Of a DNA stretch of 64,000 nucleotides, positions 1 through 64,000 are shown one piece after another. Below the pieces are notes generated by a model. The model was not told where the DNA came from. It searched no databases and saw only the letters and a list, made by a program, of their open reading frames with translations. Positions within the stretch are counted from its first letter, which is position 1. The number at the start of each line of letters is the position of its first letter. The DNA is from Dysgonomonas hofstadii (GTDB lineage Bacteria > Bacteroidota > Bacteroidia > Bacteroidales > Dysgonomonadaceae). The stretch spans positions 124,001-188,000 of the forward strand of contig NZ_JACIEP010000009.1 in assembly GCF_014196915.1 (NCBI RefSeq), in the 5' to 3' direction. Both the position numbers and the translations under genes were made by a program.

Positions 1-780
1 AATATGTTTTACCTGCGGATGTTCACTAAAAAATGATTCAAATAGTTTGATATTATACATGAAATCGTAAGGCATCATCGAAAAGTCGTAAATTTTACAC
101 TTTAAACCATGCTCCTCAATATATGCCAGAAAACCCTTATGGCGGTTTATCATCGAATCATTAGGCGCAGCACCTCCTCTGTCAACATTAAAGTTCACGA
201 TTTCCGGAATTTCTTTTCCATCAAAGACCAGATGTGCAGCAAGATAACCACTTGCATACAATGGCATCCCATAATATGCCAGATAATTACTGTTATCCAG
301 TTTGGTATCAATATATACTACAGGTACAGATAATTCTGATAGTGTCGAAACCAAAGCACTGGCTTCTTTCTTATAAATAGGAGCTATGAGCACTGCATTT
401 GGATCTAAGGCTAACGTGTGCGAACACGCCTTACTGAATGATCCAACGTCAAATTGATTATAATAAATGATATCAATATCGATGTGGATGTTTTTATTCT
501 GTTCAAGAGATGCCATTATACCATCATACACCATTTCCCAGTAATCACCTTTCTGAAAGTAGGGCATAATAGCTATAATCCTGTACGACCTCTTTTGCGA
601 TAGTATCGAGGCATATACATTTGGCATATAACCAATTTCCTTTATAACCTCTAATACTTTCTTTTTGGTTTTTTCAGACACACCACTTCTATCATGTAAA
701 ACCCTGTCTACCGTTCCTTTCGAAACCCCTGATAGACGGGCAACATCATCCATAGTTGCAAATTTTGAATTGTTCTCCAT
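1..780 (-). CDS. LacI-family transcriptional regulator (3' part cut by window edge)
   Basis: The gene starts at 780 (MENNSKFATMDDVARLSGVS) and runs off the left edge, so about 260 residues are visible. The N-terminus is a LacI-type helix-turn-helix (TMDDVARLSGVSKGTVDRVL) followed by the hinge region (GYMPNVYASILSQ) and a periplasmic-binding-protein-like sugar domain (IIAIMPYFQKGDYW onward). This family binds palindromic operators and responds to a sugar or sugar phosphate. It lies just downstream of, and in the same direction as, the pectin-degradation operon, so it is the obvious candidate regulator of that locus; this is inferred from position. A palindrome at 869-880 sits upstream of its own promoter core, which suggests autoregulation. 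Family assignment is firm; the effector is unknown. Confidence 0.93.
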   Translation of the reverse strand, partial: MENNSKFATMDDVARLSGVSKGTVDRVLHDRSGVSEKTKKKVLEVIKEIGYMPNVYASILSQKRSYRIIAIMPYFQKGDYWEMVYDGIMASLEQNKNIHIDIDIIYYNQFDVGSFSKACSHTLALDPNAVLIAPIYKKEASALVSTLSELSVPVVYIDTKLDNSNYLAYYGMPLYASGYLAAHLVFDGKEIPEIVNFNVDRGGAAPNDSMINRHKGFLAYIEEHGLKCKIYDFSMMPYDFMYNIKLFESFFSEHPQVKHI

Positions 781-827
781 AATTCAGATATTTTAAACTA
801 AAAGCATCTCATCTCTTTTTCATTTTT

Positions 828-880
828 CAAAATTAACAAAAAAAAGAACTACAACCTAAAATAACGTGTTCGTTTACGAA
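828..880 (-). promoter_or_regulatory. promoter core and operator-like palindrome upstream of lacI-type gene
   Basis: On the minus strand TAATTTTG (835-828) matches the Bacteroidota -7 core TAnnTTTG. No clear -33 TTTG is seen. Further upstream, 869-880 reads TTCGTTTACGAA, palindromic except for its two central bases and typical of LacI-family operators. The CGTTTAC core recurs in the leader of the pectin operon at 18598-18604. Confidence 0.45.
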
Positions 881-887
881 AACTCCG

Positions 888-2648
888 TTAATTACCGACA
901 ATCTTTGTTGCTAATGAGTGTAAATATATCTCAATATTCGTATATTTTCCATCTGGATCTAAAGACCTAGCAACGCCATCGTTTGCATCTGATGGATTTA
1001 AGCCGTTTGCTGTTTCCCAATCATCCGGAATACCATCGTTATCGCTATCGACAGGTACATTTTTTGTCATGTATACCGGCCAGCCACCAACAGCCGACTG
1101 AGTATCTATCAAACCATTCTTGCTAGGTACAGGCCATGTCTCATTTGGTATTCCACCTACCATATAAGTGGCTATTCCGGCATAGGCATCACTTGTAGCT
1201 CTACTATCAACTATATCGCGAGGCCATGCTCCTGCTTGCCGAAGAACAATATCAAATGCCTGCTGTGCAGTGTGTGTTACCGTATGTAAATTACCAGACA
1301 TGCCATTGATAGTTAGTTCTGCAAATAAAGGCATAATTGGGGTTGCTCCATCGTCGTATACATCCACACCCAACCAGTTATTGTCATTTATCCCATTGGG
1401 GTTCCCTTCGTAGATATTACCTGATATATAAAGTTGCGGATGCCCTGCATTAGTAAACGTCCCGTCATAATTATCTATAATACCATAGGTACGAATAAAT
1501 TTTTTCCGCTTAGATGAGGCGGGACCTTCTTTATAGTAATTATTTACCATATTAAATTTTCCACCTTCGCCGCCATAACTATTATTTCCACCCCAATTAT
1601 ATATTACATTGTTCCTGAAATCTACATTTCCCCTATATGATGCTTCCGGATAATCATTTGTATACACATTACTATGGTCAAAGCGGGGGTTGCGACTATC
1701 GTGGCAAGATAGCAAATTGTGATGGAACGAAGCATTTCGACCACCCCATATACCGCCATAACCGTGCGCGCTTTTCTTATCGTGAACAGATTGCCGCAAA
1801 CTTTCGGTCAAGATACACCATTGCATAGTGAAGTTCTCGTTAGCATAAAAAGATGCGCACTCATCGGTGCTCCAGCTCATAGAACAATGATCGATAATTA
1901 TATTCCGACAATAACGTCCCCAAATTGCATCATTCACTTCACCCGACTCATCTCCAAAACGGAATTTCATAAAACGGATAATTACATTATCAGAACGCAC
2001 CCATAAGGTGTTATTTTTCAGACATATTCCATCTCCCGGAGCCGATTCTCCGGCAATAGTAACATCACCTTTCATCAGATTCAATCTCCCTTTGAGTGCT
2101 ATCACACCCGAAACTTTGAACATTACGATACGGGGACCATCCTGATTCAACGCCCATCGCAAGGAGCCTTGAGGTGGTGAATAATAATCATCTTCGAGGT
2201 TGGTCACATAAATAACACGACCTCCCCTCCCTCCTGTTGTATACCTTCCTCCACCTTCAGCGCCGGGAAAAGCGATCACTTTTTCATCTGGACTAATAGA
2301 AGAGCTCTTTATATTAAAGTTCAATGTCACAGGTTTAGCTTGCGTATCTCTTTGATCTTTTACATATATAGCATATTGTTTCAAACCTAACTCATCAGGC
2401 AGGCGGGTACGCAGATGCTCTTCAAAATCGTTTTTCAATGCTGTGCTATACAAGTAAGGTGGATACCCACCTCTTACTTTAACATAGTCAGTAAAATCGA
2501 CCCATGCTCCAGCCTCGGCTTCGATAGCTGAAACTGAAACCTTTTCTACAATGATCTCTCCAACCTCATTATCTTCTTTATTATCGACCTTACAGCTAAA
2601 AAATAAAGAAATTATAAATATCACAAATGATGTTCTGATATATTTCAT
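888..2648 (-). CDS. exported pectate lyase, polysaccharide lyase family 1, lipoprotein
   Basis: 586 residues. The start has a lipoprotein signal (FIISLFFSCKVDN; lipobox Cys about residue 19), so the enzyme is probably anchored on the outer membrane. After about 120 residues of linker domain comes a PL1 parallel beta-helix: VIAFPGAEGGGRYTTGGRGG, the GSLRWALNQ and VTIAGESAPGDGI signatures, IIDHCSMSWSTDECASFY and HHNLLSCHDSRNPRFDH, which carries the conserved His/Arg region. PL1 enzymes cleave polygalacturonate by calcium-dependent beta-elimination. The C-terminus has a calcium-binding type repeat (DSDNDGIPDDWE). It is a paralogue of the PL1 gene at 11615-13090 but longer at the N-terminus. It is separated from the gene upstream by a strong terminator hairpin, so its level may be set independently of susCD. 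Confidence 0.93.
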   Translation of the reverse strand: MKYIRTSFVIFIISLFFSCKVDNKEDNEVGEIIVEKVSVSAIEAEAGAWVDFTDYVKVRGGYPPYLYSTALKNDFEEHLRTRLPDELGLKQYAIYVKDQRDTQAKPVTLNFNIKSSSISPDEKVIAFPGAEGGGRYTTGGRGGRVIYVTNLEDDYYSPPQGSLRWALNQDGPRIVMFKVSGVIALKGRLNLMKGDVTIAGESAPGDGICLKNNTLWVRSDNVIIRFMKFRFGDESGEVNDAIWGRYCRNIIIDHCSMSWSTDECASFYANENFTMQWCILTESLRQSVHDKKSAHGYGGIWGGRNASFHHNLLSCHDSRNPRFDHSNVYTNDYPEASYRGNVDFRNNVIYNWGGNNSYGGEGGKFNMVNNYYKEGPASSKRKKFIRTYGIIDNYDGTFTNAGHPQLYISGNIYEGNPNGINDNNWLGVDVYDDGATPIMPLFAELTINGMSGNLHTVTHTAQQAFDIVLRQAGAWPRDIVDSRATSDAYAGIATYMVGGIPNETWPVPSKNGLIDTQSAVGGWPVYMTKNVPVDSDNDGIPDDWETANGLNPSDANDGVARSLDPDGKYTNIEIYLHSLATKIVGN

Positions 2649-2663
2649 AATGATATTCTTAGA

Positions 2664-2688
2664 GAAAAAGCCCCCATTTCAGGGGGCT
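2664..2688 (-). terminator. rho-independent terminator / attenuator inside the pectin locus
   Basis: On the minus strand AGCCCCC (2688-2682) pairs with GGGGGCT (2675-2669) around a six-base loop and is followed by a T run (2668-2664). It lies between the stop of the beta-helix lipoprotein gene and the start of the PL1 lyase only 16 bases further on, so it can end or attenuate the upstream transcript. Confidence 0.8.
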
Positions 2689-2705
2689 AATATTCCATGA
2701 ACAAA

Positions 2706-4661
2706 TTACCACCTGGAGTCCCCTATATTTTTAGTGGTCATTTCGGCATCTTTTATTTTGAAAGATGCTCCTGAAGCCACAGGATTCACATTCGGGCTGA
2801 CAAACAAGTCTTCCGGCGTTCCATCGTATTCAATCATATTGTTATTTGCAGGAGCAAGTGCATTATTAAATAAAGGTGTTTGACCTTTAAAGAAATAACT
2901 GTTTTCAATATTGAGTTTTGCACTTGTAGCAACATAATCTACAAATTTATAGCCTGTACTACCAAAATGTAATATAGTATTCTTTATATTTATATTTGCA
3001 TTATTGCTCTTTGCCGCATATATAACTGTATTCTTACCAACATTGATATTGTAAAGCGTACAGTTTTCAACATTCACATTTACAGGTTCAGCCACCTGTC
3101 CCAAACTTATTATACCTCGGGCAGTATTAGCAGATGTACAGTTCTTCACTATGATATCATCAAATACCATATATATTTCCGAAGCTGATACCTGAACATA
3201 TGTGAATTGGGTATTCCCGCTATGACTGTAGGTAATTATATTTTCAAATACACATTTACCTATCCGGGCATTGAATCCTGCTGTCCGGGCTTGTATAGTC
3301 ATTATTGTTGAACTAGCTGACGAACCCGACGCCAGATTGACAACACAGTTCTCCATACGGATTTCTCCAATATTAAATTGTCCATTTGATGATGTTACTG
3401 TACCCTGCATTAAATATGCATCACAATTGAAAGTTATATTCTTAAATACTATACGATCATATGTACCTTGCAACAATAAGTTTTTCTCCATTTTAACAAT
3501 TGTTGTATTGGGATTCTCACCCATCAGCACAAGATTTTTTGATACGATTCCTGTACTTGCCGTACTTGTGAAATTATAATTCCCCGGAATAAGGAATAGT
3601 GTATCAGGACGATTTTCATCAACAATAATCTCGCGTAGATCGCCATCTTCCGGTCTTACAACTCTCATATTTTCCGATGGAGCTTTAGGTGTAGTCATCT
3701 CTGCCTGAGCAACTAGCGCTTCATCGTTCAGCAACTTAACAATATATGTCGTTCCAGCATCCAATCCTGTGATATCCTTGCTTTTCGCTAACAGGTCGGC
3801 TGGAAGAACCGGCTCTGTTATCACCGGAGTATCTTCTCCCGATTTGGTAAATGTTATAGATGTTATAGTCGGTACCATATACAACTCCCATGTAAGCGTC
3901 ATATCGGCCGTTACTGGATTGGTTGCATAATTCAATTTAGATTCTCCCTCAACACTTGGGATAGGTCCATCTTTTGTTACAACCGGACAAGAACCACGCT
4001 CTTTGGTATCACGGTACAAACGGATCATATATTCTGTGCTTACTTCCAGTCCGGTATCTACTACTTTTTCCTGAGCTGCAGCTTCTTCCGCCGAAACCGG
4101 ATAAGTAATAGGTGCACCATCCTCATGAGTAAATGTTATAGAGGTTATCGCCTCCGGTTCTACACCTTCTTTGCCCCATGTCACGGTTACAATAGTTGTC
4201 ACAGCAAGGGGATCGAGCATATATTGCATTTCTGCAACAGCTTTTATATTCTCGATAGCAGGTTCGGACAATGTACTGCTGCTAACTACATCCGAATAGA
4301 GTGAGGATGCAGGGCGGTCACTACCTGATACCCCCCGCACTCTGAAATAATACTTGGTATCTTCCAACAGACCATCTATAATACATTTGCTTGCAGTAAT
4401 TCCATCGACTACTGTTACACCCTGAGAGAAATCTTCTGTGAGACAGTACTCAACCTCGAATGATGGTGCTGTTGCCTGCCACGATAATTCGACAGAGCCA
4501 ATAGTAACAACACCAAATGTCACTTTCAGCGGCTTTAATAACCTCGACAGTTCTATCGAATTCAGTTCATTTTGCAGATCATCGGCGCATGATTGCAGAC
4601 AGAAAATTCCTGTCAGAATGGCAATTCCACCGATAAGTATATTTTTTATAATTCTTTTCAT
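2706..4661 (-). CDS. surface lipoprotein with fibronectin-III domains and C-terminal beta-helix (DUF4957/DUF5123 type)
   Basis: 651 residues. A lipoprotein signal ends in LQSC (Cys about residue 25). Residues from about 40 to 330 form three Ig/fibronectin-like modules (for example SVELSWQATAPSFEVEYCL and DTKYYFRVRGVSG). The C-terminal half is a parallel beta-helix of the DUF4957/DUF5123 type often found in pectin utilisation loci, with rungs such as KNLVLMGENPNTTIVKME and IRMENCVVNLASGSS. The last about 35 residues (SGASFKIKDAEMTTKNIGDSRW) match the end of the 16651-17628 protein. It follows susD by 18 bases, the usual place for an accessory surface glycan-binding protein (SusE/F position). 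A binding rather than catalytic role is inferred; no lyase catalytic motif was recognised. Confidence 0.8.
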   Translation of the reverse strand: MKRIIKNILIGGIAILTGIFCLQSCADDLQNELNSIELSRLLKPLKVTFGVVTIGSVELSWQATAPSFEVEYCLTEDFSQGVTVVDGITASKCIIDGLLEDTKYYFRVRGVSGSDRPASSLYSDVVSSSTLSEPAIENIKAVAEMQYMLDPLAVTTIVTVTWGKEGVEPEAITSITFTHEDGAPITYPVSAEEAAAQEKVVDTGLEVSTEYMIRLYRDTKERGSCPVVTKDGPIPSVEGESKLNYATNPVTADMTLTWELYMVPTITSITFTKSGEDTPVITEPVLPADLLAKSKDITGLDAGTTYIVKLLNDEALVAQAEMTTPKAPSENMRVVRPEDGDLREIIVDENRPDTLFLIPGNYNFTSTASTGIVSKNLVLMGENPNTTIVKMEKNLLLQGTYDRIVFKNITFNCDAYLMQGTVTSSNGQFNIGEIRMENCVVNLASGSSASSTIMTIQARTAGFNARIGKCVFENIITYSHSGNTQFTYVQVSASEIYMVFDDIIVKNCTSANTARGIISLGQVAEPVNVNVENCTLYNINVGKNTVIYAAKSNNANINIKNTILHFGSTGYKFVDYVATSAKLNIENSYFFKGQTPLFNNALAPANNNMIEYDGTPEDLFVSPNVNPVASGASFKIKDAEMTTKNIGDSRW

Positions 4662-4678
4662 GTTGAATCAGTTTAAGA

Positions 4679-6616
4679 TTAATAACCCAAATCACTGTTA
4701 GATAAAGCTCCCTGACTATTTGTTATAATAGTACGCGGTAGCGGACAAACCAATTGCTTATCTGGATTATTCAGATAAATACATGTAATATATACATCCC
4801 GTAACTCTCCGCTAGTAGAATTGGAATTTATCCATGGAGTAGCCTTCTCCAGTGGTTTCGCGTTACCACTAGGGTTCCAATGTATCCATCCGTTAGCAGC
4901 CATCCATGCATCAAGAGCATTTTGATCTATTATCAAATCGCCGGATGTACCGGGGGCTATCTCACCTCTGTTAAAACCATAGTAGACTATTTCGCGCTCA
5001 TCCGCAGCATTCGATTTATATTTCCAGAATACATAACCGGGAACATCGGCGTATGCTCCGCTAAATGAACGTAATGCACGCATATCATCCATCACCTTAT
5101 CCATATTTGTTTTCAACAGATTCCAGCGTACCAGATCATATTTACGAATAGTTTCTCCTACAAATTCCAACCGGCGTTCATTTTGTATCGCCTGCAAAAA
5201 TGCTCCTTTAGATGCACTTTGAGACTCGACATATGCCATTTGTGACACGCCCCCATAACCTCTAGTACGTACCCTGTTGAATGCTTCTTTTGCTCTGTTT
5301 GTGGGACCATCTAGCTGATTTTCAGCTTCGGCAAACATCAACAACACATCAGCATAGCGAATTATAATAGGCGTAATTCCATCATTTGTGTTTGTAGATA
5401 ACATCCCTTTACTCAAATCTATCCATTCTGCACGTAATTTACCCGGGGTCATACGCCTTACAGTTGCCAGCTCCTGTTTTCCGTTAGCCCAACGAAATGG
5501 AACAACTGATATATCGCGTCGTTTATCTTCCTTTTCATAATCGTAGAATAACGTAGGCACAGCACCATGAGTCCCTCCCTGATAAACAGAAGTATAGGGA
5601 TCACTACCCGATGCGGGACTACCACTTCCTCCTGCTCCGGCATGTATTACCCCAGCCGCAACCATCCAGTTGCCTCGTTTATTGTAATTGAAAGGCAGAT
5701 TGAATAAAGACTCACCACCAGCATCCAGTTTCACCTGGCAATTATCTTTAAATATCTTTTCAAATTCATTTTCCAACACAAATCCTTTCCCTTCATTCTG
5801 TATTATATCCCAGCACTCGTCGCGAGCGATAGTATATGTTTTTTCGATAGTAAGATCCGGATCATTACTTAATTGAGCTGTATTCATTTCTCCATAGACA
5901 TGATAGCCATAACCTCCTGCAAAGAGTGCGATCCTTGCTCTAAAGGCCTTTGCCGCAGCTTTGTTTGGTCTCAATATAGTCATAGTTTCGGCTGTAGTTC
6001 CAGCCCAAGGCATCAACTCAGCTGCTCGCTCCAAATCTTTCAACAACTGCTTAAATATCTCATCTCTGTCGGTACGGCCAATGTATAGATTATCCGAATT
6101 GAGAGGGATAAAACGGGCAGGTATATTGCCATACCAGTTCACAAGTTCGAAATAGAGCCATGCTCTCAGAAATAAGGCTTCACCCAACAAACAGCCTAAT
6201 TTGGTATCTGGCATCGGATTACCATACATTTCTAATCCTTCTATACATAAGTTGGCGCGTTCGATAGCCGAATATGCTCCCGACACAGCCGTTCCCATAA
6301 AATCATCCGACCCTTTATTATTATATACAGCAATAGTACGATGGGTATCGGTTTCGGTTAATCCACCATAAGAAGCAAGGTGCATTTCAGTATCGTTATT
6401 CAATCCCTTGTATGGCCATAGACGACCATTGAATGCGCTATAATTAATTTGTTCATATATTCCCATAACGGCAGATTCAGCTAACGTGGGATCGGCAAAT
6501 ATCACTTCCGATGTTAATGACGACTCGGCGTCTGCATCAAGGAAATCATCAATACATGACGATAATGAGATCAATGGAAGACTTATAATCAGTAAGTATA
6601 ATAATTTCTTTTTCAT
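4679..6616 (-). CDS. susD-like: SusD/RagB-family outer-membrane glycan-binding lipoprotein
   Basis: 645 residues with a lipoprotein signal (LISLPLISLSSCIDDFL, lipobox Cys about residue 21). Typical SusD landmarks are visible: the N-terminal DADAESSLTSEVIFADP segment, TPR-like helices with GCLLGEALFLRAWLYFELVN, the IIRYADVLLMFAEAENQL helix, and the C-terminal NERRLEFVGETIRKYDLVRW segment. SusD proteins cap the extracellular side of a SusC transporter and deliver oligosaccharides. It lies 13 bases downstream of the susC gene in the same operon. Ligand specificity cannot be read from sequence, but the neighbours point to pectic oligosaccharides. Confidence 0.96.
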   Translation of the reverse strand: MKKKLLYLLIISLPLISLSSCIDDFLDADAESSLTSEVIFADPTLAESAVMGIYEQINYSAFNGRLWPYKGLNNDTEMHLASYGGLTETDTHRTIAVYNNKGSDDFMGTAVSGAYSAIERANLCIEGLEMYGNPMPDTKLGCLLGEALFLRAWLYFELVNWYGNIPARFIPLNSDNLYIGRTDRDEIFKQLLKDLERAAELMPWAGTTAETMTILRPNKAAAKAFRARIALFAGGYGYHVYGEMNTAQLSNDPDLTIEKTYTIARDECWDIIQNEGKGFVLENEFEKIFKDNCQVKLDAGGESLFNLPFNYNKRGNWMVAAGVIHAGAGGSGSPASGSDPYTSVYQGGTHGAVPTLFYDYEKEDKRRDISVVPFRWANGKQELATVRRMTPGKLRAEWIDLSKGMLSTNTNDGITPIIIRYADVLLMFAEAENQLDGPTNRAKEAFNRVRTRGYGGVSQMAYVESQSASKGAFLQAIQNERRLEFVGETIRKYDLVRWNLLKTNMDKVMDDMRALRSFSGAYADVPGYVFWKYKSNAADEREIVYYGFNRGEIAPGTSGDLIIDQNALDAWMAANGWIHWNPSGNAKPLEKATPWINSNSTSGELRDVYITCIYLNNPDKQLVCPLPRTIITNSQGALSNSDLGY

Positions 6617-6629
6617 AATTTCGTCTGTT

Positions 6630-9600
6630 TTAGAAATTTAGGTTAAGCCCTATTATAAAACCTCTGGTTTTAGGATATGAAGAATAGTCTACGCCCGGAG
6701 TCAATGGTGTTGTACGACGTGTATCAACTTCGGGATCGAAACCGGTATAATCAGTCAGGCAGAATAGATTTGTACCTGTCACATAAAAACGCAGGCTACG
6801 TATATTATATCTGGATGTCAACTTAGCGGGTAATGTATAGCCTAATGTCAACGTACTCAATCTGAGAAATGAGCCGTCTTCTACCATCCACGACGAGACA
6901 AAACGATAACCGGTAGCAGGCGACCACATGGTTGTATTAGCATTCATCTCATCAAGCAGAGCCGTATCCGTAACCCTGTTTCCCTGATCATCGATACTTC
7001 TCCATCTATTCTTGGAGTCCATATTTGTAAGCATATTCAGATACCTATATTTTCCTGTGGAAGAATATAAACCCTTATTTACATTCAATACTTTATTTCC
7101 ATAAGAGTAATTAAAATTGGCATTCAAATCAAAACCTTTATAACGCCCATTAATAGAGAATCCTCCTGTTGCTTTGGGCAGAGTACTTCCCAATACCTCA
7201 CGATCTTCTGCCGCTTCAATTTTTCCATTTTCATCCAGATCTTTAAATTTCACAGCTCCTGGCCCCCAACCGGAACCAGCTATATAGGAGTTGTCCACGA
7301 CTCCTTCATTTGGTTGCCATGCACTACCAGTCCATGTAAAATCAGATGCTGCATAACGGCCATCAGCTACATATCCGTAAATTTGCCCCAGAGGTTCACC
7401 TTTTCGTACAATGAAATCGTAGTCGATCTCGGTAGAAGCCCATGATGAATATGCTGTAATTTCATCTAATCCACCCAAGTCTGTCACCTTGTTTCTATTC
7501 ATACTAACATTAAATGAAAAATCCAGTCCAAAATCCTTATTATCTACAGCAATAACATTCACACTAAATTCAAGTCCTTTATTCTGGGTACTGCCTAAGT
7601 TGCGATATTGGTCTTTATAGCCCGATCCGCTTACAGGAAATCTAATCAGCAGATCATCGGTGGTATTAAAGTATAAATCGACAGTCCCACTGATCCGTCC
7701 ACTCAAAAAGCCATAGTCTAGTCCGACATTACGTGTAGTAGTAGTTTCCCATTTCAAGTTTTTATTGGACATAACGTTTCCTTTCGTCCAATAAGAAGTT
7801 GATGTTGAAAATGGCAGAAGTGCTGTTGTCTGCGACGAATATTGAGGATCGGCAACATCCTGAGGAATATTGTTATTCCCCGCCAAACCATAGCTGACAC
7901 GGAGTTTTAGATTATGAAGCCATTTCGTATCCCTCATGAAACTTTCCTCATTGATACGCCATCCTGCTGCAACCGAAGGAAAATATCCCCATCGATTTCC
8001 CCTCTCAAACCTGTTTGATCCATCGGCCCGAAATGTTGCTGACAGCAGATAACGGCTGTCGAAGCTATAATTGGCACGGGTAAAGAACGAAAACAGTTTA
8101 TCCGGTTTTTCGTAAAAGTTATTTGTAGATATGGCTGTTCCCTGTGTTGTTAATTTAAATGCTTTACGGGCATCAAAACTTTCGGGGAAACCATCAACAT
8201 TTGTTGTTAACAGCCGTCGCTCACTTGTTACTAACTCCTGACCTAGCATAAGATTCAATGAATGGGTTTTAGGCAGGATATTTTTGAAATCGTATTCCAG
8301 TGTATTCGAATTAATTAGCTGTTTCCTATCAGTGTTGATTATCCCTATCGCCGGCTTGCCTGATATAGAAGAAGTGCTACGCGAATAATATGTTGTAATA
8401 CCAAAGAACCGCTGGTCTTCATATTTCTGTAAATCCAAGCCTACATTTGTCCTGAATTTTAGATTGGATATAATATCCCAACTAAGCCCCCCCTGAAAGC
8501 TTAATGTTTTGCGGTATTGGATACGATCATTATCAGCTATATATTGCGTTGGGGTAAATAAACCACTGTTATTATAAAAATCCTCATCATCAATATCATC
8601 TCCCAATGCTATGTTTTTCAACGGAATCGGACTATATTGCATTACATATTTCATACGTGGGTCACTGCTACGCCCGCCACTCTGCTCATTAGTCCCGGCG
8701 CCTTCTACTTTCATATCCGAATACCGGGTATTGAAATCGAGTGATACCTTTGATGAAACTTTATGATTCATTTTGAATGAGAGATTAGTACGACGGAAAT
8801 ATGACCCAATCATTATCCCTTTGTTCGTTTCATTAGCCACATTAGCCGAATAACGCATTCTATCGGTACTACCTGAGACTGTTGCGTTATAATTCATAAT
8901 TCTGGCCGTCCGTCCTAGTACAATTTTTTTCCAGTCATTACCTGTCGCACCTTTGTAAAGTTCCATATCTTCAAATGCGCCGAAATAAGGTTCATACATC
9001 GATTCTGTATTTTTACGATAGACCGACTGTTCATATTGCCATAGAGCATATTCATACGGATCGAGTACATCCGGGGCATTAGTCATTTTCCGATACCCCA
9101 GATAGCTGTTTACTGATACGTTAAATCGGCCTGATTGTGCACTTTTTGTTGTAATCATCACAACTCCATTTGCACCTCTCGAACCATATATAGCTGTAGA
9201 AGAAGCATCCTTCAACACATCAATAGAAGCAATATTGGATGGAGTCAGATCGGTGATAGACGATACAGGAAAACCATCGACTACATATAGTGGGGTATTA
9301 TCTTGTGTTATTGAACCTCCTCCTCTCACATTGATCTTTATTTCAGCATCAGGAGCACCGTCTGTTGTCACAACCTGCACTCCGGCCAACCGCCCGGTTA
9401 AAGCTTCACCGATTGTCGATACCGGAATCTTCTCTAACGCTTCAGAGTTGATAGACGCAACCGATCCTGTCAAATCGCGGCGCTTTACCGTACCGTAACC
9501 GATAACGACAGTAGGATTCATCATGATATGATTATCCTGCATAGCCAAATTCAAGCGTGTTTTGCCATCAAGGGGGATTGTTTCTGTCTTCATTCCGATA

Positions 9601-9824
9601 AAAGAGAAGACTAAAACCGCCTTTTTAATATCAGATACTTTTATACTATATGTTCCATTGTCATCCGTTATTGTTCCAGTCTGCGTTCCCTGAATTACAA
9701 CCGTTACTCCCGGAAGAGGAGCCCCTTCAGTATCTGTTACTGTTCCGGTAACCTCCTGCGCCGATAGCAGAGATGCAGAAAACAAGAAGACCAGAAATAG
9801 AATTAATCGTTCAATTTTGATCAT
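6630..9824 (-). CDS. susC-like: SusC/RagA-family TonB-dependent outer-membrane transporter
   Basis: 1064 residues, usual for the family. A signal peptide (LVFLFSASLLSAQ) is followed by a carboxypeptidase-regulatory-like beta domain (VTGTVTDTEGAPLPGVTV), the TonB-box region and plug (VVIGYGTVKRRDLTGSV; TPLYVVDGFPV; IDVLKDASSTAIYGSRGANG) and a beta-barrel ending LNLNF. It imports oligosaccharides across the outer membrane using TonB energy. It lies between the PL10 lyase gene (60-base gap) and susD. There is no extra N-terminal FecR-interacting domain, so the system is probably not controlled by an anti-sigma factor; the adjacent LacI protein is the better candidate. Confidence 0.97.
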   Translation of the reverse strand: MIKIERLILFLVFLFSASLLSAQEVTGTVTDTEGAPLPGVTVVIQGTQTGTITDDNGTYSIKVSDIKKAVLVFSFIGMKTETIPLDGKTRLNLAMQDNHIMMNPTVVIGYGTVKRRDLTGSVASINSEALEKIPVSTIGEALTGRLAGVQVVTTDGAPDAEIKINVRGGGSITQDNTPLYVVDGFPVSSITDLTPSNIASIDVLKDASSTAIYGSRGANGVVMITTKSAQSGRFNVSVNSYLGYRKMTNAPDVLDPYEYALWQYEQSVYRKNTESMYEPYFGAFEDMELYKGATGNDWKKIVLGRTARIMNYNATVSGSTDRMRYSANVANETNKGIMIGSYFRRTNLSFKMNHKVSSKVSLDFNTRYSDMKVEGAGTNEQSGGRSSDPRMKYVMQYSPIPLKNIALGDDIDDEDFYNNSGLFTPTQYIADNDRIQYRKTLSFQGGLSWDIISNLKFRTNVGLDLQKYEDQRFFGITTYYSRSTSSISGKPAIGIINTDRKQLINSNTLEYDFKNILPKTHSLNLMLGQELVTSERRLLTTNVDGFPESFDARKAFKLTTQGTAISTNNFYEKPDKLFSFFTRANYSFDSRYLLSATFRADGSNRFERGNRWGYFPSVAAGWRINEESFMRDTKWLHNLKLRVSYGLAGNNNIPQDVADPQYSSQTTALLPFSTSTSYWTKGNVMSNKNLKWETTTTRNVGLDYGFLSGRISGTVDLYFNTTDDLLIRFPVSGSGYKDQYRNLGSTQNKGLEFSVNVIAVDNKDFGLDFSFNVSMNRNKVTDLGGLDEITAYSSWASTEIDYDFIVRKGEPLGQIYGYVADGRYAASDFTWTGSAWQPNEGVVDNSYIAGSGWGPGAVKFKDLDENGKIEAAEDREVLGSTLPKATGGFSINGRYKGFDLNANFNYSYGNKVLNVNKGLYSSTGKYRYLNMLTNMDSKNRWRSIDDQGNRVTDTALLDEMNANTTMWSPATGYRFVSSWMVEDGSFLRLSTLTLGYTLPAKLTSRYNIRSLRFYVTGTNLFCLTDYTGFDPEVDTRRTTPLTPGVDYSSYPKTRGFIIGLNLNF

Positions 9825-9884
9825 AGTTTTATTGATTTAAGTGTTACTTTATTTAATCAGATTGTGTATATGTCTGTTCTTCAA

Positions 9885-11471
9885 CTAGTCCGTTTTCAGA
9901 AAACAAATAAGGTCGAACATGTTTTTAATATATGCTTTACAGGATATCCCAATAACAGGTTCTTCGGGCTGAAAAATTGCTGTATTGAATTTCCCGTACA
10001 AAGTTTCCCGATACAAAGCCGGTGCCGTATCATCGCTTCTCCCCTCCCCTATATATGGGTTGGAAATATACGTCAGAGGTGCAGGCCAATATCCGGTATT
10101 ATTGAGTGATGCTACAAGCTCCTCTGCTTTTTGTTTATCTACTTTCGATAAATCACCAGAATAATATATGGGCAACTTATTATCCTGAGGATTCATAAAT
10201 GATGACTTTTTAAGTATATCTTCAACCGGAGTCAATTTAATTATTTCGTATTCTTTTCGCAATTTATCAATGTTAATCACTACGACTGATGCATAATGCT
10301 CTATCACATTCTCCAGACTTTGGTCGAAATAATATGAACCATTGTTTACATGAGAACCTTTTCTATGTAAATATAAAGGTGTATGTGTACCCGGTTTTAG
10401 AAAACGAGGGCACAGAATTTGTCCTTTACTTATTCTTTTCCCAGATTTGTCTATATCTGCTTGACTTAAAGCGACTGATTGCAGAAAATCTAATGCATCT
10501 GGTATTCCTGATAAGAACTTAGAATCGCCTGTCATTTCATAATATTGTATCAAATTCCTGATACAACTAACCGTTCCCGATGTTGTTATAGCAGCAGGCT
10601 CAAATTCACGTGCCGATGTGGGTTTCATATCCAATGTATACTGGTCTGCCCAGCCAGCGGTAGGATAACCTTGCTGAAGATTTTTCACACAATTCATAGC
10701 CCTTACCAAAGCATCGTATGCACGGGCGTCTCCTAATACATGATAACAACGTAGTAAAAATTCAATATTGTCGTCAATTACATCATCATTTAATGTTATA
10801 CAACTTGTATAATCCGGTTCACCATTCTTACCCGGATAATCATACATCAACGGATAGCGTTGCGGCCATCCACCTATTGCAAACTGGCTTTCGAGAATGA
10901 AATCAACAGCTTTATCAAGTGATGATTTATAGCGTGGGTCAAGCTTTTCCATATACATACGCATAATGAAATTGGCTGCATCGGAAGTAACACTATCATC
11001 AAATGTAGCATTCCCGTAATAATGATTAAATTCGCCACACCCCCAGGCATTTTTACCTATTGTAGCATACCATTTTTTCAATGAGGCTTCGCCTGCCAGA
11101 TCGAATAGATAGTTCCATCCTCCGCAATCCAGTTGTCCAAATACTAAAACATTGGCAACTTTTTCTGCCATCTGATAGTAATATTCATCACCTGTCGCAT
11201 GATAGGCGTCGAGCAATATATTCCCGACGGCCGGAGTCCCTGGTGACTGTACCCATACCGATGTAGGATAAGCTTCCAATTCACCCCATGCACGTGAAAA
11301 ATCCGGTAAATAATTCCACAAGAAACCACCTTGACGGCTAACCTCATCCATCATGAAAACAGTAGCACGTTTCATCGCGTCTTTTGTGTTTTGCTCCATT
11401 TTGTCCTTTTGTGCAAAAGACAAGAGAGAGAACATTGCAAGTAATATCAGTAGTAAATGTTTCTTCATCAA
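9885..11471 (-). CDS. exported pectate lyase, PL10 (PelA/Pel-15E type)
   Basis: 528 residues with a signal peptide (LLLILLAMFSLLSFAQ). It has the alpha/alpha toroid pattern of PL10 pectate lyases, including ESQFAIGGWPQRYPL and CITLNDDVIDDNIEFLLR; the GGWPQ-YP and ITxNDD motifs are the family hallmarks. The enzyme would cut polygalacturonate by beta-elimination, probably in the periplasm or at the surface. Charge-rich substrate-binding stretches follow, such as ISKGQILCPRFLKPGTHTPL. It lies between a PL1 lyase and susC on the same strand, so the operon encodes three pectate lyases of two fold families. Confidence 0.88.
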   Translation of the reverse strand: MMKKHLLLILLAMFSLLSFAQKDKMEQNTKDAMKRATVFMMDEVSRQGGFLWNYLPDFSRAWGELEAYPTSVWVQSPGTPAVGNILLDAYHATGDEYYYQMAEKVANVLVFGQLDCGGWNYLFDLAGEASLKKWYATIGKNAWGCGEFNHYYGNATFDDSVTSDAANFIMRMYMEKLDPRYKSSLDKAVDFILESQFAIGGWPQRYPLMYDYPGKNGEPDYTSCITLNDDVIDDNIEFLLRCYHVLGDARAYDALVRAMNCVKNLQQGYPTAGWADQYTLDMKPTSAREFEPAAITTSGTVSCIRNLIQYYEMTGDSKFLSGIPDALDFLQSVALSQADIDKSGKRISKGQILCPRFLKPGTHTPLYLHRKGSHVNNGSYYFDQSLENVIEHYASVVVINIDKLRKEYEIIKLTPVEDILKKSSFMNPQDNKLPIYYSGDLSKVDKQKAEELVASLNNTGYWPAPLTYISNPYIGEGRSDDTAPALYRETLYGKFNTAIFQPEEPVIGISCKAYIKNMFDLICFLKTD

Positions 11472-11614
11472 TATTTAGATTTTCAATAATTTAAGCTAAC
11501 AGCAATACACAACCCACCCCTAATCTGCCAGAAATAATATCTGTCAAAATTATTCATTATGCTTGCATCAAATCACCTACAACACACCTTATCAAAGAGA
11601 CTTACACTCTCTTC

Positions 11615-13090
11615 CTATTTAAGTTTGTTTTGTTTCTCCGTAATATGCTCTACTAAGCTATTAAGATATATCTCCACATTGGTATATCCAATACCACCCT
11701 TTGGAACCAATGTTCCATCTTCCGCATTGTATTTATCCAGTTTATGAATATCTTCCCATTCATCAGGAATACCATCCCCATCGCTGTCAAGAGGTGCCGG
11801 TAATGCTTTGTAAACCTGCCATCCACCTACTGCACTTTGTGTATCAAGAAAACCATTGCGGCTACCATTCCCTCCGTCCTGTATTGTTGCAGTACCGTTT
11901 TTCGCATCTTTTACAGCCCTAAAATCAACATCGTCACGGAACAAGTTAGCGCCAGCATAATTCAATACTTTCTCAAATGCTTTTTCTGCACTATGTGTGG
12001 TTGTATGTCCCGCTTCTTTTCCATTAATTAACAATGGTTTGATCAGCTCTTTTCCTGCGGTACCCCCTTTGGCTGGATAAATTCCTTTACGATTATCCCG
12101 ATTGATATTGTTAGGATTGCCTTCAAAATAATTTCCACTTATATAAAGAGCCGGATGCCCGAAATCATGTATTTGTCCATCACCTTTCAGATCTTTACAT
12201 AAACCATAAGTATTTATAAAATAATTAGTTTTAGCCTTGCTAGCCGGACCGGGTTTATAATAATTATTTACCATATTGAATTGCCCACCTTCGCCACCGT
12301 AACAATTATTAGCACCCCAATTATACACTACGTTATTCCGGAAATCTACAACTCCGCGATATTCACTTTCAGGATACTGGTCGTTATACAAAAACGGATG
12401 ATCAAACCGGGGATTACGGCTATCGTGACATGAGAGCAAATTGTGATGAAATGATGCATTTCGTCCGCCCCAAATACCACCATAACCATGAGATCCTTTC
12501 TCATGCACCGAATGGCGTAGACTCTCAGTGATTAAGCACCATTGCATTGTGAAATCTGTGTTTGCATAAAAAGACGCACATTCATCTGTACTCCAACTCA
12601 TGGAACAATGGTCGATTATAATGTTATGCTGTCTGATACCACCTACAGCATCATCATTTATTTTTGTTTCATCTCCCATCCTAAAACGGATATAGCGGAT
12701 AATTACATTGCTCGCTTTAACCATTAGTGAGTAGTTTCGAATACATATCCCTTCTCCCGGAGCTGTTTGCCCGGCTATCGTCACATTGCCCGATGTGAGA
12801 TTGATGCGGGATTTGAGTTCGATCACTCCCGAAACTTTAAACATTACGATACGTGGATATTTCTGCTTCAAAGCCCAGCGTAATGTTCCTTGCGAACCAT
12901 CATCATCCAACTTTGTTACATACAAAACCTTTCCTCCCCGTCCTCCAGTTGTATACATACCTCCACCTTCGGCACCAGGAAAAGCAGGTATCGGTTTACT
13001 AACAGAAATCTGGCACTTAGCTTCTACACTTATTAAAAACAGAGCTAAAAGAACAAGATTAGTAAAAGTTTTGAATGGGGACATAGTCAT
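11615..13090 (-). CDS. exported pectate lyase, polysaccharide lyase family 1
   Basis: 491 residues with an N-terminal signal sequence (TNLVLLALFLISVEAKC; a lipobox is not convincing). The PL1 core is intact: PIPAFPGAEGGGMYTTGGRG, GTLRWALKQ, VTIAGQTAPGEGI, IIDHCSMSWSTDECASFY, HHNLLSCHDSRNPRFDH. The C-terminus has a calcium-loop-like DSDGDGIPDEWED. It is very similar to the 888-2648 lyase through the catalytic core but lacks its N-terminal extra domain, so the two probably arose by duplication and act at different locations or on different chain lengths. It ends 12 bases upstream of nothing else on this strand before a 143-base gap to the PL10 gene. Confidence 0.92.
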   Translation of the reverse strand: MTMSPFKTFTNLVLLALFLISVEAKCQISVSKPIPAFPGAEGGGMYTTGGRGGKVLYVTKLDDDGSQGTLRWALKQKYPRIVMFKVSGVIELKSRINLTSGNVTIAGQTAPGEGICIRNYSLMVKASNVIIRYIRFRMGDETKINDDAVGGIRQHNIIIDHCSMSWSTDECASFYANTDFTMQWCLITESLRHSVHEKGSHGYGGIWGGRNASFHHNLLSCHDSRNPRFDHPFLYNDQYPESEYRGVVDFRNNVVYNWGANNCYGGEGGQFNMVNNYYKPGPASKAKTNYFINTYGLCKDLKGDGQIHDFGHPALYISGNYFEGNPNNINRDNRKGIYPAKGGTAGKELIKPLLINGKEAGHTTTHSAEKAFEKVLNYAGANLFRDDVDFRAVKDAKNGTATIQDGGNGSRNGFLDTQSAVGGWQVYKALPAPLDSDGDGIPDEWEDIHKLDKYNAEDGTLVPKGGIGYTNVEIYLNSLVEHITEKQNKLK

Positions 13091-13101
13091 TGTCTTATGA
13101 A

Positions 13102-13881
13102 TTATTTTATAGTGTCTATATCGCTTCGCAAATATTTAGCTAGCGGATGTTTTATATCCTTCAACTCTTTTACAAACAAGCGAGAGAACTCTGTTGCACC
13201 AAGTATATTCAGATGCGAATCATCCTTATTTCCATCAGGAAAACGCTCTGCCACACCGGGTTCTACCCATAAAAACAGTTTTTTTGAGTCTTCAGGACCA
13301 TATTGTTCTACGACTTTGCGTGTTGAAACCTGCATATCTACAATCGGTACATTCATTTCCTTTGCCAGTTCCCTTACCGCTTCTACATACCGTCCATATG
13401 TATCAACTAAAACACCATCCTTGTCCCAGCGCCTTCTTACAACAGAAGTAGCTAAAACCGGAATTCCTTTTTTCTCGCGAGTTTCAGTTATGAACTTGCG
13501 AAAGTTATCTTTAAATGTCGTTTCCGGGTCTGTATAGCGCTTAGAGTCTTGCTTTTTCTGATCATTAGCTCCAAATTGAATTAAGACATAATCTCCCGGT
13601 TTAATCTGCTCTTTCACTTTATCCCACCGTCCTTCATCAATATAGCTTTTAGAACTCCGCCCTGACACAGCATAATTTTTGACAGTAAGCTTATCGGGAT
13701 CGAAGAATTTTCCCAATTCTTGCGCCCAGCCACGCCCAGGATCACCCGGATCGTCAAGGATCACCCTGTTGTCCGACATAGTAGAGTCTCCAATAGTAAA
13801 CAGTGTCACTTTTGCTTTATCTACTGTTATGCAACCTAATATTGTAAGGGCAAATAGTATGAGTAATATATTTTTTTTCAT
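13102..13881 (-). CDS. rhamnogalacturonan acetylesterase, SGNH hydrolase (CE12-like)
   Basis: 259 residues with an N-terminal lipoprotein-like signal (LLILFALTILGCITV). Four SGNH blocks are visible: FTIGDSTMSDN (nucleophile Ser), NYAVSGRSSKSYIDEGRW (Gly block), LIQFGANDQKK (Asn block) and DDSHLNILGA (Asp/His pair). Spacing and the RSSKSYIDEGRW stretch match rhamnogalacturonan acetylesterases, which remove acetyl groups from the galacturonate of rhamnogalacturonan I so that lyases can act. Its place between the PL1 lyase (12-base gap) and the NagA-like gene (25-base gap) supports this role. Confidence 0.9.
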   Translation of the reverse strand: MKKNILLILFALTILGCITVDKAKVTLFTIGDSTMSDNRVILDDPGDPGRGWAQELGKFFDPDKLTVKNYAVSGRSSKSYIDEGRWDKVKEQIKPGDYVLIQFGANDQKKQDSKRYTDPETTFKDNFRKFITETREKKGIPVLATSVVRRRWDKDGVLVDTYGRYVEAVRELAKEMNVPIVDMQVSTRKVVEQYGPEDSKKLFLWVEPGVAERFPDGNKDDSHLNILGATEFSRLFVKELKDIKHPLAKYLRSDIDTIK

Positions 13882-13905
13882 GTTAATTTTTCCAAGGTTA
13901 ATTTA

Positions 13906-15162
13906 TTATTTGGCTTCATACACAATTTTACCACCAATGATAGTTGTCTGTACGTTTATATTTTCATCAAATATAATAATATCAGCATCTTTATCTTTTG
14001 TTATAGAGCCTTTTGCCTTGTCTATACTCATCAGTTTGGCCGGTGATAAAGTTAGCATTTGTACTGCATCCAACAGATTGACTCCACCCTTTTGCATATA
14101 AGTCCTAACAAGCCTGTCTGTTGTAGCGACACTGCCGGCAAACGAACTTCTATCGGGAAGTTTTGCCACACCATCCTCTATAATTACGGGAACTCCATCT
14201 TCCAGACTTCCCAATATTGACTTTCCATCAGGCATCCCGGCTCCACGCATAGCATCAGTAACCAGCACTACTCTATCCGCCCCCTTCACTTTATAAATAA
14301 GTTTCAATAATGGCGCAGGAAGGTGTACACCATCAGCAATAGCCTCCACATAGAGATTATCCAGATTATAACCAGCCTCTATCACTCCGGCATAGCGCAA
14401 AGCATCTCTCCTAGTAACAGTAGATGTCAGTGAATAGAAATGTGTTATACTCGAAAAACCAGCATTAAAAGCGTCTATCGCTTCATCATATAAAGCCGCT
14501 GTATGCGCCATCGATACCTGAATATTACGTTTTTTCAGTTCACGTGCCAAATCTAATGCTCCGGGAAGTTCAGGAGCCATACTCCAGCGGACAATTATAT
14601 CGTCTCCTTTTTCAAGAATTTCATTATAATGCTCCGGTTTGGGGTCGATTACATAACGAGGGTCCTGCCCCCCACTCATAGTCTTATTCAGGTAACCTCC
14701 TTCGATATGAATACCACCGAATGCAGCTCCGGCCGTATTCATTTTATCAGCTTTGCGATAATTATCGAACATCTCGAATAGTGTTTTATCCGAGCAGGAT
14801 GCTGAAGTGGGATAGATAAGCGTTGTACCATGCTTTGCATGTAGTTCAGCCGCTTTAATCATAGCTTCGGGGGTTCCATCCATAAAATCGTATCCACCAC
14901 CGCCATGGCAATGTGTATCTATAAAGCCGGGAGAAATGTATTTTCCGTTAGCATCAATCACTTTTGCGCCCTTAAATTCAACATCCCCTGCACATACATC
15001 CACTATCTTACCATTGTCAATCAATACACAAGCATTCTCTATAATCGAATAGGGTGTTATTACCCTGCCATTGAATATCTTTAGTTTTCCACTGTTTATC
15101 TGAGCATTAGATGCATTCAATGAGAATATACCGATTAATGTCATAATAATAATTTTTTTCAT
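13906..15162 (-). CDS. exported NagA-like N-acetylglucosamine-6-phosphate deacetylase homologue
   Basis: Start chosen at 15162 (MKKIIIMTLIGIFSLNASNA), giving 418 residues; an earlier in-frame Met at 15216 would overlap the upstream MFS gene. The protein is an amidohydrolase of the NagA family: metal site DTHCHGGGGYDF, GIHIEGGYLN, AHTAALYDEAIDAFNAGF, SSITHFYSLTS and the late Asp in VLVTDAMRGAGMPDG. Oddly, the N-terminus reads as a clear signal peptide with a likely cut after SNA, whereas NagA normally acts on cytoplasmic GlcNAc-6-phosphate. Either it deacetylates an unphosphorylated substrate in the periplasm, or the hydrophobic start misleads. Its position among pectin genes leaves the substrate open. 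Confidence 0.82.
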   Translation of the reverse strand: MKKIIIMTLIGIFSLNASNAQINSGKLKIFNGRVITPYSIIENACVLIDNGKIVDVCAGDVEFKGAKVIDANGKYISPGFIDTHCHGGGGYDFMDGTPEAMIKAAELHAKHGTTLIYPTSASCSDKTLFEMFDNYRKADKMNTAGAAFGGIHIEGGYLNKTMSGGQDPRYVIDPKPEHYNEILEKGDDIIVRWSMAPELPGALDLARELKKRNIQVSMAHTAALYDEAIDAFNAGFSSITHFYSLTSTVTRRDALRYAGVIEAGYNLDNLYVEAIADGVHLPAPLLKLIYKVKGADRVVLVTDAMRGAGMPDGKSILGSLEDGVPVIIEDGVAKLPDRSSFAGSVATTDRLVRTYMQKGGVNLLDAVQMLTLSPAKLMSIDKAKGSITKDKDADIIIFDENINVQTTIIGGKIVYEAK

Positions 15163-15169
15163 ATACATC

Positions 15170-16633
15170 TTATTTTTCATCATCCTTAATAGGTTCAATC
15201 CTTCCTCCCAACACAAAAACAGCTATTATAGCCAATGGAAATAACAAACCCGCGAATATAAAGAATGGCAACCAACCCACTTTTGTTATCAACGGTATTA
15301 TTACCATCGCTGTAATAGTGCCCAGCACAGCCGAAGCACCACCGATTCCAGCCAGCGAACCTACTGTTTTCCCATTATGAAAATCGGATGCTAACGTCAT
15401 CAGATTAGTTGCTGAAAACTGATAACCTGCCAGTATTACAGCCATCATACTCACTGCCAGATATGGCGTAGATGCCATTGTCGCTCCTATAATTCCAGGA
15501 ACAGCTATACATGCTCCAAGTATAAGACCAATTTTACGGGCAAAGTTCAGGCTCTTTCCTTTTCGCATAAGCAAACCGGAAAACCATCCACCTGTAAATG
15601 CTCCGATAGCTGCACCAACATATGGCACCCAAGCAGAAAGAGCAACTTCCTTAATATCAAGATTAAATACCTCGATAAGATACATCGGTATGAAAGTCAC
15701 AAAAATCCACCAAACAGGATCGAGAAAGAAACGGCCAACTATTAATGCATAATTTTTACGTTTACTTAGTAATTCTTTCCAAGTCTTAGGTTTTACATTT
15801 ACATCTTGTTTACTCTCTGGTTGACCAGACAGAATATATTCTTTCTCCTTATCTGTTATCCAAGGGTGTTCTTTGGGAGACTTCTTATTTATTATTAACC
15901 ATGGAATTATCCACACAATAGCTAACGAACCAACCACAACAAATGTCAATCTCCATCCAAAAGCCAAGAAAAGGAATGATATAACAATAGGAGCCAAAAT
16001 AGAGCCAACCGATGTCGCTGCATTAAAAATACCCTGAGCTAAAGCACGTTCTTTTGTCGGGAACCATTCCGCATTCGATTTTGTATTACCCGGCCACGGT
16101 CCGGCTTCCCCCAACCCAAGGGCGAACCGGAAACCCATTAACGATTTCAGTCCACCAGCCAGCGAAGTAAAGGCATCTGCAGCTCCCCATAATAAAGCTG
16201 AGAAAACAAACCCCTTACGCGTACCTATTTTGTCATACAACTTTCCTGATACTAACTGACTTATACCATAGGCAATCATAAAGAAGATTGTGATATTAGC
16301 CAGTATTCTTTTTGCCTCGGCTTTAAAATCGGCATCAGACATACTTGCATCCACAATACCTAAATCACGGGCTATCCCACCGATATTAGTATAAGTAAAA
16401 GTTCTATTATCATTTTTAGTCACCTTATCGGCAGCAACAATTACCGTCGAACCATCTTCCGCTGTTAAAGTATAAGTATCTCCATTTAAATTGTGCACTA
16501 CCTTATCGGCATTATACTCTATTTTCTGATTGGCTACCCACATATAATTGAGAGTACCCCTATCTAGATAATTGATTATCGCCACAAGAGCAATAAGACC
16601 TAATACAACCCATCTTAATCCTTTGATTTTCAT
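15170..16633 (-). CDS. MFS transporter, hexuronate (ExuT)-like
   Basis: 487 residues with about 12 membrane segments and the MFS loop motif SGKLYDKIGTRKG. The first segment (WVVLGLIALVAIINYLDRG) and GLGEAGPWPGNTKSNAEWFP are typical of the anion:cation symporter / hexuronate branch. An unusual hydrophilic insertion of roughly 80 residues separates segments 1 and 2 (NADKVVHNLNGDTYTLTAED onward). It probably moves galacturonate or a lyase product across the inner membrane. The stop lies just before the NagA-like start, and the gene follows the small beta-helix gene by 18 bases, so it is operonic. Substrate is inferred from family and neighbours. Confidence 0.87.
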   Translation of the reverse strand: MKIKGLRWVVLGLIALVAIINYLDRGTLNYMWVANQKIEYNADKVVHNLNGDTYTLTAEDGSTVIVAADKVTKNDNRTFTYTNIGGIARDLGIVDASMSDADFKAEAKRILANITIFFMIAYGISQLVSGKLYDKIGTRKGFVFSALLWGAADAFTSLAGGLKSLMGFRFALGLGEAGPWPGNTKSNAEWFPTKERALAQGIFNAATSVGSILAPIVISFLFLAFGWRLTFVVVGSLAIVWIIPWLIINKKSPKEHPWITDKEKEYILSGQPESKQDVNVKPKTWKELLSKRKNYALIVGRFFLDPVWWIFVTFIPMYLIEVFNLDIKEVALSAWVPYVGAAIGAFTGGWFSGLLMRKGKSLNFARKIGLILGACIAVPGIIGATMASTPYLAVSMMAVILAGYQFSATNLMTLASDFHNGKTVGSLAGIGGASAVLGTITAMVIIPLITKVGWLPFFIFAGLLFPLAIIAVFVLGGRIEPIKDDEK

Positions 16634-16650
16634 ATTTGTTGATTTTTCGA

Positions 16651-17628
16651 TTATTTCTTAAACCATCGCGGGTCACCAATTCTTATTTCCGACAGAGACT
16701 TATCCTTTATAGTAAAAGAGCAACCTGTTGCTGTCGGGTTATCATTCGGAGCTTCGAACAGATCGACGGCAGTAATTCCTACGCTCTTCAATCCACGTGA
16801 ATTAATGATAGTTGCCAATTCTGAAGTTCTGTAACTATCTGTAACTCCAGCCCTGCTTTCTGTACTCGTAACAATAAATTTTGTACTATTTCCGGCAAAA
16901 TTGAATATCGATTTTGCAATATTAATATCCACCTCACCCTGGCTACACCGGAAAATGCCACTATTATTATTTGATGTGTTCATATTATAAAAAGTACAAT
17001 TAGACACATCTATACTCAACTTTCCTGCCAGTTGCTTACTTATCATTAAACCCCGGCTAAAATTCGAAAAGGTACTGTTTGTTAAAGATATATGCTCTAA
17101 TTGAGGTTGATTTTCCACCGAAAAGTTCAATATAGCATGCGAAGGAACTGTTACATTATATACTATAGAGTTTTCAATAGTATAATTGCCTAGCCTGTTC
17201 TTTGTACCAGTTGCATTATTTGCCAACAGAGTAGATCCTACTGCATTCAGGTCGACTATACAATTGCGAAAAATGATATTATCAATATCAATATCCTTTT
17301 CACCGTCTATTTGAAGAAAATATTTTCTATCCAGAACAATCTTAAGATTATCGAACACTACATTCTTTGTTTTTGAACCAATAGCTACGACTCCCCAATT
17401 AATAACAGGCTTCGATCCTGGCATACCTATAATTACAAGGTCATTCGTCAGTACAATTGTTTTATCAATCACATATTCACCGCCATCGATCATTATAGTA
17501 TCTGCAGCCGTGGATTTTCTTATTATCGAATATAAATTATCGCCAGGCTTAACTTTCCTTATGGTTGCATTTGCATCACAAATAGCTGAAATTGTAATAA
17601 ATAATAATAGTACTTTATAATACTTCAT
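16651..17628 (-). CDS. secreted parallel beta-helix protein (DUF4957/DUF5123-like)
   Basis: 325 residues with a signal peptide (LLLFITISAICDANA). It opens with TIRKVKPGDNLYSIIRKS and then shows repeated beta-helix rungs (VVFDNLKIVLDRKYF, IIFRNCIVDLNAVG, ISLTNSTFSNFSRG). The last about 40 residues (NPTATGCSFTIKDKSLSEI then IGDPRW) match the tail of the 2706-4661 lipoprotein, so the two share a domain. This copy lacks the fibronectin-like modules and the lipobox. It may bind or process pectic oligomers in the periplasm; catalytic residues were not identified. Confidence 0.75.
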   Translation of the reverse strand: MKYYKVLLLFITISAICDANATIRKVKPGDNLYSIIRKSTAADTIMIDGGEYVIDKTIVLTNDLVIIGMPGSKPVINWGVVAIGSKTKNVVFDNLKIVLDRKYFLQIDGEKDIDIDNIIFRNCIVDLNAVGSTLLANNATGTKNRLGNYTIENSIVYNVTVPSHAILNFSVENQPQLEHISLTNSTFSNFSRGLMISKQLAGKLSIDVSNCTFYNMNTSNNNSGIFRCSQGEVDINIAKSIFNFAGNSTKFIVTSTESRAGVTDSYRTSELATIINSRGLKSVGITAVDLFEAPNDNPTATGCSFTIKDKSLSEIRIGDPRWFKK

Positions 17629-17671
17629 GATATATAGAATTTAAGTTTATTTATTTATTCATCCACTTACA

Positions 17672-18436
17672 TTACATATCCACAAGTGAAGCACTATCTA
17701 CATCTACATACAGGGTTACATCTTTATGCGTCCTTAATATAGAAGCCGGACATGATGGCAAAATAGGTCCATCACAAGCACCTTTTATAGCATTAGCCTT
17801 TGCTTTGGATGGAACAATCGCATACAATTTATCCACATGTAATAATTCTGGTATAGTGATAGTTATTGCTTGAGTAGGTACCTGATCCAGTGCCTCAAAG
17901 CATCCGTCATTTATCTGTTGCTCGCGACACTCAGGAGCAAGATCTACAATCTTTACAGCCAGCGGATCATCGAAAAAAGCCATATGCGGATCGTTAAAAG
18001 CCAAATGACCATTCTCTCCAATACCAAGAAACACCATATCAGCAGGCATTTGTTTCAATAAAGCTGCATATCTGTCACACTCAGCCTGTGGATCAGTAGC
18101 CAAAGGATCCATGTAATGCACTGACTTACATTTTACCTTCGAAAAGACTCTGTTTTTCAGAAACTTGCCAAATGCCTGAGGTGCTTCCGGATTTATACCG
18201 ATGTATTCATCCATATGAAATGCATTTACTTTTCCCCAATTAATATCGTATTTAAACAGATTAGCTAAAAATTCATTTTGTGAAGGTGCAGAAGCAAATA
18301 TAATATTTATTTCGTCTTTCTCCTCCTGTAATTTCATGATATATTCTGCTATTTCTTTAGCCGCTAATTCCCCCAACTCCGCACGGCTATCGGAAACTTT
18401 AACCTTCATACGCCCTTTCATTATTTCTTTTGTCAT
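17672..18436 (-). CDS. NagB-like glucosamine-6-phosphate deaminase / 6-phosphogluconolactonase family protein
   Basis: 254 residues, first gene of the pectin operon. NagB-family motifs are present: AFHMDEYIGI (base Asp region), FLGIGENGHLAFNDP and the C-terminal LYAIVPSKAKANAIKGA. Compared with E. coli NagB by eye, the catalytic GVDGHIAFNEP segment reads GENGHLAFNDP, so Asp141 is replaced by Asn and Glu148 by Asp while His143 is kept. This variant is common among NagB-like paralogues of uncertain reaction. Together with the NagA-like gene it suggests amino-sugar or other sugar-phosphate handling within a pectin locus. Cytoplasmic; no signal peptide. Confidence 0.82.
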   Translation of the reverse strand: MTKEIMKGRMKVKVSDSRAELGELAAKEIAEYIMKLQEEKDEINIIFASAPSQNEFLANLFKYDINWGKVNAFHMDEYIGINPEAPQAFGKFLKNRVFSKVKCKSVHYMDPLATDPQAECDRYAALLKQMPADMVFLGIGENGHLAFNDPHMAFFDDPLAVKIVDLAPECREQQINDGCFEALDQVPTQAITITIPELLHVDKLYAIVPSKAKANAIKGACDGPILPSCPASILRTHKDVTLYVDVDSASLVDM

Positions 18437-18820
18437 GGTAATGTTTTTTAGGTTTAATATTATTATTCACATATTATCGTTATCGATCACGATATAGTTC
18501 AAACAGAAAATAAATTCAATAAATACTAAATAAATAACTCATTACAATATATTTAATAATAAAAATATACATAAAATATATAAAATAATATTCGTTATCG
18601 TTTACAAATATATTTTTTTATTTTGAAAAACAATAGAAATTTTACTTAAAAATACCTTTTTATTTGTCGTTTTTTATATTATCGATAACATAATCTTTGA
18701 TAATTGCTTGGAAAAACCGGCATAAACAACTATAAATATGACAATTAGCCAAATCGTGCTCGATAACGAAAAAAAAAACATTGTCAATTAAAATATATTG
18801 AAACAGGCATGCAAAGGTAT
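18437..18820 (-). promoter_or_regulatory. leader and putative operator cluster of the pectin operon
   Basis: An AT-rich, gene-free stretch of about 380 bases. A consensus -7 core TACCTTTG lies on the minus strand at 18819-18812, predicting a leader of some 370 bases. Four related palindromic motifs lie in it: TTATCGTTATCGATCACGAT from 18474, TTCGTTATCGTTTACAAA from 18591, TTATCGATAA at 18679-18688 and TCGTGCTCGATAACGA at 18754-18769. All share CGATAA/TTATCG and resemble LacI-family operators. The LacI gene at the other end of the locus is the natural candidate ligand; binding is inferred. Confidence 0.45.
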
Positions 18821-18859
18821 ATACATATCTGATGATATAAAGAGTAGTTGATGTATATC

Positions 18860-18893
18860 AAAAAAATGCCGATAACAATAAGCTAACGGCATA
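18860..18893 (-). terminator. rho-independent terminator of the alcohol dehydrogenase gene
   Basis: On the minus strand ATGCCG (18892-18887) pairs with CGGCAT (18871-18866), with partial pairing inside the loop, and is followed by a T run (18865-18860). It lies 22 bases past the stop of the dehydrogenase gene. Confidence 0.6.
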
Positions 18894-18914
18894 TTCTTCA
18901 TACAAGGATATACT

Positions 18915-20072
18915 TTATTTTCTCAATTCCAAGATTCTTTTTGCCATTTTGTAGTCTACGTTCTGACACTCACCTAGTTTCCAATCGCGTTCTTTCAGGC
19001 GTTCACAAACTTTTTCAATAGCTTCATCGCCAAGATTATAATCAGACAAGTGAGTTTTTACTCCCATTTTTTCAAAAAAATCTTCTACTGCCTGTATAGT
19101 CATATCTATCAATATATCATCAGAAGTCGCACTTAATCCGAATACCTCTTTACCTAACAATTGTATTCTTTTGGCTTTTTGCTCTTTCAAAACAGTCAAC
19201 ACTCCGGGTAGAATTATGGCAAGTGTTTGAGCATGATCTAATCCGAAAAATGCAGTAACCTCATGTCCTATCCTATGTGTAGCCCAGTCCTGAATAATCC
19301 CACAACCGACCCAGCCATTCAGAGCCCATGTAGATGCCCACATCAAGTTAGCTCTCACACCATAGTCTGTTGGAATATTCAATGCTTTCGGGCCTTCAAC
19401 TATCAAGGTCTTCAATATTGCCTCTGCAAAGTTGTCTTGCAATAAAGTATTGTTTTCTCTATATGCCAGGTATTGTTCAGCTATATGAACAAAAGTATCC
19501 ACAACCCCATTACCTACCTGACGAGAAGGAAGGGTGATAGTGGTAGTCGGATCGAGAATCGAAAATTTAGGGTATGTATAAGGTGAGAAAAATGCCCGTT
19601 TATCTTCTGTTTCAGCCCGGGTTATTACAGCCCCATTATTCATTTCCGATCCTGTGGCTGGCAAAGTTAATATAGTACCAAAAGGCATAGCTTGTTCAAT
19701 TGACATACCTTCTGATATAATTTTCCAAGGATCGCCATCCTCGAAGCATACTGCTGCGACAATAAACTTAGTAGCATCTATAACTGAGCCACCACCTACG
19801 GCCAGAACAAAATCAACTTTCTTTTCTTTGATCAGAGCTACAGCCTTCATACAGGTCTCGTAATGAGGGTTCGGTTCAATTTTAGGAAATTCGAACCATT
19901 CGAATGGGGTCAGTGCGTTTATAACCTGTTCGTAAACCCCATTTTTCTTTATACTGCCGCCACCATATATCATGAGGACTTTTGCTCCTATTGGTATCTC
20001 ATTCGCAATATCTTTAATAGTATCTTTTCCGAAAATAATCTTTACAGGATTGGCAAAACTAAAATTTCTCAT
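18915..20072 (-). CDS. iron-containing (group III) NAD(P)-dependent alcohol dehydrogenase, YqhD/BDH-like
   Basis: 385 residues from the start at 20072 (MRNFSFANPVKIIFGK). An upstream in-frame Met at 20102 is rejected because it overlaps the promoter core at 20100-20107. Visible motifs are the nucleotide-binding VLMIYGGGSIKKNGVY, FVLAVGGGSVIDATKF, and metal-binding His residues in GHEVTAFFGLDHAQTLAI. This family reduces aldehydes or oxidises alcohols, typically butanol or short aldehydes, in the cytoplasm. It stands alone between two terminators or leaders and is not obviously part of the pectin operon, although uronate breakdown can yield aldehydes. Confidence 0.93.
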   Translation of the reverse strand: MRNFSFANPVKIIFGKDTIKDIANEIPIGAKVLMIYGGGSIKKNGVYEQVINALTPFEWFEFPKIEPNPHYETCMKAVALIKEKKVDFVLAVGGGSVIDATKFIVAAVCFEDGDPWKIISEGMSIEQAMPFGTILTLPATGSEMNNGAVITRAETEDKRAFFSPYTYPKFSILDPTTTITLPSRQVGNGVVDTFVHIAEQYLAYRENNTLLQDNFAEAILKTLIVEGPKALNIPTDYGVRANLMWASTWALNGWVGCGIIQDWATHRIGHEVTAFFGLDHAQTLAIILPGVLTVLKEQKAKRIQLLGKEVFGLSATSDDILIDMTIQAVEDFFEKMGVKTHLSDYNLGDEAIEKVCERLKERDWKLGECQNVDYKMAKRILELRK

Positions 20073-20099
20073 TCTATTGTATGTTTTTATGATTTGAGA

Positions 20100-20134
20100 C
20101 AAAGTTAATTTTTCTATTTGTTATTAGATGCAAG
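20100..20134 (-). promoter_or_regulatory. promoter of the alcohol dehydrogenase gene
   Basis: The minus strand carries TAACTTTG (20107-20100), an exact TAnnTTTG core, with CTTG (20134-20131) near the -33 position. The predicted start site lies about 20 bases before the chosen ATG at 20072. Confidence 0.6.
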
Positions 20135-20444
20135 TAATAATGATTCCAGAGAAAAAAGAAAAACATGAAAAGCTATTTTCTGCATAATCCTTTAATGCTT
20201 TTAAAGTCCCCACCCATCATCTTTTAATTAACTCCCCCATACAGAGAAAATGAAGATTTGCAATTAGAATTCGCATTAACATCTTTTAAGCCACCAATCT
20301 GTTATCCTATTTGTTGCCGGAAGCGTTCAAACCCATGGCAGATAAAATAATTTAAAACCGGACTATTTTGTACTTATTCCTAATATTTCACACAACAAAG
20401 AACGCTTATATAACACTTAATTTTACAAGTAAAAAAATAAGTGC
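20135..20444. other. intergenic region without recognised features
   Basis: About 310 AT-rich bases between the dehydrogenase promoter and the recombinase relic. No ORF with a family match, no RNA gene and no convincing repeat was seen. Confidence 0.5.
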
Positions 20445-20640
20445 ATGAAAGCAAAAAAAAGCAAAGTTGTGCTCTACCTGAAAAAAGCAGTCAGTACAAG
20501 TCGGGTAAAGCTCTTATTATGGAAAGAATCGATATCGACCATTCCATGATGCACAGTTTAGTGGTAAGCTATCCTGTACATCTTGTTTGTGGAATCCACG
20601 AAAGAGTCGATTAAAGGACAAGTGCTGTGAAACGGTTCAA
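20445..20640 (+). pseudogene. relic of a tyrosine recombinase N-terminus (frameshifted)
   Basis: Reading from the ATG at 20445 gives MKAKKSKVVLYLKK, then the frame shifts to KSGKALIMERIDIDHS and again to LFVESTKESIKGQ. In order these resemble the start of Bacteroidota integrases: a VLFYLKK strand, a KDGKAPIMGRITID strand and the LWNPRESRLKGK segment. At least two frameshifts and a stop separate the pieces, and no catalytic domain follows before the intact recombinase begins at 20699. It is either a decayed tandem partner or an insertion scar. The match was made by eye without a database search. Confidence 0.6.
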
Positions 20641-20698
20641 CTATAAAAATATAACAGCAAAATTTGTAACAAATTCATCAACTAAAAATACAATAAAT

Positions 20699-21904
20699 AT
20701 GGTATCTATAAAAGTAAAATTCAGGATTTCCACAACCAAAGACTATGAAGGAGCACTATTCATACAGGTTATTTATAGACGTCAGGTACGCCAGATTAAA
20801 ACAAATTACAGAATCCATCTCCACGAATGGGACGAGAAGAATTGCCGAATCCGCATTGATCAAGCATCCGGAGAAAGAAAAGAATATCTGCAAGTGGTAG
20901 AAGTAGCCCTCATACAAATGACCGGCCAGATACATTCATCCGTCCACTATTTAAAAGACAAGGGATTGCCATACACAACCAATGATATTCTGCTGGCTTA
21001 TCATACCTATACGACCAGATGCCTTTTTTCTTTCATGCAACAGACAATTGAATATATCAGACAACTTGGAAAAACCCGTACATCGGAAACCTACACCTGT
21101 ACTCTGAATAGTTTTATGCGCTTTCGAAAAGACATGGATATATCTCTGGATGAGGTAGATTCGGATTTGATGCTGGCATATGAAGCCTGGTTAAAAGAAC
21201 AGGAGGTATCTATGAATACCGTATCCTTCTATATGCGCATACTCAGGGCGGTGTATAATCGTGGAGTAGAAAAAGGAATTACCCCACAACGACATCCTTT
21301 CAAACACGTCTATACGGGAATCGAAAAGACTATGAAACGGGCTGTTACACTCAAAACCATCAAACAAGTCAAACATGCGAACCTCCAGTTATTCCCTGCG
21401 CTGGACTATGCAAGGGACATGTTCATGCTGAGCTTCTATACTCGCGGAATGTCCTTTGTAGACATGGCATATTTGAAAAAAGCGAATTTAAACAACGGTA
21501 TTTTATCTTACCGCAGGACGAAGACAGGACAGCAGTTGTTCATTCGATGGGAACAATGTATGCAAGATATTGTTGACAAATATCCGTATATATCCACTTC
21601 TCCTTATTTACTTCCTATTATAAAGAAGTTCGGAGATAATCCGAGAAAGCAATACCGGAACGCCATACTGTCCGTCAACAAAAACCTAAAAAGTCTGTCC
21701 AAAATGATGGGGCTCTCCACCGTGCTTACAACCTATGTAGCGCGCCATTCCTGGGCAAGTATAGCCAAAAGTAAAAATATCCCCCTATCGGTAATCAGCG
21801 AGGGTATGGGTCATGATTCGGAAATGACAACACAAATTTATTTGGCTTCATTCGACACTGCTGTCGTAGATAAGGCAAACAGTCTGATTTTAAAAGGTTT
21901 GTAA
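20699..21904 (+). CDS. tyrosine site-specific recombinase, probable DNA invertase (Tsr type)
   Basis: 401 residues from 20699 (MVSIKVKFRISTTKDYEG); a longer in-frame start at 20627 exists but reads into the relic upstream. Domains: N-terminal arm-binding strand, SAM-like core-binding region (FMQQTIEYIRQL), then the catalytic domain with the first Arg in FYTRGMSFVDMAYL, Lys in YRRTKTGQQL, the Arg-His pair in YVARHSWASIA and HDSEMTTQIYLASF with the Tyr nucleophile. The family matches Bacteroides recombinases that integrate elements or flip promoters. The gene ends 26 bases before one arm of a perfect inverted repeat flanking 158 bases, which favours an invertase role. Confidence 0.92.
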   Translation: MVSIKVKFRISTTKDYEGALFIQVIYRRQVRQIKTNYRIHLHEWDEKNCRIRIDQASGERKEYLQVVEVALIQMTGQIHSSVHYLKDKGLPYTTNDILLAYHTYTTRCLFSFMQQTIEYIRQLGKTRTSETYTCTLNSFMRFRKDMDISLDEVDSDLMLAYEAWLKEQEVSMNTVSFYMRILRAVYNRGVEKGITPQRHPFKHVYTGIEKTMKRAVTLKTIKQVKHANLQLFPALDYARDMFMLSFYTRGMSFVDMAYLKKANLNNGILSYRRTKTGQQLFIRWEQCMQDIVDKYPYISTSPYLLPIIKKFGDNPRKQYRNAILSVNKNLKSLSKMMGLSTVLTTYVARHSWASIAKSKNIPLSVISEGMGHDSEMTTQIYLASFDTAVVDKANSLILKGL

Positions 21905-21930
21905 ATGGTAGAATTGTTTAGAAAAGAAGA

Positions 21931-21952
21931 ATCTCCTGTTAAGAGATATGCT
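21931..21952 (+). repeat. left arm of 22-bp inverted repeat (invertible segment)
   Basis: Perfect inverted match to 22111-22132 over 22 bases. It contains a recombinase core-like site: ATCTC (21931-21935), the seven-base CTGTTAA (21936-21942) and GAGAT (21943-21947). The spacer is the reverse complement of the one in the right arm, as expected for inversion sites. Confidence 0.85.
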
Positions 21953-22110
21953 CTGACGCACAAAATTAGGAAATAAATTGAAACTAAGGCATAAAAGACA
22001 CAAAAAAAACGCCCATCAAACTAATATTTGGAAGAATTGTATGCAAACTGTTTGAGAAAATGGGTCTCAAAACAAATTAAACATATAATAATCAATATTA
22101 TAATCACTAA
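21953..22110. promoter_or_regulatory. putative invertible promoter segment
   Basis: 158 bases between inverted repeats, AT-rich and without an ORF. An exact promoter core TAATTTTG lies on the minus strand at 21968-21961, so as assembled it points toward the recombinase; after inversion it would point out through the right repeat toward the surface-protein operon. No good -33 TTTG is found at the expected spacing. A second dyad, TTTGAGA (22051-22057) and TCTCAAA (22065-22071) around a seven-base spacer, lies inside. Promoter activity and flipping are inferred. Confidence 0.65.
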
Positions 22111-22140
22111 AGCATATCTCTTAACAGGAGATATGCTTTA
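22108..22140 (+). repeat. right inverted-repeat arm and recombinase core-type dyad
   Basis: The right arm (22111-22132) is embedded in a larger dyad: 13 bases at 22108-22120 pair with 22128-22140 around the seven-base spacer TTAACAG. Two 11-13 bp inverted binding arms around a 6-8 base overlap is the standard layout of a tyrosine-recombinase crossover site. It could also fold as an RNA hairpin in a read-through transcript. Confidence 0.75.
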
Positions 22141-22241
22141 AGTGGTATGTTTTGGGCATTGTAGAATTAAAATAGTTTTTACTATAATACATACAGTTAC
22201 ATTTTCATTGGATACCTTATTGGTTAATTTAAAGAATCAAT

Positions 22242-22415
22242 ATGAAAACAAACTTTAAACAAAAAAGGAACAGCAAGATAATGATTCCTTTCTATTTCGG
22301 ACATTTTCACAAATTACTATATATATTCCGCACAAAAGTTTCAATACCCCAACGGGGGAATTTTTGTTTGTCTTCAATGTTTGTCTTACCCCCTTTATTT
22401 CCGGCCATAGCTTGA
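22242..22415 (+). CDS. possible leader peptide upstream of surface-protein operon
   Basis: A 57-codon frame starting MKTNFKQKRNSKIMIPF and ending PPLFPAIA. Its N-terminus resembles the start of the next gene (MKKTNLKRKQILMPF), so it may be a duplicated signal-peptide start gone out of frame, or a leader peptide. It overlaps the terminator-like structure at 22347-22365. No family is recognised; coding status is uncertain. Confidence 0.25.
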   Translation: MKTNFKQKRNSKIMIPFYFGHFHKLLYIFRTKVSIPQRGNFCLSSMFVLPPLFPAIA

Positions 22416-22446
22416 GAAAGTATCCTCTGGGAAAGGGGTATTGAAA
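22339..22446 (+). promoter_or_regulatory. structured leader with competing hairpins (attenuator-like)
   Basis: CCCC (22347-22350) can pair with GGGG (22354-22357) over the loop AAC and is followed by TTTTT (22361-22365), a short terminator-like hairpin. The same CCCC belongs to TTTCAATACCCC (22339-22350), a perfect 12-base inverted match to GGGGTATTGAAA (22435-22446). The two pairings exclude each other. The alternative is a second, smaller invertible segment of 84 bases. Confidence 0.45.
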
Positions 22447-22522
22447 TTTATATGTGATCACAAAATATAATTGTATGGATAAGCCATTAATGAATGATTT
22501 TATAAACTAAACAGTAAACTAC

Positions 22523-23206
22523 ATGAAAAAAACTAACTTAAAACGAAAACAGATATTGATGCCATTCAAAGCAATATTGTTACTAGTTGCAATTTCGGGC
22601 ATAAGCCTGACTATGCATGCCCAAGTAACTATTGGTTCGGGAGAGTCTCCGCACAATGATGCGTTACTAGATTTAAAAGAGAACAATACAGGTATATCAA
22701 CCAAAGGTCTTTTACTACCCCGTGTGTCACTTGAAGCTACAACATCATTCTCTCCCTTATCGGCTCATATCGCCGGAATGGCAGTATACAATATTGCCAC
22801 GGCAGGTGATGTAACTCCCGGTTACTATTTCAATGATGGAACAAGATGGATAAGAAGTGGTGATAAAAATCAATTTTATATGCCTTCAATTATCCTGCCT
22901 ACAGATCCTTCGACACTGCCTAACAGTAATTATACATATAGTGGAACAACTTTTTCTGTAAATTTATATAACCTGTATAAAGAACAATACGAACTATCTT
23001 CTTCGGCTACATCACAGAAGAGTAGCGGAGCCCCGGCTCTGAAGGTCTTTGATGCTAATCAATTGTATTATTATATTACGTATTTCGATAATGCAGTTTT
23101 CTCAAATGTACAGATAAGTATAGCAGGAGTATTAACCTATCAGCTTGCTTCGGGATATACCATCTCCGAAAAAACTTTTATGAATATTTTATTCTGTGAA
23201 AAATAA
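22523..23206 (+). CDS. exported hypothetical surface protein
   Basis: 227 residues with a signal peptide (LLLVAISGISLTMHAQ). After cleavage comes VTIGSGESPHNDALLDLKEN and STKGLLLPRVSLEATTSF, a pattern common in Bacteroidota exported proteins of unknown function that are often annotated from phase-variable or type IX-linked loci; the segment IAGMAVYNIATAGDVTPGYY follows. No enzyme motif is seen. It is the first of three plus-strand exported-protein genes (34-base and 13-base gaps) downstream of the invertible segment, so it is probably expressed only in one orientation of the switch. Confidence 0.7.
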   Translation: MKKTNLKRKQILMPFKAILLLVAISGISLTMHAQVTIGSGESPHNDALLDLKENNTGISTKGLLLPRVSLEATTSFSPLSAHIAGMAVYNIATAGDVTPGYYFNDGTRWIRSGDKNQFYMPSIILPTDPSTLPNSNYTYSGTTFSVNLYNLYKEQYELSSSATSQKSSGAPALKVFDANQLYYYITYFDNAVFSNVQISIAGVLTYQLASGYTISEKTFMNILFCEK

Positions 23207-23239
23207 GAGTTGTACTACTAAAATCAAATATCTCAAAAG

Positions 23240-23743
23240 ATGAAGAAAAAAATCGTCATATTCATGATATATATGATCGCTTGTGTCAATGTTTTTTCCC
23301 AGAATTCGCAAAATATATTCGGAGAATACAAATTTTCACAGGTGGTGATAACAGCTAAGGACTTCCGTAGTAAGGCTCCGGTTTTCACAAAAGTTTTCAC
23401 AGACTCGGTCCAGATAATGACTCAAGACTGGGATTTTCCCTTGCAACCGGTGTTTTCCAAAGTCACCATAGCCAGTGGGAATATCGCTGAATTTACCTTA
23501 TTAAATAATGGGTATACCTATGTGATTAACAGGGAGAATTTGCTGGAGAAGAGAGATAAGAGGGATAATAGATCCGGGGATGAAAATGACGAATTCTCCA
23601 ACGACTATTATTTCCCCAGGTATACTATTCTGGAACAAGGGAATTCTATAACGATAGCTTTTGATAAAATCATTTACGGCTCTTCAAATTATCCTGACCA
23701 GACACTGGAAGGGGTATATGAAATGATACTGGTCAAACAATAA
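23240..23743 (+). CDS. exported hypothetical protein
   Basis: 167 residues with a signal peptide (IFMIYMIACVNVFSQ). The mature part is beta-rich (IFGEYKFSQVVITAKDF; NIAEFTLLNNGYTYVI) and contains a charged stretch (KRDKRDNRSGDENDE). The outline resembles lipocalin-like small exported proteins, but I do not recognise a family. It ends 13 bases before the large surface protein gene, so the two are probably co-translated. A role as chaperone or partner of the 1009-residue protein would be a guess. Confidence 0.65.
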   Translation: MKKKIVIFMIYMIACVNVFSQNSQNIFGEYKFSQVVITAKDFRSKAPVFTKVFTDSVQIMTQDWDFPLQPVFSKVTIASGNIAEFTLLNNGYTYVINRENLLEKRDKRDNRSGDENDEFSNDYYFPRYTILEQGNSITIAFDKIIYGSSNYPDQTLEGVYEMILVKQ

Positions 23744-23755
23744 AGAGAAAAACAA

Positions 23756-26700
23756 ATGAGGAAACTAATATATCCGATATTGTTTATAATATCGTTTTTT
23801 GGTGTGGTTCTGCAGGCTCAAACAACATGTGATAACTTTACGGTAAACACAGTTGTAACACCTTCTACCTGCCAGAGTAATGGTACGGTAACCGTAACGC
23901 TTACGGGAGCCGACGCCGCAGGACTTTTTAATGTCCAGTATTCGCTGGAATCGGCCGTTAGCGGAGGATTTTCCCTGCTACCTACAGCTAATAACGTATT
24001 GACCGGTATACCGGCTGGTACCTATACGGTTACGGTAAGTGCATTTTGCGATTCCCAGGGACAATACAGCGTGGTAAAAACCAAGACGAACGTAGTGGTA
24101 GGCGGTAGTTACCAGGTGCCTGAACTTTCATTTGTCGCACCGGGACGATCATCTACTGCCAGCACTGTGTCGCCGACCTCTCGTAAACCGTATGCGGGGT
24201 GTGCAACCGGACAAATTGTGATGTTGTTGAAGAATGGCAACCAAACAGCTACGCCTGTGTTTACCATGACTTCTGCCCCTGCGGGAGTAACTGTTCCACA
24301 AATAGTATCCGTTTCAAGATATTCGAGCGGATCTCTGTCAGCCGGTTATATATACACGCTCGACGGATTATACCCTTCTGGTGATTATACAGTAGAAATT
24401 AATGACGGTTGTTACGTCTCTTCTAAAAGTTTCACGCTCGAAGAATTGACCGATATGCCTATTCCGTACTCAACATCTTCTTATACGTCTCTGACTTATA
24501 ACCATATCCGTCCCTATTTGGGAGATAATCCAGGTTGTTCATTGATAAACTTATCTTTAACAGCGCCAACAACATCAAATGTCGATTTCTACCAGTATTA
24601 CAGGGACGGTTTATATGAAGTAGGTGCAGCTGCATTAAATCAGACTCCAACCAGCTGGACTACATGGGAATATGGAAATTCAACACCCACAGTAGACTTG
24701 GGTTCCAATCAGCTATCCGACTTTTACGGTTCTCCTAATAAAATGTCGATTTATTTCAGGGTTAAGAATTGTCCCTCTGTGCAAAGTAAGTATGATTTGT
24801 ATATAAGAAAACCCTATTATTTTACGACCGGGTATAGATATAACTGTGATAGCGTCAAAGCCATGATCAGGCCTTGGACCGATTATGACGGAGTTCTCTG
24901 CTATCCGATAACATTTAAAGTTGTAAAAACAGATACCAACGAAGTAATAAGAGAACAAACAAATATTACAAATCCCAACCAGATAGTAGACTCCCTTGCT
25001 TTTGCTTATAAAACCCGATATACTGTTTCTGTTATCAGTAATGGTGAAACAATATTTTCAGTTAACGAAAATCACACTCCTGATGTCTCTTATAGTTCAA
25101 CGAGCGACCACAAATATTGTGACACATGGGAAAATTACTATTCCAGATCCTATCTGAATTGCTATCCGGTATATGTCGATATAAAAGATTCCGGAGGAGT
25201 TACTGTTGCTTTAGACACTATATATTCATCGGCATCCGCCGATAGTTATTCACCCCCTCTCGAGTATGATAAGGCATATACATTCAATTTTACGTATAAT
25301 ATAATAATAAATGGAAATCCTTATACGAGCAGTTATACAAAAACTACGGCTAATGGAATGCCTAATGCCCTGACTCTGTCCATATATAATTCCTCTTCGT
25401 ATGAAGGATGTATTATAAATAATGGTTCGCTACGAATATATACAGGAACAACTTCCCGTGTATGGCCCGCTGGTACAGTGTTTACTATAACAGGGCCGGC
25501 CTCGTTCGGAACAAAAACATATACGGTGACTTCATCCAGTTACTATTATTATATATATAATCTTGTTATTCCTCCGGGAGATTATACCGTTACTGCGGAT
25601 TATGGTTGCGGTACGGTCTCATCAACAACTTATCTTCCGGGTGTATATGATGTGGAAGATTTTACATATACAACCGAGAACACCTGTTCGGGAATGAAAG
25701 TCACACCTTCTGCTACTCTGACTTACTATGGAAATACAGCAACAACTTACTTCCGGTTAACAAGCGGGCCAGCCGGTTACGATAGGAGTGTTATCAGCAG
25801 TGGTGGTAGTTTTACTTTTTCCGCCGCGGGTACTTATATCTTATCTGTAGTTACAACCAATGATGCCAACCGATGTGCCTTAGTAAGCGATACCATCGTC
25901 TATACCGCTCCGCCAATGGAATTGGATAATACCAGAACGTCAGCTTATGCCTGCGTCGGCAGTAGCGTGGGCAACATAGCGCTTCAAGCTATAAACGGGG
26001 TAGCACCATATACTTACGAATTGTGGGACGAAAATAATACAACCCAGTTGCAAGGCCCTCAGACATCTTCCGACCGGGTGGTATATACTTATGGTAATCC
26101 CGGCTCAACTTATACTGTGCGGATAGCTGACAATTGCGGAAATTCATTTACTCAGCAGGTGACTGTGGCCAACCTGGAAACTGCAAAGCTTGTATTTGCC
26201 GAATCTAACCCGGTTTGCTATGGTGAAGATATCAAGCTTAGATGCCTCACTTTAGGGATAACGGACTATGATTGGACATATCCTGACGGAACAACTCATC
26301 CTGGTCAGATCCAGGTGATCACAGGCGCTGACAGCTCAAAATCAGGTTGGTACAAAGTATCCGTTGAGGCTGAGTTTTGTGGGGCGCCGGTAGAAGACAG
26401 TATTTACATTTCGGTTTACAATCCTATTAATATAACTGATCCGGGGCTGGCAAATCAGACATTACAGATATGTCCAAGGGCAAGTTTGACTTTGGGAGAG
26501 ACCGTAACCGGCGGTAGTGGAAATTATACATATAAATGGCAATATAGTAGTAATGGCACGTCCTGGAGTACATCCTCTGCTACAACACCTACATTTAGTG
26601 TGACAGGACCAAATAACACAACCGCATCTTTCAGTTACCAATATATCAAAAGAACTGTAACGGATGCTGCTTGTGGTGAGTTTGTTGAGAACTATCAACT

Positions 26701-26785
26701 GAACGTCATCCCATGCTACATTCCAGTAAATCCCGATTTGATGAACTTGGGTACCGGGAATCCGATGAAAAAATCAAAAAAATAG
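23756..26785 (+). CDS. large exported surface protein with Ig/SprB-like repeats
   Basis: 1009 residues with a signal peptide (ILFIISFFGVVLQAQ). The body is Thr/Ser/Tyr-rich with repeated modules carrying a YTV-x-(I/V)-x-(D/A)-x-C type turn: PAGTYTVTVSAFC near residue 88, PSGDYTVEINDGC near 207, PPGDYTVTADYGC near 605 and GSTYTVRIADNCG near 782. Such repeats occur in SprB-like adhesins and other Bacteroidota surface proteins. There are many Cys residues, suggesting disulfides. No C-terminal type IX sorting domain is evident; the end is NPMKKSKK. Position after the recombinase and invertible segment suggests a phase-variable adhesin or surface-layer protein. Confidence 0.72.
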   Translation: MRKLIYPILFIISFFGVVLQAQTTCDNFTVNTVVTPSTCQSNGTVTVTLTGADAAGLFNVQYSLESAVSGGFSLLPTANNVLTGIPAGTYTVTVSAFCDSQGQYSVVKTKTNVVVGGSYQVPELSFVAPGRSSTASTVSPTSRKPYAGCATGQIVMLLKNGNQTATPVFTMTSAPAGVTVPQIVSVSRYSSGSLSAGYIYTLDGLYPSGDYTVEINDGCYVSSKSFTLEELTDMPIPYSTSSYTSLTYNHIRPYLGDNPGCSLINLSLTAPTTSNVDFYQYYRDGLYEVGAAALNQTPTSWTTWEYGNSTPTVDLGSNQLSDFYGSPNKMSIYFRVKNCPSVQSKYDLYIRKPYYFTTGYRYNCDSVKAMIRPWTDYDGVLCYPITFKVVKTDTNEVIREQTNITNPNQIVDSLAFAYKTRYTVSVISNGETIFSVNENHTPDVSYSSTSDHKYCDTWENYYSRSYLNCYPVYVDIKDSGGVTVALDTIYSSASADSYSPPLEYDKAYTFNFTYNIIINGNPYTSSYTKTTANGMPNALTLSIYNSSSYEGCIINNGSLRIYTGTTSRVWPAGTVFTITGPASFGTKTYTVTSSSYYYYIYNLVIPPGDYTVTADYGCGTVSSTTYLPGVYDVEDFTYTTENTCSGMKVTPSATLTYYGNTATTYFRLTSGPAGYDRSVISSGGSFTFSAAGTYILSVVTTNDANRCALVSDTIVYTAPPMELDNTRTSAYACVGSSVGNIALQAINGVAPYTYELWDENNTTQLQGPQTSSDRVVYTYGNPGSTYTVRIADNCGNSFTQQVTVANLETAKLVFAESNPVCYGEDIKLRCLTLGITDYDWTYPDGTTHPGQIQVITGADSSKSGWYKVSVEAEFCGAPVEDSIYISVYNPINITDPGLANQTLQICPRASLTLGETVTGGSGNYTYKWQYSSNGTSWSTSSATTPTFSVTGPNNTTASFSYQYIKRTVTDAACGEFVENYQLNVIPCYIPVNPDLMNLGTGNPMKKSKK

Positions 26786-26880
26786 GACTAATGTTATATA
26801 ACATTCTCATGCCAATGAACAAAAGGAAAAACTTGCTACAAAAAGGCTGTTAATATCAGTAGTGTAAAAATTGTTCAAAA

Positions 26881-26916
26881 GCCAACCGTATACTAAGAAA
26901 CCTACGGTTGGCTTTA
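26881..26916 (+). terminator. rho-independent terminator after the surface-protein operon
   Basis: GCCAACCGTA (26881-26890) pairs perfectly with TACGGTTGGC (26903-26912) around a 12-base loop, followed by TTTACCTT. It lies 96 bases past the stop of the large surface gene. Confidence 0.85.
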
Positions 26917-27028
26917 CCTTATCTTCATTTGTATCTAAACTGTTATTCACCCCCAAAAACACCCCAGTAAATCACTTATTATCAACCAAAAAGAAGAATC
27001 ATTATATCTTTTCACAATTAATACTTTA

Positions 27029-27092
27029 CCGTTTGCTTTTAATCCATTCATTTTTAATAAAAAAGAATACTGAATGTCGTCTTTCTGACAAC
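27029..27092 (-). pseudogene. relic of island integrase 5' end
   Basis: Closely matches the first about 20 codons of the integrase at 49102-50334: on the minus strand KTTFSILFY is readable, then the frame is lost through small deletions. The upstream bases also match, including CGTAACCTATT (27185-27195), AATAGATTACG (27209-27219) and the hairpin at 27288-27321. It marks the end of an older, related element next to the current island. Confidence 0.75.
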
Positions 27093-27184
27093 TCAAGATT
27101 TAATTATTAAAAACACATTCAATATTCAAATAATGAGATAAATACAGATTGTCAAATCTGGACAATACAGTGCCAAGGACAATT

Positions 27185-27230
27185 CGTAACCTATTTAGGA
27201 TTTTTGGGAATAGATTACGAATTGCTTACG
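27185..27230. repeat. degenerate copy of integrase-associated repeat array
   Basis: CGTAACCTATT (27185-27195) faces AATAGATTACG (27209-27219), followed by AATTGCTTACG (27220-27230). This is the same layout as the intact array at 50433-50478, with a few mismatches. Confidence 0.65.
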
Positions 27231-27344
27231 CAACTATGTCCGAAAATGGCTTTTTCTTGACTTTAACACCAGACATATATACAAAGAAAAAGTCCCACAA
27301 ATCATTGATTTGTAGGACTTGTCTGTTTTTTGGCTTAGCCTTCC

Positions 27345-27360
27345 AGCGGAGAGAGAGGCT
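27345..27360. other. left attachment-site copy of the tRNA-Ser island
   Basis: GCGGAGAGAGAGG (27346-27358) repeats the 3' end of the tRNA-Ser gene at 50603-50615 in the same orientation, then diverges. It defines the probable left boundary of the 23-kb island. Confidence 0.65.
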
Positions 27361-27712
27361 TGTGAACCTTTCTCCTTATGTCGTACTATTCAGTGTATTA
27401 TAATTTCAAAGAAGCTGCTGGTTATGAATTAGCAACGCTTTTTTACAGCATTTTAAGCAGTTATTGTCTATGAATTGCCTGCCCTATCTCTAATAACAAA
27501 GATAGTGGGAAATAATTATTTATCCACCTTTATTTTAATCTTTATTAGTCAAATCTTATAACAACATGATAATATGGACGGAACTTTTTATTTTTTCAGT
27601 TAAGACTTTATATATAAACTATTTGTTCGAGTACCCCACTTAGGTATTTATTTTAATATATTACAAAATATCACATTTCCGTATTAGTTTGAACATCAAA
27701 TTATAATAAACT
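27361..27712. other. AT-rich intergenic region at island left end
   Basis: About 350 bases without a supported gene. It contains GAGTACCCCACTTAGGTA (27635-27652), which resembles the left outer part of the IS21-family element near 38678, perhaps an IS end scar. No other structure was recognised. Confidence 0.4.
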
Positions 27713-27745
27713 ATTGTATTTTCCTAATAGTTTATTTTATCTTTG
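27713..27745 (+). promoter_or_regulatory. promoter of the truncated restriction-modification gene
   Basis: TATCTTTG (27738-27745) is an exact -7 core; ATTG (27713-27716) is a near match to the -33 TTTG at the right spacing. The ATG follows at 27784. Confidence 0.6.
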
Positions 27746-27783
27746 ATATACGATAAACTGCTCCAAAAGTAGCATATTAAATT

Positions 27784-29541
27784 ATGAAAAATAAATCCCA
27801 ACAAAAAAAAATAAAACAGGTTATAAAGCCTGCATATCTAAAAATTCGGCCTGAAAGAAGCCAAATTGAACTTTTTAAGGAAGAATTTATACAACTTCTG
27901 GACAGAATAAAGAATAATCCTAAAGAAACGGAGGAATTTCACAAAAACCTGATTATTGAATTTCTTAATGCCACCTATTATAGAAACAAGTTTTATATAA
28001 ATACTCTCGGGCATAACGATCTCGTTATCCATAATGGAGATAAATCCAGTTCGTCTGTAGGGGTTCTAATAGAAGTGAAAAGGCCATCCAATAAGGATGA
28101 AATGTTGAAAGAAGGAAATTTCAATGTTAAATCCTTTCAGGAGCTTATTCTTTACTATTTCAGAGAAAGAAAAACTAAAAAAAATTATGAACTACGTCAT
28201 CTCATAATTACGAATATAAACGAATGGTACATTTTTGATGCTCAGGATTTTGAAAGATTATTCTATAATAATACGAGACTTAGAAAAGATTTTGAAAAAT
28301 TTGAGGAAAAGATACTAACAGGAACATCTACTAATTTCTTTTATAATACTATTGCTCCACAATATATTAAAGAAGTAGAACATGAACTTTCATATACTTA
28401 TTTTGACATTAAGGATTATGAAAAAAATATTAGAAACGATAATAAAAAAGATGATAAAAAATTAATTACTCTATATAAATTTTTATCACCGACACATTTA
28501 TTGAAACTACCGTTCTCTAAAGATTATAATGAGCTAGATAAAGACTTTTATAATGAACTGCTTCATATTTTAGGTCTTGAAGAAACAAGCAAAGGTGCAC
28601 AAAAAATTATTGTTCGAAAAAGTAATAGGGATAATGGATCTTTAATCGAAAATACAATCTTTGAGCTCGAATCAAGGGGTATCTCCAAAGTTTCCAATAT
28701 TCAACAATACGGGACAAACAAAGATGAACAGTTATTTAATATTGCACTTGATTTATCTATTACATGGATAAACAGAATCTTATTTTTAAAATTGTTAGAA
28801 GCTCAAATCATTAACTATAAAAATGATAAGAACTATTCTTTTTTGAGCCTAGATAAAATAGATGGATATGATGATTTAAATAGTTTATTTTTTCATATTC
28901 TGGCAATAAAAGAAGAAAATAGAAGAGAGAGTTATATTACTGAAAAATTTGCACATGTACCTTATTTAAATAGTTCCTTGTTTGAGTATACAGAACTGGA
29001 ACTGAACACATTTACGATAAGTGCATTACCCGATAAAGCCAAAATAAAGTTATATACTCGCTCTATTCTAAAAAAGAAGAAAGACAAGAATGTAGAGGAT
29101 ACAACCTTATACCCTCTAAAATATCTTTTGAATTTCCTCGATGCTTATGATTTTAGTAGTGAAGGGGGCGAAGATATTCAAGAAGAAAACAGAGCCTTAA
29201 TCTCTGCATCAGTCTTAGGACTGATATTTGAGAAAATAAACGGCTACAAAGATGGTTCTTTCTTTACTCCGAGTTTTATTACCATGTACATGTGTAGGGA
29301 TACAATAACAAAAGCGGTATTACAGAAATTCAAAGACAGGAAAGGTTGGGATTGTAAAAATATTATAGAATTATATAATAAAATAGATAGTATCGAAGAG
29401 GCCAACGATATTGTGAATTCAATAACAATTTGTGATCCATCTGTAGGTTCAGGACATTTTTTAGTATCTAGCTTAAATGAGCTAATATATATTAAATCTG
29501 AATTAGGTCTGCAGAACTATTTATGGTCCATCCAAATATAG
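27784..29541 (+). pseudogene. type IIG restriction-modification enzyme, truncated after methyltransferase motif I
   Basis: 585 residues, about half of the usual length for single-chain restriction-methyltransferases of the Eco57I/BREX-like class. The N-terminal nuclease domain shows a PD-(D/E)xK pattern: Asp79 in GHNDLVIHNG and Glu97-x-Lys99 in GVLIEVKRPSN. A long helical middle region ends in GSFFTPSFITMYMCRD and methyltransferase motif I, DPSVGSGHFLVSSLNELI near residue 551. The frame then ends within about 20 residues (LQNYLWSIQI), so the catalytic NPPY motif and the target-recognition domain are missing. The following 200 bases are not coding, which suggests a deletion rather than a frameshift. 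Probably inactive as a methyltransferase. Confidence 0.85.
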
Positions 29542-29744
29542 CTCTGTTAGTTATAATTTTAAAATACGACATTAAATTTTGTCTTTTACTTATTATTGAT
29601 TTTGCAGTTAATTACCGATTTTTGATTTAGATGTTTCTATTCTTTGCTGGATATATTTTGTATATGCAAAGGTTCTTTACATAATTGATGTAAATTATTA
29701 TGAGAAGAAAATATATCTTTGATGATTAATTCAAATTTCTAATA

Positions 29745-30611
29745 ATGAAAATTCAGAATATACGCTCTGTGGTATTACCCAAAGAGTTTTCTTTTTATTC
29801 CAATCTGAATAAAGAGCAAATAGAGAAATATAAATACCCCGCCAGATTAAACGCCGGACTATTTATGATTATCCTTAAAGGAAGATGTGATATGTCTATT
29901 AATTTGGAGAATTACACAATTACTGAAGAATCGATAGTCACCGTTTTCCCGAATAGCATCATTCAGATGAATAATTATAGTGATGAATTCGATGCATACT
30001 ATCTGGTCATGATACCGGGATATATGAATAATATAGGCCTGATCCAGTCGATAATGCCTCATTTATCTACTATTATGGATAATCCCGTATTAAATATCGA
30101 ATCGAAAGCAGACCGAGATTTATTCTTGGATTATTGTAAGATATTTCAGAGGATATATGAAAGACAGCAATCTAATCCTGCAACAGAAGTCATCCAAGGC
30201 CTGATGTCAACTCTCATTTACGGACTATTACGGATATGGGAAATCAAACTAAAAAAAAGCAGTAAACACGGTGACGACAAAGGAATACGAAACCGAAAGG
30301 AAACGATATACCATCAATTTATACAATGTCTCTTGAAGAACTACAGAGAAGAAAGAATAATCTCCTTCTATGCCGATAAATTATGTATATCAGCCAAATA
30401 CCTAAGTGTTGCAATAAAAGAAGTTAGAGGAAAGTCTGCTCTGGATCTGATAAATGAAGCGGTAATCTTAGATGCGAAAGCACAACTGAAGAATTCGGAT
30501 TTAACGATATTACAAATCTCAGATACACTTAATTTCACCAATCCGTCTTTCTTTGCCAAATATTTCAAGAAACATACAGGTATGACACCTAAAGAATACC
30601 GTATCAGTTAA
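29745..30611 (+). CDS. AraC-family transcriptional regulator
   Basis: 288 residues. The N-terminal half is a cupin-like sensor domain (YPARLNAGLFMIILKGRCDM; ITEESIVTVFPNSI). The C-terminal 100 residues carry the two AraC helix-turn-helix motifs (FYADKLCISAKYLSVAIKEV; LQISDTLNFTNPSFFAKYFK) and the closing TGMTPKEYR. The gene converges on the MFS efflux gene, with stops overlapping by eight bases, so it likely controls the efflux operon on the opposite strand. TATCTTTG at 29714-29721 is a probable promoter core. It is paralogous to the AraC gene at 36350-37255. Confidence 0.9.
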   Translation: MKIQNIRSVVLPKEFSFYSNLNKEQIEKYKYPARLNAGLFMIILKGRCDMSINLENYTITEESIVTVFPNSIIQMNNYSDEFDAYYLVMIPGYMNNIGLIQSIMPHLSTIMDNPVLNIESKADRDLFLDYCKIFQRIYERQQSNPATEVIQGLMSTLIYGLLRIWEIKLKKSSKHGDDKGIRNRKETIYHQFIQCLLKNYREERIISFYADKLCISAKYLSVAIKEVRGKSALDLINEAVILDAKAQLKNSDLTILQISDTLNFTNPSFFAKYFKKHTGMTPKEYRIS

Positions 30612-32259
30612 TTTCTGTCTTCTTCTTTTTCTTATCCTGCCTATGATGTGAATAAGGTATCAGAAGAACGACAACGATACAGGCAACTCCACCGTAAATA
30701 GTCCAACCCGATATCTCTTTCAATGCCGCCAAAGTGGCTTGGATCTGTATCCGCCCTTTTACCGATTGTGTCGCCATTATCTGAGCATCTTCTACACTTT
30801 TGCCTTGTTGCATACTGCCCATTTGGGTTTGCGTAAACGTTCCTGCAATTTCAGGATTAAGCATATCTACATTTTGCGACAATCGGCTGACATAATACAA
30901 CTGCTTTTCATTCAGTGTATTTGTGTATAAAGATGTGCCTAAGACCGGTCCTATAACCGAACGAAAGGCCAGCATTACAAATATCCAGGTAGTGAGGTAC
31001 GCCATATTTAATTTGCGCATCCCCCATATACCCGCCATAGCATAAAGAATAAGCATACCTGCTGAACGAATGATAACAGGGAAAATCATATTTTCGTATA
31101 ATCCCATACTTTGTACCTGAAAATACATGTATGCCGCAGCGATTGTTATACACAGGAAACCTATGCTAAAGATGTATTTGAAGTGCATATTCCACTTTGC
31201 CATCAAAAAAGCAATTATGGCTCCAATCACATACCCCACCAAACTGTAATTGCTTAATACTGCATTTTGCCAATTATCGATTTTCATTGATATACCGACA
31301 AATGTGCTCACTAGCATCGAGCTGGAATTCAATACCATGAGCATAATAAACACTGACAATGCTATGACGACATTCCGGAAAGAGAATATCTTTAAGTCTA
31401 AATAAGGTCGCTTGCTATATATTTCTAAAATGAGAAATACACCGGTAGATATAAACAATATAATTAAAGAGTAATTTATCAGCGGGCTATCGAACCAATC
31501 CAGTGTTTTACCATATATAAAAATGAAACTAAATGATAATAATAACAATGAGGCACATACGGTATCTCCAAATTTAATCAGAGTCAGGCGTATGGGCTTT
31601 ATTCTTTTCTGATAGACCATGGTGACTTCTACCAGTAAGAGGCAAATAAGAGCTATTGCAATCATGAAATAGTACACATACTGCCACTGAAAGCTAAAGG
31701 CTAACCATGCAGTAACAAATGAGCCGAGCTGGCCTACCGTCAAAAAGAACAAGTATAAAAAAGGCAATGCCATCGCCTTTATTTTTTCGAATTTCTCTTC
31801 CATTTCTTCAGGTCTCTGCTCTGTCGAAGGTTTCAGTAATGGTACGATGTCTCTTCCCGCTATATAGCCCAGCAGACCGAACAATGTATTGAATATAAGT
31901 ATTATACGGATGAATCCTGTAAAAAAACTACATATCATAAGCATTGGTATCGAAGTTGTTTGGGCACAGATATAACTTATTATAACCAAAACCGTCAGTC
32001 CCAACAGATAAGTCATTTTGGAGCGCCTTATTTCCAGAAACAGAATTGTGAACGGCGTAAAAACAACCATCCCCACGGCTGTGGCAAAATTGGCATACTG
32101 TATATGTTCGGTCATGATGCCCAGGCTGCCTACCATTTCGCCTACATTACTTGTGTAAGCTCCACTGATAAATAAAGCGGGGACAAACATGAGAATATAA
32201 ATAAATATGCCCAGCGGTTTAGGAACCCAGCTATGAAAAGGGAAATTCGATCTTTTCAT
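30604..32259 (-). CDS. MFS drug-efflux permease, 14-segment DHA2/EmrB-like
   Basis: 551 residues with about 14 hydrophobic segments (for example ILIFNTLFGLLGYIAG and YVIGAIIAFLMAKW) and a charged central loop (STEQRPEEMEEKFEKIK). It overlaps the HlyD gene by four bases and is followed upstream by a TolC gene, the classical EmrA-EmrB-TolC tripartite layout that exports hydrophobic compounds from the inner membrane across the cell envelope. A charged tail (HRQDKKKKKTEIN) closes the protein. Substrate unknown; a lipid-like or polyketide-like compound is possible given the KAS III-like neighbour. Confidence 0.87.
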   Translation of the reverse strand: MKRSNFPFHSWVPKPLGIFIYILMFVPALFISGAYTSNVGEMVGSLGIMTEHIQYANFATAVGMVVFTPFTILFLEIRRSKMTYLLGLTVLVIISYICAQTTSIPMLMICSFFTGFIRIILIFNTLFGLLGYIAGRDIVPLLKPSTEQRPEEMEEKFEKIKAMALPFLYLFFLTVGQLGSFVTAWLAFSFQWQYVYYFMIAIALICLLLVEVTMVYQKRIKPIRLTLIKFGDTVCASLLLLSFSFIFIYGKTLDWFDSPLINYSLIILFISTGVFLILEIYSKRPYLDLKIFSFRNVVIALSVFIMLMVLNSSSMLVSTFVGISMKIDNWQNAVLSNYSLVGYVIGAIIAFLMAKWNMHFKYIFSIGFLCITIAAAYMYFQVQSMGLYENMIFPVIIRSAGMLILYAMAGIWGMRKLNMAYLTTWIFVMLAFRSVIGPVLGTSLYTNTLNEKQLYYVSRLSQNVDMLNPEIAGTFTQTQMGSMQQGKSVEDAQIMATQSVKGRIQIQATLAALKEISGWTIYGGVACIVVVLLIPYSHHRQDKKKKKTEIN

Positions 32260-33335
32260 TTTTTCACTTTTGCATTTACTACGGCCATCATTCCGGCGGC
32301 TAACTTCATATTATCTTCGGACGACAGATTCTCAAATTCGATACGTATCGGAATCCGCTGTTGTATTTTTACGAAATTACCCGTTGAATTATCAGCCGGC
32401 ACCAGCGAATATTTTGCTCCGGTGGCATTGGATATTTCTGTAACTTTTCCTTTGAACTCTTTCTTGTCAAATGCATCAATCATAATAATCACCTCTTGTC
32501 CTATATACAGATTCTTAACTTGTGTTTCTTTAAAGTTTGCCACTATCCACTTTTGGGTATTGGGAATGATGTATGTCATGTTTTGTCCTGCATTGACTAA
32601 TTGTCCTTCCTTCAATGCCCTGCGTCCTAAAAATCCGTCACAGGGAGCAGTTATAACGGTATATGACAGGTTGAGCTTAGCCATGTCCAATGCCGCCGAA
32701 GCGCGCAGAATGGAAGCCTCTGAGTTTCCTCTGCGTTTCTGCACTTCGTCGGACGACGATTCTGCTGTCCTTTTCTGTTGTTTGAGTGCATTCAAACGGG
32801 CAGTTGTAGCATCTAAATCTGTTTTTATTTGTTCTACTTGTATCGGTGTAGTTGCATTCCGAGACAATAGATTCTGATACCTCGTATAATCGGTTTCTAA
32901 TTTTCTCAACCTTGCTTCCGTTTCTTCGATGTTAGAATCGAAAACAATAATATTACTTTTCGATGTATTTACACTGGCATCTATAACTTGTGAACCTGCC
33001 ATTGCATCTTGCAAAGATGCTTCGGCTTCTTTTAGCCTTATTTGGTATTCGCGATCGTCTATGACAAGCAGCGTATCTCCTTTTTTTACAAACTGATGTT
33101 CGGTAAAATAAATTTTATGGATATATCCGGGAACTTTTACATTGATGGGAGAAACATATTGCTCTACCTGAGCATCATTTGTTACCTCATTACTTTTAAA
33201 ATTGAGAAATAAATCAATTGCAAAATAGATTCCCACGGCTATAATAACTAATCCTATTGCACTCAGAAACCAACGGGTGGTACGTAATATCCTTAATTTC
33301 CTCAATTCTTTTTTATGATTGCTTGATTCTGACAT
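32256..33335 (-). CDS. HlyD/EmrA-family periplasmic adaptor protein
   Basis: 359 residues. One N-terminal membrane anchor (WFLSAIGLVIIAVGIYFAI) is followed by the split barrel-sandwich/lipoyl motif (YVSPINVKVPGYIHKIYFTE; KKGDTLLVIDDREY), a long coiled-coil hairpin (about residues 90-205), the second lipoyl half (YTVITAPCDGFLGRRALKEG) and a beta-barrel (IPIRIEFENL). Such adaptors couple an inner-membrane permease to a TolC channel. It sits between the permease (four-base overlap) and the TolC gene (27-base gap) in one minus-strand operon. Confidence 0.92.
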   Translation of the reverse strand: MSESSNHKKELRKLRILRTTRWFLSAIGLVIIAVGIYFAIDLFLNFKSNEVTNDAQVEQYVSPINVKVPGYIHKIYFTEHQFVKKGDTLLVIDDREYQIRLKEAEASLQDAMAGSQVIDASVNTSKSNIIVFDSNIEETEARLRKLETDYTRYQNLLSRNATTPIQVEQIKTDLDATTARLNALKQQKRTAESSSDEVQKRRGNSEASILRASAALDMAKLNLSYTVITAPCDGFLGRRALKEGQLVNAGQNMTYIIPNTQKWIVANFKETQVKNLYIGQEVIIMIDAFDKKEFKGKVTEISNATGAKYSLVPADNSTGNFVKIQQRIPIRIEFENLSSEDNMKLAAGMMAVVNAKVKK

Positions 33336-33362
33336 ATGATTTTTTTTTATATTAAACGGAAT

Positions 33363-34739
33363 TTATTTGATTGAAAGCTCGTCCAGCTTGCCTGTCAACT
33401 TCAACAGCTGCAACTCGGTAATCCTACAACTATAATGTGCATTGATAAAGTTATTCTGCGCATCGGTCAGCCTCATCTCATCCTGCAATAGTTCAGTCAT
33501 CGATACTATTCCTTCTTTATATCTGTCGGCTGTAACTTTATATACATCCCCGGCCAACGAATAATTGTCTTTTTGTTTGGTGTAATTCCTATAATTATTC
33601 AGCCAGTCATTAATTGTATTATCATATTGTGTTTGCATTTTTTTCTCCGTATCTTCAATCTGAAATCTTATTTTTATATAGTCCGAATTTGCTTTTTTTC
33701 GATTCATCCGTTTGCTGAATCCGTCAAAAATCGGGATATTGAGAGATACGCCCCAATAAAAAGAATTGTACCATTTATTCAGGCTGTTAGAGCTATTGGA
33801 ATGGAAATAATTATCAAAATGATCGGTATAGTTCGTATAGGATAACTGCCCCACTAATGATAATGTGGGAATGTAGCCCTGATTAATAGCTTTCTTTTGT
33901 TTTTCGACTATATTTTTTTGTGAGTAGAGTATTTTAAACTCGTTCAGATCTTTCGATAAACCGGACAATTCAGGCACAGTCATTTCGTCAGCACTGACAT
34001 ATACGAGTCCAAAATCAGACTCTAAAGGCAGATCCAATATATATTTCAGTAAATTCAGTTGCTGTTGGTACATTGCTTTTGCATTTTCGCGCTGTACGGT
34101 TAGGTTCTCTATATTGATATTAACACGTTTCAGATCCACATCCATCGCCATACCGTTGTCAAAGAAGGCACGGGTTATATCGGCCAATGCTTTCAGGCGA
34201 TCTATATTTTCATCCGTCAGCCGGATTTGCTCAACAGTTGTTTGTGCCAAATAATATATTTTGCATATTTCGATGGTAATATCTTCTTTCGCCTTTTCGT
34301 ATGAATAGTGTGTCAGTTCTTTCATCTTTTCAGCTATAGAGATACTGGTATAGAGGGTTTGGTTATATAAAGGCATTGAGAGTTGTGCCCCTACCGAGGT
34401 ATTGTATCTCAAGCCTTGTGTTGTCATATAGGGCATATCTATCCCTAACATGGTTCCCATCCGGGATCCATCAGTAACACTGGTACCTACATCTACATTA
34501 TTTGTAAAATTTCCAAAGCCGTTGATTACAGGTAATAATTTGGTCCGGCTTGCGGAGTGTTCGTAGCCGGCTTTTCGGATTTCTTCCGATTGGCTTTTAA
34601 GCAACAAGTTATTCTCTATTCCTATCCTAATACATTCATCCAGCGTTAGTATATTATCTTGTGCCATAATAAATGTATTGAAGAATAGTGTGGTAACAAT
34701 AAATAGTGATAATCTTTTCATATTTTTTATTCTATGCAT
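33363..34739 (-). CDS. TolC-family outer-membrane efflux channel
   Basis: 458 residues. The signal peptide (LFIVTTLFFNTFIMAQ) begins after a short N-terminal extension; MKRLSLFIV at residue 7 is the likelier start. TolC-fold repeats are visible: LTLDECIRIGIENNLLLKSQ at the N-terminus and the second-repeat helix pair (SLVGQLSYTNYTDH; VSLNIPIFDGFSKRMNRKKA). Protein exits through the outer membrane as a trimer and completes the EmrAB-type pump encoded downstream. It follows the KAS III-like gene by 17 bases, so all four are probably one transcript. Confidence 0.92.
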   Translation of the reverse strand: MHRIKNMKRLSLFIVTTLFFNTFIMAQDNILTLDECIRIGIENNLLLKSQSEEIRKAGYEHSASRTKLLPVINGFGNFTNNVDVGTSVTDGSRMGTMLGIDMPYMTTQGLRYNTSVGAQLSMPLYNQTLYTSISIAEKMKELTHYSYEKAKEDITIEICKIYYLAQTTVEQIRLTDENIDRLKALADITRAFFDNGMAMDVDLKRVNINIENLTVQRENAKAMYQQQLNLLKYILDLPLESDFGLVYVSADEMTVPELSGLSKDLNEFKILYSQKNIVEKQKKAINQGYIPTLSLVGQLSYTNYTDHFDNYFHSNSSNSLNKWYNSFYWGVSLNIPIFDGFSKRMNRKKANSDYIKIRFQIEDTEKKMQTQYDNTINDWLNNYRNYTKQKDNYSLAGDVYKVTADRYKEGIVSMTELLQDEMRLTDAQNNFINAHYSCRITELQLLKLTGKLDELSIK

Positions 34740-34756
34740 ATTTCAAAATATAATGT

Positions 34757-35503
34757 TTATTCTATTTCCAACAGGAACGAACCCATGAGGATACGCTCCC
34801 TGAAAACGAGGATATAAATAAGATCATTTGTTTTAAAGTTTTTATAGTTTTGGGCTAAAGCTAAAAATGAGTCAATGGGTTTACTTATTGGTTTATCTGT
34901 ATTTACTAAAACCTTATCTTCCGGAATATTTAAAGAATTAATGGCATTTCTGATTACTTTATCCGTCGAATCATTAAATATTAAGTAAGATAAATCGGAA
35001 AGAAAGTATCCATTCATTTCCAACATCGACTTGGCATAACTCATGTATAAAGATCTTGATCGTTTGTGCTCGATAGGGGCATGAGAAATACTGATCACCC
35101 GACCTTCTTTCGCTGCAACCTTTTCATTCGAGAAGAAACAAGTGACAACCTCTTCTGCTACGTAAATCAGTAATGCTTTGTTTGACAACTTCGATAAAAA
35201 ATATGAATTAATCAATTCAATAGAATTGATTATGGTGGAGTCTGAAAGTGCTGTTAATATATTTATATTCAATGATTTAAACTCTTTTTTTATAAAACAG
35301 AGGATCTCATCGGCTCCTGTATCCGACATGAATATGATCAGATCTATTGCTGTCAGATCATATGGAAGGTGTGGCAACGAATGGATTATCGCATTGTGGT
35401 AAGATCGGATGTCTTCTTCCCGAGTCTGCATTTCGTGCTTGATATTGTTTTTCAAGCAATCTTCTCTTCTGTAATATCCGATAGCATTTATATACATCTG
35501 CAA
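34757..35503 (-). CDS. KAS III (FabH)-like thiolase-fold protein lacking catalytic residues
   Basis: 248 residues, shorter than FabH (about 320). The second half aligns by eye with the C-terminal half of beta-ketoacyl-ACP synthase III: SLYMSYAKSMLEMNGYFLSD, LNIPEDKVLVNTDKPISKP and TNDLIYILVFRERILMGSFL, the last mirroring the GDLVLLVGFGAGLTWGAALL end of FabH. At the active-site positions the usual Cys, His (PHQAN) and Asn (NTSAAS) appear to be replaced (ALSDST, FNDST, KPISKP), so condensing activity is unlikely. It is first in the efflux operon. It might bind or sense an acyl compound that the pump exports. Assignment is by pattern only. Confidence 0.6.
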   Translation of the reverse strand: MQMYINAIGYYRREDCLKNNIKHEMQTREEDIRSYHNAIIHSLPHLPYDLTAIDLIIFMSDTGADEILCFIKKEFKSLNINILTALSDSTIINSIELINSYFLSKLSNKALLIYVAEEVVTCFFSNEKVAAKEGRVISISHAPIEHKRSRSLYMSYAKSMLEMNGYFLSDLSYLIFNDSTDKVIRNAINSLNIPEDKVLVNTDKPISKPIDSFLALAQNYKNFKTNDLIYILVFRERILMGSFLLEIE

Positions 35504-35761
35504 ATCATTTTTCTAAATGCAAAGAAATAATGATTCAGAGTTAAACTACTGATCTATTTTTCCTTAAAACTATTCCAATTCTCATCAAAATACAATAGGG
35601 ATTGACATAGAGAATAATAGAAAATCGACAATGTTTAATGTTTATTGAATAGTCTTTATTGTCTTCTAATATTGTAGTGTGTTCATAGCCTAGACTTAAG
35701 GTAAATTTTAAATTGTAAGAAAAGTATTTATTGATATAAGCATTGACAATCTTACTTATCC
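35504..35761. other. intergenic region upstream of efflux operon
   Basis: About 260 AT-rich bases. It should contain the efflux operon promoter, but no exact TAnnTTTG core was found on the minus strand. Confidence 0.35.
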
Positions 35762-36337
35762 TTATAATAGATAAGTTCCATATTGAAAATAAGGATTTGG
35801 ATACGTGTTCAGAACTTTCCATTCATCAAGTTTTTTATCAGACTGAAAGAAAGCATTTTTTTTATAAAAGTTGCCTTTATTTATTGGTTCTCCAAGTATG
35901 CCTCCATAAATTGCTCTCAAATCGGGAAGAATAATTTTTTTAGATAATAGCTAGTAGTCGATAAGTGATTGAATAATACTTATCGACTTTTCTATCATAC
36001 CATTATGGCCGGTGTAAAGTTTTGGAATACGATCTAAATCACTCAGGGGTAAATATCACTTTTATGATCTTCAATAATGATATCTTTATATCTTACAAGT
36101 GTAAAGTAGAAATAAAACGGGTGACAAATAGCTGAAATATTTTATCTGTATGTTTACCTAAAGTTTCAGGTATCATTTTATTTCCTTCCTTATTAGTTTG
36201 GTTTCCTTTTCCGAAGCCGTTAAATTGCATAAGGTATACACTGCCTAACCCTGTTCGTCCTTTCAATATCCTTAGAGCAGTATCTATATCTTCGTCTTTC
36301 TGCACCCAACCATTAATATATTTTATAGTATAGACTA
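35762..36337 (-). pseudogene. decayed NUDIX-domain (NrtR-type) transcriptional regulator
   Basis: Pieces in different frames, in the right order, match NUDIX-type regulators: GWVQKDEDIDTALRILKGRT then GLGSVYLMQFNGFGKGNQTN (36305-36093 region), VRYKDIIIEDHKSDIYP, then PLSDLDRIPKLYTGHNGMIE, and after an in-frame TAG the winged-helix part LPDLRAIYGGILGEPINKGN ending at 35762. Living members read close to FTLxxLQKLYEAILGKELDKRNF at this end. At least two frameshifts and one stop break it, so it is not functional. These proteins usually regulate NAD or pentose metabolism. Recognition is by eye. Confidence 0.65.
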
Positions 36338-36349
36338 AATATTATAACA

Positions 36350-37255
36350 TTAGCTTTCTTTATATTGTAAAGGAGTATATCCTGTTCTCTTTTCAAAATA
36401 TGTACCGAAAAAAGAGGGATTTGAAAAATTTAAATCTTCTGATATTTGCGATACAGTCATGTCCGAACTTTTGAGCATGGCTTTAGCAGACATAATAACC
36501 ATCTCGTCAATCCACTGGGAAACAGATTTCCGGCTCGCTTCTTTAATCACTTTTGTTAGATGACTGGGTGTAAGGAATAACTCCCCGGCATAGAATTTAA
36601 TTGTACGTTCTTTTTTATAACATCTGAATAATAGTCCCAAAAAGCGTTGAAATATCTCCTCTTTATGTGTCAAAGACTCCATTTTTTCTCCCTTTCCTGA
36701 TTCATGATGAATAAGCAAAACTTTATTCATCAAGGCAACCAGCAGGTTCTTCATAATTGCTTCATCATAATTTGTTTTTTTATACTGCCTTACAATGAAA
36801 GCATGAAATTCCAGAAGATCCAGAGCTGTTTCTTCATCAATTCTCAAATAAGTAGCCCGTTGCACTTTCTCAATAAACTCAACTTCGGTAATCATTTTGA
36901 TATCGGAAACAAAATCAAAAGAGAAAAATAGAAACTCAATTTCCAAATTCTCATCCTGCTCTAAAATCTGGATAATGTAATTTGGCAGCAATGCAATAAT
37001 TGAACTGGATTCTAACTGGTATTCGCGAAGGTTAATCCTGACCCTTGCTTTTCCTTTTGTACAAATGGCAAAACCAATCCCTTCGCAAACATGCGGATAT
37101 TTCAGATCGAAGAACGAATTCTGAAAATTGACGGAGGAATTCTTTACATACATCTTTTCTTCCGAGATAATGAAATTCTGTATACCCGGTATCGAGTTCT
37201 GGCTTACAATATCCTCCAAAGATATTTTTGCGTATTTCTTTTCATTCTCATTCAT
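36350..37255 (-). CDS. AraC-family transcriptional regulator
   Basis: 301 residues from the start chosen at 37255 (MNENEKKYAKISLEDIVSQ); a longer frame to 37330 adds only a low-complexity hydrophobic start. N-terminal sensor domain (GIGFAICTKGKARVRINLRE; LESSSIIALLPNYIIQIL) and C-terminal paired helix-turn-helix (FYAGELFLTPSHLTKVIKEA; VSQISEDLNFSNPSFFGTYF) ending TGYTPLQYKES. It is a paralogue of the AraC gene at 29745-30611 and flanks the efflux module on its other side. It lies just upstream of the NUDIX pseudogene. Target genes are unknown. Confidence 0.9.
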   Translation of the reverse strand: MNENEKKYAKISLEDIVSQNSIPGIQNFIISEEKMYVKNSSVNFQNSFFDLKYPHVCEGIGFAICTKGKARVRINLREYQLESSSIIALLPNYIIQILEQDENLEIEFLFFSFDFVSDIKMITEVEFIEKVQRATYLRIDEETALDLLEFHAFIVRQYKKTNYDEAIMKNLLVALMNKVLLIHHESGKGEKMESLTHKEEIFQRFLGLLFRCYKKERTIKFYAGELFLTPSHLTKVIKEASRKSVSQWIDEMVIMSAKAMLKSSDMTVSQISEDLNFSNPSFFGTYFEKRTGYTPLQYKES

Positions 37256-37453
37256 CAAAATCAGAATATATTTCTTAATAAAAAATACGAAGATATTAAA
37301 TAAAACAAGATTTTGAACATATATACACAAAAAATGAATATTAGTTATTTATCTAAATATCCGACCTTTGTGTCAGATATGAAATCAACAAATATATAAT
37401 CGATATCAATTATAAAACAAACAGGTTTAAGAGACATTTAAATTTACAAGCGT

Positions 37454-37678
37454 ATGTTGAAAAATGATATTGGAATCAATGCCGGAGTAATCTGGCAGAT
37501 ATTATCAGAGCAGGAACAACTTTCCCTTAGAGAGATTGGTGAGTTAACAAATTACAAAGATGTAATGATTTTCTATGCATTGGGATGGTTGGCAAGGGAA
37601 CATAAAATTAGGTTTCTGATCCGGGAAGACATAACCTATGTCGAACTTGTAAATTCATTCAATGAAAGGTACTACTAA
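37454..37678 (+). CDS. small winged-helix protein (DUF2582-like)
   Basis: 74 residues: IGINAGVIWQILSEQEQLSL followed by REIGELTNYKDVMIFYALGW and a wing (IRFLIREDITYVELV). It matches the DUF2582 winged-helix domain common as free-standing small proteins in Bacteroidota. Probably a DNA-binding or protein-interaction module; no partner is known. It precedes the TetR gene by 15 bases on the same strand and may be co-transcribed with it. GACCTTTG at 37372-37379 is one base off a promoter core. Confidence 0.75.
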   Translation: MLKNDIGINAGVIWQILSEQEQLSLREIGELTNYKDVMIFYALGWLAREHKIRFLIREDITYVELVNSFNERYY

Positions 37679-37693
37679 TTATATGGAAATTTC

Positions 37694-38410
37694 ATGTATA
37701 TAAAAAATCAGCTCATGGAATATAACGATAGCATAAAAAATAAAATAATAGATATTGCACGTGAAGTCTTTCACCAAAAAGGACTGAAAATGACAAGAAT
37801 TGAAGATCTTGCGGATGCCGTTAATATCGACACATCCGTAATAAACATATATTTTGAGAGTAAAGAATCTCTTTTCGAGGTGGTCATGAAAGATTCAACA
37901 GTAAAACTTCTGGAAGGCGTCAAGGATATAATCAATAACCCGAATACAAATTTCGAACAAAAAATAGACCTTATATGCGCTTTTTCTGATAAGATGCTCT
38001 CAGGTAACCGTAACCTACCTCTGTATATACTTAATGACATAGAGAATAATCCGGAAAAAGTGAATCAATTTTATCTTAAGCATTTAGGAGGTGAGTTACC
38101 TTCCTCTGTCTTTTTTGTACAATATCAGAAATATACGAATTCCAGAGAATCATTACTGAATCAATATTTTAAAATGATGGAGGACGATGTATTAAGAAAT
38201 CTACGAAACGAGCAATCTCCTTATGATTTATTTGTCCATATCATTTGTTTATGCGTCTTCCCTTATTTATTGGGCAGTCTTTCTTTGCAAAGTGCAACTA
38301 TCAAAGAAATATTTGTTTTCGACCTTTTTATGGAAAGCCGCGCCGAAATGAATAGCCATTGGATAAAAAAGATGCTGGGAATAAACAAATCATCATTTTT
38401 TAATAATTAA
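37694..38410 (+). CDS. TetR-family transcriptional regulator
   Basis: 238 residues; the internal Met at 37715 (MEYNDSIKNKIIDIAREVFH) is a plausible alternative start that puts the helix-turn-helix at the usual distance from the N-terminus. The DNA-binding domain reads KIIDIAREVFHQKGLKMTRI and EDLADAVNIDTSVINIYFES, with the KESLFEVVMK closing helix. The C-terminal ligand domain is unlike any I can place. Regulators of this kind often control efflux genes; here the nearest candidates are the efflux operon at 30.6-35.5 kb, but the distance makes this only a suggestion. Confidence 0.88.
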   Translation: MYIKNQLMEYNDSIKNKIIDIAREVFHQKGLKMTRIEDLADAVNIDTSVINIYFESKESLFEVVMKDSTVKLLEGVKDIINNPNTNFEQKIDLICAFSDKMLSGNRNLPLYILNDIENNPEKVNQFYLKHLGGELPSSVFFVQYQKYTNSRESLLNQYFKMMEDDVLRNLRNEQSPYDLFVHIICLCVFPYLLGSLSLQSATIKEIFVFDLFMESRAEMNSHWIKKMLGINKSSFFNN

Positions 38411-38449
38411 ACAGAGTGTGACTATTAATAAAATTCAACTTATTTGAAT

Positions 38450-38689
38450 ATGGCGAATACAACATCACAAATACAACTTCAATCCGGGTTTATAACCAAT
38501 ACAGGAGCAAGTGTCTACCCTGTATCCGAAATTTTTCGGATATTGGATTTTCCGAATATAAAAAAAAGTGCAGTTATAAATATAAATCATAAAGAAAATA
38601 TAGAAAAAAAGATAATTACAATTTCCCGGGATATTTTATTTATTCTATGTGTAAACGGTGTAAATAATAATCCAAAAGTACCCCACTAA
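38450..38689 (+). CDS. hypothetical protein interrupted by the IS21-family element
   Basis: 79 residues from the ATG at 38450 (MANTTSQIQLQSGFITNTGA). The last residues (NPKVPH) are encoded by the outer end of the insertion element, so the original reading frame was probably longer and has been cut. The remaining part has no recognised family; SVYPVSEIFRILDFP is its most distinctive stretch. No continuation was identified beyond the right end of the element, where an unrelated FtsK-like fragment begins. Confidence 0.4.
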   Translation: MANTTSQIQLQSGFITNTGASVYPVSEIFRILDFPNIKKSAVININHKENIEKKIITISRDILFILCVNGVNNNPKVPH

Positions 38690-38832
38690 TCTACTCGAAA
38701 AGTATACCACCTAAGGGAGTAAGATTGACTTGTTTTTCTTTTCACTGTAAGTTAAAACCAGTCTATCTTATTAACAATTACTAACATTATAAACTCCTTT
38801 GTGTCTTTGATTATAAACACACAAAGGATAAA

Positions 38833-40413
38833 ATGATTACAATGGTGGATAGACAACAAATAATACACATGTATCGCACTCTGGGCTATAGTAAACGAGC
38901 TATAGGCAGAACTTTAGAGATTAATCGTAAGACTGTAGCTAAGGTTATTAGTGAATATGAAGCATCTCTTTCTTCAGCTGATCCAGAAGCTTCTCTGGAG
39001 ACTCTTTTGACTCGTAAACCTGCTTATGATAGTTCGTCTCGTAAGCGTAAAGTGATTACAGGAGCCTTGCAAGAACTGATTGACAGTTGCCTTAAGGATA
39101 ATGCTCGTAAACGAGCTAATGGTCTCAGGAAGCAATGTATGGTAGGTACAGATATTTATGACCTAGCTCTTTCCAAAGGATTTAAGGTCAGTTATTCCGG
39201 AGTTTGTAAATATATCAAAGAGGTTAAGAGCAAGACTCTTCCTTCCTCAAAAGAAGCCTTTATTCGTGGCTACCATCCTCCTGGTGAGAGTTGTGAGTTC
39301 GATTGGGGCGAGGTCAAGCTTTACATTAGAGGCAAGCAACAGAGGTTTTATATGGCTGTTTTTACCTTCAGCCATAGCAATGGGCGTTATGCTTGGCTCT
39401 TTCGTCATCAAAATACGCTGGCTTTCATGGAGTCTCATCGCAACTTTTTTAAAGAAGTTGGTGGTGCTCCTAGCGTGATGGTTTACGACAATATGCGTGT
39501 GGCTATCAAGGAGTTTGTAGGCGCAGAAAAGAAGCCTACCGAAGCTTTACTTCGCTTAAGCAACTTTTATCAATGTCATTATCGTTTCTGTAATGCGCGT
39601 GCAGGCTGGGAAAAAGGACATGTGGAACGTAGCGTGGAGTATGTTCGTCGCAAAGCTTTTAGCGTTCTTCTACGCTTCGAGAGTTTGGAAGAGGCGCAAG
39701 ATCAGCTCTCAACAACTTGTGAGCGCATCAATACAGAAGAAGGTAGCTCTTCTACTGTGGGCAAAAAATCTAAACTGGAGGCTGAGTTGGCTGCGCTTAG
39801 AGCTTGCCATAATGAGATGGGGTGCTTTGAGTTAGAGACTTACAAGGTAGATAAGTGGTCAACTATTTGTATGAAAGCTTCCCATTACTCCGTTCCAGAT
39901 ACCTTGGTGGGCAAGTTGGTGGACGTGAAAATCTACTCCGAAAAACTCGTCATGCTCTATCAAAATCAAAAGATAGCAGTTCACGAACGCATCTACTATC
40001 CAGCAGGTTGGAGCATAAAATTAGAACATTATCTAAACACTTTGTTGCGTAAACCAGGAGCTGTGCATAGCTCCTTGGCTCTCCAAAAGATGCCTGAGGC
40101 GATACAACAACTATTTAATAAACAGTTTGTTGACAAGCCAAAGGACTTTGTTTTATTGCTTCAATACGCAATGGAACAAGGCTTTACGGATTTAGATATT
40201 GTAACAGCTTATCAGGACTTAAAATTTAGAGGCATCAACCAAGTATCAGCCGATCAAATAAAGACCATGATGCACGCCCTAAAAGAGCCTAAAGACGAGG
40301 TTCTAAATCTTTTACATCCCAAAGTAAACAAGGAACAATCGGCTGATATAGAGGATGGTTCGCTTCAAATATTATCTACACTATCACGAATGATGGACAA
40401 TTACAAACATTAA
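38833..40413 (+). CDS. istA: IS21-family transposase IstA
   Basis: 526 residues. The N-terminal helix-turn-helix (IIHMYRTLGYSKRAIGRTLE) is followed by an rve-type DDE integrase domain: GESCEFDWGEVKLYIRG (first Asp), VMVYDNMRVAIKEF (second Asp) and EKGHVERSVEYVRRK (Glu). Length and order match IstA, which catalyses strand transfer. The istB gene follows after 16 bases. The start at 38833 (MITMVDRQQ) is used; the Met four codons later is equally possible. The frame looks intact, so the element may be active. Confidence 0.95.
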   Translation: MITMVDRQQIIHMYRTLGYSKRAIGRTLEINRKTVAKVISEYEASLSSADPEASLETLLTRKPAYDSSSRKRKVITGALQELIDSCLKDNARKRANGLRKQCMVGTDIYDLALSKGFKVSYSGVCKYIKEVKSKTLPSSKEAFIRGYHPPGESCEFDWGEVKLYIRGKQQRFYMAVFTFSHSNGRYAWLFRHQNTLAFMESHRNFFKEVGGAPSVMVYDNMRVAIKEFVGAEKKPTEALLRLSNFYQCHYRFCNARAGWEKGHVERSVEYVRRKAFSVLLRFESLEEAQDQLSTTCERINTEEGSSSTVGKKSKLEAELAALRACHNEMGCFELETYKVDKWSTICMKASHYSVPDTLVGKLVDVKIYSEKLVMLYQNQKIAVHERIYYPAGWSIKLEHYLNTLLRKPGAVHSSLALQKMPEAIQQLFNKQFVDKPKDFVLLLQYAMEQGFTDLDIVTAYQDLKFRGINQVSADQIKTMMHALKEPKDEVLNLLHPKVNKEQSADIEDGSLQILSTLSRMMDNYKH

Positions 40414-40429
40414 TTTAAAGACTAAAAGC

Positions 40430-41200
40430 ATGGAAGAATTATCAGAAAAAGAGCGCATAGAAGACTATGCCAAAGAATTAAATATCAGTGTAATAAAAGA
40501 CGAATTAGACGATTTTATTACACTTGGAACAGAGCAGAACTGGACTTACAGAACGCTTCTGTGCCAGCTTCTAAGCAAAGAAGTTGCCCTTAGAACTGAA
40601 AATAAGCGCAAGCAACGCATCCGAAGAGCTGGTTTTCCAGAGCTTAAATATCTTCAGGAGTTGGTTAGAGAAGAACTCCCTAAAGAAGGGCAACTTGTTC
40701 TACCTGAGCTAGAAACCTTAGATTTTATCAAGGAAGGGCGCAACATCGTCTTTTGTGGAAATCCTGGGACTGGCAAGACACATTTATCCATCGGACTAGG
40801 AATAAAAGCTTGTTTGGAGGGCTGTACAGTGTTTTTCACCTCTGTCCCACACCTGCTAACTCAGATTAGAGAATGTCGTTCGCAGAAGAGTCTGAGGCAG
40901 TTGGAACTACGTTTTCAACGCTACGATTTAGTGATTTGTGACGAGTTTGGGTATGTAAGTTGCGATAAAGAAGGTGGGGAGTTATTATTTAACCACTTGT
41001 CACTCAGGGCTGGAAAGAAAGCAACAATCATCACAACAAATCTGGCTTTTGATAGGTGGGGAGAAATCGTAAAAGACAAGGTTTTGGTGGCTGCAATGGT
41101 AGATCGGCTGACACACAAAGCACATTTAATAAACATGAACGGACAATCCTATCGTGTTAAAGAAACTGAAAAAATGTTATCAAAAGAGCTAACTAAATAA
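40430..41200 (+). CDS. istB: IS21-family helper ATPase IstB
   Basis: 256 residues, DnaC-like AAA+ ATPase. Walker A reads VFCGNPGTGKTHLSIGLG, Walker B LVICDEFGYVS and sensor-1 ATIITTNLAFDRWGE; the N-terminal IS21 targeting helices precede it. IstB remodels target DNA and recruits IstA for integration. It closes the two-gene operon of this element and is apparently intact. Confidence 0.96.
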   Translation: MEELSEKERIEDYAKELNISVIKDELDDFITLGTEQNWTYRTLLCQLLSKEVALRTENKRKQRIRRAGFPELKYLQELVREELPKEGQLVLPELETLDFIKEGRNIVFCGNPGTGKTHLSIGLGIKACLEGCTVFFTSVPHLLTQIRECRSQKSLRQLELRFQRYDLVICDEFGYVSCDKEGGELLFNHLSLRAGKKATIITTNLAFDRWGEIVKDKVLVAAMVDRLTHKAHLINMNGQSYRVKETEKMLSKELTK

Positions 41201-41266
41201 CGCTTTTACGTTCTTTGAAAATCCTTCCTAAATGGTATACTTTTCAAGTAGAAACTGGACCCTTTT

Positions 41267-41560
41267 TCAATTATTATATACACTGAATATATCGGTTACT
41301 CAGATTATAATATTGGCAATATTGACCTAAATGACAGAGACCCTTTATTTGATGAAGCAGCCAGGTTAATCGTTATACATCAGCAAGGTTCAACTTCGCT
41401 TATCCAGCGTAAATTTAGTATTGGGTATAATAGGGCAGGAAGATTAATGGATCAGTTGGAGGCTGCTGGTATTGTAGGCCCAACTCAAGGATCAAGCGCT
41501 CGTGATGTCCTTATTACTAATGAGTATAATTTAGAACGAAAATTAAGTTTATTAAAATAA
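41267..41560 (+). pseudogene. FtsK/SpoIIIE C-terminal gamma-domain fragment
   Basis: An open frame without a start reads DLNDRDPLFDEAARLIVIHQ, then GSTSLIQRKFSIGYNRAGRL, MDQLEAAGIVG and ARDVLITNEY. This is the winged-helix gamma domain of FtsK, which recognises polar DNA motifs and activates XerCD. The motor and membrane domains are absent; the IS21-family element sits directly upstream, so the gene was cut by insertion and loss of the 5' part. Whether the fragment is a relic of a mobile-element translocase or of a duplicated chromosomal ftsK cannot be told here. Confidence 0.85.
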
Positions 41561-41660
41561 TAAACTATTAAAGAACAGACTGAATCTTCACTCATTATAC
41601 AATGATATTCTAAAAAAAAGAATTAAATTTAAGGAGTTAATTCATTAAAAATTATTTATC

Positions 41661-41786
41661 ATGGGAAATTTAAAGCCAGGACCAAAACCAATCGCTAAAT
41701 CAACAGGGGAAGTAGATAAACGTCGACGTGACAACAAGGAGACTCCGGGTAATAATCCGAAACTAAAACCTAAAGGAACTAAATAA
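41661..41786 (+). CDS. small basic hypothetical protein (41 residues)
   Basis: MGNLKPGPKPIAKSTGEVDK starts a 41-residue, Lys/Pro-rich protein ending KLKPKGTK. A purine-rich AAGGAG motif lies about 27 bases upstream. It is convergent with the hxs operon, separated by a bidirectional terminator. No family is firmly recognised; it could be a stand-alone small protein. An unmodified RiPP substrate role is possible but unsupported, as it has no His-Xaa-Ser pattern. Confidence 0.45.
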   Translation: MGNLKPGPKPIAKSTGEVDKRRRDNKETPGNNPKLKPKGTK

Positions 41787-41839
41787 CATTTTTGACTTAA
41801 ATAGTAATTAATTGAAAAGTTATAATTCCAAAAACGTAT

Positions 41840-41872
41840 AAAAGTGTCCTGAATATACAAGGACACTTTTTC
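41840..41872. terminator. bidirectional terminator between small gene and hxsC
   Basis: AAAAGTGTCC (41840-41849) pairs with GGACACTTTT (41861-41870) around an 11-base loop, with T runs on both strands. It ends the hxs operon on the minus strand and the small gene on the plus strand. Confidence 0.85.
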
Positions 41873-41889
41873 CATAGAGACCTATTTTA

Positions 41890-42759
41890 TTAAATAATTG
41901 GTTTTATTTTGTATTCCCCTTTAGATGTAGCAAATAATCCGCAACATATATCCTTCATTGAACAAAAGCTACATTCCTCCAGATATTTTACTTTCCAATC
42001 CGAGATTGATTTACGGGCAAACTCATGCAACGACAAAGGTAAAGAGCAAAGAGGCAGATTAAAAACAGAGACATCCAATCCCCATGTTGCAAGGTTAATT
42101 ACAGCTTTCTCTAGTTGGACTTGAAAATCAATTGGAGCTATCCAAACTCGTTCGTGATTCTTTATGCTGTAGCCAGTATCCTCTAATCCCATAAAAGAGA
42201 TGTGAGTGACAAACGGTAGATTCTTGTATATAAAATTCGATAACTGCGGTAGACGCTGGTAATTTATTTTATTGATAACGATACGGAGTTCTATTCGAAT
42301 ATTAAATTCAGCCAGATTATATAATCCTTTTACCGTCTCATTATATGATCCTGCTGCCTGTGCAATATGATCATGATCATGCGAGTAGTCGGAATGTAGA
42401 GGAATTCCCAATAATAATCTATCAGATCGAATATTAGCAAGTTTCTTTGCATAGGCACGGTTTGCAAAAGCACGTCCATTGGATAGTATATGTATTTGGG
42501 CTTTGGGTAGTTTTTCCTTCACTTTTTCTATTAACAAAAAGAGTTTGTCTCCTAATAAAGTAGGTTCTCCTCCTGTTATTCCAATGTCAGTTAATTCAGA
42601 AGGAGCAGACTCTATAATAACTAAATTACGTTCAAACAATAAGTCTATATCATCTCTATTCAGAGGAGGCTGTGAACACATCAGACACCTATTATTACAT
42701 TGTGCTGTAACAAACAGGGAGTTATCATTAGAGTTAATATTTAATTCAGTTTTAATCAT
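41890..42759 (-). CDS. hxsC: His-Xaa-Ser system radical SAM maturase HxsC
   Basis: 289 residues. The radical-SAM cluster motif CNNRCLMC is at residues 21-28, followed by DIGITGGEPTLLGDKLFLLI (SAM-binding GGEP). A Cys-rich end (LEECSFCSMKDICCGLFA) suggests an auxiliary iron-sulfur site. It is the last gene of a four-gene cluster and overlaps hxsB by four bases. Length, motif spacing and neighbours match the HxsC family of the His-Xaa-Ser repeat system. Such enzymes modify a ribosomal peptide substrate by radical chemistry; the exact reaction here is not known to me. Confidence 0.88.
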   Translation of the reverse strand: MIKTELNINSNDNSLFVTAQCNNRCLMCSQPPLNRDDIDLLFERNLVIIESAPSELTDIGITGGEPTLLGDKLFLLIEKVKEKLPKAQIHILSNGRAFANRAYAKKLANIRSDRLLLGIPLHSDYSHDHDHIAQAAGSYNETVKGLYNLAEFNIRIELRIVINKINYQRLPQLSNFIYKNLPFVTHISFMGLEDTGYSIKNHERVWIAPIDFQVQLEKAVINLATWGLDVSVFNLPLCSLPLSLHEFARKSISDWKVKYLEECSFCSMKDICCGLFATSKGEYKIKPII

Positions 42760-44165
42760 CCGACACTATTATTAATCCACCGTTTGAATATAGGCAATAC
42801 CTCTTCTTCTCTGTTTATCAATAATGAAAAGATATGTTGTATTATTTGTTTATGTTTCTTACAGAAGGAAGATGTTGGTCTAAAGCCATACATATCCCCT
42901 TGCGTAGAGTGATTTCTTACAGGATCGGCTCCGCAATAAGATTGATAAGCACATTCCGAGCAGCCTGCAATAGCTTCGTTTGCCCAGATCAATGCTATCT
43001 CCTGAGCTTTTCTTCCATAGAATATATTTTCGTAGGTGTCATTGACATGTCCAAGACGAAAAGTATTGTCTCCATGCTCGGTTAGCATTCGGGATTCATC
43101 TGAAGCATACACATAACCATCATAGTTATATACAATCACGCTATTGATAATTCCTGCCGGAGATTGAAGATCTACAAAACCGATAGAAAAAGGAGTCAAT
43201 ATCTTTCTCAAAATTAAGGACGTGAATTCTTCTATAAAGTAAGTACCGTTTTTATTTAAGTCTATAATGTAATCCAATGCCTTCTTGTAAAAAACAATGA
43301 ACCGATCATAATATTCATTCCAATCTGCGTATTGGGAAGCCATACCATAAGGATTTAAGGCTCTTAAGAATATACTATGAAAACCGTTGTCTATATATGC
43401 ATCAATAATTTCTTCGGGATGATTAACTGATTCTTCAGAAGCTGTCATTAGAGCTGATACTCTATCTATACCTAAAATATTTCGGGCTTTTTCAATTCCT
43501 TTTACGACACGGGAGTAACTATCAATCTTTCCTCTATTGTGATTATGCAGTTCCTCGGGACCATCAAGAGATGTCGATATCAGGACTTTGTATGTTGCAC
43601 AGATAGATAAAACCTCATCGGTCAGATTTACGCTGTTAGTACACAAAACATAAGTAATCTCTTTCTGGCAAATGATATTCTTTTCTTGTGTAGCTGATAT
43701 TGCGAAAAATAATAAATCAGCCATCAAAGAAGGTTCTCCGCCTTGAAACTCCATTGTTATTGAAGGCGAAGGCGATTTAAACATCAGATCAATGGATTTT
43801 AGCATTGTGCCTTTGCTCATGTCATATAATGAGCCGTAGCACTCTTTACTGGATGCGTGACAATAAATGCAATTTTGATTACATCGCAAGGTCAACACAA
43901 ATATATGTAAGGATGTAAAATGATCTAAAAAGGATTTCTTTGTTCTTAGTCGGGCTGCAAGATTATCTATTAAATACGGGATCGGTGTTTCAGTGATAAA
44001 AAATGAAGAAATCATATCTTTATACAGTTCTTCGTTCGTTCGAATTTCTTTGTGTGCAATTCTTTTAGCCGTGCCAACAGGAGTAATCAGAAAATCCCCA
44101 ACTTCATTAACTAGAATCTCATTATTGTCGATGCGGTCAAATCGAAAAGGTAATAAGTAATACAT
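42756..44165 (-). CDS. hxsB: His-Xaa-Ser system radical SAM maturase HxsB
   Basis: 469 residues. An N-terminal precursor-recognition-like region (about 80 residues) precedes the cluster motif CNQNCIYC at residues 95-102 and ITMEFQGGEPSLMADLLFF. A C-terminal SPASM-type Cys cluster (GCSECAYQSYCGADPVRNHS) follows. Radical SAM-SPASM enzymes typically form carbon-carbon, carbon-sulfur or carbon-nitrogen crosslinks in peptides. Start overlaps the hxsD stop by one base (TAATG) and its stop overlaps hxsC, indicating coupled translation. Confidence 0.9.
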   Translation of the reverse strand: MYYLLPFRFDRIDNNEILVNEVGDFLITPVGTAKRIAHKEIRTNEELYKDMISSFFITETPIPYLIDNLAARLRTKKSFLDHFTSLHIFVLTLRCNQNCIYCHASSKECYGSLYDMSKGTMLKSIDLMFKSPSPSITMEFQGGEPSLMADLLFFAISATQEKNIICQKEITYVLCTNSVNLTDEVLSICATYKVLISTSLDGPEELHNHNRGKIDSYSRVVKGIEKARNILGIDRVSALMTASEESVNHPEEIIDAYIDNGFHSIFLRALNPYGMASQYADWNEYYDRFIVFYKKALDYIIDLNKNGTYFIEEFTSLILRKILTPFSIGFVDLQSPAGIINSVIVYNYDGYVYASDESRMLTEHGDNTFRLGHVNDTYENIFYGRKAQEIALIWANEAIAGCSECAYQSYCGADPVRNHSTQGDMYGFRPTSSFCKKHKQIIQHIFSLLINREEEVLPIFKRWINNSVG

Positions 44166-44512
44166 TATTCTTCGGTTAGCATGTAATCTTCAAACTCATC
44201 ATTATTAGCAAAGGCCTTGACATAAAGAATATCTCGAATATTCCTTGTTTCTTGTCCGACAATATCCCGAACTTTGTAATCGATAAAGTCCTGATTGATT
44301 TTTCTTTCTAACTGATCAACCTCTTCTTGAGTAAAAATACCGTCTGTCTTCTTGAGCTCAATAGATTGGATTGTATCGGTTGAAGTATTTCGATTTATCA
44401 GGTATAAGTCAGTCAGCCAATATAGTACCTTTGATATAACTGTATCATTATAAATCAGAGTATCAACTGAAAAATGAACTGTATTCTCTGTTATTTGTAT
44501 AAAATCAGTCAT
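44165..44512 (-). CDS. hxsD: His-Xaa-Ser system protein HxsD
   Basis: 115 residues, acidic, without signal peptide or membrane segment. The pattern TENTVHFSVDTLIYNDTVIS and VLYWLTDLYLINRNT, then an acidic helix, fits the HxsD family. HxsD occurs with HxsA-C but has no established function; a partner or adaptor for the maturases is the usual guess. Four bases separate it from the hxsA stop. Confidence 0.8.
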   Translation of the reverse strand: MTDFIQITENTVHFSVDTLIYNDTVISKVLYWLTDLYLINRNTSTDTIQSIELKKTDGIFTQEEVDQLERKINQDFIDYKVRDIVGQETRNIRDILYVKAFANNDEFEDYMLTEE

Positions 44513-44516
44513 CTAA

Positions 44517-45221
44517 TTATTTTTTCAGAAAATAAACAGTTTGTGTATCTACAATGCCGTCTGCATCTATACCTATCTTATTTTGAAAAGCAATAACAGC
44601 TTTCTCTATTTCATTATCGAATAAAGTAGTTCCTTTTGCAAAAGATCCTGATAAGTATTTTTTATCAATTAAGATATTCTTTAGTTGTGTAACATCCGTT
44701 CCTGTCATTCCTTTTTTTAAGATTCTATCGCCCAAATTGAGTTTCTCACCGACAGCTGTTGTTGAGATCGTCTTTTTAGTTGAAGTTGATGATGTTCCAT
44801 TTGTGGTAGACGAACTACTGCTGCCTGTAGATTTACTACTTGAAGGTTTTGCATTGGATGTTCCCGTAGACGAACCTGTAGAAGGCGAAGAGTAATAGGA
44901 AGAAGATGATGACGAAGAAGACCTGCTGGAGCTACCCGAATAAGTAGAACTGCTCGATCGGTGTGAAGAATGCGACCTATGTGAAGAATGTGATCTGTGG
45001 CTTCTATGTCCTGCAATGAGATAAGAATTATCATCTTGAAATTTCAATACAAATTTCTGAGAATTATCTTTTTTAGGACTTATTTCCGGTTCTTTTTTCC
45101 CATTATCCAGACTCAGTTTACTGATATCATAGTTAGAGGCTTCGGTATTTGTAGCAGCAACAATAGATGTTAAAGAAGTCAGAAAGATGCCTTTCAGAAT
45201 TTTATTAAAGCGTGATTTCAT
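44517..45221 (-). CDS. hxsA: His-Xaa-Ser repeat protein HxsA with C-terminal peptidoglycan-binding domain
   Basis: 234 residues. A signal-like N-terminus (IFLTSLTSIVAATNTEASN) is followed by a linker and six consecutive His-Xaa-Ser triplets at residues 72-89 (starting HRSHRSHSSHRSHSSHRS). A Ser/Thr-rich low-complexity stretch (about 90-160) leads to a PG_binding_1 domain at about 172-234 (LKKGMTGTDVTQLKNILIDK; AVIAFQNKIGIDADGIVDTQ). The triplets are the presumed target of HxsB/HxsC, giving a modified, wall-attached periplasmic protein. First gene of the operon. Confidence 0.93.
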   Translation of the reverse strand: MKSRFNKILKGIFLTSLTSIVAATNTEASNYDISKLSLDNGKKEPEISPKKDNSQKFVLKFQDDNSYLIAGHRSHRSHSSHRSHSSHRSSSSTYSGSSSRSSSSSSSSYYSSPSTGSSTGTSNAKPSSSKSTGSSSSSTTNGTSSTSTKKTISTTAVGEKLNLGDRILKKGMTGTDVTQLKNILIDKKYLSGSFAKGTTLFDNEIEKAVIAFQNKIGIDADGIVDTQTVYFLKK

Positions 45222-45378
45222 AGATAATTACTTAATTAGCTGATTCCAAGTATAAAGATATAGAATACTCTTTTATTATAGTGAATAAATGCTAAAAAAT
45301 AATCAATATAATTTTTCTAACAGCTTGATTATATAGAAAAGGGGAGAATATACTTACTCTTTTATCTGCCTCATTCTG

Positions 45379-45386
45379 TATATTTG
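45379..45386 (+). promoter_or_regulatory. promoter core upstream of ABM-domain gene
   Basis: TATATTTG is an exact -7 core, 39 bases before the ATG at 45425. No -33 TTTG at the expected distance. Confidence 0.5.
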
Positions 45387-45424
45387 TAGGGAGAAATAAG
45401 TATCTGTAAATAATAATTCAAACA

Positions 45425-45712
45425 ATGATAAAAGTTATAGCCGAAGATTTTATTAAAGAAGAGTATCTGGAAATCGTAAAACCTCTTTATGCTGAATTAG
45501 TTGCTAAGACTAAACTGGAAAAAGATTGTATAGATTATAACCTTTATATAGATCAGGACGATAAAACACACTTTATCTTCATTGAAGAGTGGCCGGATCA
45601 TGATGCATTGGACAGACATTGTCAGACAGAGCATTTCAGACAGCTTGTTCCCCAGATTAATAAACACCAATCCAAAGAGTGCGAATTTACGATTATGGAT
45701 ATTTTTCAATAG
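45425..45712 (+). CDS. antibiotic biosynthesis monooxygenase (ABM/YgiN-like) domain protein
   Basis: 95 residues in the ferredoxin-like dimeric alpha-beta barrel pattern of ABM proteins: MIKVIAEDFIKEEYLEIVKP, CIDYNLYIDQDDKTHFIFIE and EWPDHDALDRHCQTEHFRQL. Members act as cofactor-independent monooxygenases on quinols or as sugar-phosphate binding proteins (LsrG), so the reaction is open. It starts divergently from hxsA and is followed after eight bases by the HD-domain gene, probably in one operon. Confidence 0.85.
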   Translation: MIKVIAEDFIKEEYLEIVKPLYAELVAKTKLEKDCIDYNLYIDQDDKTHFIFIEEWPDHDALDRHCQTEHFRQLVPQINKHQSKECEFTIMDIFQ

Positions 45713-45720
45713 GTAAAAGG

Positions 45721-46320
45721 ATGGATAATAAAGATATTCTAATAAAAGCGCAGGAATATATAAAAGATATTTTTCTCAAAGAAGGAACGGGACACGATTA
45801 TTATCATATAGAACGTGTAGTTATTAATACCCGAAAGATTTTGCAAACAGAACATGCAGATAGCTTTCTGGTTGAACTGGCAGCTTGGTTGCATGATCTT
45901 GGCGATCATAAACTCCATAATGGGGTGGATAAGTCAGAGGAGTTAATCAGCATATTTCTTAAATCCTTGGCTATTGAACAATCAATTATAGACAGAGTTG
46001 TCGAGATTGTTTCTCAGGTTTCTTTCAGTAAAGGAAATAAACCTTCGTCCATAGAAGCAGAAATTGTACAAGATGCAGATCGTTTGGATGCTATCGGAGC
46101 AATTGGTATTGCACGCTGTTTCGCATATGGTGGTAGTAAGAATCGAATTCTATATAGTCCTGATGAAAAAGAGAAAGAGAATTCAAGTATTCACCACTTT
46201 TATGATAAGTTGTTTAAACTAAAGGATCTGATGAATACTGAATCGGCTAAGCTGATAGCAGCAAAGCGTCATTCATTTATGGAAGAATATATCGCTGAAT
46301 TTTACAGAGAAGTTCAATAA
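45721..46320 (+). CDS. HD-domain phosphohydrolase (YedJ-like)
   Basis: 199 residues from the ATG at 45721, eight bases past the previous stop; an upstream in-frame Met lies inside the preceding gene and is rejected. Metal-binding residues are clear: GTGHDYYHIERV, AAWLHDLGDHKLHNG (HD pair) and AEIVQDADRLDAIGAIGIAR (final Asp). This family hydrolyses phosphomonoesters of nucleotides or related compounds in the cytoplasm; the substrate is unknown. The island also carries a NUDIX gene next to it, so the two may form a small nucleotide-cleaning pair. Confidence 0.9.
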   Translation: MDNKDILIKAQEYIKDIFLKEGTGHDYYHIERVVINTRKILQTEHADSFLVELAAWLHDLGDHKLHNGVDKSEELISIFLKSLAIEQSIIDRVVEIVSQVSFSKGNKPSSIEAEIVQDADRLDAIGAIGIARCFAYGGSKNRILYSPDEKEKENSSIHHFYDKLFKLKDLMNTESAKLIAAKRHSFMEEYIAEFYREVQ

Positions 46321-46412
46321 GAATGTAATTAAGTCCATCTTACTTTGACTTAATATAATTTAAAGACAAAGCAATTTTTCAATCATTAGACTATAATAAA
46401 AAAAGGATAAGA

Positions 46413-46817
46413 ATGATATTATTAACAGCAGGACTGGTTGTTACAAAGAACAATCAATTGCTTTTAGCATACAGTAATAATAAGAATGCATGGTATCTGC
46501 CTGGAGGAAAAGTAGATAAAGGGGAAACACCTAAAGAAGCGCTTATTAGAGAAATTAGGGAGGAATTAAACATTGATTTACAACCCGACAAAATTGAAAG
46601 TTACAAACATATTTCAGCTCCGGCATACGGAGAAAGTCCTGAATTGATAATGGAACAGGACACTTTTCGATATGATTTAACAGAGAAGATACAGCCAAGC
46701 CATGAAATTGCAGCAGTGAAATTTTTCGACTTAGAGATGTATAAGCAGGAACCAGCTCAGGTCCCCGGTGTATTAAAGGTTTTTGCACTATTGAAAGAAG
46801 ATGACATAATTTTATAA
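46413..46817 (+). CDS. NUDIX hydrolase
   Basis: 134 residues. The Nudix box is complete at about residues 31-54: GGKVDKGETPKEALIREIRE followed by ELNI. The N-terminal strand is LLTAGLVVTKNNQLLLAYSN. Such enzymes cleave nucleoside diphosphates linked to other groups; MutT-like or ADP-ribose-type substrates cannot be told apart here. It follows the HD gene by 92 bases on the same strand. The pair could reset nucleotide pools, for example in stress, though this is inference. Confidence 0.92.
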   Translation: MILLTAGLVVTKNNQLLLAYSNNKNAWYLPGGKVDKGETPKEALIREIREELNIDLQPDKIESYKHISAPAYGESPELIMEQDTFRYDLTEKIQPSHEIAAVKFFDLEMYKQEPAQVPGVLKVFALLKEDDIIL

Positions 46818-46992
46818 AATGGAATGTACTAATTAATTAAAAAAGCATTCGAGGGGATCGGCATTTATGTCAATTTTGATAAAATTGGTTTTCGAAGCCG
46901 CTACCGTAATTAACAAATAATAAAAGAAGAAGGAGTACAATGGGGAAATCCTGCTATTTTCCATTTACTTTTGATAATATAAGAGATACCAC

Positions 46993-47784
46993 ATGATAGA
47001 TGCTAAAACCAATTCAAAAGAAAATGAACAGAGGTTGTTGTATAAATATCTCGACATAAATGGTGCAAAAGCAATGCTTTTAAACAGTAATTTGCAGTTT
47101 ACCAATGCTACGAAATTTAATGATCCGTTTGATTGTCATCCGGCGCTTATAGATTTTTCTAAAATTACTACCGAACAAGCTTATCCTTGGGGAAAAGAAA
47201 ACACTATTTCGTTAAAAATTAATCCATACGAAAGAAATAGAGATGAAGCATGGATTTGTTGTCTTTCAAAAGTATTTGATTCAATATTGATGTGGAGTTA
47301 CTACAATAAACATGAGGGCGTTTGCATCGGAGTGGATGTTCAAAATATCGAACTATACATTAACTATATGCTTGGAACAATGGTTTTTCCACCTTATGAG
47401 GTAGAATATAAGGATATTATCGAGAAACCAGATTTTTTTGCAGGGAAGAAAGATTTTTTTCTTTATCAGATATTAACGAAAGGCAAAGAATGGGCACACG
47501 AACAAGAGGTCAGAATGTTTATTTTTGGTCCTAATATGATATGTATGGATATGCATCTGCCTTATGAACCCAAAGACGAGAACGAAGTGATTGATTGGAA
47601 AGAAGTTCGCGCTTATCCGACAATTGGTACTGAGTGTTTTGCTGCTCTCTATTTGGGTGTAAATATCAGTCGAGAAGATAGAGAAGAGATAACTTTGTTA
47701 GCCAGAAAATTAAACTCAGATATTCGGGTTTATCAAATGTCGATAAATCCGAATGTATTCAAGTTGGATTTTGAACTGATCTGA
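46993..47784 (+). CDS. DUF2971 family protein
   Basis: 263 residues. The N-terminus YKYLDINGAKAMLLNSNLQF and NATKFNDPFDCHP is the DUF2971 hallmark; CLSKVFDSILMWSYYNKHEG and the later KEWAHEQEVRMFIFG follow in the usual order. The fold is suspected to be ADP-ribosyltransferase-like, and members often travel in mobile elements, but no function is established. A weak leader of 175 bases with a possible remnant frame (KKAFEGIGIYVNFDKIGF) precedes it. Confidence 0.85.
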   Translation: MIDAKTNSKENEQRLLYKYLDINGAKAMLLNSNLQFTNATKFNDPFDCHPALIDFSKITTEQAYPWGKENTISLKINPYERNRDEAWICCLSKVFDSILMWSYYNKHEGVCIGVDVQNIELYINYMLGTMVFPPYEVEYKDIIEKPDFFAGKKDFFLYQILTKGKEWAHEQEVRMFIFGPNMICMDMHLPYEPKDENEVIDWKEVRAYPTIGTECFAALYLGVNISREDREEITLLARKLNSDIRVYQMSINPNVFKLDFELI

Positions 47785-48154
47785 GTCAATCATAGCTAAT
47801 GTCATTCTTTAGCAAAAGAAGAAATAATTCCATCGGAAAAGATCCGTATTTTTCCAATTCTTCCATTATCACAGAATTACTTCCACTTTTGCATTAATCT
47901 ATAACAATTTCACGGTGGAATATCTATACGTTTATCAAAATTGTTAATTTACTTTCTCTTTTTGGCAAAAAACACCAATAGTGAAATATTTCACAACCTA
48001 TTGATTATTAATTAACAAATTGGAATATTGAGTTGAAAAGGGTAGTAGATAAGGTAACGTTAGCTATTAATAATAATGGTTTTTACACCCAAAAGTACAG
48101 ACATAAAAAAACAGTTACTATTCGTAACTGTTTAATTTATTACGGAGGAAGGAG
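47785..48154. other. convergent intergenic region with terminator hairpin
   Basis: About 370 AT-rich bases between convergent genes. AAACAGTTAC (48109-48118) and GTAACTGTTT (48124-48133) form a five-base-loop hairpin with A and T runs either side, a likely bidirectional terminator. Nothing else was recognised. Confidence 0.6.
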
Positions 48155-48670
48155 CTATTGCTCCTCTTCTTCATTTTGTATATATCCGACACGTTTTCGT
48201 GGTTTACTTTCCTGTTCTCTAGTAGTGGCTAATTCTGTCAGAGCCTGATATATCTCATTAAACTGCATATTGGTTTCGAGCATAAATGTTTCTAACTTTT
48301 GATTAAGTTCTGCATAGCCTAAAGCAAACTTTCTTAACGTAACAAAAGCTCTAATTATTGAGATATTTACCTGAATAGCCAAAGGGCTGTTCAATACACT
48401 GGATAATTGCGCTATACCTTGTTCTGTAAAAGCAAAAGGTAGATAGCGTGTTCCTCCCCAATTTGAGGTGCCAAAATTGCACCTCAAGATTTCCCATTCA
48501 TCCGCTGTCAGTTCAAACATAAAATCGTCAGGGAATCTTTCAATATTCCGTTTGACCGCTCTTTTCAGATTTTTGTTTTCTACCTGATACAGTTCTGCCA
48601 GATCAAAATCAAGCATGATACGCATGCCTCTTATTTCGAATATCTTATTCTGAATAATCTGTAGTTCCAT
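48155..48670 (-). CDS. ORF6N-domain protein
   Basis: 171 residues. The N-terminal 90 residues match the ORF6N domain: IFEIRGMRIMLDFDLAELYQ, LKRAVKRNIERFPDDFMFEL and LPFAFTEQGIAQLSSVLNS. A helical tail ends in a charged stretch (RVGYIQNEEEEQ). ORF6N proteins are common phage- and island-encoded DNA-binding or antirepressor-like proteins. It forms a minus-strand pair with the RhuM-type gene next to the integrase, consistent with mobile-element housekeeping. Confidence 0.9.
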   Translation of the reverse strand: MELQIIQNKIFEIRGMRIMLDFDLAELYQVENKNLKRAVKRNIERFPDDFMFELTADEWEILRCNFGTSNWGGTRYLPFAFTEQGIAQLSSVLNSPLAIQVNISIIRAFVTLRKFALGYAELNQKLETFMLETNMQFNEIYQALTELATTREQESKPRKRVGYIQNEEEEQ

Positions 48671-48671
48671 C

Positions 48672-49091
48672 TCAATTCAAAGTTTTAAGTGAAGTCTTTC
48701 CTGTGTTGGTCTCAAATACCACGATTATTTCATGTTGCTTTTTCTCTTTGCTATATTCCCGAAAAGCATTCAATACCCATTCCCGAAAAGTTTTAGTGTA
48801 TAAAGATTGAATACGGAAACTCAAGAAAATGACAACCTCTAAATTATAATAGGTGCGAATATATTCTTCTTTTTCATTTCGGCTATACCTGTATTCTTTT
48901 GTTACATTCGGTTCTTTCAATAAATCTTCTTTAAATATAACTTTGAGGTGCTTGTTAACTGTCGCGGCATATACTCCCAACAGATCAGCAATTTCATTTA
49001 CTGTCATCCAGACTGTACCATCTACTATTTTTACTTCAACAATGGGCTTATTGGAGTCTATGTCTCTGAATTTTATATATCCTGTTTCCAT
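48672..49091 (-). CDS. RhuM-like protein
   Basis: 139 residues. DGTVWMTVNEIADLLGVYAA and TVNKHLKVIFKEDLL form a helix-turn-helix-like start, then YYNLEVVIFLSFRIQSLYTK and FREWVLNAFREYS, the pattern of the RhuM / virulence-related family. This copy is shorter than typical RhuM proteins (about 330 residues), so it contains mainly the N-terminal domain. It lies between the ORF6N gene (one base) and the integrase (10 bases) in one operon. Possibly a regulatory protein for the island; function unproven. Confidence 0.8.
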   Translation of the reverse strand: METGYIKFRDIDSNKPIVEVKIVDGTVWMTVNEIADLLGVYAATVNKHLKVIFKEDLLKEPNVTKEYRYSRNEKEEYIRTYYNLEVVIFLSFRIQSLYTKTFREWVLNAFREYSKEKKQHEIIVVFETNTGKTSLKTLN

Positions 49092-49101
49092 AATTTAAGT
49101 T

Positions 49102-50334
49102 TTATTGATTTACGGCAAATTTATCACTAAGTCCTTTTACTTTTGAAGCAAAATCATCCATGTCGTTACTTATCTTAGAATCTGTGATACGGGCATATAT
49201 TTGAGTTGTTCGAATATTAGTATGCCCCAGCATCTTACTTACACTCTCAATCGATACTCCCTTAGAAAGAGTCAAAGTGGCAAATGTGTGCCGGGCTAGG
49301 TGGAAGCTCAACTCCTTATCAATTCCACATAAAGAGCCAATTTCCTTCAAATATGCATTTACCTTTTGATTACTTGGAACCGGAAGTACACGATCATCAG
49401 ATAATGCTCCCTCATATTTATTCAGGATTTTTTGAGGAATATCAAGCAAAGGAATAGTAAAAGCCACCCCTGTCTTTTCTCTTTTACCTATTAACCATAA
49501 TTTGTCATCAAATGATATACGAATATTTTCTTTCCGCAGATTTTTTACATCAATGTAAGCCAACCCGCAAAAACATGAGAAAATAAAAATATCCCGAATC
49601 TGATCCAGGCGCTTTATCGTTATCTTCTTGTTGATGATAGACTCAATTTCTTTTTGTGTTAAATAACCCCGATCGACTTTCTTAATCCTGATCTTATAAT
49701 TTATAAACGGATCACTCTTTAACCAGCCATTATTCCTAGCTATAAGAACAATTCGTTTGAAAAACTGCATAAATTTGGCTGTTGTATTCGGATTACATCC
49801 AGCTGTGGTCAAGAGGTAAACCTCAAAATCAGTTATAAAAATAAAGTCGATTTCTTTTAAGGCAACATCCGAACGGTTGTATTTTTCTTTGATGAAAGAA
49901 GTCAGATGCTTTCTGGTAACTTCGTATTTTTGGTAAGTAGCCTTACTTTTATTTATGCCGATCAGTTTCTCAACATCTTCATTATGCTTCCTAAAAAGAT
50001 CAAGCAGCATCTGCTGTTGAATTTCAACACCAAAGAAGATATTCTTAATACGTTCAGGGGTAACAGAAACTTCTCTTTCGAGTAGTTCTCTGTAAATCTT
50101 AGTCATCGTTGCTTTGATACTATCAAGCACTGAGTTTGTGTTAATGACTTCCTGTGTTTTTCCGACAAGTTTACCTGCCGTTACATTCCATAATTTAGGA
50201 TCAACATCAACCTTTGTTCCAAACTGGATCGATTTTCCATTAACGGTAATTCGTCCCATAACCGGCATCTTGCCGTTTGCTTTTAATCCATTCTTTTTTC
50301 CATAAAAAAGGATACTGAATGTCGTCTTTTTCAT
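49102..50334 (-). CDS. int: island tyrosine integrase
   Basis: 410 residues with the Bacteroidota integrase arm domain (TTFSILFYGKKNGLKANGKM; PVMGRITVNGK), core-binding domain and catalytic domain: Arg region IFSCFCGLAYIDVKNLRKEN (the usual Arg is replaced or shifted in this motif), the LARHTFATLTLS Arg-His box and MLGHTNIRTTQIYARI with the Tyr nucleophile. It lies 270 bases from the tRNA-Ser gene and reads away from it, the normal position for an integrase using a tRNA 3' end. Repeats at 50433-50478 are its probable binding sites. Start fits the family N-terminus. Confidence 0.93.
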   Translation of the reverse strand: MKKTTFSILFYGKKNGLKANGKMPVMGRITVNGKSIQFGTKVDVDPKLWNVTAGKLVGKTQEVINTNSVLDSIKATMTKIYRELLEREVSVTPERIKNIFFGVEIQQQMLLDLFRKHNEDVEKLIGINKSKATYQKYEVTRKHLTSFIKEKYNRSDVALKEIDFIFITDFEVYLLTTAGCNPNTTAKFMQFFKRIVLIARNNGWLKSDPFINYKIRIKKVDRGYLTQKEIESIINKKITIKRLDQIRDIFIFSCFCGLAYIDVKNLRKENIRISFDDKLWLIGKREKTGVAFTIPLLDIPQKILNKYEGALSDDRVLPVPSNQKVNAYLKEIGSLCGIDKELSFHLARHTFATLTLSKGVSIESVSKMLGHTNIRTTQIYARITDSKISNDMDDFASKVKGLSDKFAVNQ

Positions 50335-50432
50335 AACTCAAAATTTAATTTCAAAAATACATTCAACAATCAAATAATGAGATAAATACAGACTTCCAAA
50401 AATAGACTTTAAACTGCCTAAATCAGACAAAT

Positions 50433-50478
50433 CGTAACCTATTTTGATTTTTTGACAATAGGTTACGAATAGGTTACG
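50433..50478. repeat. inverted and tandem 11-bp repeats, probable integrase-binding sites
   Basis: CGTAACCTATT (50433-50443) is inverted relative to AATAGGTTACG (50457-50467), which is immediately repeated (50468-50478). They sit between the integrase start and the tRNA. The layout is preserved, with mismatches, at 27185-27230. Confidence 0.7.
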
Positions 50479-50533
50479 CAGCTATGTCAAAAAATGGCTT
50501 TTTTATGGCTTCTATATGAAATGGGGATAAACG

Positions 50534-50572
50534 AAAAAGTCCCACAAATCACTGATTTGTAGGACTTTTCTT
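50534..50572 (-). terminator. terminator of tRNA-Ser
   Basis: A hairpin with AAAAAGTCC plus ACAAATC (50534-50550) pairing with GATTTGT plus GGACTTTT (50554-50569), one internal mismatch, and a T tract on the minus strand after it. A degenerate copy lies at 27288-27321. Confidence 0.75.
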
Positions 50573-50602
50573 GTTTTTGGCTTATTTTGTCTTAGCCTTT
50601 CC

Positions 50603-50688
<86 letters not shown>

Positions 50689-50817
50689 AGTGCATTCAAG
50701 CACGCAGCTTTCCTTCAAAAGCGATGCAAATGTAGGAGTTTTTTTTGTTTCCCCAAACAAATTCAGAAACTTTTATTTATATAATTTATAACGATCTATT
50801 TTTCAAGACCTAATAAT

Positions 50818-52080
50818 TCATACTATATAACGCCCCAGATCACTATCCGGGTCTAACACCGTAAAATCCAATCCGTACTCTACCATACGGGCTACCAGAT
50901 TATTATATTCATCTATAGTTTCCAGCTCAATGCCAACAAGAGCAGGCCCATTCTCCTTTTCATTTTTTTTCATATACTCGAACCGGACAATATCATCCCG
51001 TTCACCCAATACTTTATTCACAAAATCCTTTAAAGCATTTGCCCGCTGAGGAAAACGGATTATGAAATAATGTTTCAACTGCTCAAAAATAAGCGAACGC
51101 TCCTTTATTTCTTGCATACGATCTATATCATTATTACTCCCGCTAACAATGCAAACCACATTTTTTCCTCTTATTTCCGGTGCATAATGATTCAATGCTG
51201 CAATACTCAATGCGCCAGCCGGTTCTACAACAACAGCATTCTCGTTATATAATTTCAAGATAGTAGAACAGACCTCTCCTTCAGGAACCAAGCAAATATC
51301 GTCGACAACCTCCCGGCAAATATCATAGGTTATATTCCCTACCCGTTTCACGGCTGCCCCGTCCACAAATTTATCGATATGCACCAAAGTTACCGGATGT
51401 CCGGCCTTAAATGCCGATTTCAAACTGGGAGCACCCTCAGGTTCGACGGCAATTATTTTTGTATCGGGAGAATATTTTTTGATATAAGCCCCAACCCCTG
51501 AACATAAGCCGCCGCCGCCAACCGGGATAAAAACATAATCTATCCGGGTTTCTCCCATCTGTTTCAGTATATCAATGCCGATAGTACCCTGCCCCTCAAT
51601 TATCCGCACATCATCGAACGGAGGAATAAACGTCATCCCATTCGACTCTGTATATTCTTTTGCAGCTTGTGCACAATCATCGAATGTATCGCCTGTAAGT
51701 ACAATCTCGATATAGCCGTTACCAAACATTTTGGTCTGCTTTACTTTTTGCCTTGGTGTAATCTTCGGCATAAAAACCACACCCTTTATTCCAAGTTTAT
51801 TGCAGCTATATGCAAAACCCTGAGCATGATTGCCCGCACTGGCGCAGACCACCCCTTTAGCCAGAATTTCTTTATCGAGACTATAAATCATATTATAAGC
51901 GCCTCTTAATTTATAGGAACGTACAACCTGTAAGTCTTCCCTTTTGAGGTATATATTCGACTCGAAATATTGCGACAGCGTATTTATATATTGCAACGGG
52001 GTTTCTTTCACGACATCTTTTATGCGCTTTTGTGCTCCAATTATATCAAGATTATATTTCTCGACTATATTATATTTCAT
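50818..52080 (-). CDS. ilvA: threonine ammonia-lyase (threonine dehydratase)
   Basis: 420 residues. The pyridoxal-phosphate lysine is Lys57 in LQVVRSYKLRGAYNM, with the glycine loop VFIPVGGGGLCSG and ASAGNHAQGFAYSC typical of fold II. The C-terminal about 80 residues form one ACT-like regulatory domain (HYFIIRFPQRANALKDFVNK). The enzyme makes 2-oxobutanoate from threonine, the first step to isoleucine. The single ACT-like domain matches the shorter biosynthetic form common in Bacteroidota. A strong promoter lies upstream. It is likely chromosomal backbone next to the tRNA. Confidence 0.93.
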   Translation of the reverse strand: MKYNIVEKYNLDIIGAQKRIKDVVKETPLQYINTLSQYFESNIYLKREDLQVVRSYKLRGAYNMIYSLDKEILAKGVVCASAGNHAQGFAYSCNKLGIKGVVFMPKITPRQKVKQTKMFGNGYIEIVLTGDTFDDCAQAAKEYTESNGMTFIPPFDDVRIIEGQGTIGIDILKQMGETRIDYVFIPVGGGGLCSGVGAYIKKYSPDTKIIAVEPEGAPSLKSAFKAGHPVTLVHIDKFVDGAAVKRVGNITYDICREVVDDICLVPEGEVCSTILKLYNENAVVVEPAGALSIAALNHYAPEIRGKNVVCIVSGSNNDIDRMQEIKERSLIFEQLKHYFIIRFPQRANALKDFVNKVLGERDDIVRFEYMKKNEKENGPALVGIELETIDEYNNLVARMVEYGLDFTVLDPDSDLGRYIV

Positions 52081-52109
52081 ATAGATATATTTTCATCATT
52101 AATTACAAA

Positions 52110-52143
52110 CAAAGGTAACAGATTTAGGCCAACACATAACAAA
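52110..52143 (-). promoter_or_regulatory. promoter of the threonine ammonia-lyase gene
   Basis: Exact TACCTTTG -7 core on the minus strand (52117-52110) and exact TTTG at -33 (52143-52140), with consensus spacing. The ATG follows at 52080. Confidence 0.75.
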
Positions 52144-52232
52144 ACAAATCATTTAATATTTAAACACATCAAGGGTCTGTTTAAATTCCACCTTCATAAA
52201 TCAGCCTCCGGCAAACCTACTGTATCACTTTT

Positions 52233-52545
52233 ATTTTAACAAAAAAGTTACAAAGATTACACTTTTGCAGCATTTAGCTATTAGTTTATAGCTAATAGCT
52301 TTTTAACTAAAACCTGGCAAAACTTACACATCTTTTTTCTCCCTTCTTAATCAATTGCCTCCTGCTTTAGCTGGAGGATGAAAATAATAAAAGAAATGTC
52401 TTTTGTATTCCTCCAACTAAAGCAGGAGGCAATTGATATTTTAACTAAAACAGTACAAACCGTACACTTTTCCCACTATTTCAATAATCTCCCGTTCTTC
52501 CGGATTTGCAATCCGGAAGTTTTTAAGTGCGGATTTTAGATCCGC
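52233..52545. repeat. cluster of hairpins and short direct repeats (REP-like patch)
   Basis: Three similar units begin TTTTAACAAAA/TTTTAACTAAAA and end in an ACAC-T-rich stretch (from about 52235, 52301 and 52439). Among them lie AGCTATTAG/CTAATAGCT (52276-52284/52292-52300), a 28-base inverted repeat with one mismatch (52351-52378/52409-52436, 30-base loop), CTTCCGGATT/AATCCGGAAG (52497-52506/52510-52519) and GCGGAT/ATCCGC (52529-52534/52540-52545). No gene. It resembles REP-type or miniature-element sequence. Confidence 0.7.
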
Positions 52546-52752
52546 TATGTATATAAATCATCGGATTACAACCAACGGTCAACAGAGAGAAACATAGTTA
52601 AATCTCAAAAAACGAAAAACTTGTTTACTTGTATCTCGTTTACTTGTCAACTTTATTTATTTCAAAGATCACTTCTACTGCCTGCTGCCTACCGACTACT
52701 GTCTACTCAAAATACTATAGATAAATATTCAAGAAATTCATTAACCTCAATA

Positions 52753-53109
52753 CTATCCCCGATCATGCCAATCATAAAGACAATACCTACATTGTTTCGC
52801 ATAAGGAGTACGAGCCCGTTTTCCGCATTCAGGACAGTAGTTAAAGAAAACCTTATTCTCATATTTTGAAAGAATACGTTGTGTAATACTAAATTCAAAA
52901 GCATCTCTTCCATCTTTTACCAAATACTCAAATGTTTGATTACCTGAAATCCATCCCGATTCTTTAAGGATACCATTTGTTTGAAGAACCATTCCTGAAT
53001 TTAAGTCACCTTTCTCAAGGTAGCTATACATGCATTTTATTGCGAGGTTATCTTTTCCTAAACAATCGCTATAATACTTTATAATATATTCTATTTTTTC
53101 TTTGTCCAT
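52753..53109 (-). CDS. small hypothetical protein with C-terminal zinc ribbon
   Basis: 118 residues. The C-terminus has two Cys pairs, FNYCPECGKRARTPYAKQCR and then YC, the pattern of a zinc ribbon or rubredoxin-like knuckle. The N-terminal part is acidic and helical (DKEKIEYIIKYYSDCLGKDN). I do not recognise a family. It starts four bases after the stop of the upstream exported-protein gene, so the two are probably one transcript, though one is exported and the other appears cytoplasmic. Confidence 0.6.
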   Translation of the reverse strand: MDKEKIEYIIKYYSDCLGKDNLAIKCMYSYLEKGDLNSGMVLQTNGILKESGWISGNQTFEYLVKDGRDAFEFSITQRILSKYENKVFFNYCPECGKRARTPYAKQCRYCLYDWHDRG

Positions 53110-53113
53110 AATA

Positions 53114-53983
53114 TTATAAATTCCCTGATTTCCAATTTCTCCAATGATTATTTGGTTCTTGTGTCGGTTTCCAATAAGAAGAATCCTGCGTTACCAATAT
53201 TTTAGCAATTAGTTGAAATAATTCCTGTTTGCTGGGCAATGTTTTTTTATCATAAAAACTAGAGAAATGAAATTTATTCAAAGTCATTATCTTGGAGAGA
53301 TTACGGGGAATATTTGTTCGGATATCTGTTTCTGTAGCCTGAACAACATCTGGCTGTGTGTCATGTATATATCTTATAAGACCTCCATAACTTAGCAGAT
53401 TTCGCGGATTCTCAAATTCACCTGCGACACCCATCTCAGCATATAATACCGGATCATACTTCAAATTAACAACGCGATTTCTCACTTTTACCGAAGTAAT
53501 TGTATCACTAATTAATTCAAATTGTTCCATTTCGCTTCCCTGTCTGTTCCTTATACGTTCGTATTCTTCTCCTGTAACAAGATAAATATATTTGGTATTG
53601 GCAATTGAAGTATATGGAACTGGAACATGTTCTTCATATCTTTCAATTATATAGTCTACACAATTTCCTATATAGTCAAGTGCTATTGTAGCATATCCTC
53701 CTCTATTCTGATAGCCACTCTTTTCGAACACTATAGCCCAATCTAAAGAATCTGCATACAAATGAATCCTGCTTCCTGCCGTTTCGCAATAGCCATGTTC
53801 CAGATCGAGGAAGAAATTATATTTTATAACAGACTTATCGGCTACAGGAAAATACATTCCGGGGTGGTGATTAAAAGCCAAATCCAATTCATTTAATATT
53901 CTTTCCTCTGTAAAAGGTACTTTATCAGCCATAGTGTTACACATAATAAAAAACGGAAGAAACAAAATAGATATTCTTTTCAT
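53114..53983 (-). CDS. exported hypothetical protein
   Basis: 289 residues from the start at 53983 (MKRISILFLPFFIMCNTMAD), which gives a clean signal peptide; the longer frame to 54007 runs into the promoter core at 54005-54012. The mature protein is mixed alpha/beta (NELDLAFNHHPGMYFPVADK; YGGLIRYIHDTQPDVVQATE) without a recognised catalytic motif. Paired with the zinc-ribbon gene downstream and divergent from the lipoprotein gene at 54092. Function unknown. Confidence 0.65.
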   Translation of the reverse strand: MKRISILFLPFFIMCNTMADKVPFTEERILNELDLAFNHHPGMYFPVADKSVIKYNFFLDLEHGYCETAGSRIHLYADSLDWAIVFEKSGYQNRGGYATIALDYIGNCVDYIIERYEEHVPVPYTSIANTKYIYLVTGEEYERIRNRQGSEMEQFELISDTITSVKVRNRVVNLKYDPVLYAEMGVAGEFENPRNLLSYGGLIRYIHDTQPDVVQATETDIRTNIPRNLSKIMTLNKFHFSSFYDKKTLPSKQELFQLIAKILVTQDSSYWKPTQEPNNHWRNWKSGNL

Positions 53984-54004
53984 AGCCTGAAAATATTTAG
54001 AATA

Positions 54005-54061
54005 CAAATATAATTTTCAATACTTAATATTTCTTAATATGCAAATAAAAAACTATCTTTG
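54005..54061. promoter_or_regulatory. divergent promoter cores
   Basis: TATATTTG on the minus strand (54012-54005) serves the 53983 start; TATCTTTG on the plus strand (54054-54061) serves the gene at 54092. Both match TAnnTTTG exactly; -33 elements are weak. Confidence 0.55.
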
Positions 54062-54091
54062 TTAAAACAAATATGCTTATAGAGGACAGAC

Positions 54092-54625
54092 ATGAAATAC
54101 CTTATATTCATTTCCTTAGGATGCATTTTCTATTCATGCTCATTTACATTACCCGAACCGGACATGCATCTCCGACTGAAAGATCAGAAATCTGAAATAA
54201 ATTCAGAAATTGTTGAAGGGAATGTATTAACCTATTCTGTAGCATCTCTGGATGAAAACCAGGAGATAGACTGTTTTTACCAGGTATTTCAGGATGAATC
54301 GAATCTTCTGATAAAAGCTGCTGAAACCAAGATGAGAGACGGTATCCCCAGCGACACCTCTTATGTCTACTATTTTGATAAGAATCAATATATATTTGCT
54401 TTTGAAGTAAAGACTGCAATAAAAACAGACACATTGTTCAATTCTGTTACAGCCTTTTACAATAAAGAAAAGAAGATTATAGGAAAAGAATATTCCACAG
54501 TAGACAATTGTGACATACCTCAGGAAAATACAGATTCTATTTTTGTAAACTTCTCATATTTCCAGATTCCGGCAGATGTGAAAACATTTGTGAGGGAGAA
54601 AAAGATTTTATTACGTAACAGATAA
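54092..54625 (+). CDS. hypothetical lipoprotein
   Basis: 177 residues with a short lipoprotein signal (LIFISLGCIFYSCSFTLP, lipobox Cys about residue 16). The mature part is beta-rich and acidic (SEIVEGNVLTYSVASLDENQ; DNCDIPQENTDSIFVNF). No family recognised. It stands alone between divergent promoter and the convergent DUF4276 gene, whose stop is 33 bases away. Confidence 0.6.
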   Translation: MKYLIFISLGCIFYSCSFTLPEPDMHLRLKDQKSEINSEIVEGNVLTYSVASLDENQEIDCFYQVFQDESNLLIKAAETKMRDGIPSDTSYVYYFDKNQYIFAFEVKTAIKTDTLFNSVTAFYNKEKKIIGKEYSTVDNCDIPQENTDSIFVNFSYFQIPADVKTFVREKKILLRNR

Positions 54626-54657
54626 CTCGTTATTAATCTTATTCCGGCTACCTCTTG

Positions 54658-55371
54658 TTATTTTCTAATATTCTCTATTATACCCATTAATTTATCCAGA
54701 GAATCTATATCATACCTTATCTGATTGCGAATGTGGTTATAATCTAATTTATTGACTACACGGACTGTAGCATTGTATTTCTTAGTATATGATTTCCCGA
54801 CCAGCCTGTAAATATTGTCCAGATCCTTGGCCGGATGCACCCGTTGTTCGGGATTGACTAAATACGGATCAAAGCCCAGTCTGTCGCGTATAAATTTACC
54901 GTTAGCCAGACGCTTATCTATTTTCTGAAAATGATGTGTTTCGGCCATAAACCACGCTTCTATTTCGTGAATGGCTATTATAATATCAAAATATGGCGCT
55001 TCCTTTTTAAATTTATGAGGTAAATAATGAAGTCCTTTTTCCAGCCTTTCCAGATCGTCAACAGGAATGGGGTAAAGATCGCGTAGCCCGATTATCTTCT
55101 CATAACCTTTCTCCCGCAGATTGATTATATTATCCATTATTTCCGATTTCACCCTGTTATCGGCACCACAATCAAAGATTAGCACCTCAAATCTCGGATT
55201 GCGGGAAAACGACATATTCCTTACAATTTCCTGTTTAGGAATATTCGTTCCTCCACGAAATTGTTTCTGGATAATATTTATTTGTTGTGTTCCGAGGATT
55301 TCTTTTACCAAGCGATTCACAAAGACCTGCTCGGTTTGCCCCTCAACAAAAAAAGCAATACGTCTCATCAA
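54658..55371 (-). CDS. TOPRIM-like DUF4276 protein, partner of AAA ATPase
   Basis: 237 residues. The TOPRIM-type pattern is visible: FFVEGQTEQVFVNRLVKEIL (conserved Glu), LIFDCGADNRVKSEIMDNI (Asp pair) and IIAIHEIEAWFMAETHHFQ. DUF4276 proteins resemble the nuclease half of OLD-family systems and are found beside ATPases. The start overlaps the ATPase stop by four bases (ATGA), so the two are translationally coupled. Likely a nuclease effector of a two-gene phage-defence system; catalysis is inferred. Confidence 0.8.
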   Translation of the reverse strand: MMRRIAFFVEGQTEQVFVNRLVKEILGTQQINIIQKQFRGGTNIPKQEIVRNMSFSRNPRFEVLIFDCGADNRVKSEIMDNIINLREKGYEKIIGLRDLYPIPVDDLERLEKGLHYLPHKFKKEAPYFDIIIAIHEIEAWFMAETHHFQKIDKRLANGKFIRDRLGFDPYLVNPEQRVHPAKDLDNIYRLVGKSYTKKYNATVRVVNKLDYNHIRNQIRYDIDSLDKLMGIIENIRK

Positions 55372-56507
55372 TCGTTATCGTCTTCTTCCACTGCAAAACC
55401 GTTGCGGTAGAAATCTGTAGTTAGAAAATCAAAGTTATTAAGCCCTGTATAGTTAAAGTCATCGAAGTTTTCTTTCGAATTGGTATAATCATAAAAAACC
55501 GATTTATGCGATTCCACACGGTCTATCACCGTCCAGAACTTCAATGGTATCTGGTTCATTACATAACGGTCGTTTGTGGTCATGAAAAACTGCAGGTTGG
55601 AATTATTTATCCGTTTAATGACAATATCCATCATTTTTTTCGAACTTTCGAAATCGAGTCCTTCACCCATATCATCAATCAGCATACACAACGACAGATT
55701 ACTCATACGGGCATACGTGAGCATTATCAACAAAGCCAAAGTACGGAACATACCCTGCGACATATCCCGCTGCAATACCATATACTGCCCTTCCTCTTCT
55801 ATGGCCAGCCCAAAGGTACCACCGCGCTCCAATATGTCAATGCCGGTAACAGCATTACCGAGCTCCTGCATACCGGAAATGATCTCCGAGACAAAAGCAT
55901 CTCCATATAATTCATGCCCCCGGTAGAACGTGTAGATAAGCACCTCTGTCCCCTCAATTCCCGGGTCACCGCCATCCATACGGGTATAATCTTTCACCTG
56001 TTTATTTTTTTCGAACTGATTGGCAAAAAGATAATTCTTCAGAGACTTCCCCCACTCCACAAAATTACCGAAGCATGGCCTGTTATCATTATCGCGGGCA
56101 CAAACCTGTAACTGATAATCCGCTACACTTATATCTTTTTTTTGTCCATCGGCGTTAAGAAATATATCCTTCGAACGGTGGATCAACAATTTATCCCCGG
56201 CAGACAATATTTCATCTATTATTTTCCGATCCTTAAATTCAAGGGCATATTTATAGCTTATATCATTATCTTTAAAAATCAACTCGAAATACTGGGAAGG
56301 GCTCAACACATCATTAAGATCGGTGCGTCCCGAAAACAATCCTGCAATTTCCCTGATCACATTCAAAGAGCGGCTTTTACCCGATGCATTTTTACCTACC
56401 AGTAAATTAATATTTTCGAAATAAGCATATCCGCCATCCCTGCCGACAATGCTCCATTCGCGGGGTTCACCCTTGTAACGCGTATATTTTAAAGATTTTA
56501 ATATCAT
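55368..56507 (-). CDS. AAA ATPase (OLD/RecF-like), first gene of a defence-type pair
   Basis: 379 residues. Walker A is LLVGKNASGKS (residues 36-46), a signature-like LQRDMSQGMFRTLALLIM and Walker B SLCMLIDDMGEGLDFES follow, then FFMTTNDRYVMNQIP (switch His position is Asn). The short insertion between Walker A and signature fits AAA_15/AAA_21-type ATPases rather than full-length SMC proteins. With the DUF4276 gene it forms an ATPase-TOPRIM module comparable in layout to PARIS, Gabija or split OLD systems, though it is not clearly any of them. Confidence 0.85.
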   Translation of the reverse strand: MILKSLKYTRYKGEPREWSIVGRDGGYAYFENINLLVGKNASGKSRSLNVIREIAGLFSGRTDLNDVLSPSQYFELIFKDNDISYKYALEFKDRKIIDEILSAGDKLLIHRSKDIFLNADGQKKDISVADYQLQVCARDNDNRPCFGNFVEWGKSLKNYLFANQFEKNKQVKDYTRMDGGDPGIEGTEVLIYTFYRGHELYGDAFVSEIISGMQELGNAVTGIDILERGGTFGLAIEEEGQYMVLQRDMSQGMFRTLALLIMLTYARMSNLSLCMLIDDMGEGLDFESSKKMMDIVIKRINNSNLQFFMTTNDRYVMNQIPLKFWTVIDRVESHKSVFYDYTNSKENFDDFNYTGLNNFDFLTTDFYRNGFAVEEDDND

Positions 56508-56547
56508 AATTACCTTTTTTATTATTCAAGAGGAATAATTTTCTTCT

Positions 56548-56610
56548 CAAATATAGTAATTTTACCTGTACATCTGCATTCCTAATTGTCACATTAAAAT
56601 TGTATCTTTG
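56548..56610. promoter_or_regulatory. divergent promoter cores (ATPase module and antiporter)
   Basis: TATATTTG on the minus strand (56555-56548) lies 41 bases before the ATPase start. TATCTTTG on the plus strand (56603-56610) lies 43 bases before the antiporter start. No convincing -33 element on either. Confidence 0.6.
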
Positions 56611-56652
56611 CACCAAAAAGCCAATCAAAGCTTATGAACAGAACTTTTATTC

Positions 56653-58929
56653 ATGAAAAAATATAAAAATCTTATATTCTACGCATCTGTTATAAGTATA
56701 TTTTCAGCTTTGGTCTACCTAATGCTGCGGCTGGGTAGAATAAATCTGGAAGCACAATTAAACGTCTACGGACTTGCTCCAAAGAATACTGCCTGGGGTA
56801 ATTTTTTACGCCACATCACTGACGACCTTGCTGGTCCTATGGCTATACTCTTGTTGCAAATTGTTGTTATTTTATTAGCTGTAAGATTATTTGGATGGAT
56901 ATGCCAGAAAATAGGCCAGCCTACCGTTGTCGGTGAGATTCTTGCCGGAGTGGTATTAGGGCCATCGCTTCTGGGCTTATATTTCCCTCAGGCATCCGAA
57001 TTTTTATTTCCCGATTCATCCTTAGACAATATAAAGTTTCTCAGCCATATAGGATTGATATTATTTATGTTCATTGTAGGCATGGAACTTAACCTGAAAA
57101 CAATAAAGAGCAAGGCCAACGATGCGCTTATCATCAGCCATACCAGTATAATCGTAGCTTTCACATTCGGGGTGATAGTCGCATACTATCTGTTTGGGAA
57201 CTATACACACGAAAGCACGATATTCCTCCCGTTTGCCTTATTTATGGGTATTGCCATGAGTATAGCGGCATTCCCTGTAATGGCACGTATAATACACGAA
57301 AAAGGGATAAATAAAACACCACTGGGGGCAACTATCATTACCTGCGCCGCCATTGACGATATTACCGCATGGTGTCTGCTTGCAGCTGTGATCGCGATTG
57401 TAAAAGCTGGATCTTTTACCAGTTCGCTATTCATTATATTAACAGCGATACTTTACATTGTAGTCATGTTTAAAATAGTGCGTCCGTTCCTTAAACGGAT
57501 TGCCGACCTGCAACCCTCAAGCAGAATAATCACAAAATCAACTATCGGGATATTCTTCCTTGTACTGTTTCTCTCATCCTATGCAACCGAAGTCATAGGA
57601 ATACATGCCCTGTTTGGAGCTTTCCTGGCAGGTGTGATCATGCCTCCGAATATAAATTTCAGAAGCCTGTTCACCGAAAAAATAGAAGATGTAGCTTTGG
57701 TTTTGCTACTCCCTTTATTTTTTGTCTATACCGGATTACGCACACAAATAGGTCTATTGAACGAACCCGGCTTGTGGCTGGTATGCCTCGGGATTATTGT
57801 ACTCGCCATCGCAGGTAAAACAATGGGTAGTGCACTTGCCGCCAGATTTGTGGGCAACAACTGGAAAGACAGCCTTACCATCGGGGCTCTGATGAATACA
57901 AGAGGCTTGATGGAACTGGTTGTACTGAATATAGGACTCGACCTCGGAATATTAACATCTGAGGTTTTTGCCATGATGGTGGTTATGGCACTAACCACTA
58001 CATTTATGACCTCCCCCCTGTTAAATCTGATAGACAGGATATTTAAGAAAAAAGAGGCTGCACCGCTGAAAATAGAGAAAAAATATAAAGTATTAGTATC
58101 TTTCGATAATCCCGAGATGGGACGTAAACTATTATATCTGGCAAACTGTTTTATACGAAAGAAACAGACTTCATCTGAACTGACGATGCTGTATCTCTCG
58201 GAGGGGAACTTATTATATCAATACGGGATGGAAGAGGAAGAAAAGGAAATGTTTAAGCCTGTAGAGGAAGAAGCATACAGCCTCAATCAGAATATCATCT
58301 CAGTATTTAAAGTGGCAGGTGATGTCAGCAAAGATGTAGCAAAGTTTGCAAACAAAGGGGAATATGACTTCCTGCTGATAGGATATAAGGATTCCATTTT
58401 TTCGAACAATATGCTGGGACGTTTATTAGGCTTCTCAAACAGGTTGATACATATTCCAAACTTTTTTCTGACGAAGTTTGGCAATCAGAAGAAATGGAGC
58501 AAAATGATGACAGCACCATTCGATGAAGGCACAAGAACTATTGTTTCGAAAAGCGATATGCCGGTTGGCATATTTATTGATAAAGGATCTATAGGTATGC
58601 GAAACATTTTCGTTCCCATACTTAGCGAAGATGATATATTTGTAGGAAGGTTCATGCAACGTCTGGCTGAAAACTCATACGTAAGGATTACTCTATGGGA
58701 CGCTATCGGACTAATGGACAGTTCCATGGAATTTACCAAAGCCGTAAGGGCGATAAAAGGGATAAACCCTTATCTGTTCCAGCTTTGGAACAGGAATATA
58801 CCTGTCGACAGCGACATACTGAACAAACAGGACCTGATACTTATCAGTCTGAACAGTTGGAAAGAGCTCGATGACAGGAATCCTAAATTACTGAAAGATA
58901 CGCCTTCTATGCTGGTACTTACAAACTAG
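56653..58929 (+). CDS. CPA2-family cation/proton antiporter
   Basis: 758 residues. About 12-13 membrane segments occupy residues 60-460, with GQPTVVGEILAGVVLGPSLL and the Asp-Asp motif in TCAAIDDITAWCLL that CPA2 antiporters use for ion exchange; HALFGAFLAGVIMPPNI is also typical. The remaining about 290 residues are a cytoplasmic domain with universal-stress-protein-like folds rather than a TrkA-N domain. It exchanges K+ or Na+ for protons. It leads a plus-strand pair with the TPR gene after 35 bases. Confidence 0.92.
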   Translation: MKKYKNLIFYASVISIFSALVYLMLRLGRINLEAQLNVYGLAPKNTAWGNFLRHITDDLAGPMAILLLQIVVILLAVRLFGWICQKIGQPTVVGEILAGVVLGPSLLGLYFPQASEFLFPDSSLDNIKFLSHIGLILFMFIVGMELNLKTIKSKANDALIISHTSIIVAFTFGVIVAYYLFGNYTHESTIFLPFALFMGIAMSIAAFPVMARIIHEKGINKTPLGATIITCAAIDDITAWCLLAAVIAIVKAGSFTSSLFIILTAILYIVVMFKIVRPFLKRIADLQPSSRIITKSTIGIFFLVLFLSSYATEVIGIHALFGAFLAGVIMPPNINFRSLFTEKIEDVALVLLLPLFFVYTGLRTQIGLLNEPGLWLVCLGIIVLAIAGKTMGSALAARFVGNNWKDSLTIGALMNTRGLMELVVLNIGLDLGILTSEVFAMMVVMALTTTFMTSPLLNLIDRIFKKKEAAPLKIEKKYKVLVSFDNPEMGRKLLYLANCFIRKKQTSSELTMLYLSEGNLLYQYGMEEEEKEMFKPVEEEAYSLNQNIISVFKVAGDVSKDVAKFANKGEYDFLLIGYKDSIFSNNMLGRLLGFSNRLIHIPNFFLTKFGNQKKWSKMMTAPFDEGTRTIVSKSDMPVGIFIDKGSIGMRNIFVPILSEDDIFVGRFMQRLAENSYVRITLWDAIGLMDSSMEFTKAVRAIKGINPYLFQLWNRNIPVDSDILNKQDLILISLNSWKELDDRNPKLLKDTPSMLVLTN

Positions 58930-58964
58930 TGGTAAAGGCAGAAACAACAAAAGAAAATTAGCGA

Positions 58965-61181
58965 ATGAATAGTCGGGATATAGTATCGATAAAGAAAGAT
59001 ATTTTAATCAACCTGTCAAAAAGGCAGTTAAAGGATGCTTTTCGGTCATTAAAGAAATTGACGAAAAACACCCAGGACTGGAAAATAACGGAAACATTGA
59101 GTGAGCTGGAGACAAACTACAAGTTTATGCTTCATTATTTGTTTGAGGGTGTGGAAGATACTCAGCGTGAAAATGTATACCGCAACCTGCTCCGTTCTTT
59201 ATACGAACTGACCGATGACTCTACCGATGAACTGATGAAAGTGGAATCATCGGGCATCTATTATGAAAAGTCCAGAATCAGCGCCTTAAAAAACAACTCG
59301 GTAGTCAATTATCAAAACCTGATAAAAGAAATTACCGACTCGTTCTCTCTTGTTGATCTTCTTGAGGAAGGAGAAGAAAAAATTAACCGGAAGAAAGATC
59401 TGGCTATAAGGCGCGAACGCATTGGTTCGGAGATGTTTAATTCAGTATATGTATCATCCCGGGCTGACGAGGAAGAAATGAATAATTATCTTGCTCTTAT
59501 CAACAATCCCGAATTGCCTGTACGTGAGAAATGCTTATTTCTTTCGGCACTTACGCTGGGACTCTTCCATCGATTCGATGGGCGTAAAACCCAGATACTG
59601 ATGTATGCTGCCGCATCTGAAGACATGCAGTTAAGGGCAAGAGCTATTGTAGGCCTGGTCATTGTTATGCAGATGTATGATGTCCGCTGGAACTTGTACC
59701 CGGAATTACAGAATCAACTGGCTATATTATCAGAAAATCCAAATTTCAAAAAAACAGCACTACGTGTCATTATACAATTGATACGGGCCAGAGAAACAGA
59801 AGAGATCACCAAGAAGATCAAAGAAGAGATACTTCCCGAAATGATGAAATTTAACCATCTTGCCGGACGCAAACTGAATATGGAAGAACTGATGGGCGGT
59901 GATTCGGATTTCTCTGAAAAAAACCCGGAATGGAAAAAAGAACTGGAAGAATCGGGACTGGGGAAAAAACTACAGGAATACTCAAACCTCCAGATGGAAG
60001 GTGCAGACGTATTCCACTCCACTTTCTCCGGATTGAAAAGTTTTCCTTTCTTCTCGGAACTGGGTAACTGGTTTTTACCGTTTGATCCGTCTTATTCAGA
60101 AATTGCCAACCTCTTCCCGGATGAAAGCAAGAATAGCTTACTGAAGACCGCGATTCTCGATTCAGGTCACATGTGCAATTCCGACAAATATTCTTTCTGT
60201 CTGAGTCTTGCTCAGATACCACAGGCACAGCGTGAAATGATGATGAGCCGCATGGGGGCAGAATCGGAAGAGATAAAGCAACTGCAAAAAGAAGCACAGG
60301 AGATGAACCCGACTATCGACGAAGAGATTCTGTCGAATCAATATATACAAGACCTTTACCGGTTCTTCAAACTGAATCCGTACAGGAATAATTTCTTCGA
60401 TATATTCAGGCTAAACCTCAACTTCTACGATAAAAAATCGATAGCCCCGCTTATATCGGATATAGACAGTATGAAAAAGATTGCCCTTTATTGTTTCGAT
60501 AAAAACAATTTCAAAGAGGCGTTGAATATATTCAACCGGTTGATAGCCATAGATGACCAATGTGAAGACATCTGGCAGAAAATAGGTTATTGCAAACAAA
60601 TGCTTGACAATATAGACGGAGCTTTGGATGCCTACCTGCAGGCCGATTTGCTGAAACCAAACAATTCGTGGATCATAAAAAGGATCGCACAGCTTTATCG
60701 TACACAGAAAAAACCTGATCTATCGCTCGACTATTATAAAAAAGCCGCGAAGCTGAATCCCGACAACATAAATACTGAGCTTAACATCGGGCATTGTTAT
60801 CTGGAAATGGAGGAATATGAACAGGCTTTAAACACATATTTTAAAGTGGAATTGCTAGACAGTAAAGGCTCCAAAGCATGGCGACCGATAGCATGGACTG
60901 CCTTCCTGCTCAAAAAATATGACGTAGCACAAAAGTATTATAAACAGATACTGGAAAATAAGCCGACCATACACGATTATCTGAACGCCGGGCATGTGGA
61001 ATTATGTGCCGGAAACAGGAAAAGCGCCATTGCCCTATACCAGAATATTCTGTATAAGGATCCCGATTTTGATCTGTTCCTATCTCTCTTCGAAACGGAT
61101 AAGACGACTTTGATAAGTCATGGTGTGGACGAAAAAATACTGCCGTTCTTATTTGATCAGATTAAATATACAATGGATTAA
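58965..61181 (+). CDS. large tetratricopeptide-repeat protein
   Basis: 738 residues, no signal peptide. The N-terminal 450 residues are helical and charged, without a known domain (LLEEGEEKINRKKDLAIRRE). The C-terminal about 220 residues are TPR units: ALNIFNRLIAIDDQCEDIWQ, ALDAYLQADLLKPNNSWIIK, SLDYYKKAAKLNPDNINTEL, ALNTYFKVELLDSKGSKAW. Likely a cytoplasmic scaffold. It follows the antiporter by 35 bases, so they may be co-expressed, but a functional link is unproven. Confidence 0.85.
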   Translation: MNSRDIVSIKKDILINLSKRQLKDAFRSLKKLTKNTQDWKITETLSELETNYKFMLHYLFEGVEDTQRENVYRNLLRSLYELTDDSTDELMKVESSGIYYEKSRISALKNNSVVNYQNLIKEITDSFSLVDLLEEGEEKINRKKDLAIRRERIGSEMFNSVYVSSRADEEEMNNYLALINNPELPVREKCLFLSALTLGLFHRFDGRKTQILMYAAASEDMQLRARAIVGLVIVMQMYDVRWNLYPELQNQLAILSENPNFKKTALRVIIQLIRARETEEITKKIKEEILPEMMKFNHLAGRKLNMEELMGGDSDFSEKNPEWKKELEESGLGKKLQEYSNLQMEGADVFHSTFSGLKSFPFFSELGNWFLPFDPSYSEIANLFPDESKNSLLKTAILDSGHMCNSDKYSFCLSLAQIPQAQREMMMSRMGAESEEIKQLQKEAQEMNPTIDEEILSNQYIQDLYRFFKLNPYRNNFFDIFRLNLNFYDKKSIAPLISDIDSMKKIALYCFDKNNFKEALNIFNRLIAIDDQCEDIWQKIGYCKQMLDNIDGALDAYLQADLLKPNNSWIIKRIAQLYRTQKKPDLSLDYYKKAAKLNPDNINTELNIGHCYLEMEEYEQALNTYFKVELLDSKGSKAWRPIAWTAFLLKKYDVAQKYYKQILENKPTIHDYLNAGHVELCAGNRKSAIALYQNILYKDPDFDLFLSLFETDKTTLISHGVDEKILPFLFDQIKYTMD

Positions 61182-61202
61182 ATACTGCTCATTGTATTAA
61201 TT

Positions 61203-62495
61203 CTACAAGATAAATCCATAAAGGAGTGTAGATACTATGGTCATTACTCCACCAACGATGGCTTCGTACGGAACCACTTTCATCCTTTCTTTTATATTCA
61301 TATACATAGAATCAGCAGTCACATGGAAGTAATTTCCTTGTGGCAACTGGTCGATAACGGTAGCCCCTGTGTGCACCATTACGGCTGCCGGGATAGGAGG
61401 AGTTCCCATATTCAGAATTGCCGTCCCGAACGAACCCGATGCCAATATAACTCCTGTGGAAGTAGACGCAGTAGCTGCTGCCATCAATATACCAGCGATA
61501 GGTGCCAGAAATGTCCCTGATATTCCAGAATAGTTGATAATGTTCACAATCTCCTCCGAAAGATTCGATGCTGAAATAAGTCCGGCTATTGCTCCTGCAC
61601 CAATAAGTATAAGGACAGTCGCTGTCATGCGGTTTATTCCGCTTGCTGTATATGCGAGTATTTTATTTGCCTTACCCATGGCCAGCATTCCGGCTATCCC
61701 GGCTATCGGCAGCACATACATAGCATCCAGTTTTATACTTTGCAGGAAAGATACGCCGAGTAAAGATCCGATAGGGTTTATAAGCAGGAGAATAATTGCC
61801 ACAACAGGAGCTATGATTGCCTTTCCGAAAGAAGGATATGAAGACGTATCGGATGAGTTCTTAATATCCTTATCTTCTATTTTACTTCCTTTGTTCTTTA
61901 TCATGTAAGCAATTATAACGGCGACAATCAAGCCAAACAGTGCCGGAATAAATCCGTACATCATCACCTCGCTAAGTTCGACGCCGAAGCCGTTAGCCGC
62001 AGCTATCGAATTGGGATTGGGAGAAATGACATTTCCGGCTTTCCCTCCACCCGACAAAGCCAGTAATAAAGATATTTTAGAGAATCCCATCGACTTTGCC
62101 ACAGAGAGGCCGATTGGTGCAACAATGAGCACAGCAACCGGAATAAATACCCCAACTGCTGTAATAATCATTGTTGCCAGAGCCAGGGCTAAAATAGCTT
62201 TACTTCCTCCCAGTTTTTTTACTATTGTACGGGCAATAGTCTCAGCTGCCCCCGAATCCATCATTACGCCCGCTAAAACACCTGCCGCAAGCACACGCAC
62301 TACGATGCCGATAATACTTTGTGTGCCGTTGATAATAACAGAAGTGGTTTGTACCAGATCGGCTCCACCAACGAGACAGCCAATGACAGCTCCCAAAAAC
62401 AGGGAATAAACAGGGTTTAATTTTCTGAGGATTAGTATAATGGCGACAAACAATCCTATTAGCGCGCCATACCATGTGATTACGAGTGTTTCCAT
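61203..62495 (-). CDS. GntP-family gluconate/organic acid permease
   Basis: 430 residues with about 12 membrane segments. Family landmarks are LLALSGGGKAGNVISPNPNS (re-entrant loop) and TASTSTGVILASGSFGTAIL. GntP permeases take up gluconate and related sugar acids, fructuronate or glycerate with protons. The gene converges on the TPR gene (21-base gap). A promoter core TAACTTTG lies at 62538-62531. The nearby sensor kinase may control it; substrate unknown. Confidence 0.9.
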   Translation of the reverse strand: METLVITWYGALIGLFVAIILILRKLNPVYSLFLGAVIGCLVGGADLVQTTSVIINGTQSIIGIVVRVLAAGVLAGVMMDSGAAETIARTIVKKLGGSKAILALALATMIITAVGVFIPVAVLIVAPIGLSVAKSMGFSKISLLLALSGGGKAGNVISPNPNSIAAANGFGVELSEVMMYGFIPALFGLIVAVIIAYMIKNKGSKIEDKDIKNSSDTSSYPSFGKAIIAPVVAIILLLINPIGSLLGVSFLQSIKLDAMYVLPIAGIAGMLAMGKANKILAYTASGINRMTATVLILIGAGAIAGLISASNLSEEIVNIINYSGISGTFLAPIAGILMAAATASTSTGVILASGSFGTAILNMGTPPIPAAVMVHTGATVIDQLPQGNYFHVTADSMYMNIKERMKVVPYEAIVGGVMTIVSTLLYGFIL

Positions 62496-62865
62496 AATAT
62501 TTGTTTAGTATCTATTGTATAGACATTTGTCAAAGTTAATTAGGTAATCATCACCATGTTAATTTTCTGTAAAAACAAAAATAACCTTTATTGTTTATAT
62601 TATTTCTTCTTACAGCAAATCTTCGGCATTAAGTGTATATTATACCTGTCATGCTATTATAATTTTTCCGTTATATTTTTATTTATTATTTTTAGAATGT
62701 TTTTCCATTCCTTCATTTAATTTTTTGGACTAATTGCATAAGCCGACTGACATACTATTTTCTTAATTTATCTATAAGAAAAATGTCATTATTTTCAATA
62801 TTTTTAGCTAAACTTGTATAGCCTAAGCTTATTGTATTTTATAAAAAGATATCTTATACTTCATA
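62496..62865. other. intergenic region between permease and sensor kinase
   Basis: 370 AT-rich bases between divergent genes. The minus-strand promoter core TAACTTTG (62538-62531) belongs to the permease. No plus-strand consensus core and no repeat was recognised. Confidence 0.5.
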
Positions 62866-64000
62866 ATGAAAACACGATGTATCCTTACTTTATTAATAAC
62901 AATGAGTATATATTCTTGTTTGCTGGCAAACGAACAGGACTATATATTTTCTAAGATTGATTATCAACAAGGGCTGTCCAATAGCGCTATACTTTGCCTA
63001 TTCCAGGATAATGCAGGGTTGATGTGGTTTGGAACATATGATGGTTTGAATTGTTATGATGGAAAAGGAATGGATGTATACCGGTCCGACCTGTCTAAAA
63101 GTAAAACATTAATCAACAACGTCATTACTAATATTCAGCAGGCGGATAATAATTGCTTGTGGGTATCCACAAACATAGGTGCTACCCGTTTCTCTTTAAC
63201 TTCGCGTCAGGCTGTATGTAATTATGAATTTGACGGTGATTATGTGCTACACTCCAACAAAAAAGGCAATACCTGGGCTTTGGGATATAACTGGATTTCT
63301 TATTACAATACCTATCATCGTCAGTTTGTCCAGGTACCTAAACCCAATGTTGTAATGCTTAATGCCGATTACCGGGCTTTTGCGACGGACGATGGCGATT
63401 TGTATATGTTCCCTTATGCCAGTGGTGATTATTACCGTTTTTCTTTAAATGCCTTTGATCAGGATACACTCACCACTCAATTAACTAGTACCCCTACTGC
63501 ATTTCACCCAAAAGCGATAGAATATATTTTTTATCAGAACGGTGTTTTTTGTTTCTACGATTCGGATAAGGACTTATATCTGTATGATATATCGAGAAAA
63601 TCCAAAATCTATATCCGTAATATAGCCGAGATGGTTCAAAAATACGGAGATATCAGAGGGATCGTTCCTTTCTATGAAGATATTATGATCGCCTTCAGAA
63701 CTAACGGGTTGATACGTTTACGTACATCAAGGAAATATGAAGAGGAAATGGTTAATCAGAACGCCCGAATCTTCAGCATACACAACGATCCCAATCAGGG
63801 AATATTATGGGTTGGTTCCGACGGGCAAGGTGTTTTAATGTATTCAAAAAAATATTCCATTGCCACAAATTTGATGCTTAGCAGTTTATCCCCTAATCTA
63901 AGCAGGCAGGTAAGATCTCTATTTACTGATAAATATGGCAGCCTCTGGTTTGGCACTAAAGGGGATGGATTATTGCACGTTGAGGATTATCGCAAAGGGA
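62866..64000 (+). CDS. hybrid two-component sensor (reporter domain part), cut by window edge
   Basis: 378 codons visible, starting MKTRCILTLLITMSIYSCLL. A signal sequence is followed by seven-bladed propeller repeats of the Reg_prop type: NAGLMWFGTYDGLNCYDG near residue 47, QGILWVGSDGQGVLMYSKK near 312 and GSLWFGTKGDGLLHVEDY near 357. This is the periplasmic sensor half of Bacteroidota hybrid two-component systems, which carry kinase, receiver and AraC-type domains further on (outside the window). It probably senses a sugar acid or glycan fragment and may control the GntP gene beside it. Confidence 0.88.
   Translation, partial: MKTRCILTLLITMSIYSCLLANEQDYIFSKIDYQQGLSNSAILCLFQDNAGLMWFGTYDGLNCYDGKGMDVYRSDLSKSKTLINNVITNIQQADNNCLWVSTNIGATRFSLTSRQAVCNYEFDGDYVLHSNKKGNTWALGYNWISYYNTYHRQFVQVPKPNVVMLNADYRAFATDDGDLYMFPYASGDYYRFSLNAFDQDTLTTQLTSTPTAFHPKAIEYIFYQNGVFCFYDSDKDLYLYDISRKSKIYIRNIAEMVQKYGDIRGIVPFYEDIMIAFRTNGLIRLRTSRKYEEEMVNQNARIFSIHNDPNQGILWVGSDGQGVLMYSKKYSIATNLMLSSLSPNLSRQVRSLFTDKYGSLWFGTKGDGLLHVEDYRKG

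Follow-up and report, generated by a model that had tools for sequence, protein, structure and literature searches.

A probable promoter inversion switch beside a tyrosine recombinase gene, with a predicted structured leader RNA, upstream of a surface-protein operon in Dysgonomonas hofstadii

Several promoter inversion systems have been described for the gut Bacteroidales, where switches of this kind are well known; the sources are cited here from excerpts of their text. In Bacteroides thetaiotaomicron, expression of BT1927 and of the capsule loci CPS1, CPS3, CPS5 and CPS6 relies on inversion of a promoter near the gene of a tyrosine-type invertase or integrase, the target being a surface structure (PMC12118408, PMC12548429), and in rich medium about one cell in 1,000 expresses BT1927 (PMC12548429). 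The repeats of these five loci are quoted together with those of B. xylanisolvens and P. distasonis (PMC12118408), and we read them as GTTAC-N7-GTAAC or GCTAC-N7-GTAGC, that is, a 5-7-5 layout. In the BF2766/Tsr19 system of B. fragilis, a tyrosine recombinase gene stands beside an invertible promoter with a TAnnTTTG -7 box; the local promoter is mostly OFF in culture, and Tsr19 acts on an EPS operon nearby as well as on an outer-membrane cluster at a distance (PMC4747536). Surveys of the PhaseFinder type, whose inverton calls rest on reads in both orientations, have reported that tyrosine invertases near Bacteroidota invertons generally face such that the inverton promoter cannot drive them (PMC11892184). 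The inversion targets listed for Bacteroides comprise surface proteins, EPS loci, restriction systems and SusCD genes (review PMC12632263).

The switch described here probably belongs with the local-recombinase promoter invertons of the Bacteroides capsules and the BT1927 S-layer, and it has its own arm sequence and target. It lies in a stretch of 64,000 nucleotides (the window) of contig NZ_JACIEP010000009.1 of Dysgonomonas hofstadii, whose genome of 5.04 Mb is assembled in 44 contigs. A literature search found no paper on phase variation in Dysgonomonas or on invertible Dysgonomonas DNA with a recombinase, so that the locus would extend promoter inversion beside a tyrosine recombinase to this genus. 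The recombinase gene is followed by the switch, then by 390 bases and then by three genes for exported proteins (22523-26785). The features are:

20627-21904, plus strand: tyrosine recombinase gene, 425 aa from GTG, with Pfam domains
21931-21952, plus strand: putative left recombination site and repeat arm, core ATCTC-CTGTTAA-GAGAT at 21931-21947
21953-22110, no strand assigned: inner segment, putatively invertible, 158 nt
21961-21968, minus strand: perfect -7 box of the putative promoter, TAATTTTG, facing the recombinase gene (OFF)
22111-22132, minus strand: putative right recombination site and repeat arm, core the reverse complement of the left core, at 22116-22132
22337-22448, plus strand: structured leader RNA (predicted fold), closing stem 22337-22350/22435-22448
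22523-23206, plus strand: operon gene 1, exported protein of 227 aa with a QVTIGS...LLLPR N-terminal region
23240-23743, plus strand: operon gene 2, exported protein of 167 aa
23756-26785, plus strand: operon gene 3, exported protein of 1009 aa with a sub-threshold SprB-repeat match

The layout of the window sites is that of the BT1927/CPS repeat CCGTTACCTAAGAAGTAAC, which reads as GTTAC-N7-GTAAC. Unlike those switches, the window has ATCTC/GAGAT arms, for which membership of the GTTAC-N7-GTAAC site class was rejected, another target operon and a structured leader RNA downstream, and it comes from the genus Dysgonomonas. The likeness to BF2766/Tsr19 is one of layout: a tyrosine recombinase beside a promoter with the same type of -7 box, OFF as assembled, whereas Tsr19 has a second, distant target and the window core has no other copy in its genome. 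As in the surveyed invertons, the neighbouring invertase gene faces such that the putative promoter cannot drive it, the inverton in the window being predicted from assembled sequence. An Mpi-type serine-invertase switch was also considered and rejected, since the gene alongside encodes a tyrosine recombinase and the repeat is unlike the ARACGTTCGTN type (PMC8375218).

The preliminary description of this stretch, made from the letters alone, had reported a perfect 22-bp inverted repeat that starts 26 bases past the recombinase stop, flanks an ORF-free segment and holds a seven-base spacer, CTGTTAA, between inverted GAGAT arms, and each of these particulars was borne out. The arms are complementary at 22 of 22 positions, with 158 nt between them; the recombinase ORF ends at 21904, no listed ORF of at least 80 aa lies inside 21905-22522, and the CTGTTAA spacer recurs in the sites of another member of the genus (G020, below). 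The repeat is not a product of chance: first-order Markov simulation of 21905-22522, repeated 1,000 times, yielded perfect inverted repeats of up to 16, against the 22 observed. In the whole genome, the 17-nt core occurs in just these two places with up to 2 mismatches allowed, and the window contains one other perfect pair of at least 18 nt at a spacing of 50-1000 nt, at 52350. The right site lies within a 13+7+13 perfect palindrome-with-spacer at 22108-22140. No exact copy of the 22-nt arm was found in the viral sequence collection. Since the spacer is asymmetric, recombination between the two oppositely oriented copies would flip the segment. A loose pattern, ATNTCN7GAGATAT, was discarded as a search tool, with 210 matches vs 99 for the reversed control in 25 genomes; these were mostly scattered single sites, and spacer pairing was therefore used as the criterion.

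The presence of a tyrosine recombinase adjoining the segment, another element of that description, is confirmed by Pfam matches above the cut-off, with 73.9 bits for Phage_int_SAM_5 (cut-off 22.3) and 34.1 bits for Phage_integrase (cut-off 27.1). Alignment with relatives suggests that the real start is the ATG at 20699. The aligned relatives are 55-59% identical, and R273, K299, R373, H396 and Y405, which we take to be the catalytic residues, are invariant in four of four. A PDB sequence search returned XerC/XerA-like chains, and NCBIfam gave just Xer- and integron-type models, far under their cut-offs.

Within the segment, a TAnnTTTG box of the Bacteroidota -7 type is present on the minus strand; by arithmetic, inversion would bring it to 22095-22102 on the plus strand. 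As assembled, no forward TAnnTTTG occurs within the 900 bases before the operon ATG. The significance of the box rests on its distance from the site across loci and not on the bare 8-mer, whose 5 occurrences in the window vs 9.8 expected are not significant. The -33 element of the window promoter shows no clear consensus, and a sigma-70 scan (6 promoter-like sites vs 3.6 expected) was left unused. It had been suggested that the assembly captures the OFF state, and this orientation is supported by comparison with two congeners, G020 and G014, in which the box faces the operon, while in the window it faces the recombinase. Given how few cells express BT1927 (about one in 1,000, as cited above), an OFF assembly is also what would be expected. 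Because the OFF promoter faces the recombinase gene, 57 bases from its end and with no terminator-like site between, antisense transcription into this gene would be expected.

A profile search of named genomes yielded 61 loci encoding relatives of the recombinase, 62 with the window, of which 11 have under 300 bases beyond the protein match. Two loci that carry several handles enter the count once each, namely L127 (also L004/L040) and L130 (also L006/L041). Defining a site pair as two downstream copies of TCTC-N7-GAGA with at most 3 arm mismatches in all and exactly matching spacers, we found such pairs in 34 of the 62 loci, and in 33 of the 50 whose flank is 300 bases or longer (L127 has a pair but 250 bases of flank, and so falls outside the 50). 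None was present in the 61 upstream regions, the 62 gene interiors or 40 Markov simulations. The 28 loci without a pair include the 11 with under 300 bases of flank and 17 with more. The first site starts 22-52 bases past the gene in 29 of the 34, this distance running from the end of the protein match, which in the window excludes the stop codon, and the inner segment measures 139-183 nt in 27. The spacers, matched within each locus, are of 31 different sequences among the 34. A TAnnTTTG box stands 11-16 nt inside one site in 23 of these loci (expected 0.41, maximum 3 in 500), pointing toward the recombinase in 17 (OFF, as in the window) and away from it in 6; an invertible promoter would be expected to give just this picture, a single box that keeps its distance from the site and is found at either end. 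The other 11 lack a perfect -7 box at the expected place. As read from these loci, the switch rule is one of near-constant arms, a locus-specific seven-base spacer and a promoter about 14 nt inside a site, and with it one assembly suffices to recognise such switches and to tell which way they stand at present. Nine of the 34 loci (L127, L136, L146, L150, L163, L168, L183, L186 and L187) hold more than one matching pair of sites, which may allow nested or alternative inversions. Among 20 Dysgonomonas recombinase loci, four, including the window, have TCTC-N7-GAGA, three have TCAC-N7-GTGA and 13 have neither, which suggests that the arms may change with the enzyme while the layout stays. An UpxY-like gene was identified by BLAST within 3.5 kb past the switch in 12 of the 34 loci, and we take the first genes at the other loci to include some for exported proteins and one whose product begins like a SusC-type receptor.

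The most direct comparison comes from the genus itself, in which a DNA search with the intergenic region gave piecewise matches in 7 of 25 genomes. In G020, whose operon is orthologous (first gene 55% identical, followed by products of 180 and 974 aa), the downstream flank and the segment match the window in opposite orientations, and the sites read ATATCTCCTGTTAAGAGATAT. Local alignment of the window segment with that of G020 scored 61 inverted and 16 not inverted (at most 30 in 500 shuffles), and with that of G014 it scored 52 inverted and 15 not inverted (no shuffle above 26). The downstream flanks of both genomes align in the forward direction (147 vs 28 in G020, 88 vs 25 in G014). Both orientations of the segment thus exist, between species. 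The G014 switch looks decayed and locked ON, since no perfect inverted repeat of at least 12 bp is left around its segment (L038, about 5486-5700) and the site remnants differ in spacer, CTGCTAA and CTGTTAA. Near the CTGTTAA switch of G020, no recombinase was found within the surrounding 15 kb among the matches listed, so adjacency may not always be needed. About 43 kb away, the recombinase gene that G020 carries at 97.6 kb is accompanied by a switch of its own, with the same arms and the spacer TTGCTAA, and then by an UpxY-like gene. This locus and that of D. mossii DSM 22836 (contig NZ_GL892009.1) resemble the window in having a recombinase 55-56% identical, the same arms and a site directly after the gene, and in D. 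mossii (L130) the -7 box also stands 14 nt inside the site; they differ from it in the spacer, TTGCTAA, and in the UpxY-like gene downstream, in place of which the window has a surface-protein operon.

It is therefore very probable, as far as the comparison of sequences can tell, that the locus is a phase-variation switch in which the adjacent recombinase inverts a promoter segment controlling the surface operon. The earlier proposal that the segment is invertible gains support from its opposite orientation in two relatives and from the geometry shared by 34 recombinase loci, and the placing of a surface operon downstream is likewise upheld by comparison with relatives. The enzyme would bind the ATCTC/GAGAT arms of both inverted sites and exchange strands at the edges of the asymmetric 7-bp spacer, turning round a segment that would carry a single promoter, its -7 box about 14 nt inside one site. 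After inversion, transcription would begin about the right site, leaving the right-site hairpin near the 5' end, and the ON transcript would comprise a leader of roughly 415 nt with a folded RNA element and then the three genes of the operon, so that expression would follow orientation. In recombinases of this class, the two spacers must match exactly for exchange. One enzyme could thus serve switches with the same arms and different spacers without cross-recombination, and in G020 a single enzyme would presumably serve both the TTGCTAA and the CTGTTAA switches. The rule thereby suggests how switches sharing an enzyme avoid recombining with one another.

It is improbable that the segment is inverted in trans by another recombinase of the genome, the adjacent gene having other targets. 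The genome does hold 31 recombinase matches at E <= 0.001, the CTGTTAA switch of G020 has none beside it among those listed, and Tsr19 flips a distant promoter besides its local one according to the excerpt of PMC4747536; but the sites lie directly downstream in the 33 of 50 related loci counted above vs none of 61 upstream, the regions around four other recombinases of the same genome have no comparable site pair, and the core has no third copy there. Quite improbable, too, is that the segment flipped in the past and is now locked in this strain: G014 indicates that locking happens, with decayed sites and a fixed-looking ON form, and the assembly offers a single orientation, yet the window repeat is perfect over its 22 bp, spacer included, and the recombinase frame is open with the conserved residues kept. 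That the repeat is a terminator, an operator or an RNA-processing hairpin is very improbable, for although the right site alone would fold as a strong hairpin (-22 kcal/mol, z -8.2), no terminator-like sites were found in 21880-22600, and a terminator or operator would not be expected to show a second copy across 158 nt that shares the asymmetric spacer, spacers that vary between loci yet match within each, or a segment inverted between species.

If the adjacent recombinase inverts the promoter as proposed, the ON transcript would carry the predicted leader RNA, which folds at -41.6 kcal/mol (z -3.5) in the window. The element is built of a closing stem whose sequence is free to vary, UUGUCUU motifs numbering one to four, and a hairpin tipped by GNGA; the window copy has UUGUCUU at 22368 and 22381 and the hairpin tip GCUUGAGAAAGU at 22410-22421. 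The element also precedes other genes (related copies in L188-L217 and L218-L249). The pattern TTTGTCTT-N5..34-GCTTGNGAAA gave 33 matches in 13 of 101 genomes of the family, with 4 in the reversed control. The regex set holds 34 distinct copies, of which 15 were aligned, so that covariation counts concern a chosen set. In those 15, the inner hairpin has 81.5% standard pairs vs 43-56% when slid, and 16 double-change cells vs 6.5 shuffled; the typed closing stems, partly unrelated in sequence and chosen for pairing, are fully paired in 11 and have one mismatch in 4. A fairer test of the stem is the shuffle comparison on all 34 copies. In 20 of them, none of 60 shuffles gave a closing stem as good as the best real one; in 10, between 1 and 7 of the 60 did; the other 4 (L124, L192, L199 and L200) have no such stem. 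With a covariance model, 15 of 25 Dysgonomonas genomes yielded 64 matches in all at E up to 0.01; of the 32 of these with loci, 2 had no ORF, and in 21 of the 30 others the next gene encodes a protein whose first 70 residues include a Q[VI]T[VIM]G-type motif, as is the case for 25 of the 34 regex-set copies.

The leader RNA looks new. No paper on a Dysgonomonas RNA motif was found in a literature search; the element has no match in Rfam, where a search of 21900-22530 with E up to 1 returned three sub-threshold hits, each of them to the minus strand, and one at the gathering threshold in six other loci with the element returned nothing. A model search of 295 genomes of the order, with stricter filters and two Dysgonomonas in the sample, matched the genome of D. 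hofstadii itself only. A side observation concerns G006, in which 9 of 14 regex-set copies have their own matched N7 site pair upstream (L191, L205, L207, L208, L210 and L212-L215). Five of these pairs share the spacer TTTATAA, with a -7 box 25 nt away in the OFF position, which would fit a set of several loci under a single enzyme. Among the 20 copies outside G006, those of the window and G020 alone have an upstream site pair.

The leader RNA may have a regulatory role. UpxY and UpxZ act on capsule transcripts, and they offer a model for a factor acting on the leader. A tentative extension of the inversion model, to which we give a rather low probability, is control by two gates, the invertible promoter and then the leader RNA with a trans factor, together with antisense feedback from the OFF promoter. 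Under this arrangement, the ON transcript would have to pass through the structured leader, which would mark a QVTIG-type surface-gene family across Dysgonomonas, with or without an upstream inverton; a shared trans-acting factor might read it and choose or limit the surface protein made, and antisense RNA to the recombinase, made from the promoter that in the OFF state faces its gene at 57 nt from the gene end, might tie the switching rate to orientation. The leader RNA could form a second level at which many surface genes are controlled, one open to test, and it is the fresher lead, the switch itself being expected by a specialist.

As to the operon products, genes 1 and 2 have no match in Pfam or NCBIfam; the SprB-repeat match of the 1009-aa protein reaches 25.8 bits (cut-off 28), and a PDB sequence search with this protein gave one weak match (E 0.043). 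Three further observations concern the rest of the window. A second tyrosine-recombinase-like match lies at 49168-49980 on the minus strand, 27% identical, and no perfect repeat of the switch kind occurs near it, just the hairpin at 52350-52437. This hairpin, of 29 bp, 97% complementary and with a 30-nt loop, is the sole other strong short-range inverted repeat of the window. Downstream of the operon, 27784-29541 encodes a 585-aa protein with DUF7149 and DUF7814 matches that ends shortly past a methylase-like stretch and may be a truncated restriction-modification protein.
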